Below are positions 1 to 64,000 of a DNA stretch of 64,000 bases, piece by piece (position 1 is the stretch's first letter; each line of letters begins with the position of its first letter). The notes below the pieces were generated by a model, which saw only the letters and a program-made list of their open reading frames with translations, did not search any database and was not told the origin of the DNA. The stretch comes from Marinobacter pelagius (lineage in GTDB: Bacteria; Pseudomonadota; Gammaproteobacteria; Pseudomonadales; Oleiphilaceae): the NCBI RefSeq assembly GCF_900114925.1, contig NZ_FOUR01000001.1, positions 434,001 through 498,000 of the forward strand, in the 5' to 3' direction. The position numbers were made by a program, and so were the translations under genes.

Positions 1-537
1 TGGGTTCACAAACTAACCGGAAGTGAAGAACCCAGGGGCTGGGATTTCCAACTCGGCACAAATGTGGTCGGCGGCCTACAGAGCACGCATGCTCAAAAGG
101 TGTGGCGTAGCGGTCGCAAAGGGGAATTGGAACAGGAGCTTGCTTGGGTCGGTTCGGCCATGATTTCCAGCCTTCGATCTCATACCAGGATCGGCTGTAT
201 TTGGCGAACAGGCAAATATCTACCACCGAATTTTGTACCCGATTACGCCGGAACTTCCAGCACAGTCGGACTTCCGGCAACATTTAATAATGCAGGGACG
301 GGCTGGTCCGTTTTTATCGGCCTGGGACTCGAATATGTTCCCTATTCCAATCTGAAAGATAACGCCGGTCCCTACCGCTTCGAGGAAAATCTCATGCTGG
401 CTCAGATCGGTATCGGTGCAACCCGGCAATGGCAAAGTCTCCAGGCGGCCCTGATCCTCAGAGCCACGACAGGGGAAGAACAATCGGACAAAGAGAGCTT
501 CAGCTTCGGCACTCTGTCTCTGACCTGGCGCTATTGA
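1..537 (+). CDS. LpxR-like outer-membrane lipid A deacylase (DUF2219), 3' part
   Basis: The reading frame is open from base 1, so the gene begins before the window; about 178 C-terminal residues are present. LpxR-family proteins are 12-stranded outer-membrane beta barrels that remove the 3'-acyloxyacyl chain of lipid A. The visible part has the family look: a GWDFQL stretch near the start, alternating polar and hydrophobic residues, a central LPATFNNAGTGWSVFIGLG segment, and an end in LSLTWRY, a typical barrel-closing C-terminus with a terminal aromatic residue. An in-frame GTG at 64 exists, but family similarity continues upstream of it, so it is not the start. The catalytic residues lie in the missing part, so activity cannot be judged. 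Confidence 0.75.
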   Translation, partial: WVHKLTGSEEPRGWDFQLGTNVVGGLQSTHAQKVWRSGRKGELEQELAWVGSAMISSLRSHTRIGCIWRTGKYLPPNFVPDYAGTSSTVGLPATFNNAGTGWSVFIGLGLEYVPYSNLKDNAGPYRFEENLMLAQIGIGATRQWQSLQAALILRATTGEEQSDKESFSFGTLSLTWRY

Positions 538-619
538 AGCGTGAGGTGAACAGTCGTGAAGTCGGGTCGCCTTCCAAGGGGTGGGGAGCTTTGGTTCGTG
601 CCGCCTATCAATAAAAAGA

Positions 620-978
620 CTATTTCCTGGCTCTTTTTAAGCTTGCGCTTTTAGCTCCACCAGGATGTCCGCAAGCTCTTTGATGTTCCTCGCTATAGAA
701 TGAGGGAGCTATCTTCGCGAAGCGACCCAGGATTTCTTTGCAGACATGTTCTGATCGGGTGTCGGCGCCGCTTAAAAGCGAGATGAAATCATCCCCTCCA
801 ATATGGCCTATAAAGCCCGAACTCTGAGAGCTCTCGCTAAGGAGGTTGGCTAACGCCAATATCATCTAGGCACCGTGTGAGTATCCATAGACATCGTTGT
901 CTGCCTTAAAATTGTTCAAATCGGAGTCAACAGAGCAGAACGCGTCGCTCGTCCCCAGCTTTGACCCCTGAGTTTCAG
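620..978 (-). pseudogene. Broken GGDEF-domain gene fragment
   Basis: On the minus strand, one frame encodes the two best-conserved blocks of a GGDEF domain of the kind found in EAL-GGDEF proteins. The first block is SVDSDLNNFKADNDVYGYSHG, ending at about position 869. The second is GFIGHIGGDDFISLL, downstream. Between them the usual Gly-Asp-Glu turn reads Gly-Ala-stop: a TAG at about 866-868 where an acidic codon is expected. The frame is also closed upstream by a stop near 980, and the end is unrelated and basic. There is no start codon with a ribosome site, and no EAL or CBS part. It is read as a decayed fragment, probably cut by the neighbouring IS remnant. The family is confident; its former partner domains are unknown. 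Confidence 0.7.
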
Positions 979-1200
979 TTCATTTAAAACTGGAAAACTC
1001 GGCAAGATCTGGCGCTGAGCAGGAGATCATGCCATGAAGTGATCCCGTTACGCTGAAGAGCAGATTGCCTTCGTCCTGAAACAAGTCTAATTTGGTACAC
1101 CGGTCCCGGAGAGAACTGTCGTGGGCTCGGCATTTCGGACGCAACGTTTGAAAGTGGCTGGCTTCACGACTTTTCAAACACTTAAAAAAGAACTATCAGC
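962..1200 (+). mobile_element. IS3-family OrfA remnant with decayed left end
   Basis: An ATG at 1034, with AGGAG a few bases upstream, begins a frame reading M-K-stop-S-R-Y-A-E-E-Q-I-A-F-V-L-K-Q, then another stop, then F-G-T-P-V-P-E. This is the N-terminus of the helix-turn-helix OrfA of IS3-family transposases. A frameshift near 1115 brings in C-R-G-L-G-I-S-D-A-T-F, the recognition-helix part of the same protein. With two stops and a frameshift it cannot be functional. The sequence from 962 (starting TGACCCCTGAG) up to the ATG may be the left terminal repeat and leader. No OrfB and no right end were found. Confidence 0.7.
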
Positions 1201-1287
1201 GGTTAGTGCACCGGCAAGCAGGTCAAAGTAGCAAAATTGGGCGGGTGATCTATACTTGAGTCCAAACATCTAGGAAGGGATATAAAA

Positions 1288-1701
1288 GTGAGAAAACTTA
1301 TTAAGTTCAGTGCACTAGCCGTTCTTATTTCATCGTCAGGTGTCGTTATGGGTCAAGATGTTCTTGATGGGGAACAGATTCGTGATGCGCTGATAGGTAA
1401 TACTCTGCAAGCCGACTATCGAGAAGACGGCAAGCGCCGACACACCTTCTACGAGTACTTTTCTGAAGACGGAAAAATCTACGGCCATGACAAGCGAGCC
1501 GAGCAGGCATCAGGCTATACCCGCTATCTCGGAACCTGGGAGGTGAAAGACGGGGAGTTCTGTACCAGCATCGGCTATGGCCACCGGGGCGGCTGTAGCG
1601 TCTTCGAGCAGGTCGACGAGGACACCTATGTGAGAAAGTTCGACGGTTTCGAAATTGATCGCGTAAAGATCCACGAAGGACGCTACCAACCTAAAATGTG
1701 A
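1288..1701 (+). CDS. Small exported protein of unknown function
   Basis: This is a 137-residue protein. The start is a GTG preceded by AGGAAGGGA seven bases upstream, which fixes it well. The first 22 residues look like a Sec signal peptide: Arg-Lys, a hydrophobic run, then cleavage near VVMG-QD. The mature part contains DGEQIRDALIGNTL, a GYTRYLGTWEV segment, and two cysteines in a C-T-S-I-G-Y-G-H-R-G-G-C arrangement that could form a disulfide. The pattern of a short N-terminal helix followed by beta strands ending in a GTWEV-like strand recalls small periplasmic DUF995-type proteins, but this is a weak resemblance. It stands alone, with decayed DNA upstream and a convergent transporter gene downstream. 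Confidence 0.7.
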   Translation: MRKLIKFSALAVLISSSGVVMGQDVLDGEQIRDALIGNTLQADYREDGKRRHTFYEYFSEDGKIYGHDKRAEQASGYTRYLGTWEVKDGEFCTSIGYGHRGGCSVFEQVDEDTYVRKFDGFEIDRVKIHEGRYQPKM

Positions 1702-1730
1702 TAAGAGAGGGGCAGCCAAAAAAGAGGTAT

Positions 1731-2849
1731 TCATACAGACATATGACGCCGGAATAGCATCAGAGCTGCCCCGAAAAACACCGCTCCGATGGCAGTCAGA
1801 GCCAAAAACTGGGGCCACACCACATCAAGACCGGCACCACGGTACAGAATCCCCTGAGCCAGACTCACGAAGTGGGTTGTTGGAGCCAGCAGCATGATAT
1901 CCTGAACGAGGTCCGGCATGCTCTCCCGGGGCGTAATACCGCCTGAGAGAAGCTGTAGCGGCAGTATGATGAGTATCAACAAAAGGCCAAACTGGGGCAT
2001 GGTTCGCGCTACGGTGCCAACCAGAATGCCAATGGCCGTCGTAGAGAACAGGTGAATCAAGGCCCCGAAGAGAAACAGTAGAACAGACCCGGCAACGGGT
2101 ACCTGAAGCCAACCCTGAATGACAACGGTCACCGATAGCGTGGCCGCAATCATTACCACCAGCGCATTGGCCCAGACTTTGGCCGCCATGATCTCGTAGG
2201 AGCGCAGCGGCATCACCATCAGATGCTCTATAGTGCCGTGTTCCCGCTCCCGGATCAGGGCGGCACCGGTCAGAATGATGCTGATCAGGGTAATTTCTGT
2301 AATCAGCTCCATCACTCCCCCGAACCAGGAGCCTTCGAGGTTGGGGTTAAAGCTTACCCGATTCACCAGATTAACCGGGAGCTCCGTTGAGCCACTGCCA
2401 AGCTCGATGAATTCCGCAACTTCGGTCATTACAAACGATTGAATATAGTTGGCCCCGATAAACGCCTGGGTCATTCGGGTTGCGTCGATATTCAGCTGCA
2501 CACTGACCACGTCACCTTTGCGCACATCCCGCTCAAAGCCTTCAGGTATCACCAGGACGAAGGTATGTGACCCCCGGTCGAGCATGGTATCAATCTGGTC
2601 GTATCGAATCAGATCTGGCTTGAGAAACCAGGGCTGCTGGAACGACTGCATAATCCGTCCGGACAGTATGGTCTGATCTTCATCCACCACAGCCACGGGG
2701 GCATTGTTCAATTCCATGGATCCGGCCGAGCCCGCGGTATAGATAATCAGGGTGAATGCCAGCAGAACAAACACCATCAGTACTTTATCCCCCCAAAGAC
2801 TGCGCAACTCTTTGAGGCCCAGATTCCAGATATTCGCCAGTGACTTCAT
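1731..2849 (-). CDS. yhhJ: ABC-2 type permease, YhhJ-like
   Basis: A 372-residue inner-membrane permease of the ABC-2 family. One membrane helix lies near residues 24-42, followed by a large periplasmic domain to about residue 180 and five or six helices in the C-terminal half. The ABC-2 hallmark I-R-E-R-E-H-G-T-I-E-H-L is present after the second helix, marking the cytoplasmic coupling region. It is the last gene of a three-gene minus-strand operon; its ATG lies two bases after the rbbA stop. With the HlyD-like YhiI and the fused ATPase RbbA it probably forms a periplasm-spanning exporter. The substrate cannot be read from the sequence. Confidence 0.88.
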   Translation of the reverse strand: MKSLANIWNLGLKELRSLWGDKVLMVFVLLAFTLIIYTAGSAGSMELNNAPVAVVDEDQTILSGRIMQSFQQPWFLKPDLIRYDQIDTMLDRGSHTFVLVIPEGFERDVRKGDVVSVQLNIDATRMTQAFIGANYIQSFVMTEVAEFIELGSGSTELPVNLVNRVSFNPNLEGSWFGGVMELITEITLISIILTGAALIREREHGTIEHLMVMPLRSYEIMAAKVWANALVVMIAATLSVTVVIQGWLQVPVAGSVLLFLFGALIHLFSTTAIGILVGTVARTMPQFGLLLILIILPLQLLSGGITPRESMPDLVQDIMLLAPTTHFVSLAQGILYRGAGLDVVWPQFLALTAIGAVFFGAALMLFRRHMSV

Positions 2850-2851
2850 CG

Positions 2852-5584
2852 CTAGCGCCCCTGTTTCTTGAGCAGCATGACCGATAACAACGTCAACACC
2901 GGAATGAAGGCCGCCAGGTATAGTAACGTCTGCTGAAGGTCGCTGAAGGAAAGCCCCTTGGTAAAGACCCCGCGACTGACCTGAAGGAACCAGGTTGCAG
3001 GCCAGAACTCACCAATGAGCGCGCCCACGCCTTCCTGAGAGGAGACCGGCTCAGTCAGGCCTGAGAACTGTACGGTGGGCAAGAGGGTAATGATCGCGGT
3101 TGCGGCAAGTGCTGCAATCTGGGTGGAGGCAAACGCCGAAATTACCTGACCCAGTCCGGTGGTGACCACTACGTACAAGAGGGCGCCAAGTGAGAGTGTC
3201 CATAATCCCCCTTTGAGCGGCACTTCAAATATCCAAACCGCCAGCATAACCAGGCTGACATAACTGATCATACTGAAAGCGATGTATGGAAGCTGCTTAC
3301 CCAACAGGAATTCAAGACGCGTTACCGGCGTGACGTACAGGTTGGTGATCGATCCCAGCTCTTTTTCCCGGACGATACCCAGAGCCATCAGGATGGAAGG
3401 AATAAAAATAAGCAGTATCGGGATAACTGCGGGCACCATCGCATCCAGGCTTCGGAAATCCTGATTGTACCGATACCGGTCTTCAATCGAGACGAGGCTG
3501 AGTGTCGGAACTGTTCCGTAGGTACGAAATACCAGATCCGCCAGGTAGTTGTAGTGGATTCCCTCAACATAACCGGCAATGGTCTCTCCCCGGAACGGCA
3601 TGGCACCATCAACCCAGACGCCAATTTCTGTGTCTCTTCCCCGCTTCAGATCCTTGCCATAGCCCGGGGGGATCAAGAGAGCGAGGCTAAGCTCTCCAGA
3701 CTGCATCCGCTGGTTTAATTCGGACATGTCCCTGATGGGCGGACGCTCGATAAAATACCGGGATCCGGAGAATGCAGTGGCATAATCCCGGCTTTGCGGG
3801 GTCTGATCCTGGTCGAGGACCGCAAAGGACAGATCTTCGACATCAAGGGTAATACCATAGCCGAGGATCAGCATCAGCAGGGCCGAGCCAATAAAGGCAA
3901 ACGCCATACGGATCGGGTCCCTGATCAGTTCCCGTGCTTCACGGTGTCCATAGGCCCACAATCTTCGGGCACTGAACCAACGGTATTCGGGCTCACCTCC
4001 ATGATCATCGGTAAGTACAGCACCATTGCCGATGTCTTCGTCTCCAGTGGCGGTCTCGAGAGTGCGCATGAATGCCCCTTCGAGGTTTTTTTCACCTGCT
4101 TCCCGGATCAGCACCTCCGGCTTGTCTGACGCCAGCACCTCACCGGCGTGCATCAGTGAGATCCGGTCACACCGCTCACCCTCGTTCATAAAATGGGTAG
4201 AAATAAAAATCGTCACCCCATCCTCGCGGGACAGTCGGAACAGCAGGGCCCAGAACTGGTTCCGCGCGCCAGGGTCAACCCCCGACGTTGGTTCGTCGAG
4301 AATCAGTAATTCAGGCCGATGTACAACAGCCACGGCCAGTGAAAGCCTCTGGCGAACCCCCAGTGGCAGATGACTTGCCAGCTGATCCATTACCTCGGCC
4401 AGCCCGAACTCCTGCGCCAGCTCATCGACCCGGACACTGACCTGCTCTGCCGGCAGGTGGAACAAACGGGCGTGCAGTTCGAGATTCTGCCTCACCGTCA
4501 GTTCGCCATACAGGGAGAACCCCTGCGACATATAGCCAACGCGTTGCCTTGTGCTCAGGTCCCTGGCATCCAGTGGCTTTCCAAAGAGCAAAACATCACC
4601 CTCGGAAGGAGGCAATAGCCCGGTCAACATCTTCATGGTCGTGGTTTTGCCACAGCCATTAGAGCCAAGGAAGCCGAATATCTCCCCTCTGGAAATCGAT
4701 AAACTGACGTCTTTTACCGCCGTAAAATCGCCGAACCGCAAGGTCAGATGATTTGCTTCGATTGCCGGAAGGTTGTCTCCCGTCTGCGACGCCGTTTTGG
4801 GCGCCTTCTCCTCTCTTTTTTCGGTGCTGGTCGTGGAGGCTGAGCCTGAGGACAGAGCGATAAAGGCTTCATCCAGCGTTCGGGTGTTGGTCTGTGTACG
4901 CAACTCCAGGGGCGAGCCAGTCGCCAGGATGGCACCGTCATCCATAGCGGCTAACCAGTCATACCGTTCCGCTTCTTCCATGTAGGCTGTGGCAACCAGG
5001 ACACTCATGCCCGGTTGCTGGGCGCGGATTCTATCGATCAGGTCCCAGAATCGGGCCCGGGACAGTGGATCAACACCAGTGGTGGGTTCGTCGAGAATCA
5101 GAAGATCAGGGTTATGGATCAGGGCACAACAAAGGCCAAGCTTCTGCTTCATGCCTCCCGATAACTTACCGGCCGGCCTGTCCCTGAATGGAAGTAAACC
5201 GGTGGCCTCCAGCAGCCGATGAACCTGTTGCTCCCGTCGCACACCCCTCAGCCCGAAGAGATCGGCGAAGAAACCAATATTCTCATCGACAGTCAGGGTG
5301 TGATAAAGGTTGCCTCCCAACCCCTGGGGCATGTAGGCAATGCGCGGCGCGAGCCGGCTTCGAAACTGCTGACTCGCCATATCTCCGCCAAGCACATCCA
5401 ATGAGCCGGCTTGCAGTTTCCGCGCACCGGCGACCAGCCCGAGAAGAGTGGATTTCCCCGCGCCATCCGGTCCAATGAGGCCCACCATGCAACCGGCAGG
5501 CATCTCAATGTGGATGTCAGTGAGTGCCTTACATCCACCGTAAACGTGGCTAACGCCCTCCAGGCGAGCAACCGTGTCAGTCAT
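2852..5584 (-). CDS. rbbA: Fused ABC ATPase/permease, RbbA-like
   Basis: A 910-residue protein, the same size as E. coli RbbA (YhiH), which is described as ribosome-associated. It has two ABC ATPase domains followed by an ABC-2 permease domain. Walker A motifs are GPDGAGKST at 38-46 and GSNGCGKTT at 307-315. Both domains have Walker B LLILDEPT. The first carries a normal LSGG signature near 141; the second has LPLGVRQRL in place of LSGGxxQ, so the two ATP sites are probably not equivalent. A charged low-complexity linker (residues about 245-270) joins the domains. The membrane part begins near residue 555. The start overlaps the end of yhiI by eight bases, implying coupled translation. The family is clear; whether it acts on ribosomes, transport or both is open. 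Confidence 0.9.
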   Translation of the reverse strand: MTDTVARLEGVSHVYGGCKALTDIHIEMPAGCMVGLIGPDGAGKSTLLGLVAGARKLQAGSLDVLGGDMASQQFRSRLAPRIAYMPQGLGGNLYHTLTVDENIGFFADLFGLRGVRREQQVHRLLEATGLLPFRDRPAGKLSGGMKQKLGLCCALIHNPDLLILDEPTTGVDPLSRARFWDLIDRIRAQQPGMSVLVATAYMEEAERYDWLAAMDDGAILATGSPLELRTQTNTRTLDEAFIALSSGSASTTSTEKREEKAPKTASQTGDNLPAIEANHLTLRFGDFTAVKDVSLSISRGEIFGFLGSNGCGKTTTMKMLTGLLPPSEGDVLLFGKPLDARDLSTRQRVGYMSQGFSLYGELTVRQNLELHARLFHLPAEQVSVRVDELAQEFGLAEVMDQLASHLPLGVRQRLSLAVAVVHRPELLILDEPTSGVDPGARNQFWALLFRLSREDGVTIFISTHFMNEGERCDRISLMHAGEVLASDKPEVLIREAGEKNLEGAFMRTLETATGDEDIGNGAVLTDDHGGEPEYRWFSARRLWAYGHREARELIRDPIRMAFAFIGSALLMLILGYGITLDVEDLSFAVLDQDQTPQSRDYATAFSGSRYFIERPPIRDMSELNQRMQSGELSLALLIPPGYGKDLKRGRDTEIGVWVDGAMPFRGETIAGYVEGIHYNYLADLVFRTYGTVPTLSLVSIEDRYRYNQDFRSLDAMVPAVIPILLIFIPSILMALGIVREKELGSITNLYVTPVTRLEFLLGKQLPYIAFSMISYVSLVMLAVWIFEVPLKGGLWTLSLGALLYVVVTTGLGQVISAFASTQIAALAATAIITLLPTVQFSGLTEPVSSQEGVGALIGEFWPATWFLQVSRGVFTKGLSFSDLQQTLLYLAAFIPVLTLLSVMLLKKQGR

Positions 5585-6578
5585 TGGGCAAAGTTACCTG
5601 CAAATGGACTGGCCAGCCTTGGCTTTCGTCGAGCAAGACATAGGCGACACCCGGGACCCCGGTCTTGACCCGATCACGGTAGGCATTCAACAGGTCCGCA
5701 TCAATGCGGATCCGGATCCGAAACATTAACTTCTCACGTTCGCTCCGGGTCTCTACGGATTTCGGCGTGAATTGGGCTTCTGCGGCAACAAAGCTTACTT
5801 CCGCCGGGATCACATAGTCTGGCAGAGCATCAAGTATAATCCGCGCCTCCGACCCAACCCTAACTTTGCCCGCCTGCGATGTTGGCAGGAAAATGGTCAT
5901 GTAGACATCGGTCACATCCAGCACTGTAGCAACTTTTCCACCGGCTGCGAGAACCTCGCCAGGCTCTGCCAACCGATACAGCACACGCCCACCCACCGGG
6001 CTCTCCAGGTGACTGTCATCGATGGTTGTCTCGATTCCACGAATGCTGGCTTGCGCGGCCTCAATACCCGCACTGGCAGAAGCAACCTGTACCCTGGCAG
6101 CTTGCAAAGCAGCGGCGGCTGTCTCGGCCTTAGTTTGTGCCTGATCAAATTGTTCCCGGGAAACATGGCCTTTTTCCATGAGGCTCTCGAAGCGAGCCAA
6201 TTCCGCCCGGGCCAACCGTTGTTCGCTCTCCCGTTGGGTTACGACAGCCTTAGCCAGCCGCTTGCTCTCCTGCGCCTGCATGAGGTTTGCCTTGGCTGCG
6301 GCCAACCGCGCTTCCAGTTCATCGGTATCCATCTTTGCTACCGGATGGCCCTTCTCAATCAAGTCGCCTTCCGCCACAAAGAAGCTTTGCAGTCGGCCTG
6401 GTATCCGGGTCGCAATATCGACTTCCGTGGCTTCGATTCGCCCATTGCCGGAGGCAATATGCCCGGACAGTTCGGCATCGTCTGTCATGACCCGCCAGAC
6501 GATAGCCGCAAGGATGACAATCACAATACTCAGTGCAACAAGGCTTTTAGGGCCGAAAGGGGCTTTTGAGTCGGGCAT
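5577..6578 (-). CDS. yhiI: HlyD-family periplasmic adaptor, YhiI-like
   Basis: A 333-residue membrane-fusion protein. A single N-terminal membrane anchor (about residues 12-28) is followed by a biotinyl-lipoyl-like segment (IEATEVDIATRIPGRL...), a long alpha-helical hairpin rich in Ala, Gln and Glu (about residues 85-175), and a second lipoyl half (ESPVGGRVLYRLAEPGEVL) that completes the fold. Such adaptors link inner-membrane exporters to an outer-membrane channel. It is the first gene of the yhiI-rbbA-yhhJ operon; AGGAAA stands before its ATG. No outer-membrane TolC-type gene is nearby, so a channel encoded elsewhere would be needed. Confidence 0.9.
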   Translation of the reverse strand: MPDSKAPFGPKSLVALSIVIVILAAIVWRVMTDDAELSGHIASGNGRIEATEVDIATRIPGRLQSFFVAEGDLIEKGHPVAKMDTDELEARLAAAKANLMQAQESKRLAKAVVTQRESEQRLARAELARFESLMEKGHVSREQFDQAQTKAETAAAALQAARVQVASASAGIEAAQASIRGIETTIDDSHLESPVGGRVLYRLAEPGEVLAAGGKVATVLDVTDVYMTIFLPTSQAGKVRVGSEARIILDALPDYVIPAEVSFVAAEAQFTPKSVETRSEREKLMFRIRIRIDADLLNAYRDRVKTGVPGVAYVLLDESQGWPVHLQVTLPND

Positions 6579-6735
6579 GAGTTTTCCTAGATATAGAGAT
6601 TTCAGAATACGGAATCTGGTAACAAATTAAATGGAGAAACGTGGCACCTCCTCCAATCAGCCCAATCCTTGCGTAACAAGCATCATATCGAAAAGCAGAG
6701 GAAATAGACCAACCGTATGCGGTTCAACATCCACG

Positions 6736-7644
6736 TTACCTTGCCGACACGCGCGTACCCGCCAAGCCGTCAAGGATGGCCACCGCGTCCTGCAACCGGC
6801 CAATGCCGCTAATCCCGGCAGATTGGGCAAAATCGCAGGCGGCGTGCAGCTTGGGGCCCATGGACCCGGCCGGCATATCCATCGATCTCGCCTCGGACAC
6901 TGCCAGTTCGGAAATCGGCGTCGACTGGTCCGTGCCGAAATCCCGGTAGACAGCCTCGACATCGGTCAGCAGTAACAACGCGTCCGCCTTCAACTGCCTC
7001 GCCAGTAGTGCGCTTGCGGCATCCTTGTCGATAACCGCTTCAATGCCAACCATGCTGCCATCGTCCCTGCGCAGCACGGGTATTCCTCCACCCCCGGCAC
7101 ACACCACGACCACGCCCTGATCGAGCAGTAACTTCAGTACGCGCATGTCCGGTATTTCCAGGGGCTTCGGAGAAGGCACCACCCGGCGCCACTTGTCACC
7201 GTCCGGCGCAACACTCCAGCCCGCAACGGTCGCACGACGCTCTGCCTCTTCGCGGTCATAGACCGGCCCCACAAACTTGGTCGGCTTTTCAAAAGCCGGG
7301 TCCTTCGGATCCACCACCACCTGGGTCAGCAGGGTTGCGACCGGCCGGTCATGTTCCAGAGCGTTCTCCAGCTCCTGTTCGATCATATAGCCGATCATGC
7401 CCTCGGTTTCCGCACCCAGGACATCCAGCGGGTAGGCCTCATCCGGTTTATAGGAGGCGCCCTGCAAAGCCAGCAACCCCACCTGTGGCCCATTACCATG
7501 GGTGACCACAAGATCGTGGCCGGCCCGGACAACCGCTGCCAGCGATCGGGCCGCAATCTGCACATTGTTGCGCTGGACCTCCGCAGTGAGCGGCTCCCCG
7601 CGTTTCAGGAGGGCATTACCACCCAACGCTGCCACAACCAGCAT
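6736..7644 (-). CDS. arcC: Carbamate kinase ArcC
   Basis: A 302-residue enzyme that makes ATP from carbamoyl phosphate and ADP, the last step of the arginine deiminase pathway in the cytoplasm. The amino-acid-kinase fold is shown by the start MLVVAALGGNALL, the THGNGPQVG loop, CAGGGGIPV and the VEAVIDKDAASALLA segment. The ATG at 7644 is chosen because the conserved GGNAL loop begins ten residues later, and because it lies one base past the arcB stop (TGACATG); a longer frame upstream has no family similarity. It is the last gene of the arcD-like-arcA-arcB-arcC operon. Length is normal for the family. Confidence 0.95.
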   Translation of the reverse strand: MLVVAALGGNALLKRGEPLTAEVQRNNVQIAARSLAAVVRAGHDLVVTHGNGPQVGLLALQGASYKPDEAYPLDVLGAETEGMIGYMIEQELENALEHDRPVATLLTQVVVDPKDPAFEKPTKFVGPVYDREEAERRATVAGWSVAPDGDKWRRVVPSPKPLEIPDMRVLKLLLDQGVVVVCAGGGGIPVLRRDDGSMVGIEAVIDKDAASALLARQLKADALLLLTDVEAVYRDFGTDQSTPISELAVSEARSMDMPAGSMGPKLHAACDFAQSAGISGIGRLQDAVAILDGLAGTRVSAR

Positions 7645-7645
7645 G

Positions 7646-8647
7646 TCAGCCTCCCAGGGTCGCCACGAGGACGGCCTTGATGGTGTGCATGCGGTTCTCG
7701 GCCTGATCGAAAACAATCGAAGCGGGGCTTTCGAACACCTCTTCAGTCACCTCCATGGCGTCAATGCCATAGGTTTCCTGAATCTCCTTTCCCACCACGG
7801 TTTCGGTGTTGTGAAAGGCCGGCAGACAGTGCATGAACCGAGCACGTGGATTGCCGGTTTTGGCCATCAGGGCCGCGTTGACCTGGTAAGGCATCAGCAA
7901 TTTGATGCGCTCGGCCCACTTTTCCTTCGGCTCACCCATCGAGACCCAGACATCGGTATACACGAAATCGACCCCGGCCACGGCGGTGTCGACGTCATCG
8001 GTAATGGTGATGCGAGCTCCGGTTTCAGCCGCCAGCGCCCGGGCCTCCTCCTGCACGGCCTGATTGGGCCAGCAGGCCTTCGGTGCGCACAAGCGCACGT
8101 CCATACCCATCTTGGCGCCGCCGATCAGCAGGCTGTCGCCCATATTGTTGGCGGCATCGCCGATGAACACGTAAGCCACATCCCGCAGCGGCTTTTCCAC
8201 ATGCTCCTGCATGGTCAGGAAATCCGCCAGTATCTGGGTGGGATGGAACTCGTTGGTGAGTCCATTGTAGACCGGCACGCCGGCGTACTGCGCCAGTTCC
8301 TCCACAACGGCTTGTCCAAACCCCCGGTACTCGATGGCATCGTAGACCCGGCCAAGCACCCGGGCGGTGTCTTTCACCGATTCCTTGTGGCCGATGTGAG
8401 TTCCGGTCGGCCCCAGGTAGGTGACCCGCGCCCCCTGGTCGAAGGCGGCCACTTCAAATCCAACCCTGGTTCGCGTGGAGTTTTTCTCGAAGATCAGTGC
8501 AATGTCTTTGCCTTCGAGCTTGGGCACTTCGGTGCCAGCATACTTGGCGGTCTTGAGATCCGAGGACAACTTCAGCAAAAAGCCAATTTCCCTGGGGCTA
8601 AAATCCCTCAGGGTAAGGAAGTGTCGGTTCTTGAGATTGAATGCCAT
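7646..8647 (-). CDS. arcB: Ornithine carbamoyltransferase, catabolic
   Basis: A 333-residue cytoplasmic enzyme. In this pathway it splits citrulline with phosphate into ornithine and carbamoyl phosphate. The carbamoyl-phosphate loop STRTR is at 57-61, HPTQILADF at about 135-143, and the ornithine-binding HCLP at 273-276. The length and the opening [11 protein letters not shown] match catabolic ArcB rather than shorter biosynthetic ArgF, and the position between arcA and arcC supports the catabolic role. It follows arcA by 18 bases and precedes arcC by one base. Confidence 0.95.
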
Positions 8648-8665
8648 AACGGTTGTCCTTTCCAG

Positions 8666-9895
8666 TTAAACGGGATCACGCATCGTTGGACAGCTCATAC
8701 AGCGGCCACCACCGCGGCCACGCCCAAGTTCTGCTCCCGGTATTGCCAACACTTCGATGCCTGCCGCCTCCAGTGCGGCGTTGGTATCGTCGTTGCGATC
8801 ATAGCCAATGACGACTCCCGGGCTTAGCGCCAGTACGTTGTTGCCATCGTTCCACTGCTCACGCTCTCGCTCCGCCGGGTCATTACCGCCGGTGGGAACG
8901 ATCTCCAGTTGCTTGTAACCCAGTACGTCCGCAACTACTTCGAACAATGGACGTGGATCCTGACGAAAAGCGAGATGTTTCTTGCCCTCTCCGGGGCGCA
9001 GGTCATAACAGACCATTTCATCGGCCACTTCCTTGAACGTAGTGACCACATTGCCGCCGCAGAATGTAAAGACGGTATCCAGATGCATGGCTGAACGGGA
9101 TTTGGGTATCTGGCAGGCAACCACCCGCTCGGCTGTGCCACTTTCAAAGAGCGACTTGGCCAGCTGCCCGATGGCCTGAGGGGACGAGCGTTCGCCCATG
9201 CCCACCAGCACGGCACCATTACCCACCGGCATGACATCCCCACCCTCCAGGGAAGCAAGACCGTGATCTTTCAGCGGGTCGCCCCAGTGCACATTGACCT
9301 TGCCGGCGAATTTGGGGTGGAACTTGTAGATACCGGCCATAAGCAGGGTTTCAGGCTTCCGCGCCGGCCAGTACATGGGGTTCAGGGTGACGCCACCATA
9401 GATCCAGGCGCTGTTATCGCGGGTGAACAGGAAGTTTGGCAGCGGTGGCAATACGAAGCCGTAATGACCGAGATGGTTGCCAAACAGACCCACCGGATCA
9501 AACGGCAGATCCGCCACTTCAAGGCCGCCGATAAGAAACTCTGCCAGCTTGGTCCCCGGCAGTTCGTCCATCCAGGCACGCAGATCCGAAACCATCCCGA
9601 CACCGATTTCGTTCCAGGTAATGCGATGATCCAGTATCCATTTGCGCGCCTTCCCAATATCCAGCGTCTCCGCCAGCAATTCGTTGACGTCCAGTACTTC
9701 AACGCCCCTGGCACGCATGAGGCCGGAAAACACGTCGTGGTCTTTCTGGGCCTGCTTGACCCAGAACACGTCATCAAACAACAGCGCATCGCAATTGGAG
9801 GGCGTCAGGCGCCGGTGCGCGAGGCCCGGGCGGCAGACAATAACCTGGCGTAGCGCGCCGGTTTCCGAGTGAACACCCAGTGTCGGTTCAGACAT
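8666..9895 (-). CDS. arcA: Arginine deiminase
   Basis: A 409-residue enzyme that hydrolyses arginine to citrulline and ammonia, the first step of the pathway. All catalytic motifs are visible: FTRD at 157-160, EGGD at 217-220, the histidine of MHLDTVFT at 271, and the nucleophilic cysteine at 399 in [11 protein letters not shown] near the C-terminus. AAGGAG lies before the ATG. It sits between the arcD-like carrier (24-base gap) and arcB (18-base gap), so all four genes are likely one transcript. Length is normal for the family. Confidence 0.97.
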
Positions 9896-9919
9896 GGCAA
9901 TCTCCTTTTTACCAGGGAA

Positions 9920-11368
9920 TCAGATAAGAGTACCGATGCTGATAATCAGACTTATGAACACTGTCAGAATCAGCAACAATGGCCAGATAAAAGCAATCCA
10001 CCGATCATAGGACACCCGTCCGATCGCCAGACCACCAACCACCACGGCAAAGGTCGGGTTGATCAGATTTACCAGGCCATTGGCGGATTGATAGGCGGTA
10101 ACCACCAGATCACGGCCAACGTTGGCAAAATCGCCCAGCGGCGCAAGGATCGGCATCGACAACACCGCCAGACCGGAAGACGATGGCACAAAGAAGCTCA
10201 TACCAACTTCAATCCAGAACATCAGGTTGATGAAGGCAAGCTCGGGCAGTCCGCCCAGCGACGTCTCCGCGCTGTGAAGAATCGTGTCGGCGATCATGCC
10301 CTGATCCATTATGACAACGATGCCACGGGCCAGCCCAACCACCAGGGCAACACCCAACAGATCCCGGGCACCATCAACAAAACTACCGGTGAGCTTTTTC
10401 TCGCCCAGACGGGCAACCAGGCCGATGACAATGGCAGCGCCAAAGAACAGAGCACCCATGCGCGCCATCCACCAGCCCTGGGAGGATACACCCCAGATCA
10501 TGACGGCGAACGTCAGGGCGAATATGACCAGCGCGATGACCTGAGTGGTATTGAGAGTCGCATCTTCGAATCCTTCCTCATGACCTTTCAGGAACAACTT
10601 ACGATGCGCATCCCACTGTTTGGCGACAACCGACCGCGATGGATCCTGCTTGACCCTGTGGGCGTAGCGCATCACATACGCGGCGCAGATAATCAGTCCT
10701 CCGACCAGAAGCACGAACCGGAGCACGATGCCGTCCGTAAACGGAATGTTCGCAGCATTGGCCGCAATTACGGTAGCAAACGGGTTTATGGTCGAGCCCA
10801 GAACACCAATTCCGGCGCCAACAAGAATAATGGCAACACCCGTTACAGCGTCGTAGCCGGCAGCGATCATCACCGGGATAAGAATTGCGTAGAACGCCAG
10901 GGTCTCCTCGGCCATGCCGTAGGTCGTGCCACCAATGGCGAACAATGTCATCAGGATGGGTATCATCCAGATTTCATGGCCCTTTAGATGCCGCATCGCG
11001 CTGCGAATACCGGTGTCTATGGCACCCGTGGCATTCATCACGCCAAGAAAGCCGCCTAGGAAGAGCACAAACAGGGCAACATCAATGGCGTTGGCGACAT
11101 AGCTGTCGGGATCGTAGAAACCTGCCGTCGGCGCCAGCATCACTTCAACAAAGCCCTGAGGATTCGGGTCAACAGTTTGGTAGGTCCCGGGCACGGCCAC
11201 TTCTCGCCCGACCTCTTCATTCATTACACGCTCATACTGCCCCGCCGGGATAATCCAAGTCAGCGCGGCTACCAGAATAATCAGGCCAAAAAGAATGGTG
11301 TAGGCAGTGGGAAATCGTGAAGCAAGGTCGTTCTCAGGATTTTCTGGCAATTTTTCGTCTTCAGTCAC
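9920..11368 (-). CDS. YfcC-family carrier, probable arginine/ornithine exchanger
   Basis: A 482-residue polytopic inner-membrane carrier with about 12 hydrophobic segments. It belongs to the YfcC / C4-dicarboxylate anaerobic carrier family, shown by the RFPTAYTIL opening with IIPAGQYER just after the first helix, GSTINPFAT near the middle, and FVPSSSGLAVLSMPILAPLGD with LINPT in the second half. The start is taken as GTG at 11368, which has AGGAG seven bases upstream; a longer frame to 11434 lacks a ribosome site. As first gene of the arc operon it takes the place usually held by ArcD, so arginine uptake coupled to ornithine exit is inferred from context only. No convincing Anr/FNR box was found upstream. 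Confidence 0.82.
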   Translation of the reverse strand: MTEDEKLPENPENDLASRFPTAYTILFGLIILVAALTWIIPAGQYERVMNEEVGREVAVPGTYQTVDPNPQGFVEVMLAPTAGFYDPDSYVANAIDVALFVLFLGGFLGVMNATGAIDTGIRSAMRHLKGHEIWMIPILMTLFAIGGTTYGMAEETLAFYAILIPVMIAAGYDAVTGVAIILVGAGIGVLGSTINPFATVIAANAANIPFTDGIVLRFVLLVGGLIICAAYVMRYAHRVKQDPSRSVVAKQWDAHRKLFLKGHEEGFEDATLNTTQVIALVIFALTFAVMIWGVSSQGWWMARMGALFFGAAIVIGLVARLGEKKLTGSFVDGARDLLGVALVVGLARGIVVIMDQGMIADTILHSAETSLGGLPELAFINLMFWIEVGMSFFVPSSSGLAVLSMPILAPLGDFANVGRDLVVTAYQSANGLVNLINPTFAVVVGGLAIGRVSYDRWIAFIWPLLLILTVFISLIISIGTLI

Positions 11369-12102
11369 GATGCGTCTCCTATCCTTATTCGCATTGTGTA
11401 GACTTGCTCCCCGGGGACCCAAGTAGACGGACACACCCCTATTGGCGATGAGTCAATTATCTAGGTCGGCATGCCTACGACATCATAGTAATCGTAGACA
11501 CGTTACCGAAATAAGGCACTTACAGAGTTGAGATAGGACATTTTCTGACGAATTCGAACTAAAGCCGGTCGGCTCTTTCAATTTAGACCCGCATCATAGG
11601 GCGAATTTTCAATCCATTTCAAAGGGATACTAGCTGCCTTTCCACTATTCTGCGAACCCGGGCGCTGTCAAAAGCTTGCGCGCGGCTTATCTGTGCACAT
11701 TTCTGCAAGTTAAATCCAGGGGGCTAAAAAGGTCTTTTCTAAAACAAGGAGTAACAAGTTTGGCTTGTGAAAAGTGCGCAGCACTGTGCAAATAAAGCTG
11801 CAAACATTTTGCGGAATCCAAGTATCCCTCATTACGCCCATAAATTCTACAAGCATCTTTGCCGACCCAAGGCCCTCACAGGAACTCTGTTTTGAACCCA
11901 TTCCTTAGCTCCAAAAAGGATGGGTTTTCAGGCTTGAGCCAGAGAAACTAGCTCGGATTGAATGCGAGGCGAATGTCCGCTTTTGTTTATTATCTTGCGC
12001 TACTAATTGCGACTAAAACCCGTATAGAAACGATTTCAGCTGTGCTGACGCTGGCCCAGTCCGACCGTTTGTGCGCTGGACACCCTGGCAAGCCAGCGAT
12101 CA
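11369..12102. other. 734-base stretch with no supported gene
   Basis: This gap separates the arc operon start from the HNH nuclease gene and is visibly richer in A and T than its surroundings. Open frames at 11710-11901 (minus) and 11958-12176 (plus) have no ribosome sites, no recognisable motifs and unusual composition. The arc promoter must lie in the first few hundred bases, but no clear -35/-10 pair or FNR-type dyad could be assigned. The rest may be decayed or acquired DNA; nothing definite is seen in it. Confidence 0.5.
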
Positions 12103-12834
12103 TCAGCGGCACTCTTCCAGAAAGTTCTTTAGCCATCCGCGTTCACGCGTTGTTAGTTGGAGATCATACTGTTTGACCACTCTCGAAAAACGGGCGACGT
12201 ACTGGCACTGACCGGACGGCGGCAGCCACTGATCCGGTCCCTTAGCGCCCTTACTGCGGTTCAGGCCCGCCTCGACTGGCCACAGGTTCACGGGGTCATT
12301 AGCAAAGCGCTCCCGTTTTTCATCACTCCAATCGTCGGCACCATGCGCCCAAGACCAGGCCAGCGGTACCACGTGGTCAATGTCAATATCACTAGAATTT
12401 TGGATAACATTGCCTGTAAAAGGACTGATCCACCTACCGGTAACTACGCGACATTCTCGGTTCGAGGCGAATCGTACTCGTGTTGTAGAGCTGGCAACGA
12501 GGGCTTCAGCACGACTATCTCGACAATCACCATCCCTGTCATCCCAACCTCGACCAAAACGTGTTCGCCGATAGCCAGAATTCAGCATTCCCGCTTCGTT
12601 CGTATTGGATTCCCCGGTTACGTGCATCCCATTTTTTGGAAACCTTCCCCCAGAGGCTATGCAACTCTCTAAACTAGGGTAAGGATCGAAGTGCTCCGTT
12701 CTTTCGTACCAACGGCTACTTGGAGGGTGACAAATCCCCGATTCGGATTTCTTGATCGGTTGGCCGGCTGCAACGGGCAAGGAGATCAGTAGCGCCGCCA
12801 ATAGTGAAACTAATGTGGAAATCAGGAACTTCAT
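12103..12834 (-). CDS. Secreted HNH (DUF1524-type) endonuclease
   Basis: A 243-residue protein with a signal peptide (MKFLISTLVSLLAALLISLPVAAG) and a C-terminal nuclease domain. The core reads DIDIDHVVPLAWSWAHGADDW, then NDPVNLWPVEAGLNRSKGAKGP: the Asp-His of the HNH/GmrSD C-terminal (DUF1524) fold, followed by the Asn and Lys of the last helix. Exported members of this group are thought to degrade extracellular DNA. The ATG at 12834 gives a clean signal peptide; a TTG at 12885 would bury it and is not used. Several cysteines suggest disulfides, fitting export. It is alone in AT-richer DNA with no immunity or toxin-delivery gene beside it, so acquisition by transfer is plausible. Confidence 0.82.
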   Translation of the reverse strand: MKFLISTLVSLLAALLISLPVAAGQPIKKSESGICHPPSSRWYERTEHFDPYPSLESCIASGGRFPKNGMHVTGESNTNEAGMLNSGYRRTRFGRGWDDRDGDCRDSRAEALVASSTTRVRFASNRECRVVTGRWISPFTGNVIQNSSDIDIDHVVPLAWSWAHGADDWSDEKRERFANDPVNLWPVEAGLNRSKGAKGPDQWLPPSGQCQYVARFSRVVKQYDLQLTTRERGWLKNFLEECR

Positions 12835-13052
12835 GAAGAAAGCTTCGGTGTAAAGAACTAGTTTCTTGAGATGTAACTCTATCAAAGCACTATATAAAAA
12901 ACGCTCGAATTCTTTCCGAGGCGCAGAGCAGTGGAACCGATGGCTCCTTTAGCAACCGCCACAGCCAATTCAGTCAATGACGCCCATTTACCCTCTGTCT
13001 ATACTCCCAGCATCCACCCCAGGACAGAACGATCAACACCAAGGAGAATCCC

Positions 13053-13313
13053 ATGAGTGACCTGAAAGCCAAGTTCGACGAAGCGGTGAACTACATCCAG
13101 ACCGCCGAAGGCGATTTCAAGCCGTCCAACGAGATGAAGCTGGAGTTCTATGCCCTGTACAAGCAGGCCACCGAGGGCGATGTTTCCGGTAAGCGTCCGG
13201 GCATGATGGATTTTGTCGGCCGGGCCAAGTACGACGCCTGGGACAAGCTCAAGGGCATGTCGAAGGACGATGCGATGCAGCAGTACGTGGACAAGCTGGA
13301 GGCGCTGAAGTAA
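13053..13313 (+). CDS. Acyl-CoA-binding protein
   Basis: An 86-residue four-helix protein that binds long-chain acyl-CoA esters in the cytoplasm. The family pattern is complete: LKAKFDEAVNYIQ, the YALYKQATEGDV block with the ligand-binding Tyr and Lys, KRPGMMDFVGRAKYDAWDKLKGMSKDDAMQQYVDKL. A good ribosome site (AAGGAG) precedes the ATG. It is a single gene ending just before a pair of hairpins, facing a fatty-acid desaturase on the other strand, which suggests a shared role in acyl-CoA handling. Confidence 0.95.
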   Translation: MSDLKAKFDEAVNYIQTAEGDFKPSNEMKLEFYALYKQATEGDVSGKRPGMMDFVGRAKYDAWDKLKGMSKDDAMQQYVDKLEALK

Positions 13314-13325
13314 GGAGAGGAAACA

Positions 13326-13355
13326 GGGGTCAGATGAAAGCGTTCATCAGACCCC
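13326..13355. repeat. REPIN-like 30-nt hairpin, copy 1
   Basis: GGGGTCAGATGAA and TTCATCAGACCCC flank the four bases AGCG. The stem is 13 pairs with one A-A mismatch. It belongs to a set of four 30-nt hairpins in this window that share the GGGGTC...GACCCC ends and vary in the inner stem. Confidence 0.75.
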
Positions 13356-13363
13356 GGGAAAGT

Positions 13364-13399
13364 GGGGTCGGAGGAAAGTTTTCTTCCGACCCCTTTTTT
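13364..13399. terminator. REPIN-like hairpin copy 2 with T tract
   Basis: GGGGTCGGAGGAAA pairs with TTTCTTCCGACCCC (one G-T wobble) around a two-base centre at 13364-13393, followed by TTTTTT. It lies between the convergent ACBP and desaturase genes and could end transcription of ACBP. It is the second member of a head-to-tail pair eight bases after copy 1. Confidence 0.7.
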
Positions 13400-13411
13400 A
13401 TTGATGCCCGC

Positions 13412-14590
13412 TCAGGCCGCCGGCCGCAGCGAGTAGGCCCGAAGGTGCGCGGCGAACTCTTCGAGGTAACGGATGCCGCTGGCTTCCGCCTCCTTGCACC
13501 AGTCCATCAGCGCCTGCAGTTTTTCCTGGGGCTTGAGGCCGCGCTGGCGCCACAGGGCCTGGAGTTCGTGACTCTTTTCGTAGATCTGCCTGAGGATCTC
13601 GTGCCGCTCCAGCACGGTATCCAGGTGCTCTTTCTCCCGCGGATGGATCAGCGTGGCTTCCCGTGACAGCAGGCGCTTGAGCTTGCGGTAGCGCGGGCGG
13701 ATTTCATCATCCATCAGCGCCTTCTGCTGGCGCAGGACCGGCTCCATCACCCGCTTGCGGTACTGGCGCATGATGTCGAAGCGGTTGTTGGCAATAGCCA
13801 TCACGGTTTCCACATCCACGTCCTGCTTGCCCGGCACGTAATGGGCGATGGGGCGGTAACCCTTGGGTTTGGCCAGGCCGAACAGCTGGAACAGGCGGAT
13901 GTAGCCCCAGCCAATGTCCACCTCGTACCAGCGCCGGGACAGCTTGGAGGAGTTCGGGTAGGTGTGATGGTTGTTGTGCAGCTCCTCACCGCCGATCAGG
14001 ATACCGAACGGGGAGATGTTGCGGGCATTGTCCGCGCACTCGAAGTTGCGGTAGCCCAGGTAATGCCCGATGCCATTGACCACGCCGGCTGCCCAGACCG
14101 GGATCCAGAGCATCTGCACTGCCCAGATCCAGATACCGTGCACGCCGAACAGCATCAGATTGAGCGCTGCCATGATGACGATGCCCAGATGCTTGTGCGG
14201 GGTATAGATCTTGCGCTCAATCCAGTCTTCCGGGGTGCGCTGGCCATAGCGTTGCAGGGTTTCCGGGGTAGCTGCCTCGGCGTAGAGTTCGGCGCCTTCA
14301 AGGAGCACTTTCCGGATGCCCAGAACCACCGGGCTGTGGGGGTCTTCCTCGGTTTCACACTTGGCGTGGTGCTTGCGATGGATCGCCGTCCACTCCTTGG
14401 TGTTCTGGGCGGTGGTCAGCCACAGCCAGAACCGGAAAAAATGCGCCAGCGCCGGATGCAGATCCAGCGAGTTATGGGCGGAATGGCGGTGTAGATAAAG
14501 CGTCACGCTTACGATGGTGACGTGCGTCAGGGCCAGGGCAACCAGGATCAGTTGCGGCACCGAGAGGTCAAGGAGACCGTTGAACCACAT
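13412..14590 (-). CDS. Membrane fatty-acid (acyl-CoA) desaturase
   Basis: A 392-residue di-iron desaturase of the DesB/DesC (delta-9) type, acting on acyl-CoA or acyl-lipid at the inner membrane with oxygen. The three histidine boxes are visible: HRHSAH near 34, HRKHH near 71, and HNNHH near 205 (in GGEELHNNHHTYP). Four hydrophobic segments fit the family. Beyond about residue 265 there is a long, charged, helix-rich extension (about 125 residues) seen in Pseudomonas DesB-like proteins and absent from eukaryotic enzymes. The gene is on its own; acyl-CoA-binding protein is the convergent neighbour. No DesT-type regulator gene is adjacent. Confidence 0.93.
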   Translation of the reverse strand: MWFNGLLDLSVPQLILVALALTHVTIVSVTLYLHRHSAHNSLDLHPALAHFFRFWLWLTTAQNTKEWTAIHRKHHAKCETEEDPHSPVVLGIRKVLLEGAELYAEAATPETLQRYGQRTPEDWIERKIYTPHKHLGIVIMAALNLMLFGVHGIWIWAVQMLWIPVWAAGVVNGIGHYLGYRNFECADNARNISPFGILIGGEELHNNHHTYPNSSKLSRRWYEVDIGWGYIRLFQLFGLAKPKGYRPIAHYVPGKQDVDVETVMAIANNRFDIMRQYRKRVMEPVLRQQKALMDDEIRPRYRKLKRLLSREATLIHPREKEHLDTVLERHEILRQIYEKSHELQALWRQRGLKPQEKLQALMDWCKEAEASGIRYLEEFAAHLRAYSLRPAA

Positions 14591-14808
14591 AGTATTTCCT
14601 CAAAATCAGATCGGCGGCTTGCAGCCGTTCGGCGGGCGATACATCGGGGTATTTCGCAAACACTCGAAGGGGCAACAAACCAACACCCCAACTTTAGCGT
14701 ACAGGTGTTCGCTGCAACAACCGAATTTGGCCGAAAATTTGTTACTGATTACACTTGTCTGCCCTGTTTGGTAACCATGCCCGCTGCAGACCACCGGAGA
14801 TCGCCCGC

Positions 14809-15621
14809 GTGCCCGAATTACCCGAAGTTGAAACCACCCGCCAGGGCATTGCGCCCCACTGCGAAGGCCAGACCATCACCGATGTTGTCGTGCGCAATGG
14901 CAGGCTGCGCTGGCCGGTTCCGGAGGATCTGCCCGAACGACTGAGAGGCCAGATAATCCGCAGCGTGGACCGGCGCGCCAAGTACCTTTTTATCAACCTC
15001 GATGGCGGCACGGTGATTGTGCATCTGGGTATGTCCGGGAGCCTGCGGGTCATCATCGACAACGCCCCGCCCCAGAGCCATGACCACATTGACCTGACGC
15101 TTGCCTCCGGCGTGACCCTGCGTTTCAACGATCCCCGCCGCTTCGGCTGTTGGCTCTGGACCGAAACCGCCGCCAGCCACCCGCTGATCGCGAATCTGGG
15201 CCCGGAGCCGCTGTCACCGGAATTCAACGGCCCGCTGCTGTTCCGGCTGTCCCGGGGAAAGCAGACGCCGGTGAAGTCCTTCATCATGGACAACCACGTG
15301 GTGGTGGGCGTGGGCAACATCTACGCCAATGAGGCCCTGTTCAAGGCCGGCATCCACCCCAAACGCAAGGCCGGCCGGATCAGCCTGGACCGCTACCACC
15401 GGCTCGCCGAAGCGATCCGGGAGACCCTGAGCGCCGCGATCCTGATGGGCGGCACCACCCTGCGGGACTTTGTGAACAGTGATGGCAAGCCCGGCTATTT
15501 TGCCCAGTCCCTGCTGGTCTATGGCCGGGGCGGTGAAGCCTGCAAGGAATGCGCCGCCACCCTCAAGGAGATCCGCATGAACAACCGCTCCACGGTCTAT
15601 TGCCCGAAATGCCAGCGCTGA
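14809..15621 (+). CDS. mutM: Formamidopyrimidine-DNA glycosylase
   Basis: A 270-residue base-excision repair enzyme that removes 8-oxoguanine and ring-opened purines and nicks the abasic site. After removal of the initiator the N-terminus is [13 protein letters not shown], providing the catalytic Pro and Glu. The chosen start is therefore GTG at 14809, with CGGAGA upstream; the longer frame from 14755 would destroy the required N-terminal proline. The hairpin RRAKYLFI, the YANEALF helix and a C-terminal zinc finger (C-K-E-C ... C-P-K-C) are intact. Length matches E. coli MutM (269). Confidence 0.96.
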
Positions 15622-15791
15622 GCACATTTTGCAACGAAAAATCGTTTGAAAATGCGCAAATATGATTCATAGTTAACAGAGGATTAATGCTCACGGTCTA
15701 CAATAGGGTCGTTCTTTAAATGTCCGGCCCTCACGCTGATATTGCCAAAACCGAGCATCTACAGGGCCGACAAAGTTCAGGAGACAGTACA

Positions 15792-16124
15792 ATGACCCGC
15801 AAGATTTCCCGCACACTCATGGCCACCCTGGCAGCCTGCCTGATGGCTTTCTCATCCGTTGGCCATGCCCAGGCCGTGGATGAGACACCGTCTGCACTGG
15901 CCATGACCGGAGACGCGCTCTTTGTTCGCCCTGCCCTGCTGGCCACCACCATTATCGGCAGCGCGGTTTATCTGGTATCCCTGCCGTTCTCCGCGCTCGG
16001 CGGCAACGCCGGTGAAGCCGGCGAAGTCCTGGTGGTAGGCCCGGCCAAGGCCACTTTCGTACGCTGCCTCGGCTGCACCCGCACCGGCAAGAAACCGGAA
16101 ACAGTGGAACAGTCAGACAACTGA
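15792..16124 (+). CDS. Small exported or membrane protein of unknown function
   Basis: A 110-residue protein. The ATG at 15792 has AGGAG eight bases upstream; the longer frame from 15720 lacks one. A signal peptide (MTRKISRTLMATLAACLMAFSSVGHAQA) is followed by a hydrophobic segment (LLATTIIGSAVYLVSLPFSALGG), then a Gly-rich turn and a C-terminal pair of cysteines (FVRCLGCTRTG). Similar small proteins in Pseudomonas relatives are often labelled multidrug transporter, but nothing here supports transport. A strong intrinsic terminator follows at 16175. It may be a monocistronic envelope protein. Confidence 0.75.
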   Translation: MTRKISRTLMATLAACLMAFSSVGHAQAVDETPSALAMTGDALFVRPALLATTIIGSAVYLVSLPFSALGGNAGEAGEVLVVGPAKATFVRCLGCTRTGKKPETVEQSDN

Positions 16125-16174
16125 TCCCCACAAATCCGTACTTTTCCGGCTTGTCTTGGCCGGTATTCTCCGGC

Positions 16175-16208
16175 AGCCTGAAGAAAATCTCTTCAGGCTG
16201 TTTTGTTT
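16175..16208 (+). terminator. Intrinsic terminator directly before yrfG
   Basis: AGCCTGAAGA (16175-16184) pairs perfectly with TCTTCAGGCT (16190-16199) around AAATC, then GTTTTGTTT. This ends the transcript of the small exported protein gene. The yrfG start codon is the very next base, so the T tract takes the position normally held by a ribosome binding site. Confidence 0.85.
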
Positions 16209-16898
16209 ATGGTGGATTGGTCTTCCGTTGAGACGGTGTTCCTCGATATGGACGGAACCCTGCTCGACCTGCACTTCGACAATCACTTCTGGCTCGAGCA
16301 TCTGCCCCGGCGCTATGCCGAGCAGTTCGACCTGCACCAGCAGCAGGCCAAAGACACCCTGATCCCCATGATCATGGCCGAGCGGGGCTCCCTGAACTGG
16401 TACTGCACCGATTACTGGAGCGAGAAACTGTCCGTTGATATTACCGGGCTCAAGGCCGAAGTGGGTGACCGCATCGGTTATCGTCCCCACGTCACGGATT
16501 TTCTCGAAGCCCTGAAGGCCGCCGGGTTGCGTTCGGTGATCGTGACCAACTGCCACCCCGATCCGCTGGCCCTGAAGCTGGAGCGCACCGGGCTTGATCG
16601 CTATGTGGACAGCATCGTTTCCAGCCACGACCTGGGCAAGCCCAAAGAGGATCCCCTGTTCTGGCAGGACCTGAAGTCAGTAACTCCTTACACCGCTCCG
16701 AGCACCCTGATGGTGGACGACAGCTTCCCCGTGCTTGAAAGCGCCCGGACTGCGGGCATCGGCCAATGCCTGGCCATCCTGGCGCCGGACAGCCGGCAGC
16801 CGGCGCGGGAACGGCACCCGGAGATCCCCAGCATCCATCATTTCAACGAAGTCCTGCCCGCACTTCGGCAACGCCAACCCCTGCCATCGAACCGGTGA
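16209..16898 (+). CDS. yrfG: HAD-family GMP/IMP nucleotidase YrfG
   Basis: A 229-residue haloacid dehalogenase-type phosphatase; the E. coli homologue dephosphorylates GMP and IMP. Motif I is FLDMDGTLLD near residues 12-21, motif II is VIVTN near 113, the motif III lysine is in GKPKEDP near 142, and motif IV is LMVDDSFPVL near 169. The start is ATG at 16209 (or in-frame TTG 16203 / GTG 16212): none has a good ribosome site, because a terminator occupies the preceding bases. The next in-frame ATG lies inside motif I and cannot be used. Gene order yrfG-hslR-hslO-pckA is as in E. coli. Confidence 0.9.
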   Translation: MVDWSSVETVFLDMDGTLLDLHFDNHFWLEHLPRRYAEQFDLHQQQAKDTLIPMIMAERGSLNWYCTDYWSEKLSVDITGLKAEVGDRIGYRPHVTDFLEALKAAGLRSVIVTNCHPDPLALKLERTGLDRYVDSIVSSHDLGKPKEDPLFWQDLKSVTPYTAPSTLMVDDSFPVLESARTAGIGQCLAILAPDSRQPARERHPEIPSIHHFNEVLPALRQRQPLPSNR

Positions 16899-16939
16899 GC
16901 CGGTTATAATTCGACCATACGCTCATCAGGTGAGGAGAC

Positions 16940-17347
16940 ATGACGGCGACCAACGCTGACGACCAGAAGGTACGACTCGACAAATGGCTCTGGGCTGCCC
17001 GCTTCTACAAGACGCGTTCCCTGGCCAAGGAAGCCATCGAGGGCGGCAAGGTTCATTACAACAACCAGCGCAGCAAGCCCGGCAAGATTGTCGAAACCGG
17101 CGCCAAGGTGACCCTGCGTCTGGGCTGGCAGGAAAAGGTGGTGATCATTGACGACATCAGTGACCGCCGCCGGGGTGCACCCGAGGCCCAGAAGCTCTAT
17201 CACGAGACCGAAGACAGCGTGAAACGTCGCGAGGATCTCGCCTGGCAGCGTAAAACCATGCAGGCGGCCCAGCTACCTCCCGCGCGCCGGCCCAACAAGA
17301 AGGACCGCCGGGATATCCGGCGCTTCCGCGAACAGCACGGTATCTGA
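16940..17347 (+). CDS. hslR: Heat-shock protein Hsp15 (S4-domain RNA binding)
   Basis: A 135-residue protein with an S4 RNA-binding domain in its first half (VRLDKWLWAARFYKTRSLAKEAIEGGKVHYNNQRSKPG) and a basic C-terminal tail. In E. coli Hsp15 binds 50S subunits that still carry a peptidyl-tRNA after translation stops early, helping recycle them. It is 42 bases after yrfG and 68 bases before hslO. GAGG lies before the ATG. A GC-rich hairpin follows the stop (17348-17365) but without a T tract. Confidence 0.94.
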   Translation: MTATNADDQKVRLDKWLWAARFYKTRSLAKEAIEGGKVHYNNQRSKPGKIVETGAKVTLRLGWQEKVVIIDDISDRRRGAPEAQKLYHETEDSVKRREDLAWQRKTMQAAQLPPARRPNKKDRRDIRRFREQHGI

Positions 17348-17415
17348 GTCCCGCTCCGGCGGGACCGACCAACCCTTTACCCCGATTCCAGTATTCAATT
17401 TCCAGGAGACAGACC

Positions 17416-18270
17416 ATGGCATCCCGTGACCAGTTCCAACGCTTTATTTTCGAGCACAGCCAGGTGCGGGGTGCCTGGGTCCAGCTGGGCGAGAGTTTTC
17501 GGGAAATCGGCAGCCAGGCGCCCTACCCGGATTCCGTGCGCGAGCTGCTGGGCGAATCACTGGTTGCCAGTGTTCTGATGAGTTCTTCCCTGAAATTCGA
17601 GGGTACCCTGTCACTGCAGGCCCAGGGCGACGGCCCGATCAGCACGCTCATGGCCGAGTGCAGCCACGACCGCCACATCCGCGGGCTGGCCCGGTTTGAC
17701 GAGCATTCCATCCGTGAAGAGGATTTCGAGGCCCTGCTGGGCCAGGGGCGCATGGCCATCACCATCACCCCGGCCCAGGGTCAGCGCTACCAGGGCGTCG
17801 TGCCCCGTGAGGAAAACAGCCTGGCCGGCTGCCTGGAAGAGTACTTCGAGCGCTCCGAACAGCTTGCCACCAGTCTGTTCCTGTTCGCCGACGAGAACGG
17901 TGCCGCCGGCCTGATGCTTCAGCGTCTGCCGGGCCATACCGAGGAGGACGACGAGCTGTGGGAACGGGTCAATCACCTGGCCCGCACGGTCGAGGCCGAC
18001 GAACTGCTCAAACTGGACAGCGAGACCCTGCTGTACCGGCTGTTCAATGAGGAGACAGTGCGCCTGTTTGACCCGGAACCGGTGGCTTTCCGGTGCAGCT
18101 GTTCCCGGGAGCGGACCCTTGGCGCCCTGGAAGCCATCGGCAAGGAAGAGTGCTACAGCATTCTGGACGAGCAGGGCTCGATCGAGATGGATTGCCAGTT
18201 CTGTCATTCTCACTATCGCTTCGATAGAAATGACATTGATCACCTTTTCACCGGTCATACGTTACACTAA
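17416..18270 (+). CDS. hslO: Redox-regulated chaperone Hsp33
   Basis: A 284-residue cytoplasmic holdase activated by oxidation. The four zinc-binding, redox-switch cysteines are at 227 and 229 (F-R-C-S-C-S) and at 260 and 263 (D-C-Q-F-C), which is the family CXC...CXXC arrangement. The N-terminal substrate-binding domain opens with DQFQRFIFEHSQVRGAWVQL. AGGAGA precedes the ATG. It follows hslR, as in E. coli, and precedes pckA. Length is normal. Confidence 0.96.
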   Translation: MASRDQFQRFIFEHSQVRGAWVQLGESFREIGSQAPYPDSVRELLGESLVASVLMSSSLKFEGTLSLQAQGDGPISTLMAECSHDRHIRGLARFDEHSIREEDFEALLGQGRMAITITPAQGQRYQGVVPREENSLAGCLEEYFERSEQLATSLFLFADENGAAGLMLQRLPGHTEEDDELWERVNHLARTVEADELLKLDSETLLYRLFNEETVRLFDPEPVAFRCSCSRERTLGALEAIGKEECYSILDEQGSIEMDCQFCHSHYRFDRNDIDHLFTGHTLH

Positions 18271-18444
18271 CCGCGGACTTATATTTGCCCGGAAGCCCCA
18301 GCTGGCGCGGCTTTCAGGGCAGTCGTTTTTTACCGGCGTCTCTGGCATAATAGCGCGCCTGAATTGACCCGATTGCTCAGATTTCCGTCAATTTTGGGGG
18401 GACGGCCTGGGCAATCACGAAGACATCCCGAGGGCGAGGTCGAA

Positions 18445-19980
18445 GTGAGCAACACTTATACTGATCTGAGTACAGCACGACTGGTCGAGCTGGCACTGGC
18501 ACGTAACGAAGGCCAGCTGGCTTGCAACGGTTCACTGGTGGTTAAAACCGGTGATCGTACGGGCCGGTCTCCTATGGACCGCTTTATCGTCGAGGAGCCC
18601 AGCACCGCTGACGACATCCAGTGGGGGCCGATCAACCGTCCGTTCGACGCTGACAAGTTCGACGCCCTGTGGGATCGCGTTGAAGCCTACATCGCGGAAA
18701 AGGACCAGTTCGTAGCCCACGTGCACGTCGGCTCCGATCCCGAGCATTACCTGCCGGTGAAGATGGTCACCGAGACCGCCTGGCAGAACCTGTTCGGCCA
18801 GAACCTGTTTATCCGCCCGGACAGCTACAACCAGGCCGACAAGCAGGAATGGCAGATCCTCAACGCCGCCAACTTCGAGTGTGTGCCCGAGCGTGACGGC
18901 ACCAACTCCGATGGCTGTGTAATCCTCAACTTTGCCAAGCGCAAGGTGCTTCTGGCGGGCATGCACTACGCCGGCGAGATGAAGAAGGCGATGTTCTCCG
19001 TGCAGAACTTCCTGCTGCCCGAGAAAGACGTGCTGCCGATGCACTGCTCCGCCAACGTCAGCGAGACTGGCGAAACCTGCCTGTTCTTCGGCCTGTCCGG
19101 CACGGGCAAGACCACCCTGTCCGCCGATCCGCACCGCTACCTGATCGGTGACGACGAGCACGGCTGGGGCACCGGTACCGTATTCAACATCGAAGGCGGG
19201 TGCTACGCCAAGTGCATCGACCTGAGCCAGAAAAACGAACCGATCATCTGGGACGCCATCCGTTTCGGCGCCATCGTTGAAAACGTGATGATCGACGAGG
19301 AAACCCGCGTACCGGATTACACCGACGTGTCCCTCACCGAAAACTCCCGTTGCGCCTACCCGCTGGAGCACGTGGAGAAGCGCGTGATCGAGAACCGTGC
19401 CGGCGAGCCGTCCCACATCGTGTTCCTGACCTGCGACATGACCGGCGTACTGCCGCCCGTGTCCATCCTGAACCGTGAAGCGGCGGCTTACCACTTCCTG
19501 AGCGGCTACACCGCCCTGGTGGGTTCCACCGAGATGGGCTCTTCTTCCAAGCTGAAGTCCACCTTCTCCACCTGTTTCGGCGCACCGTTCTTCCCGCGTC
19601 CGGCCGGCGTCTACGCCGAGCTGCTGATGAAGCGCATGGACGAGTTCGGCAGCAAGGTATTTCTGGTCAACACCGGCTGGACCGGTGGTCCCTACGGCGA
19701 AGGCAGCCGTTTCAGCATCCCGACCACCCGTGCCATCATCGCCGCAATCCAGAATGGCGACCTGGACGACGTGGAAACCGAGCACCTGGACGCCCTGAAT
19801 CTGGACGTTCCCAAGCACGTGCCGGGTGTCGATACCGAACTGCTGAACCCGCGCCAAACCTGGGTCAGCCCGGACTATTACGACGGCAAGGCCCAGGAAC
19901 TGATTGCCCAGTTCGTTGAGAACTTCAAGAAGTTCGACGTGGCCGACTCCATCGTCGAGGCCGGCCCGAAGCTGAGCTGA
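18445..19980 (+). CDS. pckA: Phosphoenolpyruvate carboxykinase (ATP)
   Basis: A 511-residue gluconeogenic enzyme converting oxaloacetate and ATP to phosphoenolpyruvate, CO2 and ADP. The kinase-1a loop [13 protein letters not shown], the metal-binding [23 protein letters not shown] and [13 protein letters not shown] are all present, placing it in the ATP-dependent class. The start is taken as GTG at 18445 with GAGG just upstream; the resulting length matches Pseudomonas PckA. The frame stays open to 18364, but that extra part has no family resemblance. Two hairpin repeats lie downstream, the second a likely terminator. Confidence 0.95.
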
Positions 19981-19996
19981 GTTTTGAAATGAAAAA

Positions 19997-20026
19997 GGGG
20001 TCAGAAGAAAGCATTCTTCTGACCCC
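19997..20026. repeat. REPIN-like 30-nt hairpin, copy 3
   Basis: GGGGTCAGAAGAA pairs perfectly (13 bp) with TTCTTCTGACCCC around AGCA. Compared with the other copies, the inner stem differs on both arms, so base pairing is kept. It lies 16 bases after the pckA stop. Confidence 0.75.
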
Positions 20027-20052
20027 GACTTAAGGCGCCAAATTCGCGGTAT

Positions 20053-20093
20053 AAAAAAGGGGTCAGATGAAAGCTTTCATCTGACCCCTTTTT
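20053..20093. terminator. REPIN-like hairpin copy 4, bidirectional terminator
   Basis: The 30-base core 20059-20088 is a perfect palindrome (GGGGTCAGATGAAAG and its complement), preceded by six A and followed by five T. It lies between the convergent ends of pckA and the truncated hemoglobin gene and should stop transcription from both sides. Confidence 0.8.
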
Positions 20094-20096
20094 CGT

Positions 20097-20459
20097 TCAG
20101 ACCGCCACTACCTGGGATCTGAGGCCATACAACGCGTAGAGCACTTCCTCCCGCTCACGCTGACCAATACCATTCTTCTCCAGCGCCAGCAGGGCGTCAT
20201 CAAGTACGGCCATGAATTCCGAGGGAGAAATATTCATACCACGGTGGGCCGCCAACATATCCTTGCCCTGATAGGCATCTGACGGGCCACCCGTTGCGCT
20301 GACGAAAAACGTCGCCGCCGCATGCTTGAGCTTCGGCAAATCAATATCAGCAAATCGGACGCCAACCACTTTGTTGACCGCATGGTTATCGACCACATCG
20401 TTGGCAATCCGGGTAATGCCATCCACACCACCGAGTCTGTTGAACAGTGATTCTGTCAC
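20097..20459 (-). CDS. Group I truncated hemoglobin
   Basis: A 120-residue heme protein of the trHbN type, likely acting in oxygen or nitric-oxide chemistry in the cytoplasm. Visible features are SLFNRLGGVDGITRIANDVVDN (A/B helices), a Gly-Gly turn in SATGGPS, and the proximal histidine in MLAAHRGMNIS. The start is GTG at 20459, with GAGGAGG six bases upstream, rather than the longer frame to 20507. It is a single gene; its end faces pckA across a palindromic terminator. Confidence 0.9.
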   Translation of the reverse strand: MTESLFNRLGGVDGITRIANDVVDNHAVNKVVGVRFADIDLPKLKHAAATFFVSATGGPSDAYQGKDMLAAHRGMNISPSEFMAVLDDALLALEKNGIGQREREEVLYALYGLRSQVVAV

Positions 20460-20584
20460 GGGAACCTCCTCGCGCATAACGCGCTTGACCCAATGCCACA
20501 GAGGCATCGGTAGGTTATTTCGAGGGGTGCCCTACCAATTATAGCTCCTTTCAGCCTGACCAACCTCGTCAGGAAGCAATCTAA

Positions 20585-22648
20585 TCAAGCGTAAAACAAC
20601 AGTGGCACGAACGACACCACCAGCAATGAGATCCCCATGGCAATCAGCGGCAGGATGATCCGCTCGTGGCGCTGGTAGAAGGTACCGGTTTCCTGCTGGG
20701 CGGCCATCACCTCGGCCTCGCCCACCACCTGCCGGGTCAGCAGATGGTTGAGCGCCACCGGCGGACTCAGATAGCCGAGTTCAAAGGCCACCAGGGTGAC
20801 CATCCAGAAGTGGACAGGGTGAATGCCGCTGGCATAGGCAATGCCGGCCACGGTGGCGGTCACCAGGATGACGGCGCCGAAGGCATCCATGATCATGCCC
20901 AGGATGACCAGGATCACCACCATCAGCAGCATTGCTGACCAGGCACTGTCGAAAGCCTGGGGAAAGCTCTGCATGATGTGGGAGCGCTCGATCACACCGC
21001 CGATGCTGACCGAGAGCCCGAGTAGTAGCAGCAGCGCGCCAATTTCCGCCGTGGTATCGTTGGTCGCCCCCCGAACGCTGCGCTCCAGGCCCTGGTGATT
21101 GATCTCGCCGGAGGCCCTGCCCCTGCGGTTCTTCAGGCTGACATGCTCATACACCAGAATGGCCAGCATGATCACCGGCAACAGCCGGGGTGCCGAGAAC
21201 TCGTCCATGGTCACATCCAGGGCAAACCGGTAGAACATGACCACCACCGAAATCACCAGAACATAGGGAATCAGTGGCTTAAGCGCCTGGATCATGGCCG
21301 GGAACGCCACTGAAGAGGGCGCAAGATCAAACCGGCTCTGGCGGTTGACCGACAGCGCCACCAGCGTGAACATCGCAGCGGTAAGCAGGAACACCCAGAT
21401 ACCCCAGCCGAACAGTTCATCGGTGGTCACTTCCCGGTTCAGGTAGGCGATCACCACGACCAGCAGGCACGGCCTCAGCACCACCCCCAGGGAACCGGAC
21501 ATGGCGGTCGCGGCCAGGGCCAGTTGCCGCCGGGCCCCGGCGGCACGGAGCTCGCTGTAGATCACCGCGCCGGCGGCGATTACAAAGATCCCCGAGGCAC
21601 CGGTGTAAGCGGTGGGTACGGCCGCCACCAGGACAGCCACCACCGCCAGCATTTCCGGTGGCATGTGCCAGGGCCGGAACACGTTGAACACCAGGGTAGC
21701 CAGGCGGGTCTGCTTGAGCATCATGCCCACCCAGACATACAACCCGACGTTCAGGAACATGTCCGCCAGCTCCATCATCTTGCCCAGGTAGATGCCAATG
21801 CCCGAGGAGTGGCCGATCAGGGCAAAATAGGTGCCGGAGATCAGGCACATGACGGTATAGAGCGGCACCGCCAGGAACGCCTTGTTCAGACTGCCGCCCT
21901 CCTGGAGATTCTCGGGTACCCGGAACAGACGGTAGAGACTGGCCAGGGTCAGGCAGGCAAAGCCGGCGATCCAGAGGTTGTGCAGCAGCAGTTCCTCACC
22001 GGAGACCGAGGTGTCCGAGCCAAGACTGGACTGGCGGAAGATCACGCTGGAACCCAGCAACATGGCATTGGCAATGGTTTGCAGGGTGTGGGATACCGTG
22101 TAGTCCAGGCGGGTTTCCATGGCCCGCATGGCAATGTGGTGGCGGGTCAGGGTGGCGGTCACCGCGCACAGCATGACCAGTATCACCAGGATGTAGCGCT
22201 GCGATTCCAGGCCCAGGGCGATGACGTCTGCAACAAACAGCTCCACCGCCCGGTATGCCTTGACCCCCGGCGTCAGGTTGTCTTTCAGGTTCTGGTAATC
22301 CTGATGGGCGGCCTTGCAGTCCGCGACCGACCGTTCGATCGACAGGCGCACCTCGTCCGGATCTTTCTCTTCCGCCCCGAGTAACGCCGCCATCGGATCG
22401 TCGCTGTCCGGCTCCTGTGCCATCTCGGCGGCAACGGCGTCTTCGATATCGCGGTCCGGATCGCACTCCGGTGCCACCGGATCCATCCGGAGCTTGTAAT
22501 AACCACTCCACAACTGCTCACCGGTCTGCAGCATCCGGTTGTGGATGTCACTGCTGGTGGAGAACAGCACCACCGCCAGCAACAGCAAGCAGGCCGGCAG
22601 CGACGAAAACCACTCCAGTCCGGTACGACGAAAACCAGCCTTGGTCAT
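20585..22648 (-). CDS. Fused TRAP-type transporter permease (DctQ-DctM-like)
   Basis: A 687-residue membrane protein. It has an N-terminal helix, a soluble insert rich in acidic residues (about 50-115), then about 16 hydrophobic segments. The second half has TRAP large-subunit features, such as PTAYTGASGIFVIAAGAVIYSEL, a DAFGAVILV segment and FELGYLSPPVALNHLL near the end. The first membrane third probably corresponds to the small DctQ subunit. It follows a TatT-like lipoprotein gene by 27 bases, and a periplasmic binding-protein gene lies 1.6 kb upstream. Substrate unknown. The large soluble insert is unusual for TRAP permeases. Confidence 0.8.
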   Translation of the reverse strand: MTKAGFRRTGLEWFSSLPACLLLLAVVLFSTSSDIHNRMLQTGEQLWSGYYKLRMDPVAPECDPDRDIEDAVAAEMAQEPDSDDPMAALLGAEEKDPDEVRLSIERSVADCKAAHQDYQNLKDNLTPGVKAYRAVELFVADVIALGLESQRYILVILVMLCAVTATLTRHHIAMRAMETRLDYTVSHTLQTIANAMLLGSSVIFRQSSLGSDTSVSGEELLLHNLWIAGFACLTLASLYRLFRVPENLQEGGSLNKAFLAVPLYTVMCLISGTYFALIGHSSGIGIYLGKMMELADMFLNVGLYVWVGMMLKQTRLATLVFNVFRPWHMPPEMLAVVAVLVAAVPTAYTGASGIFVIAAGAVIYSELRAAGARRQLALAATAMSGSLGVVLRPCLLVVVIAYLNREVTTDELFGWGIWVFLLTAAMFTLVALSVNRQSRFDLAPSSVAFPAMIQALKPLIPYVLVISVVVMFYRFALDVTMDEFSAPRLLPVIMLAILVYEHVSLKNRRGRASGEINHQGLERSVRGATNDTTAEIGALLLLLGLSVSIGGVIERSHIMQSFPQAFDSAWSAMLLMVVILVILGMIMDAFGAVILVTATVAGIAYASGIHPVHFWMVTLVAFELGYLSPPVALNHLLTRQVVGEAEVMAAQQETGTFYQRHERIILPLIAMGISLLVVSFVPLLFYA

Positions 22649-22675
22649 AACTACCTATCCCCGGGAACCGATGGT

Positions 22676-23740
22676 TTACAGCAGATCATCCAGATCCATG
22701 GTTTCAACCGACTCCTGCCGGTCGTCCCAGAAGGTGCCGAGCTGACCAAGCGGCGTGCGGTGGCCGGTATTCTCCACCCACATCCGGTCGGAAATGGCCA
22801 CGATCATGTTGGTGGCCATGGCATCCACGAAACGCCAGTCCTCGTTGGCCGGATCCTGCTCCAGGGATTCGGCATGCTCCCGGATGACTTCCCTAAGGCG
22901 TGCCTCATCACCCTTGTTCACGGCCGCGATGGCATGGAACACGTGCGGCAGGCGCACACCCGCGGCCTCGCCCTGATCGTCGGCAATCTGCAATCGTTCG
23001 AAGGCGTCCTCGCCCTCGGGTTGGGCTCCTGGAATCATTGCCCAGACGGTGGCGCGCAACGCCATCGGCGCGCCCCACCACTTGTCGTTGGCCAGGCAAC
23101 TGGTGCCCCGCTCCACAATAGAACCGATGTTGGCCGGCACGCCAATTGAGGAGGTGGACTGGATCTGGGCATTCAGTGCCTGCAGACCCGACAGCAGGCC
23201 GGCAAGGTAGATGAACTCGTCCATGTCATCCTCGAATTCCGGGCACTCGCCAGTACCGACCTCGCCATAATGGGCATTGTGATGCTGCCAGGCCCGGAAA
23301 TAGCGCCGGGAGGCCAGAGCGTAGGCCCGCTTCTGGCGGATCATGGCATCCTCGGCCTCCTCCGCCTCCATCCCGTTCAGGGCGGCCAGGGCATCCAGCT
23401 CGTGCTCCCGGGCCTGCTCCTCGGCACAACCGCCGGAGGAGAGGTACAGCATGACCGCCAGCTGGTCCGGTTCGTCCGTGACCCGCCCGAAGGACATCAG
23501 CAACGGTGCCGTGGCCTCGCTCATGGCACACCCCATGGCCAGATCCTGTGACTGCATCAGGTACGGAACCGTGTGATTGCGGGAGAATCCCTGCATGACG
23601 TCACCGGTGGTCTTGTACATCATGTGGTCAATCGCACCGCAGCCGGTGACCAGGGTCGTGACGGCAAGCGTGGCGAGCAGGCCGCGGAAGCGGGCCCGCA
23701 GGGTGCTCGGAGATCGGGGAGATTTGCGGAGGTCGGTCAT
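22676..23740 (-). CDS. TRAP-associated TatT-like lipoprotein
   Basis: A 354-residue lipoprotein. Signal sequence residues about 19-33 end in the lipobox LVTGC, with Cys at about 34. The mature part is almost all helical, with repeated Ala- and Leu-rich pairs of helices like the TPR-type TatT component known from Treponema TRAP systems. TatT is thought to dock to the binding protein in the periplasm. Landmarks are GDVMQGFSRNHTVPYLMQSQ at the mature start and SGGCAEEQAREHELDALAALNG in the middle. The gene lies directly upstream of the fused permease. The family call is from pattern and context, not from alignment. Confidence 0.7.
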   Translation of the reverse strand: MTDLRKSPRSPSTLRARFRGLLATLAVTTLVTGCGAIDHMMYKTTGDVMQGFSRNHTVPYLMQSQDLAMGCAMSEATAPLLMSFGRVTDEPDQLAVMLYLSSGGCAEEQAREHELDALAALNGMEAEEAEDAMIRQKRAYALASRRYFRAWQHHNAHYGEVGTGECPEFEDDMDEFIYLAGLLSGLQALNAQIQSTSSIGVPANIGSIVERGTSCLANDKWWGAPMALRATVWAMIPGAQPEGEDAFERLQIADDQGEAAGVRLPHVFHAIAAVNKGDEARLREVIREHAESLEQDPANEDWRFVDAMATNMIVAISDRMWVENTGHRTPLGQLGTFWDDRQESVETMDLDDLL

Positions 23741-23911
23741 GACTTCTGTACCTTTTTTACGTTCTTGTTCTGATCGCGCGGACTCGACACCGGCAGCCGG
23801 CTCAAATGTTACGAACTGTAACCGGCGGGCATTATGGCCTGTCAGGACCGGTTTTTATGAGACGGGGGCCGCAAATGACGCCTCCGGCCGATGCTTTTGT
23901 AACAGCCCGGT

Positions 23912-23940
23912 TTGCACAATTTGCGCCGAGCCACTATAGA
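23912..23940 (+). promoter_or_regulatory. Sigma-70 promoter of the HU gene
   Basis: TTGCAC (23912-23917) and TATAGA (23935-23940) are separated by 17 bases, close to the sigma-70 ideal. Transcription would start near 23947, giving a leader of about 28 bases before the HU ATG. Confidence 0.7.
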
Positions 23941-23974
23941 TTTCTGTCGACAACGACAATAAGAGGACTCTCAC

Positions 23975-24247
23975 ATGCGTAAACCTGAACTCGCTGCCGC
24001 CATTGCCGACCGCACCGGTATGACCCGGGAGAAAGCGGGCGAAGTCATTGCTGCTTTCACCGACCAGGTATCCGCCGCTGCCGCCCGTGGCGAGGATGTC
24101 AGCCTGATCGGCTTCGGAACTTTCAATCTCCGCAGCCGTGAGGCCCGCAGCGGCCGCAATCCCCAGACCGGGGCTTCCATCCAGATTCCGGCGAGCAAGA
24201 CCGTCGGGTTCAAGGCGGGCAAGGCCCTCAAGGATGCGGTTCAGTAA
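23975..24247 (+). CDS. HU-family nucleoid DNA-binding protein
   Basis: A 90-residue histone-like protein. It shows the HU fold: MRKPELAAAIADRTGMT, FTDQVSAAAARGEDVSLIGFGTF, then the arm R-S-G-R-N-P-Q-T-G with the DNA-intercalating proline, and KTVGFKAGKALKDAV at the end. AAGAGGA precedes the ATG. It has its own promoter and stands on the plus strand between two minus-strand transporter genes. Whether it is a main chromosomal HU or a paralogue cannot be told. Confidence 0.93.
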   Translation: MRKPELAAAIADRTGMTREKAGEVIAAFTDQVSAAAARGEDVSLIGFGTFNLRSREARSGRNPQTGASIQIPASKTVGFKAGKALKDAVQ

Positions 24248-24255
24248 GGAGCATC

Positions 24256-24274
24256 GGGCCCGCACCGCGGGCCC
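24256..24274. terminator. GC-rich hairpin between convergent HU and binding-protein genes
   Basis: GGGCCCGC pairs perfectly with GCGGGCCC around ACC. It is followed by only a weak T tract (TCGTTCT), so termination strength is uncertain. It sits exactly between the two stop codons. Confidence 0.5.
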
Positions 24275-24280
24275 TCGTTC

Positions 24281-25312
24281 TCAGGAGGCGCACTCCGCAC
24301 GGGCACCATCCACCCGGCACCGGATCGCCTTCATCAGCTTGATGGCACGCTCGTCGTAAACGCCATCCTCCAGCAGGGACAGGCGTACCTTTCTCAGCAT
24401 CTTGTCGTACTCGGCGGTATCTTCCTGCGGCAGGCTCATCCAGACTTCTTCGGGAATGCCGGCTTCCGCCTCCGCAATGATCCCGTACGCCTCGTCCAGC
24501 CGCTGGATGGCCTGGTCACGGACCATCTGGCCGGCATCATCCGGAAAGCGATCCCGGTGCATGATCACCTGGAAGTTCATGTAGGCGAGCGCATAGCGAA
24601 CCACGGCACCGTCCGGATTCACGCCCTTATACAGCTCCAGGGGCTGGTAGGCCACCGCAGGTGCATAGGCGAGATCGACGCTGCCGTTGTTGAACTTGCC
24701 AGCGAAGTTGGCGGAGTTGGAACCCACCACCGAGGCGCCGACGTGGCGCACCATGCGCACCGATGCCTCGTCATAATCCAGGGTCGCGATACGCTTGCCC
24801 TGCAGTTTTTCAACAGAGTCGATGCTGCGATCCCGGGTGTGCAGGTAGATCGCACCGGCCGGGAACACGCCAGCCACCTCGTAGGGCCCGTTCACCAGAA
24901 ACGGCCGGGCCTTGGGCTGGCTCAGGGTGTTGTACAGCAGGCGCATCTCCTCCTCGCCCGGTACCGCGCCCATGGCTTCGAGGCTGCCGGTGAACTTGTT
25001 GAACTCGCGGGCGCGGGTGCCGGTCAGCAGGACCGCATCGCACTGACCGGCCTTGAAGTCCTCGGCCGCCACCTTTTCGTCGGTGTAGGCCCGCAGGTCG
25101 AGCTTGATGCCCCGCTTCAGGGCTACCGGTTGGAAGGTTTTGGTGATGGCGAACAACGGGCCGTTGGCCCCCACCGGATCAAAGACGCAGAAGCTGCGTT
25201 CGAGGATTTCCCTGGGCGCCTGCTCCTGGGCCTGACCAAGGGAAGGAAACAACAGGGAAGCGCACAGGGTGGCGGCTACGGCCACCCGATGCGGGAAGTG
25301 TGCTGGTTTCAC
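24281..25312 (-). CDS. Putative periplasmic solute-binding protein (TRAP-linked)
   Basis: A 343-residue protein with a signal peptide ending near SLGQAQ. The mature part begins with SFCVFDPVGANGPLFAITKTF and continues with a two-lobe binding-protein pattern (IATLDYDEASVRMVRHVGASVVGSN, then AYAPAVAYQPLELYKG). It appears to be a divergent TRAP/DctP relative of the group annotated as putative solute-binding protein (DUF6091). It probably supplies the TatT-like lipoprotein and fused permease encoded downstream, although an HU gene on the other strand lies between. Several conserved cysteines (residue 43 and two near the C-terminus) may form disulfides. Ligand unknown. Confidence 0.72.
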   Translation of the reverse strand: MKPAHFPHRVAVAATLCASLLFPSLGQAQEQAPREILERSFCVFDPVGANGPLFAITKTFQPVALKRGIKLDLRAYTDEKVAAEDFKAGQCDAVLLTGTRAREFNKFTGSLEAMGAVPGEEEMRLLYNTLSQPKARPFLVNGPYEVAGVFPAGAIYLHTRDRSIDSVEKLQGKRIATLDYDEASVRMVRHVGASVVGSNSANFAGKFNNGSVDLAYAPAVAYQPLELYKGVNPDGAVVRYALAYMNFQVIMHRDRFPDDAGQMVRDQAIQRLDEAYGIIAEAEAGIPEEVWMSLPQEDTAEYDKMLRKVRLSLLEDGVYDERAIKLMKAIRCRVDGARAECAS

Positions 25313-25512
25313 GGGATGACTCCTGATTTATTATTGTCGGGCGCCGGAACGTCCGGGTGCCGGCGTTGCCACGTTGTCCTTGAGCGACCTTAGGTCGACC
25401 GCTACAAGAATACGTTGGCACAGGTGCCTGCCATCAAGGTCTTTTCAGCAAGAGGAGGAGTTTCTGTGATGGTATCGACAGAGGCCACCGGACCTCTGCC
25501 GCATTTCCGGGG

Positions 25513-26820
25513 TCAGACCTGGAGCGCGTCCCAGGCCTTGTGACCCTCGACCAGTGTCATCCGGACCACGCCTGGCAGTTCGCGGCCGATGACCGGTGCG
25601 TGGCGCCCGGCTGAAACCAGAGAGCTGTCGTCAGCGGTCCAGGTTGCTGCCGGATCAAACAAACATAGATCGGCCACATCGCCCTCGGCCAGTCCGGCGC
25701 TCCGGCCGATGACCGAAGCCGGCCCGGCAGTCAGTGCCCGCACCAGGTCGGTCAGCGCCAGTTCGTCCCGGTTCACCAGTTCAAGACCCATGGACAGCAC
25801 ACTTTCGATGGTGGACAGGCCCGGTTCGGTAGCCGCCAGCGGCGCCTGCTTGGCGGCGGAATCGTGGGGCTGGTGCTGGCTGACAATGGCCGCGATGATA
25901 CCCTCCCTCACGCCGGCCACCAGGGCTTTGCGGTCAGTCTCGGAGCGCAGCGGCGGGCGCACATGGAAGCGGCTATCAAAGCCGGCCAGGGCATCCTCGG
26001 TAAACACCAGCTGGTGCATGGCGACGTCGGCCGTGACCTGGATACCCCGCTGCTGCGCTTCCGCCAGCATTTCGACACTGCGGGCACAGGAGAGCTGGCT
26101 CAGATGCAGCCGTACACCGGTCTCCTCCGCCAGCAACAGCATCTCCATGACCGCGGCCGTCTCTGCCACTTCGGGTATCCCCAGAAGCCCCAGGCGGGAC
26201 GTCACCAGACCGTCATGGGCATAGCCGTCTGCCGCCAGGGCCTGGTTTTCCGGGCTGAACATCACGGTCAGGCCAAAGGTCTGGGCGTAGGCCATGCAAC
26301 GGCGCAGGATACGGGCATTGCGCACGCCCCGGGCGCCGTTACCCACGGCAACGCAGCCGGCATTCCTGAGGCCCGCCATATCGCTGAGCAGGTCACCCTC
26401 AAGCCCGCGGGTAATGGCGCCAATGGGCAATACCCGGATCGGGGAGCGACTGGCAGCCACATCCCGGATCAGGTGCGTGACCGCGCCGGAATCATTGACC
26501 GGCGAGGTTTCCGGCGAGGCGCAAACCGTGGTGAAGCCACCATGGGCCGCGGCCCGGGTTTCCGACGCAATATTGCCCTTCTGGCCGTTGCCCGGTTCAC
26601 GCAGGTTGCAGCACAGATCGACAAAGCCCGGGGCGATCACCCAGCCGTCGGCGTTGATGGTGTCATCGACATCGGCACTGCGGGCCTGACTGCCGGTGGC
26701 GGCAATCCGGCCATCGCGAATCAGCAGGGCGTCGTTGTCGGTTTCCCGGCCCTGGCCATCGATCAGTCGACCACCGGTAATCAGCAGCAGCGGCGAGGAT
26801 TGGTTGCTGGTATGACTCAT
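25513..26820 (-). CDS. pyrC': Dihydroorotase-like non-catalytic subunit (PyrC')
   Basis: A 435-residue amidohydrolase-fold protein. In catalytic dihydroorotases the segment after APGFVD reads H-x-H-L-R-E-P-G; here it reads [12 protein letters not shown], so both zinc-binding histidines are replaced (Cys and Asn). The later metal ligands are also not evident. This matches the inactive PyrC' (PyrX) of pseudomonads, which is needed to assemble aspartate transcarbamoylase. The start is ATG at 26820, overlapping the pyrB stop by four bases (ATGA); the longer frame to 27006 lies inside pyrB. A separate active dihydroorotase must be encoded elsewhere. Confidence 0.93.
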
Positions 26821-27827
26821 GCTTTTGCCCTTTCTGCCTTCTGCTGACGTTCTGCCACCTGGCCACCCATGGCCATGGACATTACCGCCATCCGGATGGC
26901 GATGCCGTTGGTGACCTGGTTGAGAATCACCGACTGGGGCCCATCGGCCACCGCCGATTCGATCTCCACCCCGCGGTTGATCGGCCCCGGATGCATCACG
27001 ATGCATTCCGGATGGGCCAGGGCCAGCTTCTCGCGATTGAGACCATACAACCGGTAGAACTCCCGCTCACTGGGCAGCAGGGCTCCCTCCATGCGCTCCT
27101 TCTGGAGCCGCAGCATGATCACCACATCCAGGTCTTTCATGCCCTTTTCCATGTCGTATTCAACGGTGCAGCCGAGGCTCTCCACATCCTTGGGCAGCAG
27201 GGTTCCCGGGGCAATGACCCGGACTTCTTCCGCCCCGAGCACATTCAACGCCCGGATCTGGGAGCGGGCAACCCGGGAATGCAGGACATCACCGACAATG
27301 GCGACTTTCAGGCCGTCAAACCGCTGCTTGTGCTGGCGAATGGTGAGCATGTCGAGCATGGCCTGGGTGGGATGAGCGTGGCGGCCGTCGCCGGCATTGA
27401 TGATCGCAACCCCCGGCGTCACGCTCTCGGCGATGAAATGCGGCGCCCCGCTCTGGGAGTGGCGCACCACAAACATGTCGCTGGCCATGGCCTCGAGGTT
27501 GAGCAGGGTATCGGACAGGGATTCGCCCTTGGAGGTGGCCGAGGTGCTGATATCCAGGTTCAGCACGTCCGCCGACAGGCGCTTGGCGGCAAGCTCGAAG
27601 GTGCTTCGGGTACGGGTACTGGACTCGAAGAACAGGTTGACCACCGTTCGCCCCCGCAGCAGCGGCACTTTCTTGATGGTCCGCTCCCCCACTTCGATGA
27701 AGGAGTCGGCGGTATCCAGGATATCGGTAAGCAAATCACGGTCGAGGCCGTCGAGGGTGAGGAAATGCCGCAACTGACCATCCCGGGTCAGCTGCAAGTG
27801 GTGCGGGGAAGGGTCGTGTGCGGTCAT
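26817..27827 (-). CDS. pyrB: Aspartate carbamoyltransferase catalytic chain
   Basis: A 336-residue enzyme making carbamoyl-aspartate, the committed step of pyrimidine synthesis. The carbamoyl-phosphate loop [12 protein letters not shown] is near residues 70-81; HPTQAMLDM, the HSRVARSQI region and [13 protein letters not shown] are present. The N-terminus carries an extension typical of the dodecameric ATCase that pairs with PyrC'. It lies between pyrR and pyrC' and overlaps the latter by four bases. Confidence 0.96.
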
Positions 27828-27866
27828 GGGTCGCCTGTTTGCTGTGTTGCCGTATGGAATCGCTGG

Positions 27867-28376
27867 TTACTGCCCGGTTTCCTGTAGTTCGATGCGCAGG
27901 GGGTCGGGGCCCCGGAGCTTGACCCGCTGATGGGCATCCAGGGACAGCACCCGCCCGGCCACATCCGGCTGGATCGGCAGTTCCCGGGCGCCGAGATCAA
28001 TCAGGGTGGCCAGTATGATACTGGCTGGACGACCGTAGTCGAAAATTTCGTTCATGGCGGCACGGATGGTCCGGCCACTCATGATGACGTCGTCGATGAG
28101 GATGATGTCCCGGCCCTCGGTATCGAACGGCAGGCTGGAGGGCTTCACCTTCGGATTCAGGCCGATGCGGCTGAAGTCGTCCCGGTAAAACGAGATATCC
28201 AGCTCCCCGAAAGCCTGATCAATGCCCAGGCGTTTGCTCAGCACATCCGCCAGCCAGACGCCGCCGGTACGGATACCGATCACCGCCGGCTCGGTCACAT
28301 TGCGCTCCTCCAGGATCCGGCGCAATCCCGTTTCCAGCTCATCCAGCAGCTGGTTGATATCAAGCTGTGCGGTCAT
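27867..28376 (-). CDS. pyrR: Pyrimidine regulator / uracil phosphoribosyltransferase PyrR
   Basis: A 169-residue protein of the phosphoribosyltransferase fold. The PRPP loop reads DIILIDDVIMSGRTIRAA. In Gram-positives PyrR binds mRNA to attenuate pyr genes; in pseudomonads a regulatory role on pyrB has also been proposed. GAGGA precedes the ATG. It is the gene immediately before pyrB, with a 39-base gap in which no attenuator hairpin could be recognised. Confidence 0.93.
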   Translation of the reverse strand: MTAQLDINQLLDELETGLRRILEERNVTEPAVIGIRTGGVWLADVLSKRLGIDQAFGELDISFYRDDFSRIGLNPKVKPSSLPFDTEGRDIILIDDVIMSGRTIRAAMNEIFDYGRPASIILATLIDLGARELPIQPDVAGRVLSLDAHQRVKLRGPDPLRIELQETGQ

Positions 28377-28411
28377 CAGGTCCTCACTGTGTTTCAGGTC
28401 AGCCGGAAATG

Positions 28412-28852
28412 TCAGCCGGCGCTATTATCCTGTTCCCGGAACCAGGTTTCCAGAATCAGTACCGCGGCGCGGTCATCAACACCATGGCGGCCGAAATCCC
28501 GGCTGCCACCGCGGGCCAAGACGTCACCCTTGGCCTCGAAACTGGTGAGCCGTTCGTCCACCATCTCCACCGGGTAATGGAAACGGCCGTGGATACGGTT
28601 GCCGAACTTGCGGGCCCGGGCGCACATCTCGTTCTCGGTGTCGTCCATGTTCAGGGGCAGGCCCACCAGCACCAGGTCCGGCCGCCACTCCTCCAGCAGT
28701 TTTTCCACCACCGACCAGTCCGGGATGCCGTCCCGGGCGGGAATCATCGCCAGCGGCTCACCGGTACCCAGCAACTCCTGCCCGGTGGCCACGCCGATCC
28801 TGCGGGTGCCGAAATCGAACGCCATCACCCGGCGATTGCCCGCCTCAGGCAT
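28412..28852 (-). CDS. ruvX: Holliday junction resolvase-like RuvX (YqgF)
   Basis: A 146-residue RNase H-fold protein. Family motifs are AFDFGTRRIGVA, GLPLNMDDTE and VDERLTSFEA, with Asp in the C-terminal GVDDRAA. Members are described as putative Holliday junction resolvases and as factors in 16S rRNA 5' maturation. The start overlaps the yqgE stop by eight bases, indicating translational coupling. Same neighbours as in P. aeruginosa. Confidence 0.93.
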   Translation of the reverse strand: MPEAGNRRVMAFDFGTRRIGVATGQELLGTGEPLAMIPARDGIPDWSVVEKLLEEWRPDLVLVGLPLNMDDTENEMCARARKFGNRIHGRFHYPVEMVDERLTSFEAKGDVLARGGSRDFGRHGVDDRAAVLILETWFREQDNSAG

Positions 28853-29411
28853 GGCCGCCGAACTCGGTCAGCTGGTTCAGGTCGATACCGATCAGCTTGA
28901 GTACCGCCTGGTAGCGGTCCTGGGCCGGCGTCCGGAACAGGATGTCGGTACTGGCCGGACAGGTCAGCCAGGAGTTGCTGCCCAGCTCCTCCTCCAGCTG
29001 ACCCTCGCCCCAGCCGGAGTAACCCAGTGCTACCAGGAACTCTTCCGGACCATCGCCACGGCCGATGCCGGCCAGGATGTCCCGGGAGGTGGTAAGCAGA
29101 ACGTCTTCGGCCACCTGGACGGTGTTCTGCCATGTGGTAGCGGGGCTGTGGAGCACGAAGCCACGCTCGGGCTGAACCGGGCCACCACTGTAGACCGGGA
29201 GGTCCAGCTCGGAGCCATGCATGTCCAGCTGTTCCAGAATCTCACCGAGGTGGATATCCAGCGGCTGGTTGATCATCAGCCCGAGCGCTCCGTCGTCGGA
29301 ATGTTCACAGATGTAGATCACACCACCGTGAAAACGGGGGTCGGCCAGCCAGGGCGAAGCCACCAGAAAGTGGTGCTGCAGACTGTTGGGAGATTTCCTG
29401 GTTGCGGTCAT
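28845..29411 (-). CDS. yqgE: YqgE/AlgH family protein
   Basis: A 188-residue cytoplasmic protein of the DUF179 family. The hallmark pattern is visible: LQHHFLVASPWLADPRFHGGVIYICEH, the N-Q-P motif in GLMINQPL, and a YSGGPVQPERGFVLHS segment. Molecular function is not established; AlgH was named for an effect on alginate genes. It overlaps tonB by four bases and ruvX by eight, so all three are translated together. Confidence 0.92.
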   Translation of the reverse strand: MTATRKSPNSLQHHFLVASPWLADPRFHGGVIYICEHSDDGALGLMINQPLDIHLGEILEQLDMHGSELDLPVYSGGPVQPERGFVLHSPATTWQNTVQVAEDVLLTTSRDILAGIGRGDGPEEFLVALGYSGWGEGQLEEELGSNSWLTCPASTDILFRTPAQDRYQAVLKLIGIDLNQLTEFGGHA

Positions 29412-30268
29412 CCGGATGTCAGCCCCCGCCGTTGGAAAGACCAGGTTCGTATGATTTCCAGCTCATCCACTTCCTCGCGCATGTCTTCCGGGAACGGGGC
29501 GAACGGGGATGCCATGCGCACGATGCGGATGGCGGCGTCGTCCAGGACCCGGCTGCCCGAGGACTGCAGGATAGCCACTTCCTTGATTGTGCCATCTTTC
29601 TTGAGCGATACCAGCATCCGGAGCGTGCCGTAGATACCCGCTCTGCGGGCCTCGGTCGGGTAATTGATGTTCCCGACACGGGTGACCTTGCTGATCCAGT
29701 TCTGGACATACCAGGCGTTGGTGGACTGCAGGGTCGAGGCAGACGTGACCCGCATGACCCGGGGCTTGCGGGCATAGGCCTGTTGCTGGGCATCAAACCG
29801 CGCTTCCAGGCTGGCGATTTCCAGGCTGCGCTCCATCAGGCTTTTCTTTTTCTCCACCGGTTGCGGTTCCGGCTCGGCTTTCTCTTCCGGCTCGGCCACC
29901 TTGCGGCTGGAGGGCGCTGTGGTCTGCACCACCGTCTGTTCCTGCTGCTTCACCGGTTCCGGCCGGGATGGCGGCTCGGGCTGTACCTGTGCCGGTTCCG
30001 GCTGGCTGACCTCGGCCGGCTGGGGCGTGGTCATTTCCCGGGGTTCGTCTTCGGTGCCACTGCCCTGCTGATTGGTCTGGGCCAGAAAATCGGCCTTTTC
30101 CGGGGCCTTCTCGTCTTCAAACTGGGACAGGGTGATTTCCATGGTCTGGGCCGACGAGCGCGGAGGCTCCGGCGCGAAGGTGATGCCCAGCACGATAATC
30201 GCGTGCACGGCCAACGCCATGAACAGGGTGAAGGAAAACCGGTCAAAATCGCTTACCTGAACTGCCAT
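29408..30268 (-). CDS. tonB: TonB-family energy transducer (TonB3-like)
   Basis: A 286-residue protein with an N-terminal membrane anchor (residues about 13-31), a Pro/Glu/Gln-rich periplasmic spacer (about 60-150) and a C-terminal TonB domain (NYPTEARRAGIYGTLRMLVSLKKDGTI, SSGSRVLDDAAIRIVRMASPF). It carries proton-motive energy to outer-membrane partners. Its position between gshB and yqgE, next to the pil-chp cluster, is that of P. aeruginosa tonB3, which has been linked to twitching motility. No exbB/exbD genes are adjacent. Confidence 0.92.
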   Translation of the reverse strand: MAVQVSDFDRFSFTLFMALAVHAIIVLGITFAPEPPRSSAQTMEITLSQFEDEKAPEKADFLAQTNQQGSGTEDEPREMTTPQPAEVSQPEPAQVQPEPPSRPEPVKQQEQTVVQTTAPSSRKVAEPEEKAEPEPQPVEKKKSLMERSLEIASLEARFDAQQQAYARKPRVMRVTSASTLQSTNAWYVQNWISKVTRVGNINYPTEARRAGIYGTLRMLVSLKKDGTIKEVAILQSSGSRVLDDAAIRIVRMASPFAPFPEDMREEVDELEIIRTWSFQRRGLTSG

Positions 30269-30320
30269 TCCTGTTCCTGATCCTGTCGTTGGTCCTGCAC
30301 TGCTCGCCCCATTCTGTCGG

Positions 30321-31274
30321 TTACGCCTGCTTCAGGCGCTTTTCAATGGCATCCATCAGCATGCCGCCGATATCGATGCCGTAGGCCGCATCCAGTTCCC
30401 GGATGCAGGTGGGGCTGGTTACATTGATTTCAGTCAGATAGTCGCCGATCACGTCGAGGCCGACAAACATCAGGCCCTTCTCCTTGATCGCAGGGGCGAC
30501 GCGGGCACAGATTTCCCGGTCACGATCGGTCAACTCCCGGCCCTCACCCCGGCCGCCGGCCGCGAGGTTGCCGCGATTCTCGCCCTGGGACGGAATCCGC
30601 GCAAGGGCATAGGGCACCGGCTCGCCCTCGATGAGCAGGATCCGTTTGTCGCCATCGACAATCTCGGGAATGAATTTCTGTGCCATGGCCTGGTGGGTGC
30701 CATAGTTGGTCAGGGTCTCGATGATCACGCCCAGGTTGAAATCGTTCTCCCGCACCCGGAAGATCGAGTGACCGCCCATGCCGTCCACCGGCTTCATGAT
30801 GATATCACCGTGCTCGGCATAGAACTCCCGGAACCGGTGCGCCGAACGGCTCACCAGCAACGGCGGCGTCAGATCCTCGAACTGGGTGGCGAACAGCTTC
30901 TCGTTACAGTCCCGCAGAGTGGCGGCGGGGTTTACCACCAGGGCGCCCTGCAGTTCCGCCGCCTCCAGGATGTAGGTAGCCATCAGGAACTCGCGGTCCA
31001 CGGGCGGATCCTTGCGCATCAGGATCACGTCCAGATCGCCCAGGGCCCGGTCCTGACTGCCGCCGAAGCTGAACCAGTTCTCCGGGTCCATGTGGACAGT
31101 CAGATCCCGGGTGTGGGCCATCGCCCGGCCACCGTCGAGGTACATGTCGGGCAACTCCATGTATTCGATCTCCCAGCCCCGCTTCTGCGCGGCCAGCAAC
31201 ATGGCGAGCGAACTGTCTTTCTTGAACGTGATGTTTTCGATGGGATCCATCACGATCCCGAGTCGGACTGTCAT
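30321..31274 (-). CDS. gshB: Glutathione synthetase
   Basis: A 317-residue ATP-grasp ligase joining gamma-glutamylcysteine and glycine. Markers are RLGIVMDPIENI at the start, MRKDPPVDREF, the MKPVDGMGGHSIF ATP-grasp loop, and LTEINVTSPTCIRELD near the end. Length matches E. coli GshB (316). It is the first gene of the minus-strand gshB-tonB-yqgE-ruvX run and is divergent from pilG, with 296 bases between. Confidence 0.96.
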   Translation of the reverse strand: MTVRLGIVMDPIENITFKKDSSLAMLLAAQKRGWEIEYMELPDMYLDGGRAMAHTRDLTVHMDPENWFSFGGSQDRALGDLDVILMRKDPPVDREFLMATYILEAAELQGALVVNPAATLRDCNEKLFATQFEDLTPPLLVSRSAHRFREFYAEHGDIIMKPVDGMGGHSIFRVRENDFNLGVIIETLTNYGTHQAMAQKFIPEIVDGDKRILLIEGEPVPYALARIPSQGENRGNLAAGGRGEGRELTDRDREICARVAPAIKEKGLMFVGLDVIGDYLTEINVTSPTCIRELDAAYGIDIGGMLMDAIEKRLKQA

Positions 31275-31570
31275 AGTGTCTCTTCAGCTCCTGGGAAGTA
31301 AAAACACGAACCGGTCAGCAGAGCGAGCCGGGCGTTAAATGCTATCCTGAGACGTCAGATGGTATTGTACCCGAGCCGCGAATGCATCCGGAGATATCCT
31401 CAGGAGATACGTGACTGTGCGGGCAGAAGTACATTTAGTCACAAACTAATACTTTTTATATGGCCATCGATATTCTATAACTGAGCGGGGTTTATAGAAG
31501 AACCTTGAGGTTTGTGTTAAAACCCCCGTTCCAAAATAAAGATAGTCGCTGAGCGCAAGGCAGTTGGACA

Positions 31571-31963
31571 ATGGATGACAACTTCGAGAATCTGAAGATT
31601 ATGGTGATCGACGACAGCAAAACGATTCGTCGCACCGCAGAAACCCTCCTCAAGAAGGTCGGCTGTGAGGTCATCACCGCGACTGACGGCTTTGACGCTC
31701 TGGCCAAGATTGCCGATTCCCAGCCGGACATCATTTTCGTTGACATCATGATGCCGCGCCTGGATGGCTACCAGACCTGCGCACTGATCAAGAACAATTC
31801 CTCTTTCAAAAAGACGCCGGTTATCATGCTCTCCAGCAAGGACGGACTGTTCGATAAAGCGAAAGGTCGCATCGTAGGCTCTGACCAATATCTGACCAAA
31901 CCGTTCAGCAAGGACGAGCTGCTAAACACCATCCGCCAGTACGTACCACAGGCGGAACAGTAA
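31571..31963 (+). CDS. pilG: Type IV pilus response regulator PilG
   Basis: A 130-residue single-domain CheY-like receiver. The acidic pair is in VIDDSK (residues 14-15), the phosphoacceptor is Asp58 in FVDIMMP, and the conserved Lys is near 110 in LTKPF. In P. aeruginosa PilG promotes pilus extension and cAMP synthesis. It is the first gene of the pil-chp operon. The 296-base gap to gshB holds an AT-rich stretch (31450-31480) likely to contain the promoter, and a 7-bp inverted repeat (GGGGTTT 31487-31493 with AAACCCC 31520-31526) in the leader, of uncertain meaning. Confidence 0.95.
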   Translation: MDDNFENLKIMVIDDSKTIRRTAETLLKKVGCEVITATDGFDALAKIADSQPDIIFVDIMMPRLDGYQTCALIKNNSSFKKTPVIMLSSKDGLFDKAKGRIVGSDQYLTKPFSKDELLNTIRQYVPQAEQ

Positions 31964-31995
31964 ACCTGCTGAAATCAAGAACCATCGAGGAAACC

Positions 31996-32358
31996 ATGGC
32001 CCGCATTCTGATTGTTGATGACTCTCCCACCGAGGTGAAGAAGATTTCCACCATCCTGGAAAAGCACAAGCACGAAGTCCTGACCGCCGATAACGGCGCG
32101 GATGGTGTTGCCAAGGCCCGCGCTGAAACGCCGGACCTGGTACTGATGGACGTAGTCATGCCAGGCCTGAACGGCTTCCAGGCGACCCGCCAGCTGACCC
32201 GTGCGCCCGAGACTGCCTCCATTCCGGTTGTCATCGTTACCACCAAGGACCAGGAAACCGACCGCGTATGGGGCACCCGCCAGGGCGCCAAGGGTTACCT
32301 GGTAAAGCCGGTGAACGAAGACGACCTGATCAAGACCATCAACAGCCTGATCGCCTGA
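31996..32358 (+). CDS. pilH: Type IV pilus response regulator PilH
   Basis: A 120-residue CheY-like receiver with Asp8 and Asp9 at the acidic site, phosphoacceptor Asp52 (LMDVVMPGLNG) and the Lys near 104 (LVKPV). In P. aeruginosa PilH is linked to pilus retraction, or acts as a phosphate sink for PilG. It follows pilG by 32 bases with GAGGA before the ATG. The LNG after the phospho-site, in place of MDG, distinguishes it from PilG. Confidence 0.95.
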   Translation: MARILIVDDSPTEVKKISTILEKHKHEVLTADNGADGVAKARAETPDLVLMDVVMPGLNGFQATRQLTRAPETASIPVVIVTTKDQETDRVWGTRQGAKGYLVKPVNEDDLIKTINSLIA

Positions 32359-32380
32359 CCCTCACAACCTTGGAGTACGC

Positions 32381-32926
32381 ATGTCCGCCCAGGCCGCCCC
32401 TTTTGCCGTTCTGACGGATATCGCCCAGCGCAGCCGGTCCATGGCCGCCGGCCTGCCGGAGCAACAGGAAGCCGTTGAGCTGTGGAACGGCATCGGCTTC
32501 GTGTTATCGGGTGAGCACTATGTGGCCCCCATGGGTGAAGTGACAGAAATTCTCCATGTGCCCCGTTTCACCCACATTCCGGGTGTGCGGCCATTCTTGC
32601 TGGGCGCCGCCAACGTGCGCGGCCGCCTGCTCCCCCTGGTCGATCTCGCCAGCTTCTTCGACATACCCCGCTCCTCGCGCAGTCAGCGTGACCGGCGGGT
32701 TCTGGTCGTTGAGCAGGGGGATGTGTTCAGCGGGCTGGTCGTGGACAGCGTCCTGGGGATGCAGTATTTCACAACCGACAGTTTCCGGGAGGCGCCGCAA
32801 GGGGTCCCCGAAAGCGTTCGTCCGTTTGTTACAGGCGGCTACGAACGCAACGAGGAAGTCTGGAGAGTGTTCTCCGCTGCCGATCTGGTGGCCGACGAGC
32901 ACTTCCTGGACGTCGCGCAGTGGTAA
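32381..32926 (+). CDS. pilI: CheW-like adaptor PilI
   Basis: A 181-residue CheW-domain protein that couples the receptor PilJ to the kinase ChpA. The CheW fold begins near residue 35 (GIGFVLSGEHYVAPMGEVTEIL), with the receptor-binding IPGVRPFLLGAANVRGRLLPLVDL block near 65-90. TTGGAG stands before the ATG. It is 22 bases after pilH and 92 bases before pilJ. Confidence 0.94.
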   Translation: MSAQAAPFAVLTDIAQRSRSMAAGLPEQQEAVELWNGIGFVLSGEHYVAPMGEVTEILHVPRFTHIPGVRPFLLGAANVRGRLLPLVDLASFFDIPRSSRSQRDRRVLVVEQGDVFSGLVVDSVLGMQYFTTDSFREAPQGVPESVRPFVTGGYERNEEVWRVFSAADLVADEHFLDVAQW

Positions 32927-33018
32927 AGGGTGGTGACACTGGCAGGAACATCACCCTGACCGCCTGAAATCCGCTAAAACAGACTTGCCAACATTTTGAA
33001 GAGGCCGGGAGCCAGAAC

Positions 33019-35094
33019 ATGAAAAACAGAGCCGGAAGATTGGGTATGGGACAGGGAGGCAACAAGCTGGTTGCCGGCCTGATCGCCGCACTGATCGCAC
33101 TTACCGTCCTGCTCGTTGCCGTGCTGTTCATCATCAACCGTGACAGCCAGAACGACCAGCGATACATTGCCCACACTGCGGAACTGCGGGTACTCTCGCA
33201 GGCCATTGCGAAGAACGCGACCGAGGCCGCCGGCGGTACCGCCGAGGCATTCAACCAGTTGCGCCGCTCCCGCGATGACTTCCAGCAGCTCTGGACCTTC
33301 GTCACCGAAGGCAACCCGGAAACCGGCCTGCCCCCCAGTGAACTGGCACAGCAAAGCGGTGTACAGCAGAACTGGAACATTGTCCGGGAAAATGCCGACA
33401 GCATCCTCTCCACCCAGGATGCGGTACTGGGCCTGCACGAAGTGGCCCGGACCCTGAACGAAACCATTCCCCAGCTCCAGGTGGAGTACGACGACATCGT
33501 ACAGATCCTGCTGGACAACGACGCACCAGCCGAACAGATCGCCCTGGCCCAGCGCCAGTCGCTGCTGGCCGAGCGTATCGTCCGTTCTGTTAACAACGTA
33601 CTGTCCGGTGACGAAGACGCGGTTATCGCCGCCGACCGGTTCGGCCGCGACGCCAGCCTGTTCGGCCGGGTTCTCGACGGCCAGCTCAACGGCAACGAAG
33701 CCATGGGCATCTCCCGGGTAACCGATGAAGACGCCATCTACGGTCTGGAAGCGGTTGCCGAGCTGTTCGAGTTCGTTTCCCAGAACGTTGACGCCATCCT
33801 TGAAGCCTCTCCCGACCTCTTCAAGGTGCGTACCGCTGCCAGCGACATCTTCCAGAACTCCGAGATCCTGCTCTCAGAACTCTCTGTCCTGGCCGAAGGC
33901 TTCCGTACCCAGCCGGGCTCACGCCTGGTCAGCCCGACCCTGGCCTTTATCATCCTGGCCGCGATGGTTGCCATCGTTGTCTTCATCGGTCTTGCCCTTT
34001 ACCGCGAAGCCCAGGCCCGTCTGGCTGCGACCCAGGAGCAGAACGAACAGAACCAGAACGCGATCCTGCGACTGCTGGACGAACTCGCCGACCTGGCGGA
34101 TGGTGACCTGACCACCGAGGCCACGGTAACCGAGGACTTCACCGGTGCCATCGCCGACTCCATCAACTACGCGATCGACCAGATGCGCGGACTGGTACAG
34201 GCGATTCGTGGTACCGCGGTACGGGTAGCGGGCGCCGCCCAGGAAACCCAGTCCACCGCGATGCACCTGGCCGACGCTTCCGAGCACCAGGCCCAGGAAA
34301 TTGCCGGGGCTTCTGCCGCGGTTAACGAGATGGCCGTGTCCATCGACCAGGTATCCTCGAACGCCGCCGAATCCTCCGCGGTTGCGGAGCGGTCGGTTGC
34401 GATCGCGAAGAAAGGCGCGGAAGTGGTACAGAATACCATCCGCGGCATGGACAACATCCGGGAGCAGATCCAGGAAACCTCCAAGCGGATCAAGCGTCTG
34501 GGTGAATCCTCCCAGGAAATCGGTGACATCGTATCCCTGATCAACGACATCGCCGACCAGACCAACATCCTGTCCCTGAACGCCGCGATCCAGGCCTCCA
34601 TGGCCGGTGACGCGGGTCGAGGCTTCGCGGTGGTTGCGGACGAGGTTCAGCGCCTCGCGGAACGTTCCTCTGCGGCAACAAAGCAGATTGAAGCCCTGGT
34701 TAAGACGATCCAGTCCGATACCAACGAGGCGGTTATCTCCATGGAACACACCACCGCCGAGGTGGTCCGTGGTGCCCGTCTGGCCCAGGACGCGGGTATC
34801 GCACTCGAGGAAATCGAGAACGTATCCATGTCTCTGGCGGAGTTGATCCAGAACATCTCCAACGCCGCACGCCAGCAGTCGTCCTCTGCGGCCCACATTT
34901 CCAACACCATGAACGTTATCCAGGAAATCACCTCCCAGACCTCGTCCGGTACCAACGCGACCGCGAAGTCTATCGGTAACCTGGCCGAGATGGCGTCCGA
35001 ACTGCGGTCCTCTGTTGCCGGCTTCACCCTGCCGGAAGAGGACGTGGCCGACGAAGAGCAAGAGGAAGACAGCGACGTTCCGGTGGTGGGCTGA
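33019..35094 (+). CDS. pilJ: Methyl-accepting chemoreceptor PilJ
   Basis: A 691-residue receptor. A membrane helix lies near 17-37 and a second near 312-332. Between them is a helical periplasmic domain containing two PilJ-type repeats. HAMP follows, then a coiled-coil signalling domain with hairpin tip IADQTNILSLNAAIQASMAG and VVADEVQRLAERS. The tip has Ser-Met where most receptors have Arg-Ala (E-A-A-R-A-G), as in PilJ proteins. It is believed to sense pilus or surface state and to control ChpA. AGGCCGGGAG precedes the ATG. Confidence 0.95.
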   Translation: MKNRAGRLGMGQGGNKLVAGLIAALIALTVLLVAVLFIINRDSQNDQRYIAHTAELRVLSQAIAKNATEAAGGTAEAFNQLRRSRDDFQQLWTFVTEGNPETGLPPSELAQQSGVQQNWNIVRENADSILSTQDAVLGLHEVARTLNETIPQLQVEYDDIVQILLDNDAPAEQIALAQRQSLLAERIVRSVNNVLSGDEDAVIAADRFGRDASLFGRVLDGQLNGNEAMGISRVTDEDAIYGLEAVAELFEFVSQNVDAILEASPDLFKVRTAASDIFQNSEILLSELSVLAEGFRTQPGSRLVSPTLAFIILAAMVAIVVFIGLALYREAQARLAATQEQNEQNQNAILRLLDELADLADGDLTTEATVTEDFTGAIADSINYAIDQMRGLVQAIRGTAVRVAGAAQETQSTAMHLADASEHQAQEIAGASAAVNEMAVSIDQVSSNAAESSAVAERSVAIAKKGAEVVQNTIRGMDNIREQIQETSKRIKRLGESSQEIGDIVSLINDIADQTNILSLNAAIQASMAGDAGRGFAVVADEVQRLAERSSAATKQIEALVKTIQSDTNEAVISMEHTTAEVVRGARLAQDAGIALEEIENVSMSLAELIQNISNAARQQSSSAAHISNTMNVIQEITSQTSSGTNATAKSIGNLAEMASELRSSVAGFTLPEEDVADEEQEEDSDVPVVG

Positions 35095-35121
35095 AGAACG
35101 GCCCGGGGCAGCTGACAGTTT

Positions 35122-36021
35122 ATGGCGCATACCCACGACAACCTGTCACCCGCCGAAGGTATCTGGTCCATGCGCCGCCTTCCGGATATGGATGCGGCGC
35201 AGTTCCACCAGTGGCAGACCCTGCTGGAGCATCGCACCGGGATAACCCTGTCGGCCGATCGACGCTCGTTCCTGGAGACCAACATCGGGATCCGGATGCG
35301 GGAGATCGGCTGCAGCAGCTACCAGGCCTACTACGAGAAAATCGTATCCGGCCCGGACGCGGTGGTGGAATGGGCAACCCTGGTGGATCGGCTGACCGTC
35401 CAGGAGACCCGGTTCTTCCGGGATCCCGATGCCTTCCGGCTGGTGTCCGACTATGTCCTGACGCGGCCGCGTGAGCAGCTGAGGAAGCGTGCCCTGGAAG
35501 CCTGGAGCGTCGGCTGTTCAACCGGCGAAGAGCCCTACACGCTGGCGATGGTACTCAACGAGTGCATGAACCAGCTGGCAATGCAGCCATTGTTCGGGGT
35601 GACCGGGTCCGACATCAGCAAGCCCGCCATTGACAAGGCCGGCAAGGGGCAGTTCAGCGCCCGGAAACTGCTGGGGATGGACGAAATCCTGAAGGAACGG
35701 TATTTCCGCCCCGCCGAGCGAAATACTGTCGAAATCGTAAAGAGCATCCGAGATCGGGTGTGTTTCACCAGGCTCAATGTCCTGGATCTGGACACCGCAC
35801 CCATGCACGGAATGAACATCATCTTCTGCCAGAATCTGCTGATCTATTTCCGCCGCTGGCGCCGGCGGGAGATCGTGAAGCGGTTAGCAGAAAGACTGGC
35901 ACCGGGGGGATTACTGGTGCTGGGCCAGGGTGAGTTGACCGACTGGCAACCACCCGGCCTGCAGCGGGTACCCTCGGAACATGTTCTGGCGTGGATCAAA
36001 CGCCAGGCCGACGAAGAATAA
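35122..36021 (+). CDS. pilK: CheR-type methyltransferase PilK
   Basis: A 299-residue S-adenosylmethionine-dependent glutamate methyltransferase, presumed to methylate PilJ. The CheR pattern is clear: LTVQETRFFRDPDAF near 91-105, the SAM-binding WSVGCSTGEEPYTLAM near 130-145, and IIFCQNLLIYF near 233-243, corresponding to the CRNVLIYF motif with Gln replacing Arg. It lies 27 bases after pilJ and 11 bases before the chpA ATG. Confidence 0.93.
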   Translation: MAHTHDNLSPAEGIWSMRRLPDMDAAQFHQWQTLLEHRTGITLSADRRSFLETNIGIRMREIGCSSYQAYYEKIVSGPDAVVEWATLVDRLTVQETRFFRDPDAFRLVSDYVLTRPREQLRKRALEAWSVGCSTGEEPYTLAMVLNECMNQLAMQPLFGVTGSDISKPAIDKAGKGQFSARKLLGMDEILKERYFRPAERNTVEIVKSIRDRVCFTRLNVLDLDTAPMHGMNIIFCQNLLIYFRRWRRREIVKRLAERLAPGGLLVLGQGELTDWQPPGLQRVPSEHVLAWIKRQADEE

Positions 36022-36032
36022 CCGGAGTGGTT

Positions 36033-39000
36033 ATGGGCAATCACCATGACAGCATCGCCCTCGACTGGGTTCGGGGAGAAATACAGGACACGCTGACCCA
36101 AGGCCAGCATGCACTGGAAGCGTATGTCGAGAACCGTGACGACACCGCGCGCCTGCGCTTCTGCCTGAATTATCTCCATCAGGTGCATGGCACCCTGCAG
36201 ATGGTGGAACTCTACGGTGCGGCATTGCTCACCGAGGAAATGGAAAAGCTCACCCAGGCGATTCTCAACGAGTCCGTCGGCAATGTGGACGAGGCCGTTG
36301 ACATTCTGATGCAGGCGATCCTGCAGTTGCCCCAGTACCTGGAGCACCTGACCAGCAGCGAAGATGATTTCCCGATGGTGCTGCTGCCCATGCTCAATGA
36401 CCTGCGGGCCGCCCGGGGCGAAGCCCTGCTCTCCGATACCTCGCTGTTCAAGCCGGATCTCAGCCGGGCGCAGATGAGTGTCAGCGGCGCCGCCTCCCGG
36501 CGGCTGCAGGACCCGAAGGTTCTCGGCCATATCCGCAAGCTCCGGCAGATGTACCAGTTCGCCCTGGCCGGTGTGGTCCGCGAGGAGGATCTGGACGCCC
36601 AGTTCAGCTACCTCCAGAAGGTCATCCAGCGGCTCGCCCGCCTGTGCCAGAACACACCGCGCGGTGAACTGTGGAAAGCCGCCAGTGCCTTCGTGGAGAC
36701 CCTCCAGGCCCACGCGAACCCGGTCAACGCCGCGGTCAAATCCCTGCTGCGGGAGCTGGATGCCGAAATTCGGCTGCTTACCGACGGCCAAGCGAATGTG
36801 CTCCAGCAGCAGGCCCCGGAAGCGCTGCTCAAGCACCTGCTCTACTACGTGGCCCGTGCCCGGGACCTGGACACCCCGCAGGTCCAGGCCCTGCGTAACG
36901 ACTACAAGCTCAACATGGCACTGCCATCGGACGATGACGTCGATGCCGCCCGTACCCGGGTATCCGGGCCGGGCCGTGAGGCGATCCACTCGGTGGTCAG
37001 CGCCCTGAACGAAGAGTTGGCCAAGCTCAAGGACCAGCTGGACCTGTTCGTGCGCTCCGAGTTGCGCCAGAACAGCGAGCTGGACGATCTGTTGCCCGGC
37101 CTGCGCCAGGTGGCCAACACCCTCGCCGTGCTCGGCCTGGGTATCCCCCGCAAAGTGGTGACCGAACAGATTGAGCTGGTGGAAAAACTCAGCGACCAGA
37201 CCGAACTGGTGGACGACGGCACCCTGATGGACATTGCCGGCGCCCTGCTGTATGTCGAAGCCAGCCTGGCCGGCCTCGACACCGACCGCCAGGTCGAGAC
37301 ACAGGACGACGCACGCCCCGGCGACGCGATCAACCTGGGCTCACGGGAACTGGGCGAAGCCAGCTCTGCCCTGCTGCGGGAATCCCGCAACACCCTCGAG
37401 CAGGTCAAATCCGCCATCGTCAACTTCATCGCATCCCAGTGGGATACCCGCGAGATCGAACACGTTCCGGAATTGCTGCACAGCATCCGTGGCGGTCTTG
37501 CCCTGATTCCCCTCGATCGTGTGGTGGACATGCTCGAATCCGCCGAGCGTTACATCACAGATGTCCTGCTCGGTGGCAAACAGGTGCCGGACTGGAAACA
37601 ACTGGACACCCTGGCCGATGCGGTCACCAGTATCGAGTACTACCTGGAGCGGCTGGCCGAGGGTATCAGCGAAAACGACGCCGTGCTGCAGGTCGCCGAA
37701 GACAGCCTGGCCTCCCTCGGTTTTCCGGTGGGTGCCGAGCCCACCTGGAACGCCCCAGCAGCCGAGCCTGAAGTGCCGGCGGAGGCTGAGAGCCCTGCCG
37801 AAGAATCCGCAGCCGCACCCGAGGACGCCAAGGAATCCGACGAGGACCTGCTGGACGACGAGATCCTGGAGATCTTCGTCGAGGAAGCCCAGGAGGTCCT
37901 GGAGACCATCCACGACTTCTATCCGCGTCTGCGCCAGAACCACGACGACCGTGAAGCCCTGACCGAAGTCCGTCGGGCATTCCACACCCTCAAGGGCAGT
38001 GGTCGTATGGTCGGTGCCACCAGCATCGGCGAGCTGGCCTGGTCGGTGGAAAACCTGCTGAACCGGGTCATCGACCAGACCATCAAACCGACCGACGATC
38101 TGTTCACCCTGGTGGACGAGGTCAACGCACGGATTCCGACCCTGATCCAGGAATTCCGGGATGGCCAGGCGGACGGAGACGTTGACGGCCTGATCGGACG
38201 CGCCGAAGCCATGGCCGACACCCGGCGCACCGACGACGAACAGGCGCCGGAATCCGCTCCGGTTGCCGAGGCCCCGGCCGCTGACGAGACGCCGGCACAA
38301 CCCGAGCCTGCTCTTGCAACGGAAGCGCCGGCCGGAAGCGACGAGGACGATCTGATCGATGACGAAATCCTCGAGATCTTCGTCGAAGAGGCCGGTGAAG
38401 TCCTGGATACCATCCGTGAGTACCTGCCGATGCTGCTGCGTCAGCACGATGACCGCAGTGCGCTCACCGAAGTCCGCCGGGCCTTCCACACCCTCAAGGG
38501 CAGCGGCCGTATGGTTGGTGCCAATGTAGTGGGTGAACTGGCCTGGTCGGTCGAGAACATGCTCAATCGAGCCATCGACGGCTCGATCCTCATGAACGAT
38601 GAAATTGCGGCGCTGTTGCAGGATGTCACCGAGGCGCTGCCGCCACTGGTGGAAGACTTCGAGAAACGTCGTGCGCCTTCCATGGACACATTGGCCCTCG
38701 AAGCCCGGGCCAACACCCTGGCCAATGGCGAGATCCCCGACACCGGCGCCATGCCAACCGGCGCAGAGGAATCCGAGGCAGCTCCGGAGACTACGGCGGA
38801 AACCCACGAGGCCGATGACAACGGCGTGGATCCGGTGCTGCTCGACATTTTCGAGAGCGAAACCGAGACCCATCTGCAGACCCTGAAGGAGTACCTGGCC
38901 GCCGCCGGAGACAAGACCACCGTCCCCTACACCGACGACCTGTCCCGGGCCCTGCATACCCTCAAGGGCAGTGCCCATACCGCCGGAATCACACCCATCG

Positions 39001-42000
39001 CCGAGGTCATCACTCCCCTCGAGCGGTTTGTGAAAGAAGCCCGCGCCCAGAACAAGCGGGCTGACCGGGAAGTCGTCGCCCTGATCGAGCAGGCCTGCGA
39101 CTTCCTGACCCGTGGCCTGGCCCAGATTCGACAGAACCCGCAAGCACCGCTGACGGGCACCGAGGAATTCCTCGAAAGGCTCGAGAACCTCAGCCGCTCC
39201 ACCCTGCGGGCTGCTGCCGATGACGACACCAGAGCGCCGACCCGACAGGCCGAATCCCAGCTGGTTCGCCTATTCCTGAACGAAGGCCTGGACATTGTCC
39301 TCGACGCCGAGCAGATCCTTGACCGGTGGGCGGCCGATCCGACGGAAACCGGCCCGCTGGCGCAGCTCCGGAACGAGCTGGACCAGCTGACCGAGGGCGC
39401 GGCTGAAGCCGGTCTCACCGATGTCTCCGCCCTTGCCGGTGCCCTGAACAACGCCTACGAGGCGGTCGCCGACGACCATCAGGCGCCGGATGAGCACTTC
39501 TTCACCACCGTCCGTGCCGGTCATGAGCAACTGATCAACATGATGGATCAGGTCGCTGCCGGCCTTGCCACCAGTTCCGATCCCGAGCTGCTGGCCCGTA
39601 TCGAGACGCTGGCCGAAGGCCGGAGTGAGCCGGCCGATACAACCGGCACGGAAGCATCCGTGACACCGGACGCCTTCGAGCAGCAGTTCGACGACGAACT
39701 AGAAGAAATTGATCTGAGTTTCGACTCCGACGGTCTCGACGAGCCCGAAGCAGAAACGGAGCCGCAGGCTGAAGCCGAGCAGCCGCCGCTTCCCGAAACC
39801 GATGAATCCGATGACGGCCTCGATCAGGAACTGGCCGAGATCTTCCTGGAAGAAGCCCGGGACCTGATCGACAGCACCGCCGAGGCCCTGCAGAGCTGGA
39901 GCGAAAATACCGGTAATCTCGATATCCTCCGGTTGCTGCAGCGCGACCTGCACACCCTCAAGGGCGGCGCCCGTCTGGCCGACATTCCCGCCGTAGGCGA
40001 CCTGTCCCACGAACTGGAAACCCTGTTCGAGGGCCTGACCGAGCAACGGCTGTCGGTCAACGACCAGCTGTCCGACCTCTTGTTCCGCAGCCATGACCGC
40101 CTTGCCGGCATGGTGGAGGCCCTTGAAAACGGTGAAACTCCGCGGCCGGCACCGGATCTGGTTGCCGAGATCCAGGCTTACATGGGCAGCGCGGCCGGTT
40201 CACGACCGGTCACGGATGTTGCCGAGCCCGCACCGGAGCAACAGCCCGGGGAATCGACCGCACCGGTAGATGAAACCGCCGGCGAACCGGCCAGCGAGAC
40301 GCAGGAAGAAGGTCCGACTGACCTTTCCCATCTGGATCCGGAGCTGGTGGGCATCTTCCTCGAAGAAGCCTATGACCTGATCAACTCCACCGGCAGTGCC
40401 CTGCACACCTGGAGCGAGAACCCGTCAGACACTTCGGTAGCAGCCGAACTGCAGCGTGACGTGCATACCCTGAAAGGGGGCGCGCGCATGGCCGGCGTCA
40501 ATGCCATCGGCGATCTCACCCACGTCCTCGAGGACCTGTTCGAGAAAGTGGCCGAAGGCCATCTGGCCGCGTCCGAGGACATGACGGACCTGCTGTTTGC
40601 CTGTCACGACCGTCTGGCCCAGATGGTTGAGCAGGTCGCGACCCAGAAGCCCTGCCCGCCTGCTACCGACCTGGTGGCCCAGGTGGAATCCGTCATCCGG
40701 GGCGAAACCCCCACTGCCCCGGCGCCGGAAGTGGCCGGGGAGCAACCGGAAGCTCGCACCGAGTCCGGTTTCGAAGAGCACCTGGAGCCGGCTTCCGATA
40801 ACGACCTGATCGGCATCTTCCTGGACGAGGGTCTGGAAATTCACGAGGCCATCGATGAATGCCTGGCCCAGTGGAAAGACGAACCCGAGGAACTGTCCGG
40901 GGTGACCCAGCTCCAGCAGGAGCTTCATACCCTCAAGGGCGGTGCCCGGCTCTCGGATGTCGATCCCATTGCCGAGCTGGCCGAAGCCTGGGCCGAGGCC
41001 CTGGACCCCCTGATTGGCGGCGCCAACAACCAGCACGCCCTGCTGGAATTGAGTGAGCGCGCCAATGCCACCCTGAAAGCCATGCTGACCGCCCTGGAAG
41101 AAGGCGATAAGCCGGAAACCGGTCACGGTCTGGTGGAGGCGTTCCGGGCGGTAGGACAGGAGGCATCAGCGGCCGAGTCAGGCCCCGAGGCGCCCACAAC
41201 CGCCAGCGCCGACACGGTCGATCCGGAAGTCCTGGAGATCTTCCTGGAAGAGGCCGGCGAGATCATGGACCAGCTCGAGCAAGTACTCGAGAACTGGCGT
41301 AAAGATCCCGGCAATCACGATTTCAACCAGGAAGCCCAGCGGGCCCTGCATACCCTCAAGGGTGGCGCGCGCCTGGCGCAACTGACCGAACTGGGTGACA
41401 AGGCCCATGCCTTAGAGACCCGGTTGATCGATCTGGGCGGCAACGCGCCGGACGAAACCCAGTGGCAGGCCATCACCGACGATCACGACGCCATCATCGC
41501 CCTGGTGACCGAGGTCCGCCGCCGCTTCGAGGGTGGTCCAGCCGAGCCGGAGACCACTGCTGAAACCAGCCCTGCCCCGGCGGAGCCGAAGACGGAGGCA
41601 ACCCCGGCCACCACAGCCGAGCCCAGGGCCGAGACTGCACCGGCACCAAAACCGGAGAAGGCACCGGCGAAAACGCCGGCCCAGCCCCGGAAAAAAGCTC
41701 CGGAAGTGCAGCGGGTCCAGGAAACCATCCGGGTTTCGGCACCGCTGCTGGACGAGCTGGTCAACCTGGCCGGTGAAACCAGTATCACCCGTGGCCGACT
41801 GGAACAGCAGACCAGCGACTTCGGCCACACCCTGGATGAAATGGCGGCAACCATCGAGCGTCTGCGGGAGCAGCTGCGCCGGATGGAGATCGAGACCGAA
41901 GCCCAGATCCTGTTCCGTGCCGAACAGGAGCACGGCCCGGACTATGGCGACGACTTCGACCCGCTGGAGATGGACCGCTACTCCGCCATCCAGCAGTTGT

Positions 42001-43550
42001 CACGGGCCCTGACCGAATCCTCCTCGGACCTGGCAGACCTCCGGGAAACCATGGCCGACCGGGTCCGGGATACCGAGACCCTGCTGGTCCAGCAGTCCCG
42101 GATCAACACGGAACTGCAGGAAGGTCTGATGAAGACCCGAATGATTCCGTTTGCCTCCATGGTGCCCCGCCTGCGCCGGATCGTCCGCCAGATCAGCGGC
42201 GAACTGGGCAAGAAAGTGGACTTCGATGTCCGCAACGCGGAAGGGGAGATGGACCGCAACATCCTGGAGCGCATGGTTGCGCCCCTGGAGCACATGCTGC
42301 GGAACGCCCTCGACCACGGCATCGAAGCGCCGGAAGACCGCAAGAACGCCGGCAAGCCCGAAACCGGGGAAGTGACCCTGTCCCTGACCCGGGAAGGGGG
42401 TGACGTGGTGCTGCGGATGATGGACGACGGCAAGGGCATTCCCTCCAGCGTCATCCGCGACAAGGCCATCCGCCAGGGGTTGCTGCGGGCCGATGAAGAC
42501 CTGTCAGAACGGGAAGTCCTGCAGTTCATCCTGCAGCCGGGCTTTTCCACTGCCGAGCAGGTCACCCAGATCTCCGGCCGGGGTGTCGGAATGGACGTGG
42601 TGGCCAGCGAGATCAAGCAACTCGGTGGCAGCCTCGATATCGACTCCGCGGTAGGTCGTGGCACCACCTTCACCGTGCGACTGCCGTTCACGGTATCGGT
42701 AAACCGCGCGCTGATGGTTACCACCGGCGAGGACTTCTACGCCATTCCGCTGAATACCATCGAAGGTATCGTGCGGGTCAGCACCTACGAACTCGAGGAA
42801 TACTACAAGCCGGATGCCCCGATGTATGAGTATGCCGGCCAGCAGTACCGCCTGCAGTATCTGGGTAGCCTGCTCAACAGCGATCACCAACCCAAGCTCC
42901 AGGGCCAGGCACTGCCGCTGCCGGTAATCCTGGTACGGGGTGCCGAGCAACCCATGGCCCTGCAGGTGGACAGCCTGATGGGCAGCCGGGAAATCGTGGT
43001 TAAATCCCTCGGGCCCCAGTTCAGTACCGTTCGCGGGGTCTCCGGTGCCACCATCCTCGGTGATGGTAACGTGGTGGTGATCCTCGACCTTCCGGCCATG
43101 CTGCGTTCGGACATCCTCTCCGACCGCCAGCGTCTGGCGAACCTGGAGAAGGCGCGGGAAGCTGCCCGGTACGAAGAGCAGATCACCACCGTCATGGTGG
43201 TGGACGACTCGGTTACCGTACGGAAAGTTACTTCCCGCCTGCTGGAGCGCAATGGCATGGAAGTACTCACCGCCAAAGACGGCCTGGATGCAGTTGCCCA
43301 GCTGCAGGATCACAAGCCCGACATCATCCTGCTCGATATCGAGATGCCGAGGATGGACGGCTTCGAAGTGGCCAGCTTCATTCGCCACGACGACAACCTG
43401 CGGGAGACGCCGATCTGCATGATTACCTCCAGGACCGGCGAGAAGCACCGCGAGCGGGCCCTGGCCATCGGCGTCAACGAGTACCTCGGCAAACCGTTCC
43501 AGGAAACCGAGCTGCTTGAGACCATCAAGCGGCTGACCGGAACCGAGTAA
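36033..43550 (+). CDS. chpA: Giant hybrid chemotaxis kinase ChpA with many Hpt modules
   Basis: A 2505-residue CheA-type kinase controlling type IV pili. Phosphotransfer modules with a candidate histidine are at H49 (LHQVHGT), H483 (LHSIRGG), H651, H819, H975 (all HTLKGS), H1307, H1478, H1632 and H1773 (all HTLKGG). One more module near residue 1118 has LTEGA in place of the histidine motif. Acidic Pro/Ala/Glu linkers separate them. Then come the dimerisation helices, the ATPase (NALDHGIEAPEDR, MMDDGKGI, GRGVGMDVV), a CheW-like domain, and a receiver with Asp2435 (LLDIEMP). The start is ATG at 36033 with GGAG upstream. P. aeruginosa ChpA is similar in length (2472) with eight modules described. 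Modules at 651 and 819 are near-identical and look like a tandem duplication. Confidence 0.95.
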   Translation: MGNHHDSIALDWVRGEIQDTLTQGQHALEAYVENRDDTARLRFCLNYLHQVHGTLQMVELYGAALLTEEMEKLTQAILNESVGNVDEAVDILMQAILQLPQYLEHLTSSEDDFPMVLLPMLNDLRAARGEALLSDTSLFKPDLSRAQMSVSGAASRRLQDPKVLGHIRKLRQMYQFALAGVVREEDLDAQFSYLQKVIQRLARLCQNTPRGELWKAASAFVETLQAHANPVNAAVKSLLRELDAEIRLLTDGQANVLQQQAPEALLKHLLYYVARARDLDTPQVQALRNDYKLNMALPSDDDVDAARTRVSGPGREAIHSVVSALNEELAKLKDQLDLFVRSELRQNSELDDLLPGLRQVANTLAVLGLGIPRKVVTEQIELVEKLSDQTELVDDGTLMDIAGALLYVEASLAGLDTDRQVETQDDARPGDAINLGSRELGEASSALLRESRNTLEQVKSAIVNFIASQWDTREIEHVPELLHSIRGGLALIPLDRVVDMLESAERYITDVLLGGKQVPDWKQLDTLADAVTSIEYYLERLAEGISENDAVLQVAEDSLASLGFPVGAEPTWNAPAAEPEVPAEAESPAEESAAAPEDAKESDEDLLDDEILEIFVEEAQEVLETIHDFYPRLRQNHDDREALTEVRRAFHTLKGSGRMVGATSIGELAWSVENLLNRVIDQTIKPTDDLFTLVDEVNARIPTLIQEFRDGQADGDVDGLIGRAEAMADTRRTDDEQAPESAPVAEAPAADETPAQPEPALATEAPAGSDEDDLIDDEILEIFVEEAGEVLDTIREYLPMLLRQHDDRSALTEVRRAFHTLKGSGRMVGANVVGELAWSVENMLNRAIDGSILMNDEIAALLQDVTEALPPLVEDFEKRRAPSMDTLALEARANTLANGEIPDTGAMPTGAEESEAAPETTAETHEADDNGVDPVLLDIFESETETHLQTLKEYLAAAGDKTTVPYTDDLSRALHTLKGSAHTAGITPIAEVITPLERFVKEARAQNKRADREVVALIEQACDFLTRGLAQIRQNPQAPLTGTEEFLERLENLSRSTLRAAADDDTRAPTRQAESQLVRLFLNEGLDIVLDAEQILDRWAADPTETGPLAQLRNELDQLTEGAAEAGLTDVSALAGALNNAYEAVADDHQAPDEHFFTTVRAGHEQLINMMDQVAAGLATSSDPELLARIETLAEGRSEPADTTGTEASVTPDAFEQQFDDELEEIDLSFDSDGLDEPEAETEPQAEAEQPPLPETDESDDGLDQELAEIFLEEARDLIDSTAEALQSWSENTGNLDILRLLQRDLHTLKGGARLADIPAVGDLSHELETLFEGLTEQRLSVNDQLSDLLFRSHDRLAGMVEALENGETPRPAPDLVAEIQAYMGSAAGSRPVTDVAEPAPEQQPGESTAPVDETAGEPASETQEEGPTDLSHLDPELVGIFLEEAYDLINSTGSALHTWSENPSDTSVAAELQRDVHTLKGGARMAGVNAIGDLTHVLEDLFEKVAEGHLAASEDMTDLLFACHDRLAQMVEQVATQKPCPPATDLVAQVESVIRGETPTAPAPEVAGEQPEARTESGFEEHLEPASDNDLIGIFLDEGLEIHEAIDECLAQWKDEPEELSGVTQLQQELHTLKGGARLSDVDPIAELAEAWAEALDPLIGGANNQHALLELSERANATLKAMLTALEEGDKPETGHGLVEAFRAVGQEASAAESGPEAPTTASADTVDPEVLEIFLEEAGEIMDQLEQVLENWRKDPGNHDFNQEAQRALHTLKGGARLAQLTELGDKAHALETRLIDLGGNAPDETQWQAITDDHDAIIALVTEVRRRFEGGPAEPETTAETSPAPAEPKTEATPATTAEPRAETAPAPKPEKAPAKTPAQPRKKAPEVQRVQETIRVSAPLLDELVNLAGETSITRGRLEQQTSDFGHTLDEMAATIERLREQLRRMEIETEAQILFRAEQEHGPDYGDDFDPLEMDRYSAIQQLSRALTESSSDLADLRETMADRVRDTETLLVQQSRINTELQEGLMKTRMIPFASMVPRLRRIVRQISGELGKKVDFDVRNAEGEMDRNILERMVAPLEHMLRNALDHGIEAPEDRKNAGKPETGEVTLSLTREGGDVVLRMMDDGKGIPSSVIRDKAIRQGLLRADEDLSEREVLQFILQPGFSTAEQVTQISGRGVGMDVVASEIKQLGGSLDIDSAVGRGTTFTVRLPFTVSVNRALMVTTGEDFYAIPLNTIEGIVRVSTYELEEYYKPDAPMYEYAGQQYRLQYLGSLLNSDHQPKLQGQALPLPVILVRGAEQPMALQVDSLMGSREIVVKSLGPQFSTVRGVSGATILGDGNVVVILDLPAMLRSDILSDRQRLANLEKAREAARYEEQITTVMVVDDSVTVRKVTSRLLERNGMEVLTAKDGLDAVAQLQDHKPDIILLDIEMPRMDGFEVASFIRHDDNLRETPICMITSRTGEKHRERALAIGVNEYLGKPFQETELLETIKRLTGTE

Positions 43551-44602
43551 TGGCCGGCCAGGGAGGCCGGCCCCGGGTCGGAATCGTGTCCGATGTGGTG
43601 CTGCAGCGACACCGGCTGCAGGCCGCAACGGCCAAGTTCGGACTCGAGGTCTCCTTCTGTGGCGATCCCCAGCGGCTGGAATACCAGCCACAGTTTCCCG
43701 AGGCGGATCTGTGGCTGATCACCCTGGAAGACGAGGCCGACCACCCCGCGCTGTTCGATCTGCTGCTGGACAATACCGAGGCACCGGTCCTGTTCGGTCT
43801 TGACCAGGCCCCCAAGCCTGGCAGCACCGACTATTTCCGCTGGGAACGACGGCTGCTGGGCAAACTGGAAAAGCAACTGGGGCATCTCGAGGAGCTGGAC
43901 TCGGAAACGACGCTCGAAAAACTCGAAGACGAGCCGGCGGCACCACAGAGCAAACCCGAACTGCCCCACTGGATCAAACCTGCGGTACCGGACTCCATTG
44001 CCGAGGAGGTCTGGATTCTGGGTGCCTCCCTGGGCGGACCGGCGGCGGTCAAAACCTTTCTCGATCACCTGCCCCAGGGACTACCCGTGGGGTTTATCTA
44101 CGCCCAGCACATCGACGACAATTTCACCGGGGTGCTGACCCGGGTCCTGGGCCGCGATGCCCATTACCGGCTCAAGGCGGCACAGGAAGGCTACCGGGTC
44201 CGCAACGGAGATGTGGTGCTGATGCCGGTGGAACACGAGTGGCGGCTGGACAGTACCGGCGCCCTGACCGAAGTGAACAAGCCCTGGCCCGGACCGTACG
44301 GCCCCTCCATCGACCAGGTGCTACTCAATGTGGCCGACCACTACCGGGCCCGCTGCCATGCTATCCTCTTTTCCGGCATGGGCAACGATGGCGCTCTGGC
44401 AGCGCCCATTCTCAAAGCCTTTGGTAGCCGGATCTGGGTCCAGGAAAGCAGCAGTTGCGGCAACAGTTCCATGCCGGATTCCGTGGCGGCCACCGGCTGC
44501 GCCAGTTTCACCGGCACTCCCGAGCAACTGGCACGGGAACTGATCAAAACCATTGAAAAATCCTGCCTGCTCAGAGGCCGGCAGAAACGCGATTCCGCCT
44601 GA
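43550..44602 (+). CDS. chpB: CheB-type methylesterase ChpB
   Basis: A 350-residue protein with a C-terminal methylesterase domain. The catalytic triad is Ser160 (LGASLGGPAA), His187 (YAQHIDD) and the Asp of GMGNDGALA near 286. It is expected to remove methyl groups from PilJ. The N-terminal 120 residues resemble a receiver, but the acidic pair and phosphoacceptor are missing (the strand that should carry it reads LWLITLED), so control by phosphorylation is unlikely. Its ATG overlaps the chpA TAA by one base. Confidence 0.92.
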   Translation: MAGQGGRPRVGIVSDVVLQRHRLQAATAKFGLEVSFCGDPQRLEYQPQFPEADLWLITLEDEADHPALFDLLLDNTEAPVLFGLDQAPKPGSTDYFRWERRLLGKLEKQLGHLEELDSETTLEKLEDEPAAPQSKPELPHWIKPAVPDSIAEEVWILGASLGGPAAVKTFLDHLPQGLPVGFIYAQHIDDNFTGVLTRVLGRDAHYRLKAAQEGYRVRNGDVVLMPVEHEWRLDSTGALTEVNKPWPGPYGPSIDQVLLNVADHYRARCHAILFSGMGNDGALAAPILKAFGSRIWVQESSSCGNSSMPDSVAATGCASFTGTPEQLARELIKTIEKSCLLRGRQKRDSA

Positions 44603-44613
44603 GGACAGAAGCG

Positions 44614-45075
44614 ATGCCCGAAAACCGTCAAGCCCTCCCCTGTGTCATGATCCCGATGACCGGTCGGCAATTGTTACTGCCCAACGTTTCCATCGCCGAG
44701 GTTGTGGACTACGCCAGCGAAGAACCCGGCTCCAATACCCCGGACTGGCTGGTGGGCTACCTGGACTGGCGAGGCCTGGATTTGCCGGTGATTTCCTACG
44801 ATGCCGCCAATGGCGGCAGCCTGATGGTGCCCGGTGACAACCGGGGCCGGATCGTGGTGTTGAACACCATTGGCGAGCATCACAGTGAGGTGCCGTTCAT
44901 GGCGCTGGTCACCCAGGGGATTCCCAGCCAGGCACGACTGACCGAAGCGGAAGTGCACCGGCTCGAGGGTGACACCGGCCCGGCAGATCTGATGAAGGTC
45001 GAAGTCGAGAGCGAGGAAGCCTGGATTCCCAATTTGGAATACCTGGAATCCCTGGCACGCTCAGCACGCCGCTAG
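44614..45075 (+). CDS. chpC: CheW-like protein ChpC
   Basis: A 153-residue CheW-domain protein. The fold is seen in VMIPMTGRQLLLPNVSIAEVVDYA, GYLDWRGLDLPVISYD and RIVVLNTIGEHH. In P. aeruginosa ChpC is an accessory adaptor that may bring other receptors to ChpA. It is 11 bases after chpB and is the last gene of the cluster. No intrinsic terminator is seen after it, so read-through into zur is possible. Confidence 0.92.
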   Translation: MPENRQALPCVMIPMTGRQLLLPNVSIAEVVDYASEEPGSNTPDWLVGYLDWRGLDLPVISYDAANGGSLMVPGDNRGRIVVLNTIGEHHSEVPFMALVTQGIPSQARLTEAEVHRLEGDTGPADLMKVEVESEEAWIPNLEYLESLARSARR

Positions 45076-45094
45076 TACCTGCTCCTACCCGGTC

Positions 45095-45135
45095 ATGGCA
45101 GGGAATCCTGGAAATGTTATAATGTACCAAATTTC
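45095..45135 (+). promoter_or_regulatory. zur promoter with overlapping Zur box
   Basis: ATGGCA (45095-45100) and TATAAT (45118-45123) are 17 bases apart, giving a start near 45130. The segment 45111-45135 begins GAAATGTTATAAT, a perfect half of the gammaproteobacterial Zur box, and ends with a weaker opposite half (ACCAAATTTC). The box covers the -10 element, so zinc-loaded Zur would block its own operon. Confidence 0.75.
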
Positions 45136-45146
45136 CCAGGATTCCC
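45101..45146. repeat. Inverted repeat enclosing the Zur box and zur ribosome site
   Basis: GGGAATCCTGG (45101-45111) and CCAGGATTCCC (45136-45146) are perfect complements around a 24-base centre. The right arm contains the only CAGG ribosome site of zur. Flanking copies of GTCATGGCA (45092-45100 and 45147-45155, the second holding the zur ATG) add a direct repeat. Confidence 0.75.
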
Positions 45147-45149
45147 GTC

Positions 45150-45641
45150 ATGGCAAGCCAAGCACTTCCCTATCGCCCACACAACCATCAGGCCTGTGTC
45201 ACCCAGGCCCTGGCTGATGCCCGTGCGATTTGCCGGGCCCAGAACGCGCGCCTGACGCCCACCCGGGAGCGGGTCCTGGAACTGATCTGGCAATCCCACA
45301 AGCCCCTGGGAGCTTACGACGTCCTGGCTGAGCTGACCGCCGAAGGCCAGAATGCGGCACCACCGACGGTGTACCGGGCCCTGGATTTCCTCCAGCAACA
45401 TGGACTGGTGCACCGGATTGCCTCTCTCAATGCCTTCATCGGCTGTGCCCATGCCGGGGAGAACCATACCGGCATGTTCCTGATCTGCCGCAGCTGCGGC
45501 AATGTTCTGGAGCTCACAGCACCCGGCGTCTCCGGCGCGATCGAGGGCGCCGCTAAGGCCGAGCATTTCAAGGCCGAGAACGTGACCCTGGAGATCGCCG
45601 GCCTGTGCCCGAGATGCCAGTCGGAGAGCCGCCATGACTGA
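45150..45641 (+). CDS. zur: Zinc uptake regulator Zur
   Basis: A 163-residue Fur-family repressor. The winged helix contains LTPTRERVLELIWQSHKPLGAYDVL and PPTVYRALDFLQQHGLVHRI. The metal domain has the Zur-type HxC pattern GCAH, then a structural zinc site made of C-R-S-C and C-P-R-C. It represses zinc uptake genes when zinc is plentiful. The gene is first in zur-znuC-znuB and overlaps znuC by eight bases. Its ribosome site (CAGG, nine bases before the ATG) lies in an inverted-repeat arm. Confidence 0.95.
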   Translation: MASQALPYRPHNHQACVTQALADARAICRAQNARLTPTRERVLELIWQSHKPLGAYDVLAELTAEGQNAAPPTVYRALDFLQQHGLVHRIASLNAFIGCAHAGENHTGMFLICRSCGNVLELTAPGVSGAIEGAAKAEHFKAENVTLEIAGLCPRCQSESRHD

Positions 45642-46422
45642 TCCCCTGGTGACCCTGGACAACGTCACGGTCCGGTTCGATGACCGTCCCGCGGTGGATC
45701 GGGTCAACCTGAACGTCCATCGCGGTGACATCATCACCATCATCGGCCCCAACGGCGCCGGCAAGACTACCCTGATCAAGGCCCTGCTGGGCCTGCAGCC
45801 GATCACCGGGGGCAAGGTGCAACGGGCGTCCGGTCTGGTGATCGGCTATGTGCCCCAGAACCTGCAAATGGAAGCTACCCTGCCGTTGAGCGTCAAACGC
45901 TTTATGGCTCTGAGCGGCCGCAGTCGCGGCGAATGCCTGAAAGCCCTGGCCCGGACCGGCATCGAGCATCTGGTCAACGCCTCGGTCCATCATCTGTCCG
46001 GCGGTGAAAAACAACGACTGCTGCTGGCCCGGGCGCTGGCCCGGAAACCGGACCTGCTGGTTCTGGACGAACCCGCCCAGGGGGTCGACATCAACGGCCA
46101 GGCGGCGCTGTACGAGCTGATCCGGGAACTGCGGGACGAACTCAGGTGCGGCGTCATCATGATCTCCCACGATCTGCACCTGGTGATGGCCGCCACCGAC
46201 AAGGTTATCTGCCTGAACCAGCACGTCTGCTGCAGCGGCTTTCCCGCCGACATTTCCCACGACCCGGCCTTCATCGAGACCTTCGGCCAGTCGGTGGCCG
46301 AATCCGTGGCGGTTTACCATCACCACCACAACCACCGCCACAACCTGCACGGAGACGTCGTCCTCGGCCAGTCCTCCCCAGCCGATAGCCACGGAGACAG
46401 CTGCAACCATGTCCATCATTGA
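45634..46422 (+). CDS. znuC: Zinc ABC transporter ATPase ZnuC
   Basis: A 262-residue ABC ATPase. Walker A is GPNGAGKTT (about 39-47), the signature is LSGGEKQR, Walker B is LLVLDEPAQGVD, and ISHDLHLVM carries the switch histidine. The end of the protein is very rich in histidine (YHHHHNHRHN and a final NHVHH), a probable zinc-sensing or buffering tail. It overlaps zur by eight and znuB by fourteen bases. The periplasmic partner ZnuA is not encoded in this window. Confidence 0.95.
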   Translation: MTDPLVTLDNVTVRFDDRPAVDRVNLNVHRGDIITIIGPNGAGKTTLIKALLGLQPITGGKVQRASGLVIGYVPQNLQMEATLPLSVKRFMALSGRSRGECLKALARTGIEHLVNASVHHLSGGEKQRLLLARALARKPDLLVLDEPAQGVDINGQAALYELIRELRDELRCGVIMISHDLHLVMAATDKVICLNQHVCCSGFPADISHDPAFIETFGQSVAESVAVYHHHHNHRHNLHGDVVLGQSSPADSHGDSCNHVHH

Positions 46423-47221
46423 CAGTCTCCTGAACGACTTCTTCTGGCGCGCCCTGATCGGTGGCCTGGGGGTTGCCCTGATCGCCGGCCCCCTCGGGTG
46501 CTTCGTGGTGTGGCGCCGTCTGGCCTATTTCGGCGATACCCTGGCCCACTCCGCGCTGCTAGGCATTGCCCTGAGTTTCCTGATCAGCGTGCCGCTGAAT
46601 GTTGGCGTCATCATCACCTGCGTGGTCATTGCCCTGGTGCTGGTGGCATTCTCGAAAACCCGGACCCTGGCCACGGATACCCTGCTCGGGATCCTCGCCC
46701 ACAGTGCCCTGGCCATCGGCCTGGTCACGCTGAGTTTCATGCCGGATGTGCGGGTGGATCTGACCGGGCTGCTATTCGGCGATCTGTTGGCCATGAGCCG
46801 GGATGACCTGTTGTGGATCTACGGCGGAGCGGCGGTGATTCTCGTGCTGCTGGTGACCCTGTGGCAGGGCCTGCTGATGAGCACCATTCACGAGGAGCTG
46901 GCCCGGGTGGAGGGGTTCCCGGTGGAGCGGCTGCGGCTGGTGTTGATGCTGATGTTTTCCCTGGTCATCGCCGTGGCCATGAAAATCGTCGGCGTGCTGC
47001 TGATTACCGCGCTGCTGATCATCCCGGCCGCCTCCGCTCGGCGACTGGCCCGCACACCGGAACACATGGTGGGGTTGGCTGTCGTATTCGGCTTTGTCTC
47101 GGTCAGTGGCGGCCTGGCGCTATCCTGGCATCTGGACACACCGGCCGGGCCCTCGGTGGTGGTGACGGCGTTTCTGGCCTTCCTGGTAACCTACAGCACA
47201 ACGGCCAGAACCGCCGCCTGA
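46409..47221 (+). CDS. znuB: Zinc ABC transporter permease ZnuB
   Basis: A 270-residue inner-membrane permease of the ABC-3 family with about eight hydrophobic segments. Family features are GCFVVWRRLAYFGDTLAHSALLGIALS at the start, the LFGDLLAMS segment, and the VGVLLITALLIIPAASARRLAR helix near 195-216. It forms the membrane channel for ZnuC. It is the last gene of the operon; the convergent CDGSH gene ends 11 bases after it. Confidence 0.95.
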   Translation: MSIIDSLLNDFFWRALIGGLGVALIAGPLGCFVVWRRLAYFGDTLAHSALLGIALSFLISVPLNVGVIITCVVIALVLVAFSKTRTLATDTLLGILAHSALAIGLVTLSFMPDVRVDLTGLLFGDLLAMSRDDLLWIYGGAAVILVLLVTLWQGLLMSTIHEELARVEGFPVERLRLVLMLMFSLVIAVAMKIVGVLLITALLIIPAASARRLARTPEHMVGLAVVFGFVSVSGGLALSWHLDTPAGPSVVVTAFLAFLVTYSTTARTAA

Positions 47222-47232
47222 TTGGCCGGTTT

Positions 47233-47481
47233 CTAGTCCAGCGTCTTGTGGGTGCCATCACACATGGGTGGTGAGCCCGTGCGTTTGCAGCCACAGAACC
47301 AGACCCACTCGGTTTTCTCGGCGGTGTACTTCACCGGGCTGAAACCGGTGCCCTTGTGGGAGCCGTCGCAAAAGGGCTGGTTGTCACTGTGTCCGCAAGC
47401 ACACCACACATAGTTCTTGCCACCCTCGACCTGCACGGCGTAGGGGCTTTTCTTTGCAATCTTCGGCTGTTCTTCCGGCAT
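47233..47481 (-). CDS. CDGSH iron-sulfur domain protein
   Basis: An 82-residue protein with two CDGSH-type motifs. The first reads C-A-C-G-H-S-D-N-Q-P-F-C-D-G-S-H and the second C-G-C-K-R-T-G-S-P-P-M-C-D-G-T-H, each able to hold a 2Fe-2S cluster through three Cys and one His. Small two-motif bacterial members are thought to act in electron transfer or iron/redox homeostasis. The spacing within each motif is intact. It lies 45 bases upstream of the patatin gene on the same strand, facing znuB; no further pathway clue is present. Confidence 0.92.
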   Translation of the reverse strand: MPEEQPKIAKKSPYAVQVEGGKNYVWCACGHSDNQPFCDGSHKGTGFSPVKYTAEKTEWVWFCGCKRTGSPPMCDGTHKTLD

Positions 47482-47526
47482 GGCTTATCTCCATTCGCTG
47501 ATTCTGTCGGTTCAGTATAGCCAAGA

Positions 47527-48612
47527 CTATTGCAGCGGCTTGATCACCTCCGCCAGGCGGCCAGTTTCCAGCAATTCCAGGAATTCATCCCCCAGCCGGT
47601 CGCTCTCGGCAATCGCCTGGCGCCAGGAACGCTCCCGGCCGGTATCGTCCCCCACGTATTTCTCGAAATCCTTGCGGTCCGGGAGTTTGCGATCCGGGAG
47701 GGTCTGCAGGTACTCGGCGGAGGGTGCCACCAGCAGCACATCCTGCAAGCGGTTGGCATCGCCCCGGCGCCAGGGCAGCGACTTGTCGAACCAGCCGGGC
47801 ACCACCTTGTCGGTAAAGTGCGGGTACAGGATCACACCCGGCTGCTGGTAAGGCAGATCCAGGTGATAATCCAGCAAGCCACCATCGCGGTAGACACCGT
47901 CCGGTGCGCCGGGAATGTTGCGCACTCCGGACATCACCAGCGGGATGGAGGCCGATGCCAGCAACGCCGGCAGCAGATTATCACTGGTCAGGGCCACCTC
48001 GTGGCTGGGGAAGTCCACCAGTTTGGACACCGGCGTTTTCAGGCGGGCATCGTGAATGATACCCCGCTCCATGAAGCGCCCCAGATGCCGGCGACTGACC
48101 ATGTTGGCGCTGATGGCATTCATCAGGCCCAGTCCCAGCCGGCCCCGGGTGTCGTGCTCCAGCAGGCCGAGACTGCGCACCACGACAATGTTCAGCCGAT
48201 ACCAGGGGTGGTTCAGGATGTACTCCTCCCGGCCGCCGAGCAGTTCCTCCAGGAACTGGATACTCTTGCGGGTCACCTCGGCGGCACTCACGCCCTTGGC
48301 AAAGCGCTGGGAGGTATACAGGTCAGCCAGGCGTGCCAGCTGTGCCTTGGGGTCGTCCGAGGACGCCACCGCGGCAAAGCGCCAGCTGCCGATGGAAGAG
48401 CCAATCAGGGCGCGCTCCTGCGGTGCTCCGGGCAGCCAGTCCCCGAAAATTGCCTTGTCCAGCCCGCTGATGCCGAGCGCTTTCGGACCGCCAGCGGCAC
48501 CGGGTATGACATGAACGTCGTCCGGCGTCAGCGGTTTGTCTCTGAGCCGTTGCAAGGCTCGGCGACCGGCCCGGACAGTCAGGGCCGGAGCTCGGGTATG
48601 GATGGCGGTCAT
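47527..48612 (-). CDS. Patatin-like phospholipase
   Basis: A 361-residue protein of the patatin family of Ser-Asp lipid acyl hydrolases. The oxyanion loop is PGAAGGPKAL (37-45), the nucleophile elbow is GSSIG with Ser73, and the catalytic Asp is in the YRDGGLLD segment near residue 245. No signal peptide is visible, so it is probably cytoplasmic or membrane-associated. The ATG at 48612 is preceded by AGGGAG. It is divergent from a diguanylate cyclase gene. The substrate cannot be told from sequence. Confidence 0.87.
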   Translation of the reverse strand: MTAIHTRAPALTVRAGRRALQRLRDKPLTPDDVHVIPGAAGGPKALGISGLDKAIFGDWLPGAPQERALIGSSIGSWRFAAVASSDDPKAQLARLADLYTSQRFAKGVSAAEVTRKSIQFLEELLGGREEYILNHPWYRLNIVVVRSLGLLEHDTRGRLGLGLMNAISANMVSRRHLGRFMERGIIHDARLKTPVSKLVDFPSHEVALTSDNLLPALLASASIPLVMSGVRNIPGAPDGVYRDGGLLDYHLDLPYQQPGVILYPHFTDKVVPGWFDKSLPWRRGDANRLQDVLLVAPSAEYLQTLPDRKLPDRKDFEKYVGDDTGRERSWRQAIAESDRLGDEFLELLETGRLAEVIKPLQ

Positions 48613-48743
48613 GGCAGGCTCCCTGTTTCAGTGGCGGGGAGTGTATCGAAAGCATCAATTGCCAGCCAACTGAACAAAACTAATGGTGGCCATAAACCGC
48701 GCTTTCTGCTTCATTAATAGGCAAAGGTCACGAGAGGGCCTGA

Positions 48744-49859
48744 ATGCTTTCATGGAACGTAAGCCAGAATCACCACCAGGAGAAGGATTTGAATATCACG
48801 GCGTCCGACAGTTCGCTGGCAACGACACCGACCCTTGCGGTTCTCGGGTTCAAACGCCAGCTGGTGTACCATCTTCATTTCTGGGCATTCGTCGCCGTGG
48901 CGCCGCTGGTACTGGTGCAGTGGAAGCAGGACCATTTTCTGTTATCCGGGCTGTTGCTCCTGTTCTGCCTCAATGCCCTGCTCGTTATCGCCTTCCTGCG
49001 CCTGAAGGGTACCTATTTCCTCAAAGGTCGGCTGTTTCCCCTGCTGGCCGTGGTCTGTGCCGCCTACTCCACCAGCATTAATGGTCACTCCGGCCTGTAC
49101 TGGGCCTACCCGGCCGCCACTGCCCTGTTTTTCCTGCTGCCGCTGCGGGAAGCAATCGTCAGCAATGCCATCTTTGTCGCCATCATGGCGGTGGTGTCGT
49201 TCGTGAAGTTTCCGGAGGCGGATTTCTGGCGGATCACCTTCTCCCTGGGGCTGACCTGCCTGTTTGCCATGATCTTCGCGTGGCTGGTGGGCAAGCTCCA
49301 GCAGGAACTCACCCGCCTGGCCACCACCGACCCCTTGACCGGTTGCCTGAACCGTTCGCAGCTCTCCGATGTCCTGAACAGCCAGATCCAGATGCGGGAG
49401 CGGTATGACCGGATTTCCAGCCTGATCCTGCTGGACCTGGACTATTTCAAGACCATCAACGACCAATGGGGTCACCTGGCCGGCGACAAGGTCCTCAAGG
49501 AGATGGCGTTGCGATTGCGCAAACGGTTACGGGAAAACGACAAACTGTTCCGGATCGGCGGTGAGGAATTCATGATCGTGCTGCCGGAAACCGGCGAGCG
49601 GGATGCCAACACCCTGGCCCACCATCTGTTGGCCGGCATCAGCGGCAAGCCCTTTCTCGACAATATCAAACTGAGCGCCAGTGCCAGTGTGGCAGAGGTG
49701 TCCCGGGGCGAAACCTGGTCGGTGTGGCTGAATCGGGCCGATCAGGCGCTTTATGACGCCAAATCCCGCGGCCGCAACCAGGTGATCAATGCCGGTCGCC
49801 CTGAAACCACCAGGACCCCCGAACCTGACGGCGGAATCCCGGATCCCATGATCAGCTAG
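48744..49859 (+). CDS. Membrane diguanylate cyclase (GGEEF)
   Basis: A protein of 371 residues from the ATG at 48744, or 356 from TTG at 48789, which has AGGAG six bases upstream; both are possible. About six hydrophobic segments (residues 45-185) form an N-terminal membrane sensor with no recognised ligand. The C-terminal GGDEF domain has TTDPLTGCLNR and an active GGEEF at 272-276. The inhibitory I-site RxxD is present at 263-266. It should make c-di-GMP and be feedback-inhibited. Its stop overlaps the stop of the convergent hydrolase gene by four bases. Confidence 0.92.
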   Translation: MLSWNVSQNHHQEKDLNITASDSSLATTPTLAVLGFKRQLVYHLHFWAFVAVAPLVLVQWKQDHFLLSGLLLLFCLNALLVIAFLRLKGTYFLKGRLFPLLAVVCAAYSTSINGHSGLYWAYPAATALFFLLPLREAIVSNAIFVAIMAVVSFVKFPEADFWRITFSLGLTCLFAMIFAWLVGKLQQELTRLATTDPLTGCLNRSQLSDVLNSQIQMRERYDRISSLILLDLDYFKTINDQWGHLAGDKVLKEMALRLRKRLRENDKLFRIGGEEFMIVLPETGERDANTLAHHLLAGISGKPFLDNIKLSASASVAEVSRGETWSVWLNRADQALYDAKSRGRNQVINAGRPETTRTPEPDGGIPDPMIS

Positions 49860-50776
49860 CCACCGGCCAGCTGTTTGCGAAAATCCCGGTACCCGGTGAA
49901 CACGTCCCAGGGGCTTTCGAAGTGGGGATAGTGACCAACGTTACGCAGGCTGACCATATCCGCGTCCCGGATCAGCTCCCGGTAGCGCCGGGCCATGGCG
50001 ACGCCGGACACCGGATCGGCGGTACCGGAGATCAGGCGCATGGGCAGGCGCGCCAACTGCAGTGCACCCACCCATCGGTTCCGGTGACAGCGTCGCTCCT
50101 CCATGAACTGGATCAGATGGTGCAGGATGCCCCGGCCGTTGTTGTAGGTCAGCAGGTGCCAGAAATCCTCGAGGTCCTGGCGGTCCGGCGGATTCTGGGT
50201 GCCAAACAGGCGCCGGAAGTTGTATTCGAAGGTGCGCCGGGTCAGGCCGCGGCTGATCAGGCCGCCTAACGGGCTGCGCAATACCCGTTGTATGAACAGG
50301 GGGTTATGAACTTCGGGGAAAAGTGCGCCGTTGAGGAAGCAGACCGAACCGATCCGGAAATGCAGTCGGTCCTCCTGGTCCCGGGCCAGCAACTCCTGAA
50401 CCACGCTACAACCGTAATCGTGGGCAAACAGATGCACTGTCCCCAGTCCCAGCCCCTCAAGCCAGCCCTGCACCAGATCCGCCTGATCCTCAATGCTGTA
50501 GTGGTAGCCGGTCGGTTTGTCGGAAAAGCCGAAACCCAGCATGTCCAGAGCCAGTACTGAATGTTGCTGAACCAGCATTGGCCAGATCCGGCTCCAGTCC
50601 CAGCTGGCGGTGGGAAACCCGTGCAGGAGCACCAGTGGTTCGCCCTGACCGGCCATCCGGCTGAAAATGGCGTGGCCGCCGTAGCTGAACCACTTGCCTC
50701 CCTGCTGCCAGCCCTCGAGGCTTCCCGCCTCCCGCGCCTGGGCACCCGCCCAGGCTCCGGCTATCACGTGATCCAT
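49856..50776 (-). CDS. Alpha/beta hydrolase with Asp nucleophile (dehalogenase/epoxide-hydrolase type)
   Basis: A 306-residue alpha/beta-fold hydrolase. The oxyanion region is LLHGFPTASWDW (51-61). The nucleophile elbow reads FAHDYGCSV, putting Asp120 where esterases have Ser, as in haloalkane dehalogenases and epoxide hydrolases. The catalytic His is in NVGHYPHFE near 287. The residue after the nucleophile is Tyr rather than the halide-binding Trp of classical dehalogenases, so epoxide hydrolase-like or MEST-like activity is as likely. GGGGAT lies before the ATG. Nothing beside it indicates a pathway. Confidence 0.85.
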   Translation of the reverse strand: MDHVIAGAWAGAQAREAGSLEGWQQGGKWFSYGGHAIFSRMAGQGEPLVLLHGFPTASWDWSRIWPMLVQQHSVLALDMLGFGFSDKPTGYHYSIEDQADLVQGWLEGLGLGTVHLFAHDYGCSVVQELLARDQEDRLHFRIGSVCFLNGALFPEVHNPLFIQRVLRSPLGGLISRGLTRRTFEYNFRRLFGTQNPPDRQDLEDFWHLLTYNNGRGILHHLIQFMEERRCHRNRWVGALQLARLPMRLISGTADPVSGVAMARRYRELIRDADMVSLRNVGHYPHFESPWDVFTGYRDFRKQLAGG

Positions 50777-50973
50777 GGGTCATCCCCGACATGTGACTGA
50801 ATGCCTGAAACTTTAAAGCAAAGAACGGGAACCCGCCATAGCCCGGGCGCGGCTGCCGACATGACTTTCCGGGAATGTGGTCTTTTCCCACGCCGGCTGC
50901 GTAAAGCGTAGAGATGAGGGGCAAATTGCCTTAAGCTTTGGCCCTTGAAAGTGACAGCCAACCGGAAACGATT

Positions 50974-51543
50974 ATGACCAAACTCCTTGATGACCTCGCG
51001 GGCCACTACCGTGCCATTATTGACGGACTCGGCGAAGACTCCAACCGCGAAGGTCTGCAGGACACCCCCATGCGCGCGGCCAAGGCCATGCAGTTCCTGA
51101 CCCGAGGCTACCAGCAGGATCTCGGCGACCTGGTCAACAATGCCGTGTTCGAGTCCGCCATGGACGAAATGGTAGTGGTCCAGGACATCGAGCTGTATAG
51201 CATGTGCGAACACCACATCCTGCCATTCATCGGCAAGTGCCACATCGCCTACCTGCCCCAGGGCAAGGTGCTGGGCCTTTCGAAGTTCGCCCGCATCGTG
51301 GACATGTACGCCCGTCGCCTGCAGATCCAGGAAAACCTGACCCGGCAGATTGCCGAGGCCATCGAAAGTGTCACCAACGCCAAGGGCGTTGCCGTGGTAA
51401 TCGAGGCCCAGCACATGTGCATGATGATGCGCGGTGTGGAAAAACAGAACTCCCGCATGAAAACCTCGATGATGCTGGGCCAGTTCCGTAAATCCCAGGC
51501 AACCCGTACAGAATTCCTCAACCTGATCGGCAACAACCGCTGA
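50974..51543 (+). CDS. folE: GTP cyclohydrolase I
   Basis: A 189-residue enzyme converting GTP to dihydroneopterin triphosphate, the first step of folate synthesis. Zinc ligands are in [11 protein letters not shown] and in the later C-M-M-M-R-G-V segment; [21 protein letters not shown] and the [13 protein letters not shown] tail are typical. The start is ATG at 50974 with CCGGAA upstream; a longer frame to 50938 exists but has no family similarity. folX follows after 25 bases. Confidence 0.95.
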
Positions 51544-51568
51544 GGCCCAAGCGGGCAACGGAGATGGT

Positions 51569-51943
51569 ATGACAGACGTTATCGGGAAAAAGCAGGCCCG
51601 GGTGCGCATCAAGAACCTGTTGCTGCGCGCCTACATCGGCATCAAGGAAGAAGAGATCAACAACCAGCAGGATGTGGTGATCAACGTTGAACTGACCTAC
51701 GACGCCAGTGATGCCATCCACCAGAACGAGATCGATGCGGCCCTGAACTATCGCACCATTACCAAGCAGATCATCGCTCATGTGGATGGCAACCGGTTCG
51801 CACTGCTCGAGCGTCTGACTCACGAAGTACTGAGCATTGTCATGGAGCATGGTGCGGTACAGTGGGCGCAGGTGGAAATCGACAAGCCCCACGCGTTACG
51901 CTATGCCGAATCCGTGTCCGTGTGCCTTGAGGCGCACCGTTAA
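51569..51943 (+). CDS. folX: Dihydroneopterin triphosphate 2'-epimerase
   Basis: A 124-residue tunnelling-fold protein of the FolB/FolX group. [27 protein letters not shown] and [11 protein letters not shown] are closer to FolX than to FolB (inference from pattern). FolX converts dihydroneopterin triphosphate to dihydromonapterin triphosphate, a pathway that supplies the cofactor of phenylalanine hydroxylase in pseudomonads. It stands directly after folE, as expected for pterin metabolism. GGAGAT precedes the ATG. Confidence 0.87.
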
Positions 51944-51963
51944 TCCGTAGCAGAGAGGCATTC

Positions 51964-52392
51964 ATGCCCAGCAACTCCCCGGAAGAGATCCGTTCCATCC
52001 TGGAAAACGTGCACACCATTGCTCTGGTGGGCGCCAGCGAAAAAACCAACCGGCCTTCCCATGAAGTCATGGAATTTCTCCAGGGGCAGGGCTACCGGGT
52101 AATCCCGGTCAACCCTCGCCTGGTCGGGCAGACCCTGCTGGGCGAGACCGTATTCCCGGATCTGAAATCCGTGCCGCAGACAGTGGATATGGCCGACCTG
52201 TTCCTGGCCCCAGAACGCACCGATGCGGTCATCGACCAGGCCATCGAGCTGAAGATCCCGGTGGTGTGGATGCAGATCGGCGTCATCAACCAGCCGGGCG
52301 CAGCCCGGGCCGAGGATGCCGGACTTACGGTAGTGATGGACCGCTGCCCGAAACAGGACATTTCGCGCCTGGGCATCACCAAAAAACACTGA
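51964..52392 (+). CDS. CoA-binding domain protein (YccU-like)
   Basis: A 142-residue protein with a Rossmann-like CoA-binding fold. The motif IALVGASEKTNRPSHEVMEFLQGQGYRVIPVNPRLVGQ and the later VWMQIGVINQPGAARAEDAGLTVVMDRCP are those of the YccU family. The biochemical role is not known. It lies 20 bases after folX and nine bases before a GGDEF-EAL gene, so the whole run folE to 54654 may be one transcript. Confidence 0.9.
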   Translation: MPSNSPEEIRSILENVHTIALVGASEKTNRPSHEVMEFLQGQGYRVIPVNPRLVGQTLLGETVFPDLKSVPQTVDMADLFLAPERTDAVIDQAIELKIPVVWMQIGVINQPGAARAEDAGLTVVMDRCPKQDISRLGITKKH

Positions 52393-52401
52393 GGGTCGGT
52401 C

Positions 52402-54654
52402 ATGGGCCCCACCAACAACATCCTTGCCCGCGCCCTGCTGAGCCCCGTTTTCCCGGTTCTCATCCTGCTGGCATTCCTGGCCCTGGCGGCCGGCTTGCGC
52501 TATGGCATGATTCACCAGGACGATCATCAGATCCGGGCCAACCTGGCCAACGAAGCGGTCGCCATGGTCGACCACCTGGAGCGGGAATTCACCATCCACG
52601 CCCAGGCCATCAACCGGATGGCCGCCCGGCTGCACGTGGAACCGGAAACCACCGAGGCCGCCTGGCGCGCCGATGCCCGCCATTACCTCAACGACTTTGG
52701 CGTCTACCAGGCCATCGAATGGATCGACCGGGAATTTGTCATCCGCTGGCTGGAACCGGTTTCCGGTAATCACAATGTCGTGGGCTACAACGTCGCCTTC
52801 TCCGACCGCCGTCGCCAGGCCCTGGAGACCGCACGTACCACCGGCCAGTACGACATTTCCGGGATCATCGACCTGAAACAGGGCGGCAAGGGCATGGTGA
52901 TTTACGCACCGGTGGGCACCGGAGCCGACAACAACGGCTTCATTGCCGGGGTGTTCCAGATCGAGACCCTGATCCAGCAGTTGTTGACCAGCCGCGTGCT
53001 GCAGTCATTCCAGGTGGACATCCGGGACAACGGTGAACTCAGTTACCAGCTCAACAGGCTGGCTGACACCAGCGAACACTTTGCCCAGACCGAAACGGTC
53101 GACCTGCCAACCCTGGACTGGACGCTGACGATCCGGCCCACCAGCACCTGGGTGGGTAACCAGCGCAGTGACTGGCCCTGGCTGACGTTCACCGCCGTCC
53201 TGTTCATGGGCCTGCTGACCAGTCTGACCACCCTGCTGGCCCAGCTGATTCTCAAGCGCAACCGGGCATTGCTGAAAACCCGCCGGGAACTGGAGCAGGA
53301 AATCGACCAGCGCAAGGAGATCCAGCAGGATCTGGCCCGCCTGGAATCCACCGACACCCTCACCGGTCTGGCCAACCGCCGGTTCTTCATGGAGGACCTG
53401 GCCCACACGCTCGGCATTGCCGGGCGCCAGAACCGGCAGGTGGCCCTGATCATGCTGGACCTGGACCGGTTCCAGATGCTCAACGACTCCCTTGGCCACC
53501 AGTTCGGTGACGAGCTCCTGGTCCGGGTTGCCGAACGCCTGAACCAGCTGAGTGATGAGCGCATCCTGGTGGCCTACTCCGGGGGCGACGAGTTCATGTT
53601 CTGCCAGCAGCAGGTGGAGACGATCGATGATGTCATCCACCTGCTCGGCCATATCAAGCATTGCTTCGAGACGCCCTTCGAGGTTCACGGCGAGGGCCAC
53701 CGGATTACCGCCACCATGGGTGTGGCGATCTACCCCCAGAGCGGGCAGGATGCCGATACCCTGCTGCGCAATGCCGATGTCGCCCTGTACCGGGCCAAGG
53801 AGCAGGGACGCAATTCCTATCAGTTCTATACCGAAGGCATGCAGGAACGGGAAGTCACCCGCCTGGAGCTGGACAAGGATCTCGACCAGGCACTGGCCAA
53901 CAACGAGTTCGTGCTCCACTTCCAGCCCCAGGTCGACCTGGAGACCGGGGAGATTCACAGCGTGGAGGCGCTGATCCGCTGGCAACACCCTCGCCGCGGC
54001 CTGTTGTCGCCGGTGGAGTTCATTCCCCTGGCCGAGGAAAGTGGGCGGATCACGGATATCGGTCGCTGGGTGGTGGCCGCCGCCTGTCGCCAGCTGGCAG
54101 CCTGGAAAGGCACTTCCTGCAAGGACCTGCGCATCGCCATCAACCTGTCCGGGCGGGAACTGGACGATGAGCATCTGGTGGATGACATCCGGGAAACCCT
54201 CGAAGCGGAGCATGTGCCGGCCAATCATCTGGAAGTGGAGCTGACCGAAGAGATCTTCATCCAGAACATTGAACACAACCGCAATCAGCTGGGGCGGCTC
54301 CATGAGCTCGGCGTCAATCTGGCCATCGATGATTTCGGTGTGGGCTATTCTTCCCTGGGCTATCTGCGGGACTTCCCGGTGGATCTGCTGAAGATCGACC
54401 GCTCGTTCATTACCTCGGTGACCGAGCGCCACGATGACTCGGTGATCACCCGGGCGGTGATCAATCTGGCCCACAACCTGGGCATCCGGGTGATTGCCGA
54501 AGGTGTGGAGACGGAGGAGCAGCTGGATTTCCTCAGGCAACACGGTTGCAACCTGATCCAGGGTTACCTGATCAGCCGGCCGATTCCTGCCGTGGAACTG
54601 GAAAAGGCCCTTGAAGCGGGGCTTCTGAATCTCGGCACTCCGGAGAGCACCTGA
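52402..54654 (+). CDS. CHASE-GGDEF-EAL c-di-GMP enzyme
   Basis: A 750-residue membrane protein. A first helix lies near 13-33, then a periplasmic CHASE sensor domain (about 75-250), a second helix near 262-285, a short coiled coil, a GGDEF domain with intact YSGGDEF (394-398) and an EAL domain with intact EAL (522-524), DDFGVGYSSLGYL and the IDRSFI segment. Both catalytic sites look usable. There is no RxxD inhibitory site before GGDEF. Whether it mainly makes or breaks c-di-GMP cannot be told. GGGTCGG precedes the ATG. Confidence 0.93.
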   Translation: MGPTNNILARALLSPVFPVLILLAFLALAAGLRYGMIHQDDHQIRANLANEAVAMVDHLEREFTIHAQAINRMAARLHVEPETTEAAWRADARHYLNDFGVYQAIEWIDREFVIRWLEPVSGNHNVVGYNVAFSDRRRQALETARTTGQYDISGIIDLKQGGKGMVIYAPVGTGADNNGFIAGVFQIETLIQQLLTSRVLQSFQVDIRDNGELSYQLNRLADTSEHFAQTETVDLPTLDWTLTIRPTSTWVGNQRSDWPWLTFTAVLFMGLLTSLTTLLAQLILKRNRALLKTRRELEQEIDQRKEIQQDLARLESTDTLTGLANRRFFMEDLAHTLGIAGRQNRQVALIMLDLDRFQMLNDSLGHQFGDELLVRVAERLNQLSDERILVAYSGGDEFMFCQQQVETIDDVIHLLGHIKHCFETPFEVHGEGHRITATMGVAIYPQSGQDADTLLRNADVALYRAKEQGRNSYQFYTEGMQEREVTRLELDKDLDQALANNEFVLHFQPQVDLETGEIHSVEALIRWQHPRRGLLSPVEFIPLAEESGRITDIGRWVVAAACRQLAAWKGTSCKDLRIAINLSGRELDDEHLVDDIRETLEAEHVPANHLEVELTEEIFIQNIEHNRNQLGRLHELGVNLAIDDFGVGYSSLGYLRDFPVDLLKIDRSFITSVTERHDDSVITRAVINLAHNLGIRVIAEGVETEEQLDFLRQHGCNLIQGYLISRPIPAVELEKALEAGLLNLGTPEST

Positions 54655-54712
54655 TTGTAATGGCCGATCGTTATCCCCATGATGTCTGGAACAATTCTAT
54701 GGCGTGTGTTTT

Positions 54713-55027
54713 ATGGCAGCGAAGTATCTGACTCCCGAGCAGGATGCGCAGATCCGGCGGTGGGAGCGCTGGAACCGCAATTACTTCATTTTTGCGTTTG
54801 TGGCGCTGACAGTGGTGCTGGTGTTCAGTAGCCAGCTGGGGCTGTCCAGTGGCGAGAACTGGGGTTCCCTGGGGGTTCTGATTGCGGCTCTGATCGCCCC
54901 AATCATTGTGTTGCAGCTGCGGCTGCGGTGTCCGGCCTGTGGCCACAAGATCGGCTGGCAGGCGAAGCTGATGGCGCCGGATCAGTGCAAGACCTGCGGA
55001 ACCTTCCTGCGCGCCAAGGGGCGCTGA
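54713..55027 (+). CDS. Small membrane protein with two CxxC motifs
   Basis: A 104-residue protein not assigned to a family. Residues about 25-42 and 53-70 are hydrophobic and probably form two membrane helices. After them, C-P-A-C and C-K-T-C are arranged like a zinc ribbon (about 25 residues apart). The ATG at 54713 is used; an in-frame GTG at 54704 would add three residues, and neither has a strong ribosome site. It lies between the GGDEF-EAL gene and the metal-resistance operon, with no clear tie to either. Confidence 0.7.
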   Translation: MAAKYLTPEQDAQIRRWERWNRNYFIFAFVALTVVLVFSSQLGLSSGENWGSLGVLIAALIAPIIVLQLRLRCPACGHKIGWQAKLMAPDQCKTCGTFLRAKGR

Positions 55028-55058
55028 CCTCTCCTTCCTCAAAGTCCTCAAAAAACCT

Positions 55059-55090
55059 TTGACCTGTGAGTTGCTCACAGGTTTTAGGCT
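55059..55090 (+). promoter_or_regulatory. MerR-type promoter and operator of the copper operon
   Basis: TTGACC (55059-55064) and TAGGCT (55085-55090) are separated by 20 bases, longer than the usual 17, as in promoters activated by MerR-family metal regulators. The spacer region holds a dyad, ACCTGTGAG (55062-55070) and CTCACAGGT (55074-55082). The expected transcript start is near 55097. Confidence 0.8.
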
Positions 55091-55128
55091 ATCTTCATTA
55101 GTTGAGTTATCACTGGTGCATGCCGTGT

Positions 55129-55230
55129 CCGGTTGGGCTATCGGTATGAAACACGCTCAAGCACGTCCCTGTGACGCTTGAGCTCCGCCATCCATGGCTC
55201 CGCACAGTTTCATACCGATAGCCCAACCGG
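55129..55230. repeat. 102-nt inverted-repeat element in the merR leader
   Basis: The arms 55129-55152 (starting CCGGTTGGGCTATCGG) and 55207-55230 are a perfect 24-base inverted repeat. Inside lies a second inverted repeat, GCTCAAGC (55155-55162) and GCTTGAGC (55176-55183). The element lies between the MerR-type promoter and the merR ATG, so it is transcribed into the operon leader. It has the look of a small non-autonomous insertion (MITE-like). No target duplication and no second copy were found in this window. Confidence 0.8.
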
Positions 55231-55262
55231 CCGCTCCGCCAACTCAGGGTGGAAACGTCATT

Positions 55263-55706
55263 ATGAAAGTCAAAGAAATCGCCCAGGCCGCCGGTGTGAA
55301 TCCCGACACCGTCCGCTTCTACACCCGGGAGGGTCTGCTCAATCCGACCCGCAACCCAGACAACAATTATCAGCAGTACGACGCCGATGACCTGCGCCGG
55401 CTGCGGTTTGCCCGCAAGGCTCGGCAGCTGGGGTTTTCGCTGCCGGAGATACGGTCGATTCTGGATCAGGCCGATGACCACCATTCGCCGTGCCCGATGG
55501 TGCGGGAGGTGTTCGAGAAGCGGTTGGCCGAGGTGGAGCGGGAGATTGCCGAGTTGCAGCAGCTGCGGGAGCGGATGAAGAGTGCTCTCGGGATCTGGCG
55601 CGATATGCCGGATGGCACGCCGGACGGTCATACGATCTGTCGGCTGATCGAGCATTGGGACGAGCCGGCCCTCGCCAAAGATACGGAGGCGTATTCAGAT
55701 GACTGA
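55263..55706 (+). CDS. MerR-family heavy-metal regulator
   Basis: A 147-residue regulator. The helix-turn-helix opens with [26 protein letters not shown]; the [30 protein letters not shown] part is the wing. The dimerisation helix follows SPCPMV. Cys near 80 and another in HTICRLIEH near 128 are candidate metal ligands, more like ZntR/CadR than the CX7C loop of CueR. The start is ATG at 55263; the frame stays open upstream only through the inverted-repeat element. It overlaps copA by eight bases, so it likely controls its own operon. Confidence 0.87.
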
Positions 55707-58305
55707 GACAACCGAACTGCACCGGGCATTGTCCATTTCAGGGGCGTCCTGTCAGGGCTGTGCGAAAAAGATTCGTAACGCGCTTGAACCTCTGACCGGT
55801 GACACCGAGCTGGTGGAGGTGAATCTGGAGGAGCAGACGGTCGCCTTGCCCGAGGGTGTCGACCTTGAGGAGGCGGCACGGCGGGTGACGGACGCAGGCT
55901 ATCCGGCCGAACCGGTCAAAGAGGCCGATGAACAACCGGCCAGTTGTTGCGCCGGCAAGGCGAAGGCTGAGACTTCTGAGGGGCATACTCACCAGGATCA
56001 TTCCGGGCACCAGGCGGAAACGCCGGATGAGGTTGCCCCAGAGGCGCCGGCCGGGGGTGACCAGGTCAGTCTTTCGGTCTCCGGTGCTACCTGCGCCTCC
56101 TGCGTGAATACCATCGAGAAGGCGATGATGTCGGTTTCAGGCGTTTCCCACGCCCATATGAACCTGGCGGACAACACCGCGACGGCGACCGGGGACGCGG
56201 ATCCGCAGGCACTGGTCAGGGCCATCGAGAGTGCCGGTTATGGCGCCAGTGTGATCGAGAATGCCGACGATGCGGATGAGCGTAAGCAGGCAGAGGATCG
56301 CAGGCAGTACCGCTCACTGCTGATCAAGATGGCGGTGAGTCTGTCCCTGGGTCTGGGTCTGATGATCTGGGGCATGGGCTTCGGGTCGATGATGGTGACC
56401 GAGGCCAACCAGACCACCTGGTTGGGACTTGGTGTTCTGACGTTGATCGTGATGGCCGCCACCGGCGGGCATTTCTACACCGGGGCCTGGAAGGCGTTCC
56501 GGCATCATAACGCCAATATGGACACGCTGATTGCCGTCGGCACAGGTACCGCCTGGCTGTATTCCATTGTCGTGGCCAGCGTGCCGGAGTTGTTGCCGGA
56601 GATGGCCCGGCATGTGTATTTCGAGGCCTCGGCGATGATCATCGGTCTGATCAATCTGGGCCAGGCACTGGAGTTGCGGGCCAAGGGCAAGACGTCGGAG
56701 GCGGTCCGCCGGCTGCTGGATCTGCGGGCGAAAACCGCCCGGGTGATCCGGGATGGCCAGGAGCAGGACATTCCGGTGGAAGAGGTGCGCAAAGGCGACC
56801 GGGTCCGGGTGCGTCCGGGCGAGAAGATTCCGGTGGATGGCGTCATCCGCGAGGGCAGCAGCCGGGTGGACGAGAGCATGCTGACCGGCGAGCCCATGCC
56901 GGTGAGCAAGGCCGAGGGTGACGAGGTTTCCGCCGGCACCCTGAATACTCACGGCTCAATCATCTATGAAGCCACCCGGGTCGGCAGCGAGACGGCCCTG
57001 GCGCAGATCATCCGGCTGGTGAAAAAGGCCCAGGGCTCCAAGCCCGCCATCGGTCGCCTGGCAGACAAGATCTCGTCGGTGTTCGTGCCCACGGTGATGA
57101 TCATCGCCGTCTTTTCGGCGCTGGTCTGGTACAACGTCGGGCCGGAGCCGGCGGTCGTGCACATGATGGTGGCCGCCACCACGGTGCTGATTATTGCCTG
57201 CCCGTGTGCCCTTGGGCTGGCCACGCCGATGTCGGTGATGGTCGGTGTCGGCAAGGCCGCCGAGTATGGCGCCCTGATCCGCCAGGGGGATGCCCTGCAG
57301 ACCGCCGGCAAGCTGGATCTGGTGATCCTCGACAAGACCGGAACCATCACCGAGGGGCATCCTGGGGTCACCCGTGTGCATTCGGCCAACGGTGACGAGT
57401 CCCGGCTGCTTGCCCTGGCCGCCGGCCTGGAGCAGCACTCGGAGCATCCGCTGGCAGAGGCAATTCTGGCAAAAGCACGGGATGAGAACATCGAGCCGGA
57501 AAAGGTATCCGGCTTCGAGGCCATCAATGGCAAGGGCGTCCGGGGTGAGCTGGACGGGCAGACCGTAAACCTCGGCAATCGCCGCTGGCTGGAAGACGAG
57601 GGCCTGACTCTGGACAGTCTCTCTGACGCCGCCGATACCATCACGGCAGAGGCCGGCACCCCGCTGTACCTGGCCCTTGGCGACGAGGTTCTGGGGGTGA
57701 TCGGGGTGGCCGATGCCATCAAGCCCGATTCAAAAGCCGCCATCAAGCGGCTGCACCACGCCGGCATCAAGGTGATGATGGTTACCGGCGACGTGGAGGC
57801 AACGGCACGGGCCATCGCCAGTAAGGCGGACATCGACGATTACCGGGCGGAAGTCCTGCCCGAGGACAAGGCCGAGGTGGTCAGCGAGATGCGTGGCAAG
57901 GGCTACACCGTGGCCATGGTCGGTGACGGCATCAACGATGCGCCCGCGCTGGCGGCTGCTGATGTCGGCTTCGCCATCGGCACCGGCACGGATGTGGCCA
58001 TCGAGAGTGCCGCCATCACCCTGATGCGCGGGTCCCTGCACGGGGTGCCCGATGCCATCGAGATTTCCCGGGCCACGGTGAAGAACATTCACCAGAACCT
58101 GTTCGGGGCCTTCATATACAACTCCCTGGGTATACCGGTGGCCGCAGGCCTGCTCTATCCTTTGTGGGGCATCCTGATGAATCCGATCCTGGCCGGCGCG
58201 GCCATGTCCCTGTCTTCGGTCACCGTGGTCTCCAACGCCAACCGTCTGCGGCTGTTCCGAACCAGCCACAATCCGGAGCGTACTGAACACAAGGAGCAGA
58301 ACTGA
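55699..58305 (+). CDS. copA: Copper-exporting P1B-type ATPase CopA
   Basis: An 868-residue membrane pump. Two N-terminal metal-binding domains carry C18-Q-G-C21 and C132-A-S-C135, joined by a linker with CC and five His (SCCAGKAK ... HTHQDHSGH). The intramembrane motif is C501-P-C503, the phosphorylated residue is Asp545 (DKTGTIT), and TGE and [10 protein letters not shown] are intact. [11 protein letters not shown] and [16 protein letters not shown] near the end are signatures of Cu+ pumps. The ATG overlaps merR by eight bases. The regulator looks more like the Zn/Cd type, yet the pump motifs are of Cu+ type. Confidence 0.95.
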
Positions 58306-58418
58306 TGGACACTTTTCTGGTCAACGCCGGAGGGATTGTACTCATGGCCGCCATTGTCTGGTGGTTCTGGCTGAGCGATTCCGGCAGCAAAGCGTCCGAC
58401 GAACATCAACATCATTGA
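58305..58418 (+). CDS. 37-residue membrane peptide with His-rich tail
   Basis: This short frame starts at an ATG that shares one base with the copA stop (TGATG), with AAGGAG 10 bases before it, and ends 10 bases before the DUF411 start. The peptide has one membrane helix (about residues 6-24, with three Trp/Phe in V-W-W-F-W) and a short polar tail ending H-Q-H-H. It looks like the N-terminal anchor of cupredoxin-type proteins found next to copper pumps, but without the cupredoxin. Its ribosome site, coupling and position make translation likely. Function is unknown; copper hand-over or pump stabilisation is only a guess. Confidence 0.65.
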   Translation: MDTFLVNAGGIVLMAAIVWWFWLSDSGSKASDEHQHH

Positions 58419-58428
58419 GGTGAACACC

Positions 58429-58878
58429 ATGAAGAAACACACCCTGGCCCTTGGCCTCGCCGCTGCCCTCGGTTTCAGCACCACCGCCCTTGCCGGCGGC
58501 GCCGCCCAGAGCATTCATGTGTACAAATCACCCACCTGTGGCTGCTGCACGGACTGGGTCGACCATCTGGAAGAAAACGGCTTTGACGTGAAGGTGACCG
58601 ATACCAACGACCTGAACCCGATCAAGATCAAGGCCGGGCTGACGCCGGCCCTGGCAAGCTGCCACACCGCGTTTGTCGGCGACTATGTGATCGAGGGTCA
58701 TGTGCCGGCCAGTGACATCCAGCGTCTGATCTCGGAAGCGCCCAAAGTCACGGGACTCAGCGTGCCCGGCATGCCCGCCGGCTCCCCCGGCATGGAAATG
58801 GGCGACCGCAAGGATCACTACAAAGTGATCATGTTCAATGATGCCGGCCAGACCCGGGTTTTCTCCGAGTACAATTAA
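58429..58878 (+). CDS. DUF411 periplasmic metal-binding protein
   Basis: A 149-residue exported protein. A signal peptide ends near TALAGG. The mature part has HVYKSPTCGCCTDWVDHLEENGF, whose C-G-C-C motif is the DUF411 hallmark, followed by GLTPALASCHTAFVGDYVIEGHVPASDI and a Met-rich stretch (VPGMPAGSPGMEMG) able to bind Cu(I). Members usually sit next to copper genes. The ATG at 58429 has AGGTGA six bases upstream. It is the last gene of the merR-copA operon. Confidence 0.92.
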   Translation: MKKHTLALGLAAALGFSTTALAGGAAQSIHVYKSPTCGCCTDWVDHLEENGFDVKVTDTNDLNPIKIKAGLTPALASCHTAFVGDYVIEGHVPASDIQRLISEAPKVTGLSVPGMPAGSPGMEMGDRKDHYKVIMFNDAGQTRVFSEYN

Positions 58879-59001
58879 CGGCTGACGGATGCCTGTCGCA
58901 CATGGCAGGCTCCGACTTCTGTCTATTTTTCCTACACTGTCCTTCACCAGTGTTCTATGATGAGAAGCAGGTCTCAAACGGAACATTGGCAAGGACACCC
59001 C

Positions 59002-60717
59002 TTGAGTCTCAAAACCCGAATTCTTGGTCTCGCCGCCGCACTGATCATCGTGGCGGCGAGTGCTTCCTGGCTGGCTTATCGCGAGCTCTCCGAGAACATC
59101 ATCGAACGCTGGGGCCAGCAAGTCGCGGAGATCCAGGTCCGTTATGACAGCGCCCGCCTGCTGCAATCCCTGGAGCGTGAGATCGGTCTTGCCAGGCAGA
59201 TGGCCAGCTCATCAACCCTGATCCAGTGGGCACAAAATCCCGACGACCCTGCCCTGCAAGCCGACGCCATCCGGCAGATGGAAAGCTTCCGTTCCAATTT
59301 CCGGGACAACAGCTATTTCGTCGCGCTTCGCCAGAACGGCCATTACTACTACAACAACGCCGCAAACGAGTATGCCGGCAACCAGTACCGCTATACCCTG
59401 GACGCCAACAAGCCCGAGGACGCCTGGTTTTTCCAGCTCATTGACGAAGGCCGGGATTTCCATCTGAACGTGAATCCGGATGTGGAGCTGGGCGTGACCA
59501 AGGTCTGGATCGACGTGCTTATGCGCAACGACCAGGGTGAAATAGTCGGGATGGTGGGCACCGGCCTGAATCTGGACGATTTCCTGCAGGATATCGTGGA
59601 TATCGGGCAGGAAGGCATCACCACCCTGTTCGTCGACTACAACGGTGCCATCCAGCTCTACCGGGACCGTAACTACATCGATTTTGCCAGTATCATCAAG
59701 CCCGAAGGCCAGAAGAACACCGTCGACCTGCTGTTCGAAGATCCCCAGGACAAGCAACAGATCCTTGGCATGCTGCAGATGCTCAAGCAGCGGGAGGGCC
59801 GTGTTGGTGCCGTGGAGAGCGGGTTTGTGACCGTGGATGGACGCAAGCATCTGGCCGGTGTCGCCTTTCTGCCCAACATCGGCTGGTTCGAAATCACCCT
59901 GGTGGATCTCGATACCCTTGTCCCCACCAGTTATCTCTGGCCCCTGGTCGCGGTCTTCCTGGTCAGCCTGCTGATCTCCCTGGTGCTGTTCCACCTGATC
60001 ATCCAGTCCCGCATTCTCCGCCCGGTGGTGGCTCTGGAAGATGCGGTCAAGCGCCTTCGGGAGGGCAATTTCAATCTGCCCTACCTGCCCAAGCCGGACA
60101 ACGAGATCGGCCGGCTGGTGGATCACTTCGAAACCATGGCCAACCGGGTCCAGCTCAACACCCGGGACCTGGAACAGAAAGTCGCCCAGCGGACCGAGGA
60201 GCTGCAGCGCCTGGCCCGGATCGATGCCCTGACCGGACTGAAGAACCGTCGCGGGCTGGATGAACTGCTGGAAGCGGAAATCGAGCGCAGTGACCGCAGC
60301 CAACAGGACTTTGGCCTGATCTGGCTCGACATCGATCATTTCAAGGCCATCAATGACAGGCACGGCCACCAGGCCGGCGATGAAATTCTCTGTCGCGTTG
60401 CACTCTGGCTCAGGGCCAACGTCCGGCCCTATGACCAGCCCGGGCGCTGGGGCGGCGACGAGTTCGTGGTTCTGCTGTCACCCTGTGATGCCCCGACCCT
60501 GGAGCGGATTGCCAGACGAATCTGTGAGGGTGTCGAGGAGGAGAGCCGCAAGACCGGATTGCCGGTGACCGTGAGCGTCGGCGGTTATCTCTGGAAGCCC
60601 GGCGACAGCAGCGATACCATCCTCCGCGAGGCGGACCGGGCGCTCTACCAGGCCAAGGCCGGCGGCCGTAATCAGGTCTGCATCCAGGAAGACTCCAGCG
60701 TCCTGCCCGAAGCCTGA
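59002..60717 (+). CDS. Membrane diguanylate cyclase with Cache-type sensor
   Basis: The start is taken as TTG at 59002 because AAGGA lies six bases upstream and the product then opens MSLKTRILGLAAALIIV, a clean anchor. An ATG at 58957 has no ribosome site. The 571-residue product has a helix near 8-28, a large periplasmic double-Cache-like domain, a second helix near 313-335, HAMP, then GGDEF (484-488) with the I-site RPYD at 475-478. It should make c-di-GMP in answer to a periplasmic signal that is unknown. Confidence 0.9.
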   Translation: MSLKTRILGLAAALIIVAASASWLAYRELSENIIERWGQQVAEIQVRYDSARLLQSLEREIGLARQMASSSTLIQWAQNPDDPALQADAIRQMESFRSNFRDNSYFVALRQNGHYYYNNAANEYAGNQYRYTLDANKPEDAWFFQLIDEGRDFHLNVNPDVELGVTKVWIDVLMRNDQGEIVGMVGTGLNLDDFLQDIVDIGQEGITTLFVDYNGAIQLYRDRNYIDFASIIKPEGQKNTVDLLFEDPQDKQQILGMLQMLKQREGRVGAVESGFVTVDGRKHLAGVAFLPNIGWFEITLVDLDTLVPTSYLWPLVAVFLVSLLISLVLFHLIIQSRILRPVVALEDAVKRLREGNFNLPYLPKPDNEIGRLVDHFETMANRVQLNTRDLEQKVAQRTEELQRLARIDALTGLKNRRGLDELLEAEIERSDRSQQDFGLIWLDIDHFKAINDRHGHQAGDEILCRVALWLRANVRPYDQPGRWGGDEFVVLLSPCDAPTLERIARRICEGVEEESRKTGLPVTVSVGGYLWKPGDSSDTILREADRALYQAKAGGRNQVCIQEDSSVLPEA

Positions 60718-60808
60718 GTTACGGGTTACCACACCGTATCTGACGGCTGCTTTCATAACCGTTATACTCCGCCCCAACATCCATTTTTTGCAGCCAGGTT
60801 CCTCTTAC

Positions 60809-62794
60809 ATGCTCAACGCCGACGCTCTCAGTCAATTGCGCCAGCTCAAAACCGATATCAAGGAAAACAAGGTGGTCTTCCCCGGTACCGTTAAGGCCAC
60901 CAACGGGCGCTTCGGCTTTGTTGCCCTCGATGAGGGCCGTGATGTGTTTCTGCCCCCCGAGGAGATGCAGAAAGTGCTGCCCGGCGACCGCATTAACGTC
61001 ACCGAGCACGAGGTGGAAAAGGGCAAGACCCAGGGCGTGGTGGACGAAGTGCTGGAAACCCACCTGACCACCTTTGTCGGCCGTTACCTGATCAAGGGCA
61101 AGGGCCACTTCGTGGCGCCGGACACCCCGGGCATCAACCGCTGGATTTTCATTCCGCCCAAGGAACGCAAGGGCGCCCAGCCGGACGATTACATCTACTG
61201 CCAGATCCATCGCCACCCGTTCAAGGACGGCAAGGGCCAGGCCCGGGTGCTGCGGATCATCGGCAAGGCCGGTGAGCCCGGCATCGAACGCTCCTTTACC
61301 CTGGCCAGCTTCGACCTGGCCGACACCTGGCCGGAGTCGGTCCGGAAACAGGCGGACAGCCTGAGCGAGGACAGCCTGGAGGCCCACCACGAAGGCCGGG
61401 AAGATCGCACCGACCAGCCCTACGTGACCATCGACAGCCCGGGCACCCAGGACATGGACGACGCCTTGATGGCCACGCCCAACGCCACTGGCTGGACCCT
61501 GTCTATCGCCATCGCCGACCCGACCGCGGTCATCAAACCGGGTACACCGGCGGAGGAAGAGGCATTCAACCGCGCCACGGCGATCTACTTTCCGGGCGAA
61601 CCCTTGCCCATGCTGCCGGACGCCATCAGCACCCGTCTGTGTTCATTGATGCCGGAGGTGAAGCGACTGGCCCTGGTGTGTGACCTGCAGGTCAACAACG
61701 ATGGCAGCCTGGGAGATTACAGCTTCCACCAGGCAGTGATCCGCTCCCGGGGCAAGCTCAGCTACGACCTGGTATCGCACCTGATCGAGGGCCGGGAGGA
61801 CGACGAGATCAAGGCCCTGCCGGATGCCGTCGCCAACAGTCTGGACCAGCTGCATCAGACGGCTACGGCCCTGCGTAAATGGCGCAGCGAGCACGCCCTG
61901 CTCAGCACCGACCGGCCGGAATTCCGCCTGCGCCTGGACGAGAACAAGCGAATCCGGTTGATCGAACCGGCGGTCCAGAACGAGGCGCATCGCCTGGTGG
62001 AGGAGTGCATGGTGGCTGCTAACCGCTGTGCTGCCGACTTCCTACGGCAGCGGGGTGAAGGCCTGTTCATCCAGCACCCGGGCCTGCGCGACGATCGTGC
62101 CGAGAATATCCGCAAACTGCTGGAGAGCCACGCGCCGCACCTGGCCGACCTGGATGCCAATTCTGCCGAGGGCTTCAAGGCCCTGATGAAGCAGACCGAG
62201 GATCTGGAGGCGGAGGTGCCGGTTAAGGCCATCATCTCCCGTCAGCTGGCGCGGGCCGAATTGCGCTTCGAGGCGGCACCGCACCAGGGCATGGGCCTTG
62301 CGGCCTACACCACCTTCACCTCGCCGTTGCGCAAGTTCTCGGACTTTTACGTGCACCGGCTGATCAAGGCCAGCCTCTGGGATACGCCGATCAAGCCATT
62401 GAACGCGCAGCAGCTCGAAGCCCTGCAGGCGAGCCAGATCCGCGCGCGCCAGGCCGCCAACTCACTGGAAGCCTGGCTCAAGAGCGACTACGCCAAGTCC
62501 CTCAACGAAGAACCCATGGCCGGCACCATCAGCCGGACCGTTCCCTCCGGCTTCTTTGTGCGCCTGGACTGCAACGGCCTCGAAGGCTTTGTCAGCTGCC
62601 GGGACCTGGAAGGAAAGTTCAGCTTCGATCCGGTGACCCTGCGCCTGGTGCACAACAAGAACGGCCGCATCTTCCAGCTGGAGCAGCGGGTGAACGTCAC
62701 CTTTGCAGGCGTGGATGACGAGTGCCGCCAGATCAACTTCAAGCTGGTGGACGCCGAGGAAATCCAGAACGGTAACGACGAAGCCGGCAGTTAA
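60809..62794 (+). CDS. rnb: Exoribonuclease II
   Basis: A 661-residue 3'-to-5' exoribonuclease of the RNase II/R family. It has N-terminal cold-shock domains, then the catalytic RNB domain with DSPGTQDMDDAL carrying the metal-binding aspartates, TSPLRKFSDFYVHRL, and a C-terminal S1 domain. Its length is closer to E. coli RNase II (644) than RNase R (813), and it lacks the basic tail of RNase R. The ATG at 60809 is chosen; TTG at 60788 would add seven residues. A possible -10 (TTATAC) lies near 60761. Confidence 0.92.
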   Translation: MLNADALSQLRQLKTDIKENKVVFPGTVKATNGRFGFVALDEGRDVFLPPEEMQKVLPGDRINVTEHEVEKGKTQGVVDEVLETHLTTFVGRYLIKGKGHFVAPDTPGINRWIFIPPKERKGAQPDDYIYCQIHRHPFKDGKGQARVLRIIGKAGEPGIERSFTLASFDLADTWPESVRKQADSLSEDSLEAHHEGREDRTDQPYVTIDSPGTQDMDDALMATPNATGWTLSIAIADPTAVIKPGTPAEEEAFNRATAIYFPGEPLPMLPDAISTRLCSLMPEVKRLALVCDLQVNNDGSLGDYSFHQAVIRSRGKLSYDLVSHLIEGREDDEIKALPDAVANSLDQLHQTATALRKWRSEHALLSTDRPEFRLRLDENKRIRLIEPAVQNEAHRLVEECMVAANRCAADFLRQRGEGLFIQHPGLRDDRAENIRKLLESHAPHLADLDANSAEGFKALMKQTEDLEAEVPVKAIISRQLARAELRFEAAPHQGMGLAAYTTFTSPLRKFSDFYVHRLIKASLWDTPIKPLNAQQLEALQASQIRARQAANSLEAWLKSDYAKSLNEEPMAGTISRTVPSGFFVRLDCNGLEGFVSCRDLEGKFSFDPVTLRLVHNKNGRIFQLEQRVNVTFAGVDDECRQINFKLVDAEEIQNGNDEAGS

Positions 62795-62807
62795 AAACCG
62801 CCGGCTT
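62781..62807. terminator. Inverted repeat between convergent rnb and acyltransferase genes
   Basis: AAGCCGGC (62781-62788) and GCCGGCTT (62800-62807) are perfect complements around AGTTAAAAACC. The hairpin covers the rnb stop and reaches the stop of the opposite gene. There is no T tract, so it may act through Rho or RNA stability. Confidence 0.4.
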
Positions 62808-63702
62808 ACCGGTCGGCCAGCATCCGCTCCAGCCGCGCGTCCTTCGCCTGCCATAGTTCCGCCAGCCAGTTCTTCACGTTCCGCCGATGTTCGGCATCGG
62901 CGGAATAATCCCGACCTTTCAGGTGTTCCGGAATGGTCTTGGTATGGATCTCCATCCGGATGGCCTTCACCTCACCACAGAGGAACTCCCAGAACGTGGG
63001 CGCGCCATCGGGATAGGCAATGGTGAGGTCCACCAGGGTCTCGATGGAATCACCCATGGCATCCAGCACAAAGGCTACACCGCCCGCCTTCGGGGTCAGC
63101 AGGTGTTTGTAGGGTGATTTCTGTTTGTCGTGCTTGGCCTGGGTAAACCGGGTGCCCTCGACAAAGTTCATCACGCTCACCGGGGTGAAGCGGAACTTCT
63201 CGCAAGCGTGGCGGGTGGCCTTGAGGTCCTCACCCCGCTTTTCCGGGTGCTTGATCAGGTATTCCCGGGTGTAGCGCTTCATGAACGGGAAATCCAGGCC
63301 CCACCAGGCCAGGCCGATCACCGGCACCCAGATCAGTTGCTGCTTCAGGAAGAATTTCAGGAACGGTGCCCGCTTGTTGAACACCCGCTGCATGGCCAGG
63401 ATGTCGACCCAGCTCTGATGGTTGCTAAGAACCAGGTACCAGCTTTGGCGCTCCAGCTCCTCGGCACCTTTCACGTCCCAGCGGGTGCCGTGGGTGAGCT
63501 TCATCCAGCCGATGTTGCAGGCCACCCAGGCTTCGGCGATGGCGATGATCCAGCGGGTGCACAGCACGCGAAAACCCTTGATCGGGACGATCAGCTTCAG
63601 GATTGCCGGGATGTACAGCAGGATGCACCAGAACAACGTGTTGATGCCGAGGAGGATGGAATTGAGTACGCCCTTGACCGGGGCCGGGAGGAAACTGAGC
63701 AT
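62806..63702 (-). CDS. PlsC-family acyltransferase (YihG-like)
   Basis: A 298-residue membrane protein of the lysophosphatidic-acid acyltransferase family. The catalytic motif reads N-H-Q-S-W-V-D near residue 94, with the acceptor-site EGTRFT near 181. Two hydrophobic segments lie near the N-terminus. Overall layout (WVPVIGLAWWGLDFPFMKR, KAGGVAFVLDAMG) is that of the E. coli YihG group. The start is ATG at 63702 with AGGAAA upstream; a longer frame to 63852 shows no family similarity. The head group it acylates is not known. Confidence 0.9.
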   Translation of the reverse strand: MLSFLPAPVKGVLNSILLGINTLFWCILLYIPAILKLIVPIKGFRVLCTRWIIAIAEAWVACNIGWMKLTHGTRWDVKGAEELERQSWYLVLSNHQSWVDILAMQRVFNKRAPFLKFFLKQQLIWVPVIGLAWWGLDFPFMKRYTREYLIKHPEKRGEDLKATRHACEKFRFTPVSVMNFVEGTRFTQAKHDKQKSPYKHLLTPKAGGVAFVLDAMGDSIETLVDLTIAYPDGAPTFWEFLCGEVKAIRMEIHTKTIPEHLKGRDYSADAEHRRNVKNWLAELWQAKDARLERMLADR

Positions 63703-63898
63703 GGCTTTCCTGCTTCTGGTTTTTGTGTCCGATGGCGCCGCATGATAGCAAGGGCCGGCGATAATGGGCAGTGGCCCGATGTGACCGGTTTGCCCGCCAC
63801 GGTGGACGGTTTTGCCATAGGCACCACACGCTCCCGGGGTTAGCCTTGCCACCTGTTTTCTCTAAACTGGTGTGATCAACTGTTCCATGGAAATCCCG

Positions 63899-64000
63899 AT
63901 GCCCAATCCGTTCAAGTCGGTGCTCGACAAAACCTCCGGCCTGACCCGCCAGACCACCATCTATGCCGGCAATGCTTTTGACCGGGTGTTCCGCGCCGCC
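63899..64000 (+). CDS. Start of an unidentified gene, cut by the window end
   Basis: The first 34 residues (MPNPFKSVLDKTSGLTRQTT, then IYAGNAFDRVFRAA) are visible. The ATG at 63899 has GGAAA upstream; an in-frame ATG at 63887 is also possible. No family could be recognised from this short stretch. It is divergent from the acyltransferase gene. Confidence 0.55.
   Translation, partial: MPNPFKSVLDKTSGLTRQTTIYAGNAFDRVFRAA

Follow-up and report, generated by a model that had tools for sequence, protein, structure and literature searches.

The RNA motif TwoAYGGAY (Rfam RF01731; Weinberg 2010, PMC2864571) consists of a long basal stem and two hairpins with AYGGAY-type loops, and has independently been predicted to bind CsrA (PMC4333381). 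The target rule of CsrA/RsmE is an ANGGAN hexaloop, with RUACARGGAUGU obtained by SELEX and bridging over 10–63 nt (PMC7652899). CsrA-sequestering RNAs of the CsrB/RsmZ type carry multiple ANGGAN hexaloop hairpins, closed by C-G and spaced for CsrA dimers. Among DNA repeats, REP/BIME/REPIN sequences, which go with RAYT transposases (PMC3733652; REPINs, PMC3116915), are intergenic, palindromic and multi-copy, with one preferred pair arrangement; reports from A. variabilis, T. roseum and H. neapolitanus describe REP sequences embedded in palindromes (PMC3733652). MITEs are short, non-coding, palindromic and dispersed. Compensatory evolution of RNA is commonly thought to pass via G-U pairs, and template switching is a known cause of such changes (PMC8794818).

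We analysed a hairpin in the leader of a merR-copA operon of Marinobacter pelagius, located in a stretch of 64,000 nucleotides (the window). The element shares each of the structural traits listed above with TwoAYGGAY, CsrB/RsmZ, REP sequences and MITEs, respectively, and differs from all of them. TwoAYGGAY is a cis-regulatory RNA in Rfam, whereas the element is a dispersed, randomly oriented repeat. Unlike CsrB/RsmZ, it has two sites instead of many, in tens of scattered copies at which no promoter or terminator was seen. In contrast to the 20–40-bp REP palindrome, it measures 102 bp or more, lacks a conserved terminal GTAG/CGTC tag, has long copy-specific arms and shows no tie to the RAYT of the genome. 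Unlike MITEs, it has no common terminal repeats.

In our reading, to which we assign a probability of about 0.65, the hairpin is a dispersed repeat of the TwoAYGGAY superfamily, with arms probably kept complementary at the DNA level and copies that would provide CsrA sites, and it would be a passenger at merR. The element is ordinary as a feature of a copper operon and more interesting as a family.

The hairpin in the merR leader

The hairpin consists of a perfect 24-bp inverted repeat (100% complementary) enclosing 54 nt, and this centre contains an inner perfect 8-nt repeat (Table 1). Its predicted fold of −80.8 kcal/mol compares with −49.5 ± 4.1 kcal/mol for shuffled sequences (z = −7.6; 0 of 200 as stable), a stability far above chance. 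The sequence-only reading had described both repeats, the promoter and the merR start, and these were borne out by the coordinates, the fold and the identification of MerR and CopA with Pfam.

The promoter comprises a −35 element (55059–55064), a spacer dyad ACCTGTGAG-TTG-CTCACAGGT and a −10 element (55085–55090). It was recognisable upstream of merR in 20/20 loci, from this genome and 19 relatives in the genus; at one locus (L073) the automated scan missed it, and the −35 element and dyad are visible in the sequence itself. From the promoter position, transcription of merR probably starts near 55097, with the hairpin about 30 nt into the transcript. Transcripts from this promoter would carry the hairpin, as had been proposed. 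A DUF411 gene lies downstream of merR and the copA-like gene. Upstream of the promoter, at 54704–55027 of the window, is a conserved 107-aa reading frame that has CPAC...CKTC cysteine pairs and matches no Pfam family.

Table 1. Features of the merR leader and operon (positions in the window)
Feature	Position	Strand	Remarks
MerR/CueR-type promoter	55059..55090	+	TTGACC, 20-bp spacer with 9-bp dyad, TAGGCT; kept in leaders with and without the element
Left palindromic arm	55129..55152	+	Copy-specific sequence, unique in the genome; arms of other copies differ
Conserved core of the dispersed element	55153..55206	-	53–58-nt core common to copies; RNA-like reading on the minus strand
Core hairpin 2, CAC-AGGGAC-GTG (CAGGGACG, CsrA-type)	55162..55173	-	Within a longer 8-bp stem, 55155–55162/55176–55183
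Core hairpin 1, GCCA-TGGA-TGGC (CATGGATG, CsrA-type CANGGANG)	55187..55198	-	GGA unchanged in every copy (Marinobacter 40/40; distant set 32/32)
Right palindromic arm	55207..55230	+	Perfect complement of the left arm
Shine-Dalgarno-like AGGGTGG of merR	55246..55252	+	Read from the sequence; outside the hairpin
merR family regulator gene	55263..55706	+	ATG at 55263; Pfam MerR_1, MerR-DNA-bind
copA-like P-type ATPase gene with HMA domains	55699..58305	+	Pfam E1-E2_ATPase, Hydrolase, HMA; 8-nt overlap with merR

A dispersed repeat with copy-specific arms

A genome search with the 24-nt arm, suggested by the sequence-only reading, gave a divided answer. Across the genome, which comprises 3.80 Mb in 16 contigs, the arm was single-copy, while the interior of the hairpin (~55149–55210) recurred at more than 40 other places. 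A covariance model built from 40 copies counted 92–95 copies in this genome. Nearly every copy has a 53–58-nt core flanked by arms of 24–31 bp, which are complementary to each other with 0–3 mismatches and differ in sequence from copy to copy (arm identity averages 0.55, and 0.44 in the distal half). Since the arms are unique to each copy and the interior is repeated, the arms are not terminal repeats common to the copies.

The element was present in 24/24 genus relatives sampled, with 33–102 copies in 19 of these; low counts (3–12 copies) were found in G004, G011, G012, G016 and G020. When named genomes were scanned with a sequence pattern, the 80 loci listed were all from Marinobacter, and the covariance model found the family in 35 of 274 gammaproteobacterial genomes, a class-wide sample that includes our own genome. 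Plasmids and phages gave no match.

All 45 copies examined are intergenic with respect to genes predicted by a program that had been trained on the window. The copies show no orientation bias relative to neighbouring genes: 13 oppose both neighbours, 13 run alongside both, 10 have divergent and 8 have convergent genes on either side, and for 1 a neighbour lies beyond the stretch. Where copies lie close together, the arrangement is uniform, as 20/20 close pairs are divergent with gaps of 45–179 bp; these come from two genomes listed in detail, and some pairs are common to both and thus not all are independent.

The arms change by paired replacements. In the 40-copy alignment, 99.4% of structure cells are paired and 285 two-sided changes occur, against 66 in shuffled alignments; one-sided (G-U) states are absent from the inner arm pairs (columns 8–24). 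Comparison of 38 orthologous copies with those of one relative (G002) revealed 86 two-sided Watson-Crick replacements, many of the CG-GC type, and one-sided changes comprising 6 that involve G-U and 46 that involve mismatches, at a divergence of 4.7% in the core and 13.4% in the flanks. The merR-leader arm itself carries four two-sided compensating changes in the G002 ortholog. In the distant copies described below, G-U pairs are less rare (23/768 cells). Adjacent clustering of two-sided arm changes was not significant (22 against 18.3 expected).

The prevalence of two-sided Watson-Crick changes and the scarcity of G-U states point to a process in DNA that copies one arm from its partner rather than to selection on RNA. 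From this pattern, we infer that template switching keeps the arms complementary: the palindrome would form a hairpin at the replication fork, and one arm would be copied from the other. The approximately 90 palindromes per genome thus offer a natural set in which compensating changes are apparently mutational and do not stem from RNA selection, which calls for caution in taking covariation as proof of RNA function.

CsrA-type loops of the core

On the minus strand, opposite to merR, the core forms two hairpins, GCCA-NGGA-TGGC and CAC-ANGGAC-GTG. In both loops, GGA is invariant and the preceding N is variable among the 40 Marinobacter copies, in which the C..G on either side of the loop is also nearly constant. 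In the distant set, consisting of 32 matches from 29 loci in other gammaproteobacteria, both loops read CANGGA, one further base and then a closing G nearly without exception, and the outer stem pairs covary; the search model was built from GGA-bearing sequences, and this set therefore leans towards GGA. The spacing of the two loop sites was 23–25 nt in 119 elements.

Both loops thus follow the sequence rule for CsrA/RsmA sites, namely an ANGGAN hexaloop closed by C-G and two sites within 10–63 nt. Since the loops match the published rule and their spacing lies within the bridging range of the dimer, RNA of the GGA strand is predicted to bind CsrA/RsmA. In transcripts of the GGA strand, each copy would bind one CsrA/RsmA dimer through its pair of loops, and the family may serve as a sponge or as a set of CsrA sites spread over the genome. 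This genome has a csrA gene. Across the 274 genomes, CsrA occurred in 32/35 genomes with the element and 202/239 without it, which gives no clear association, because CsrA is too common for a contrast. Scans for promoters or terminators beside the copies gave nothing convincing, with few T residues after the arms; together with the random orientation, this argues against a dedicated small RNA.

The resemblance to TwoAYGGAY extends to the whole element, which aligns with the full-length model. The scores of the focal copy (27.9 bits) and of the best copy in this genome (41.3 bits) both fall below the gathering cut-off of 43, and a distant relative (L237) passes it with 45.2 bits. Matches of RF01731 and of our element model coincide in G110, G255 and our own genome (G000). 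The N position of the loop accepts any base, giving ANGGAN and not the strict AYGGAY, and focal hairpin 2 reads AGGGAC. On the basis of the shared architecture and coinciding matches, and in view of the scores below the cut-off, we assign the element to the superfamily of TwoAYGGAY and do not claim membership of the Rfam family. MIR-type Rfam matches were also below the cut-off, and we took them as chance matches to the long stem.

Several copies per genome of RF01731 matches above the cut-off were noted in G195, G306, G278, G183, G062 and G123. In G195 and G306, these include −/+ pairs as in our element, so that the TwoAYGGAY of Rfam also looks dispersed.

We tentatively extend our reading to TwoAYGGAY as a whole, which might be, instead of a set of cis-regulatory RNAs, a REP-like dispersed element with transcripts that titrate CsrA as a genome-wide sponge, divergent pairing and stems maintained by template switching; we regard this extension as possible rather than probable. 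If the sponge reading is true, a divergent pair would always supply one hairpin that binds CsrA, irrespective of the strand being transcribed. Our placement puts an orphan RNA motif into a large family of dispersed repeats, and a testable link between repeats and CsrA is offered for marine gammaproteobacteria. A search of the literature available to us for Marinobacter repeats, REP-CsrA links and TwoAYGGAY as a repeat found nothing.

The strongest alternative, which we consider distinctly less probable than our reading, is that a transposase or another enzyme acting on DNA recognises the loops of the core as hairpins of single-stranded DNA and has spread the copies, the likeness to CsrA sites being coincidental. 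The random orientation and intergenic dispersal of the copies, their divergent pairs, which resemble REP doublets, and the nearly exclusive Watson-Crick pairing of the arms agree with such an enzyme; G-U pairs are rare in the core stems as well, which would fit recognition of the loops at the DNA level and speaks against the CsrA part of our reading. Against this alternative stands the agreement of both loops with the CsrA/RsmE rule, with a free N and a fixed closing C-G, through the 32 distant copies. RAYT mobilisation showed no link to the element in our own genome or in the class sample. The sole Y1_Tnp gene of the genome has another cognate repeat (GGGGTCAG...) on its flanks, with no element nearby; Y1 transposase is absent from 7 of the 35 element-bearing genomes, and none of the listed Y1 transposase genes in the class sample adjoins a listed element.

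Another short palindromic repeat (GGGGTCAGAAGAAAGC...), of the kind that flanks the only RAYT-like gene of the genome (L113), has copies in the window at 13326–13399 and 19986–20101. The same repeat is also found beside the element in L030, L035 and L043.

The element as a probable passenger at merR

The sequence-only reading had also proposed that the hairpin adds a control layer to the metal response, through premature termination, stabilisation of the 5′ end or blocked ribosome entry. Such tuning of copper induction would suit the very stable fold in a 5′ leader and the inheritance of the element at the merR site through many species. The element occupies this leader, in the same place and orientation, at 14 of the 20 loci. 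At the other six (L069, L070, L071, L073, L074 and L075), it is missing, although merR and its promoter are the same; between the −10 element and the ATG there are 48–78 nt at these loci where measured, compared with 169–198 nt in leaders with the element (264 nt in L072). The comparison with relatives lacking the element speaks against a role in copper control.

The remaining evidence is in line with this. An intrinsic terminator is a G+C-rich hairpin followed by a U-tract; no U-tract follows the hairpin and no terminator was called at the element, which speaks against premature termination. The position of the Shine-Dalgarno-like sequence beyond the hairpin speaks against blocked ribosome entry. 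The CsrA-type loops lie on the strand opposite to merR mRNA, and about 90 further copies are scattered, unbiased, at unrelated places. We therefore consider a leader hairpin that tunes copper induction improbable, and a copper-specific control role for the element is unsupported. As merR mRNA contains no GGA loops, its ribosome site lies beyond the hairpin, no terminator tail is present and relatives do without it, the focal element is most likely an old passenger in the merR leader. The transcribed strand at merR being opposite to the GGA strand, the element would form a tolerated stable hairpin and not a switch responsive to copper or CsrA.

For the element at this site, parsimony gave 3 changes of state on a tree of the merR-copA region, which was midpoint-rooted and has some weak forks. 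If the deep rows L069, L071, L074 and L075 are taken as primitively lacking the element, the common ancestor of the other species probably gained it once. A single loss would then explain L070 and L073, which seem to retain remnants of the left arm. The empty orthologous sites in L069, L071, L074 and L075 are too diverged to place insertion junctions.

Two leaders show further rearrangement. In L072 (G003), extra hairpin sequence lies inside the core of the element. In L073 (G009), the element and the merR start seem to have been deleted together, and the promoter adjoins an internal merR codon.

The suggestion that a mobile repeat had landed between promoter and gene thus holds in part: the hairpin belongs to a repeat family with one inferred gain at this site, and a MITE in the strict sense is not supported. 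A classical MITE would have arisen from an insertion sequence by deletion and would move by means of its terminal inverted repeats, and the short, palindromic, multi-copy and non-coding nature of the element would agree with such an origin. However, the copies do not share their ends, and hence no common terminal repeat exists for a transposase to recognise. We found no parent element, associated transposase or target duplication, and regard this origin as very unlikely. Copies at contig ends in G392 were followed as a lead to an insertion sequence and rejected, since the compared neighbourhoods have in common only short repeat blocks surrounding the element (about 270 bp at most). An integron attC-like recombination site, brought to mind by GTTGGGC/GCCCAAC in the focal arm, is scarcely credible, as the GTTRRRY/RYYYAAC boxes are not conserved among copies, which are scattered in both orientations with no cassette array.

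In four hybrid copies (L037, L038, L040 and L044), the core of the element is joined to another left half (CGCAATCACAGATTGCGGTCGTTCGGC... and ATGAAGCTTCGCTTCAT); they lack complementary arms and apparently represent a second repeat family. In L338 (G488), positions 1788–3152 contain six tandem 227-bp units, each combining a relative of the element with a REP-like palindrome of the GTAG type.
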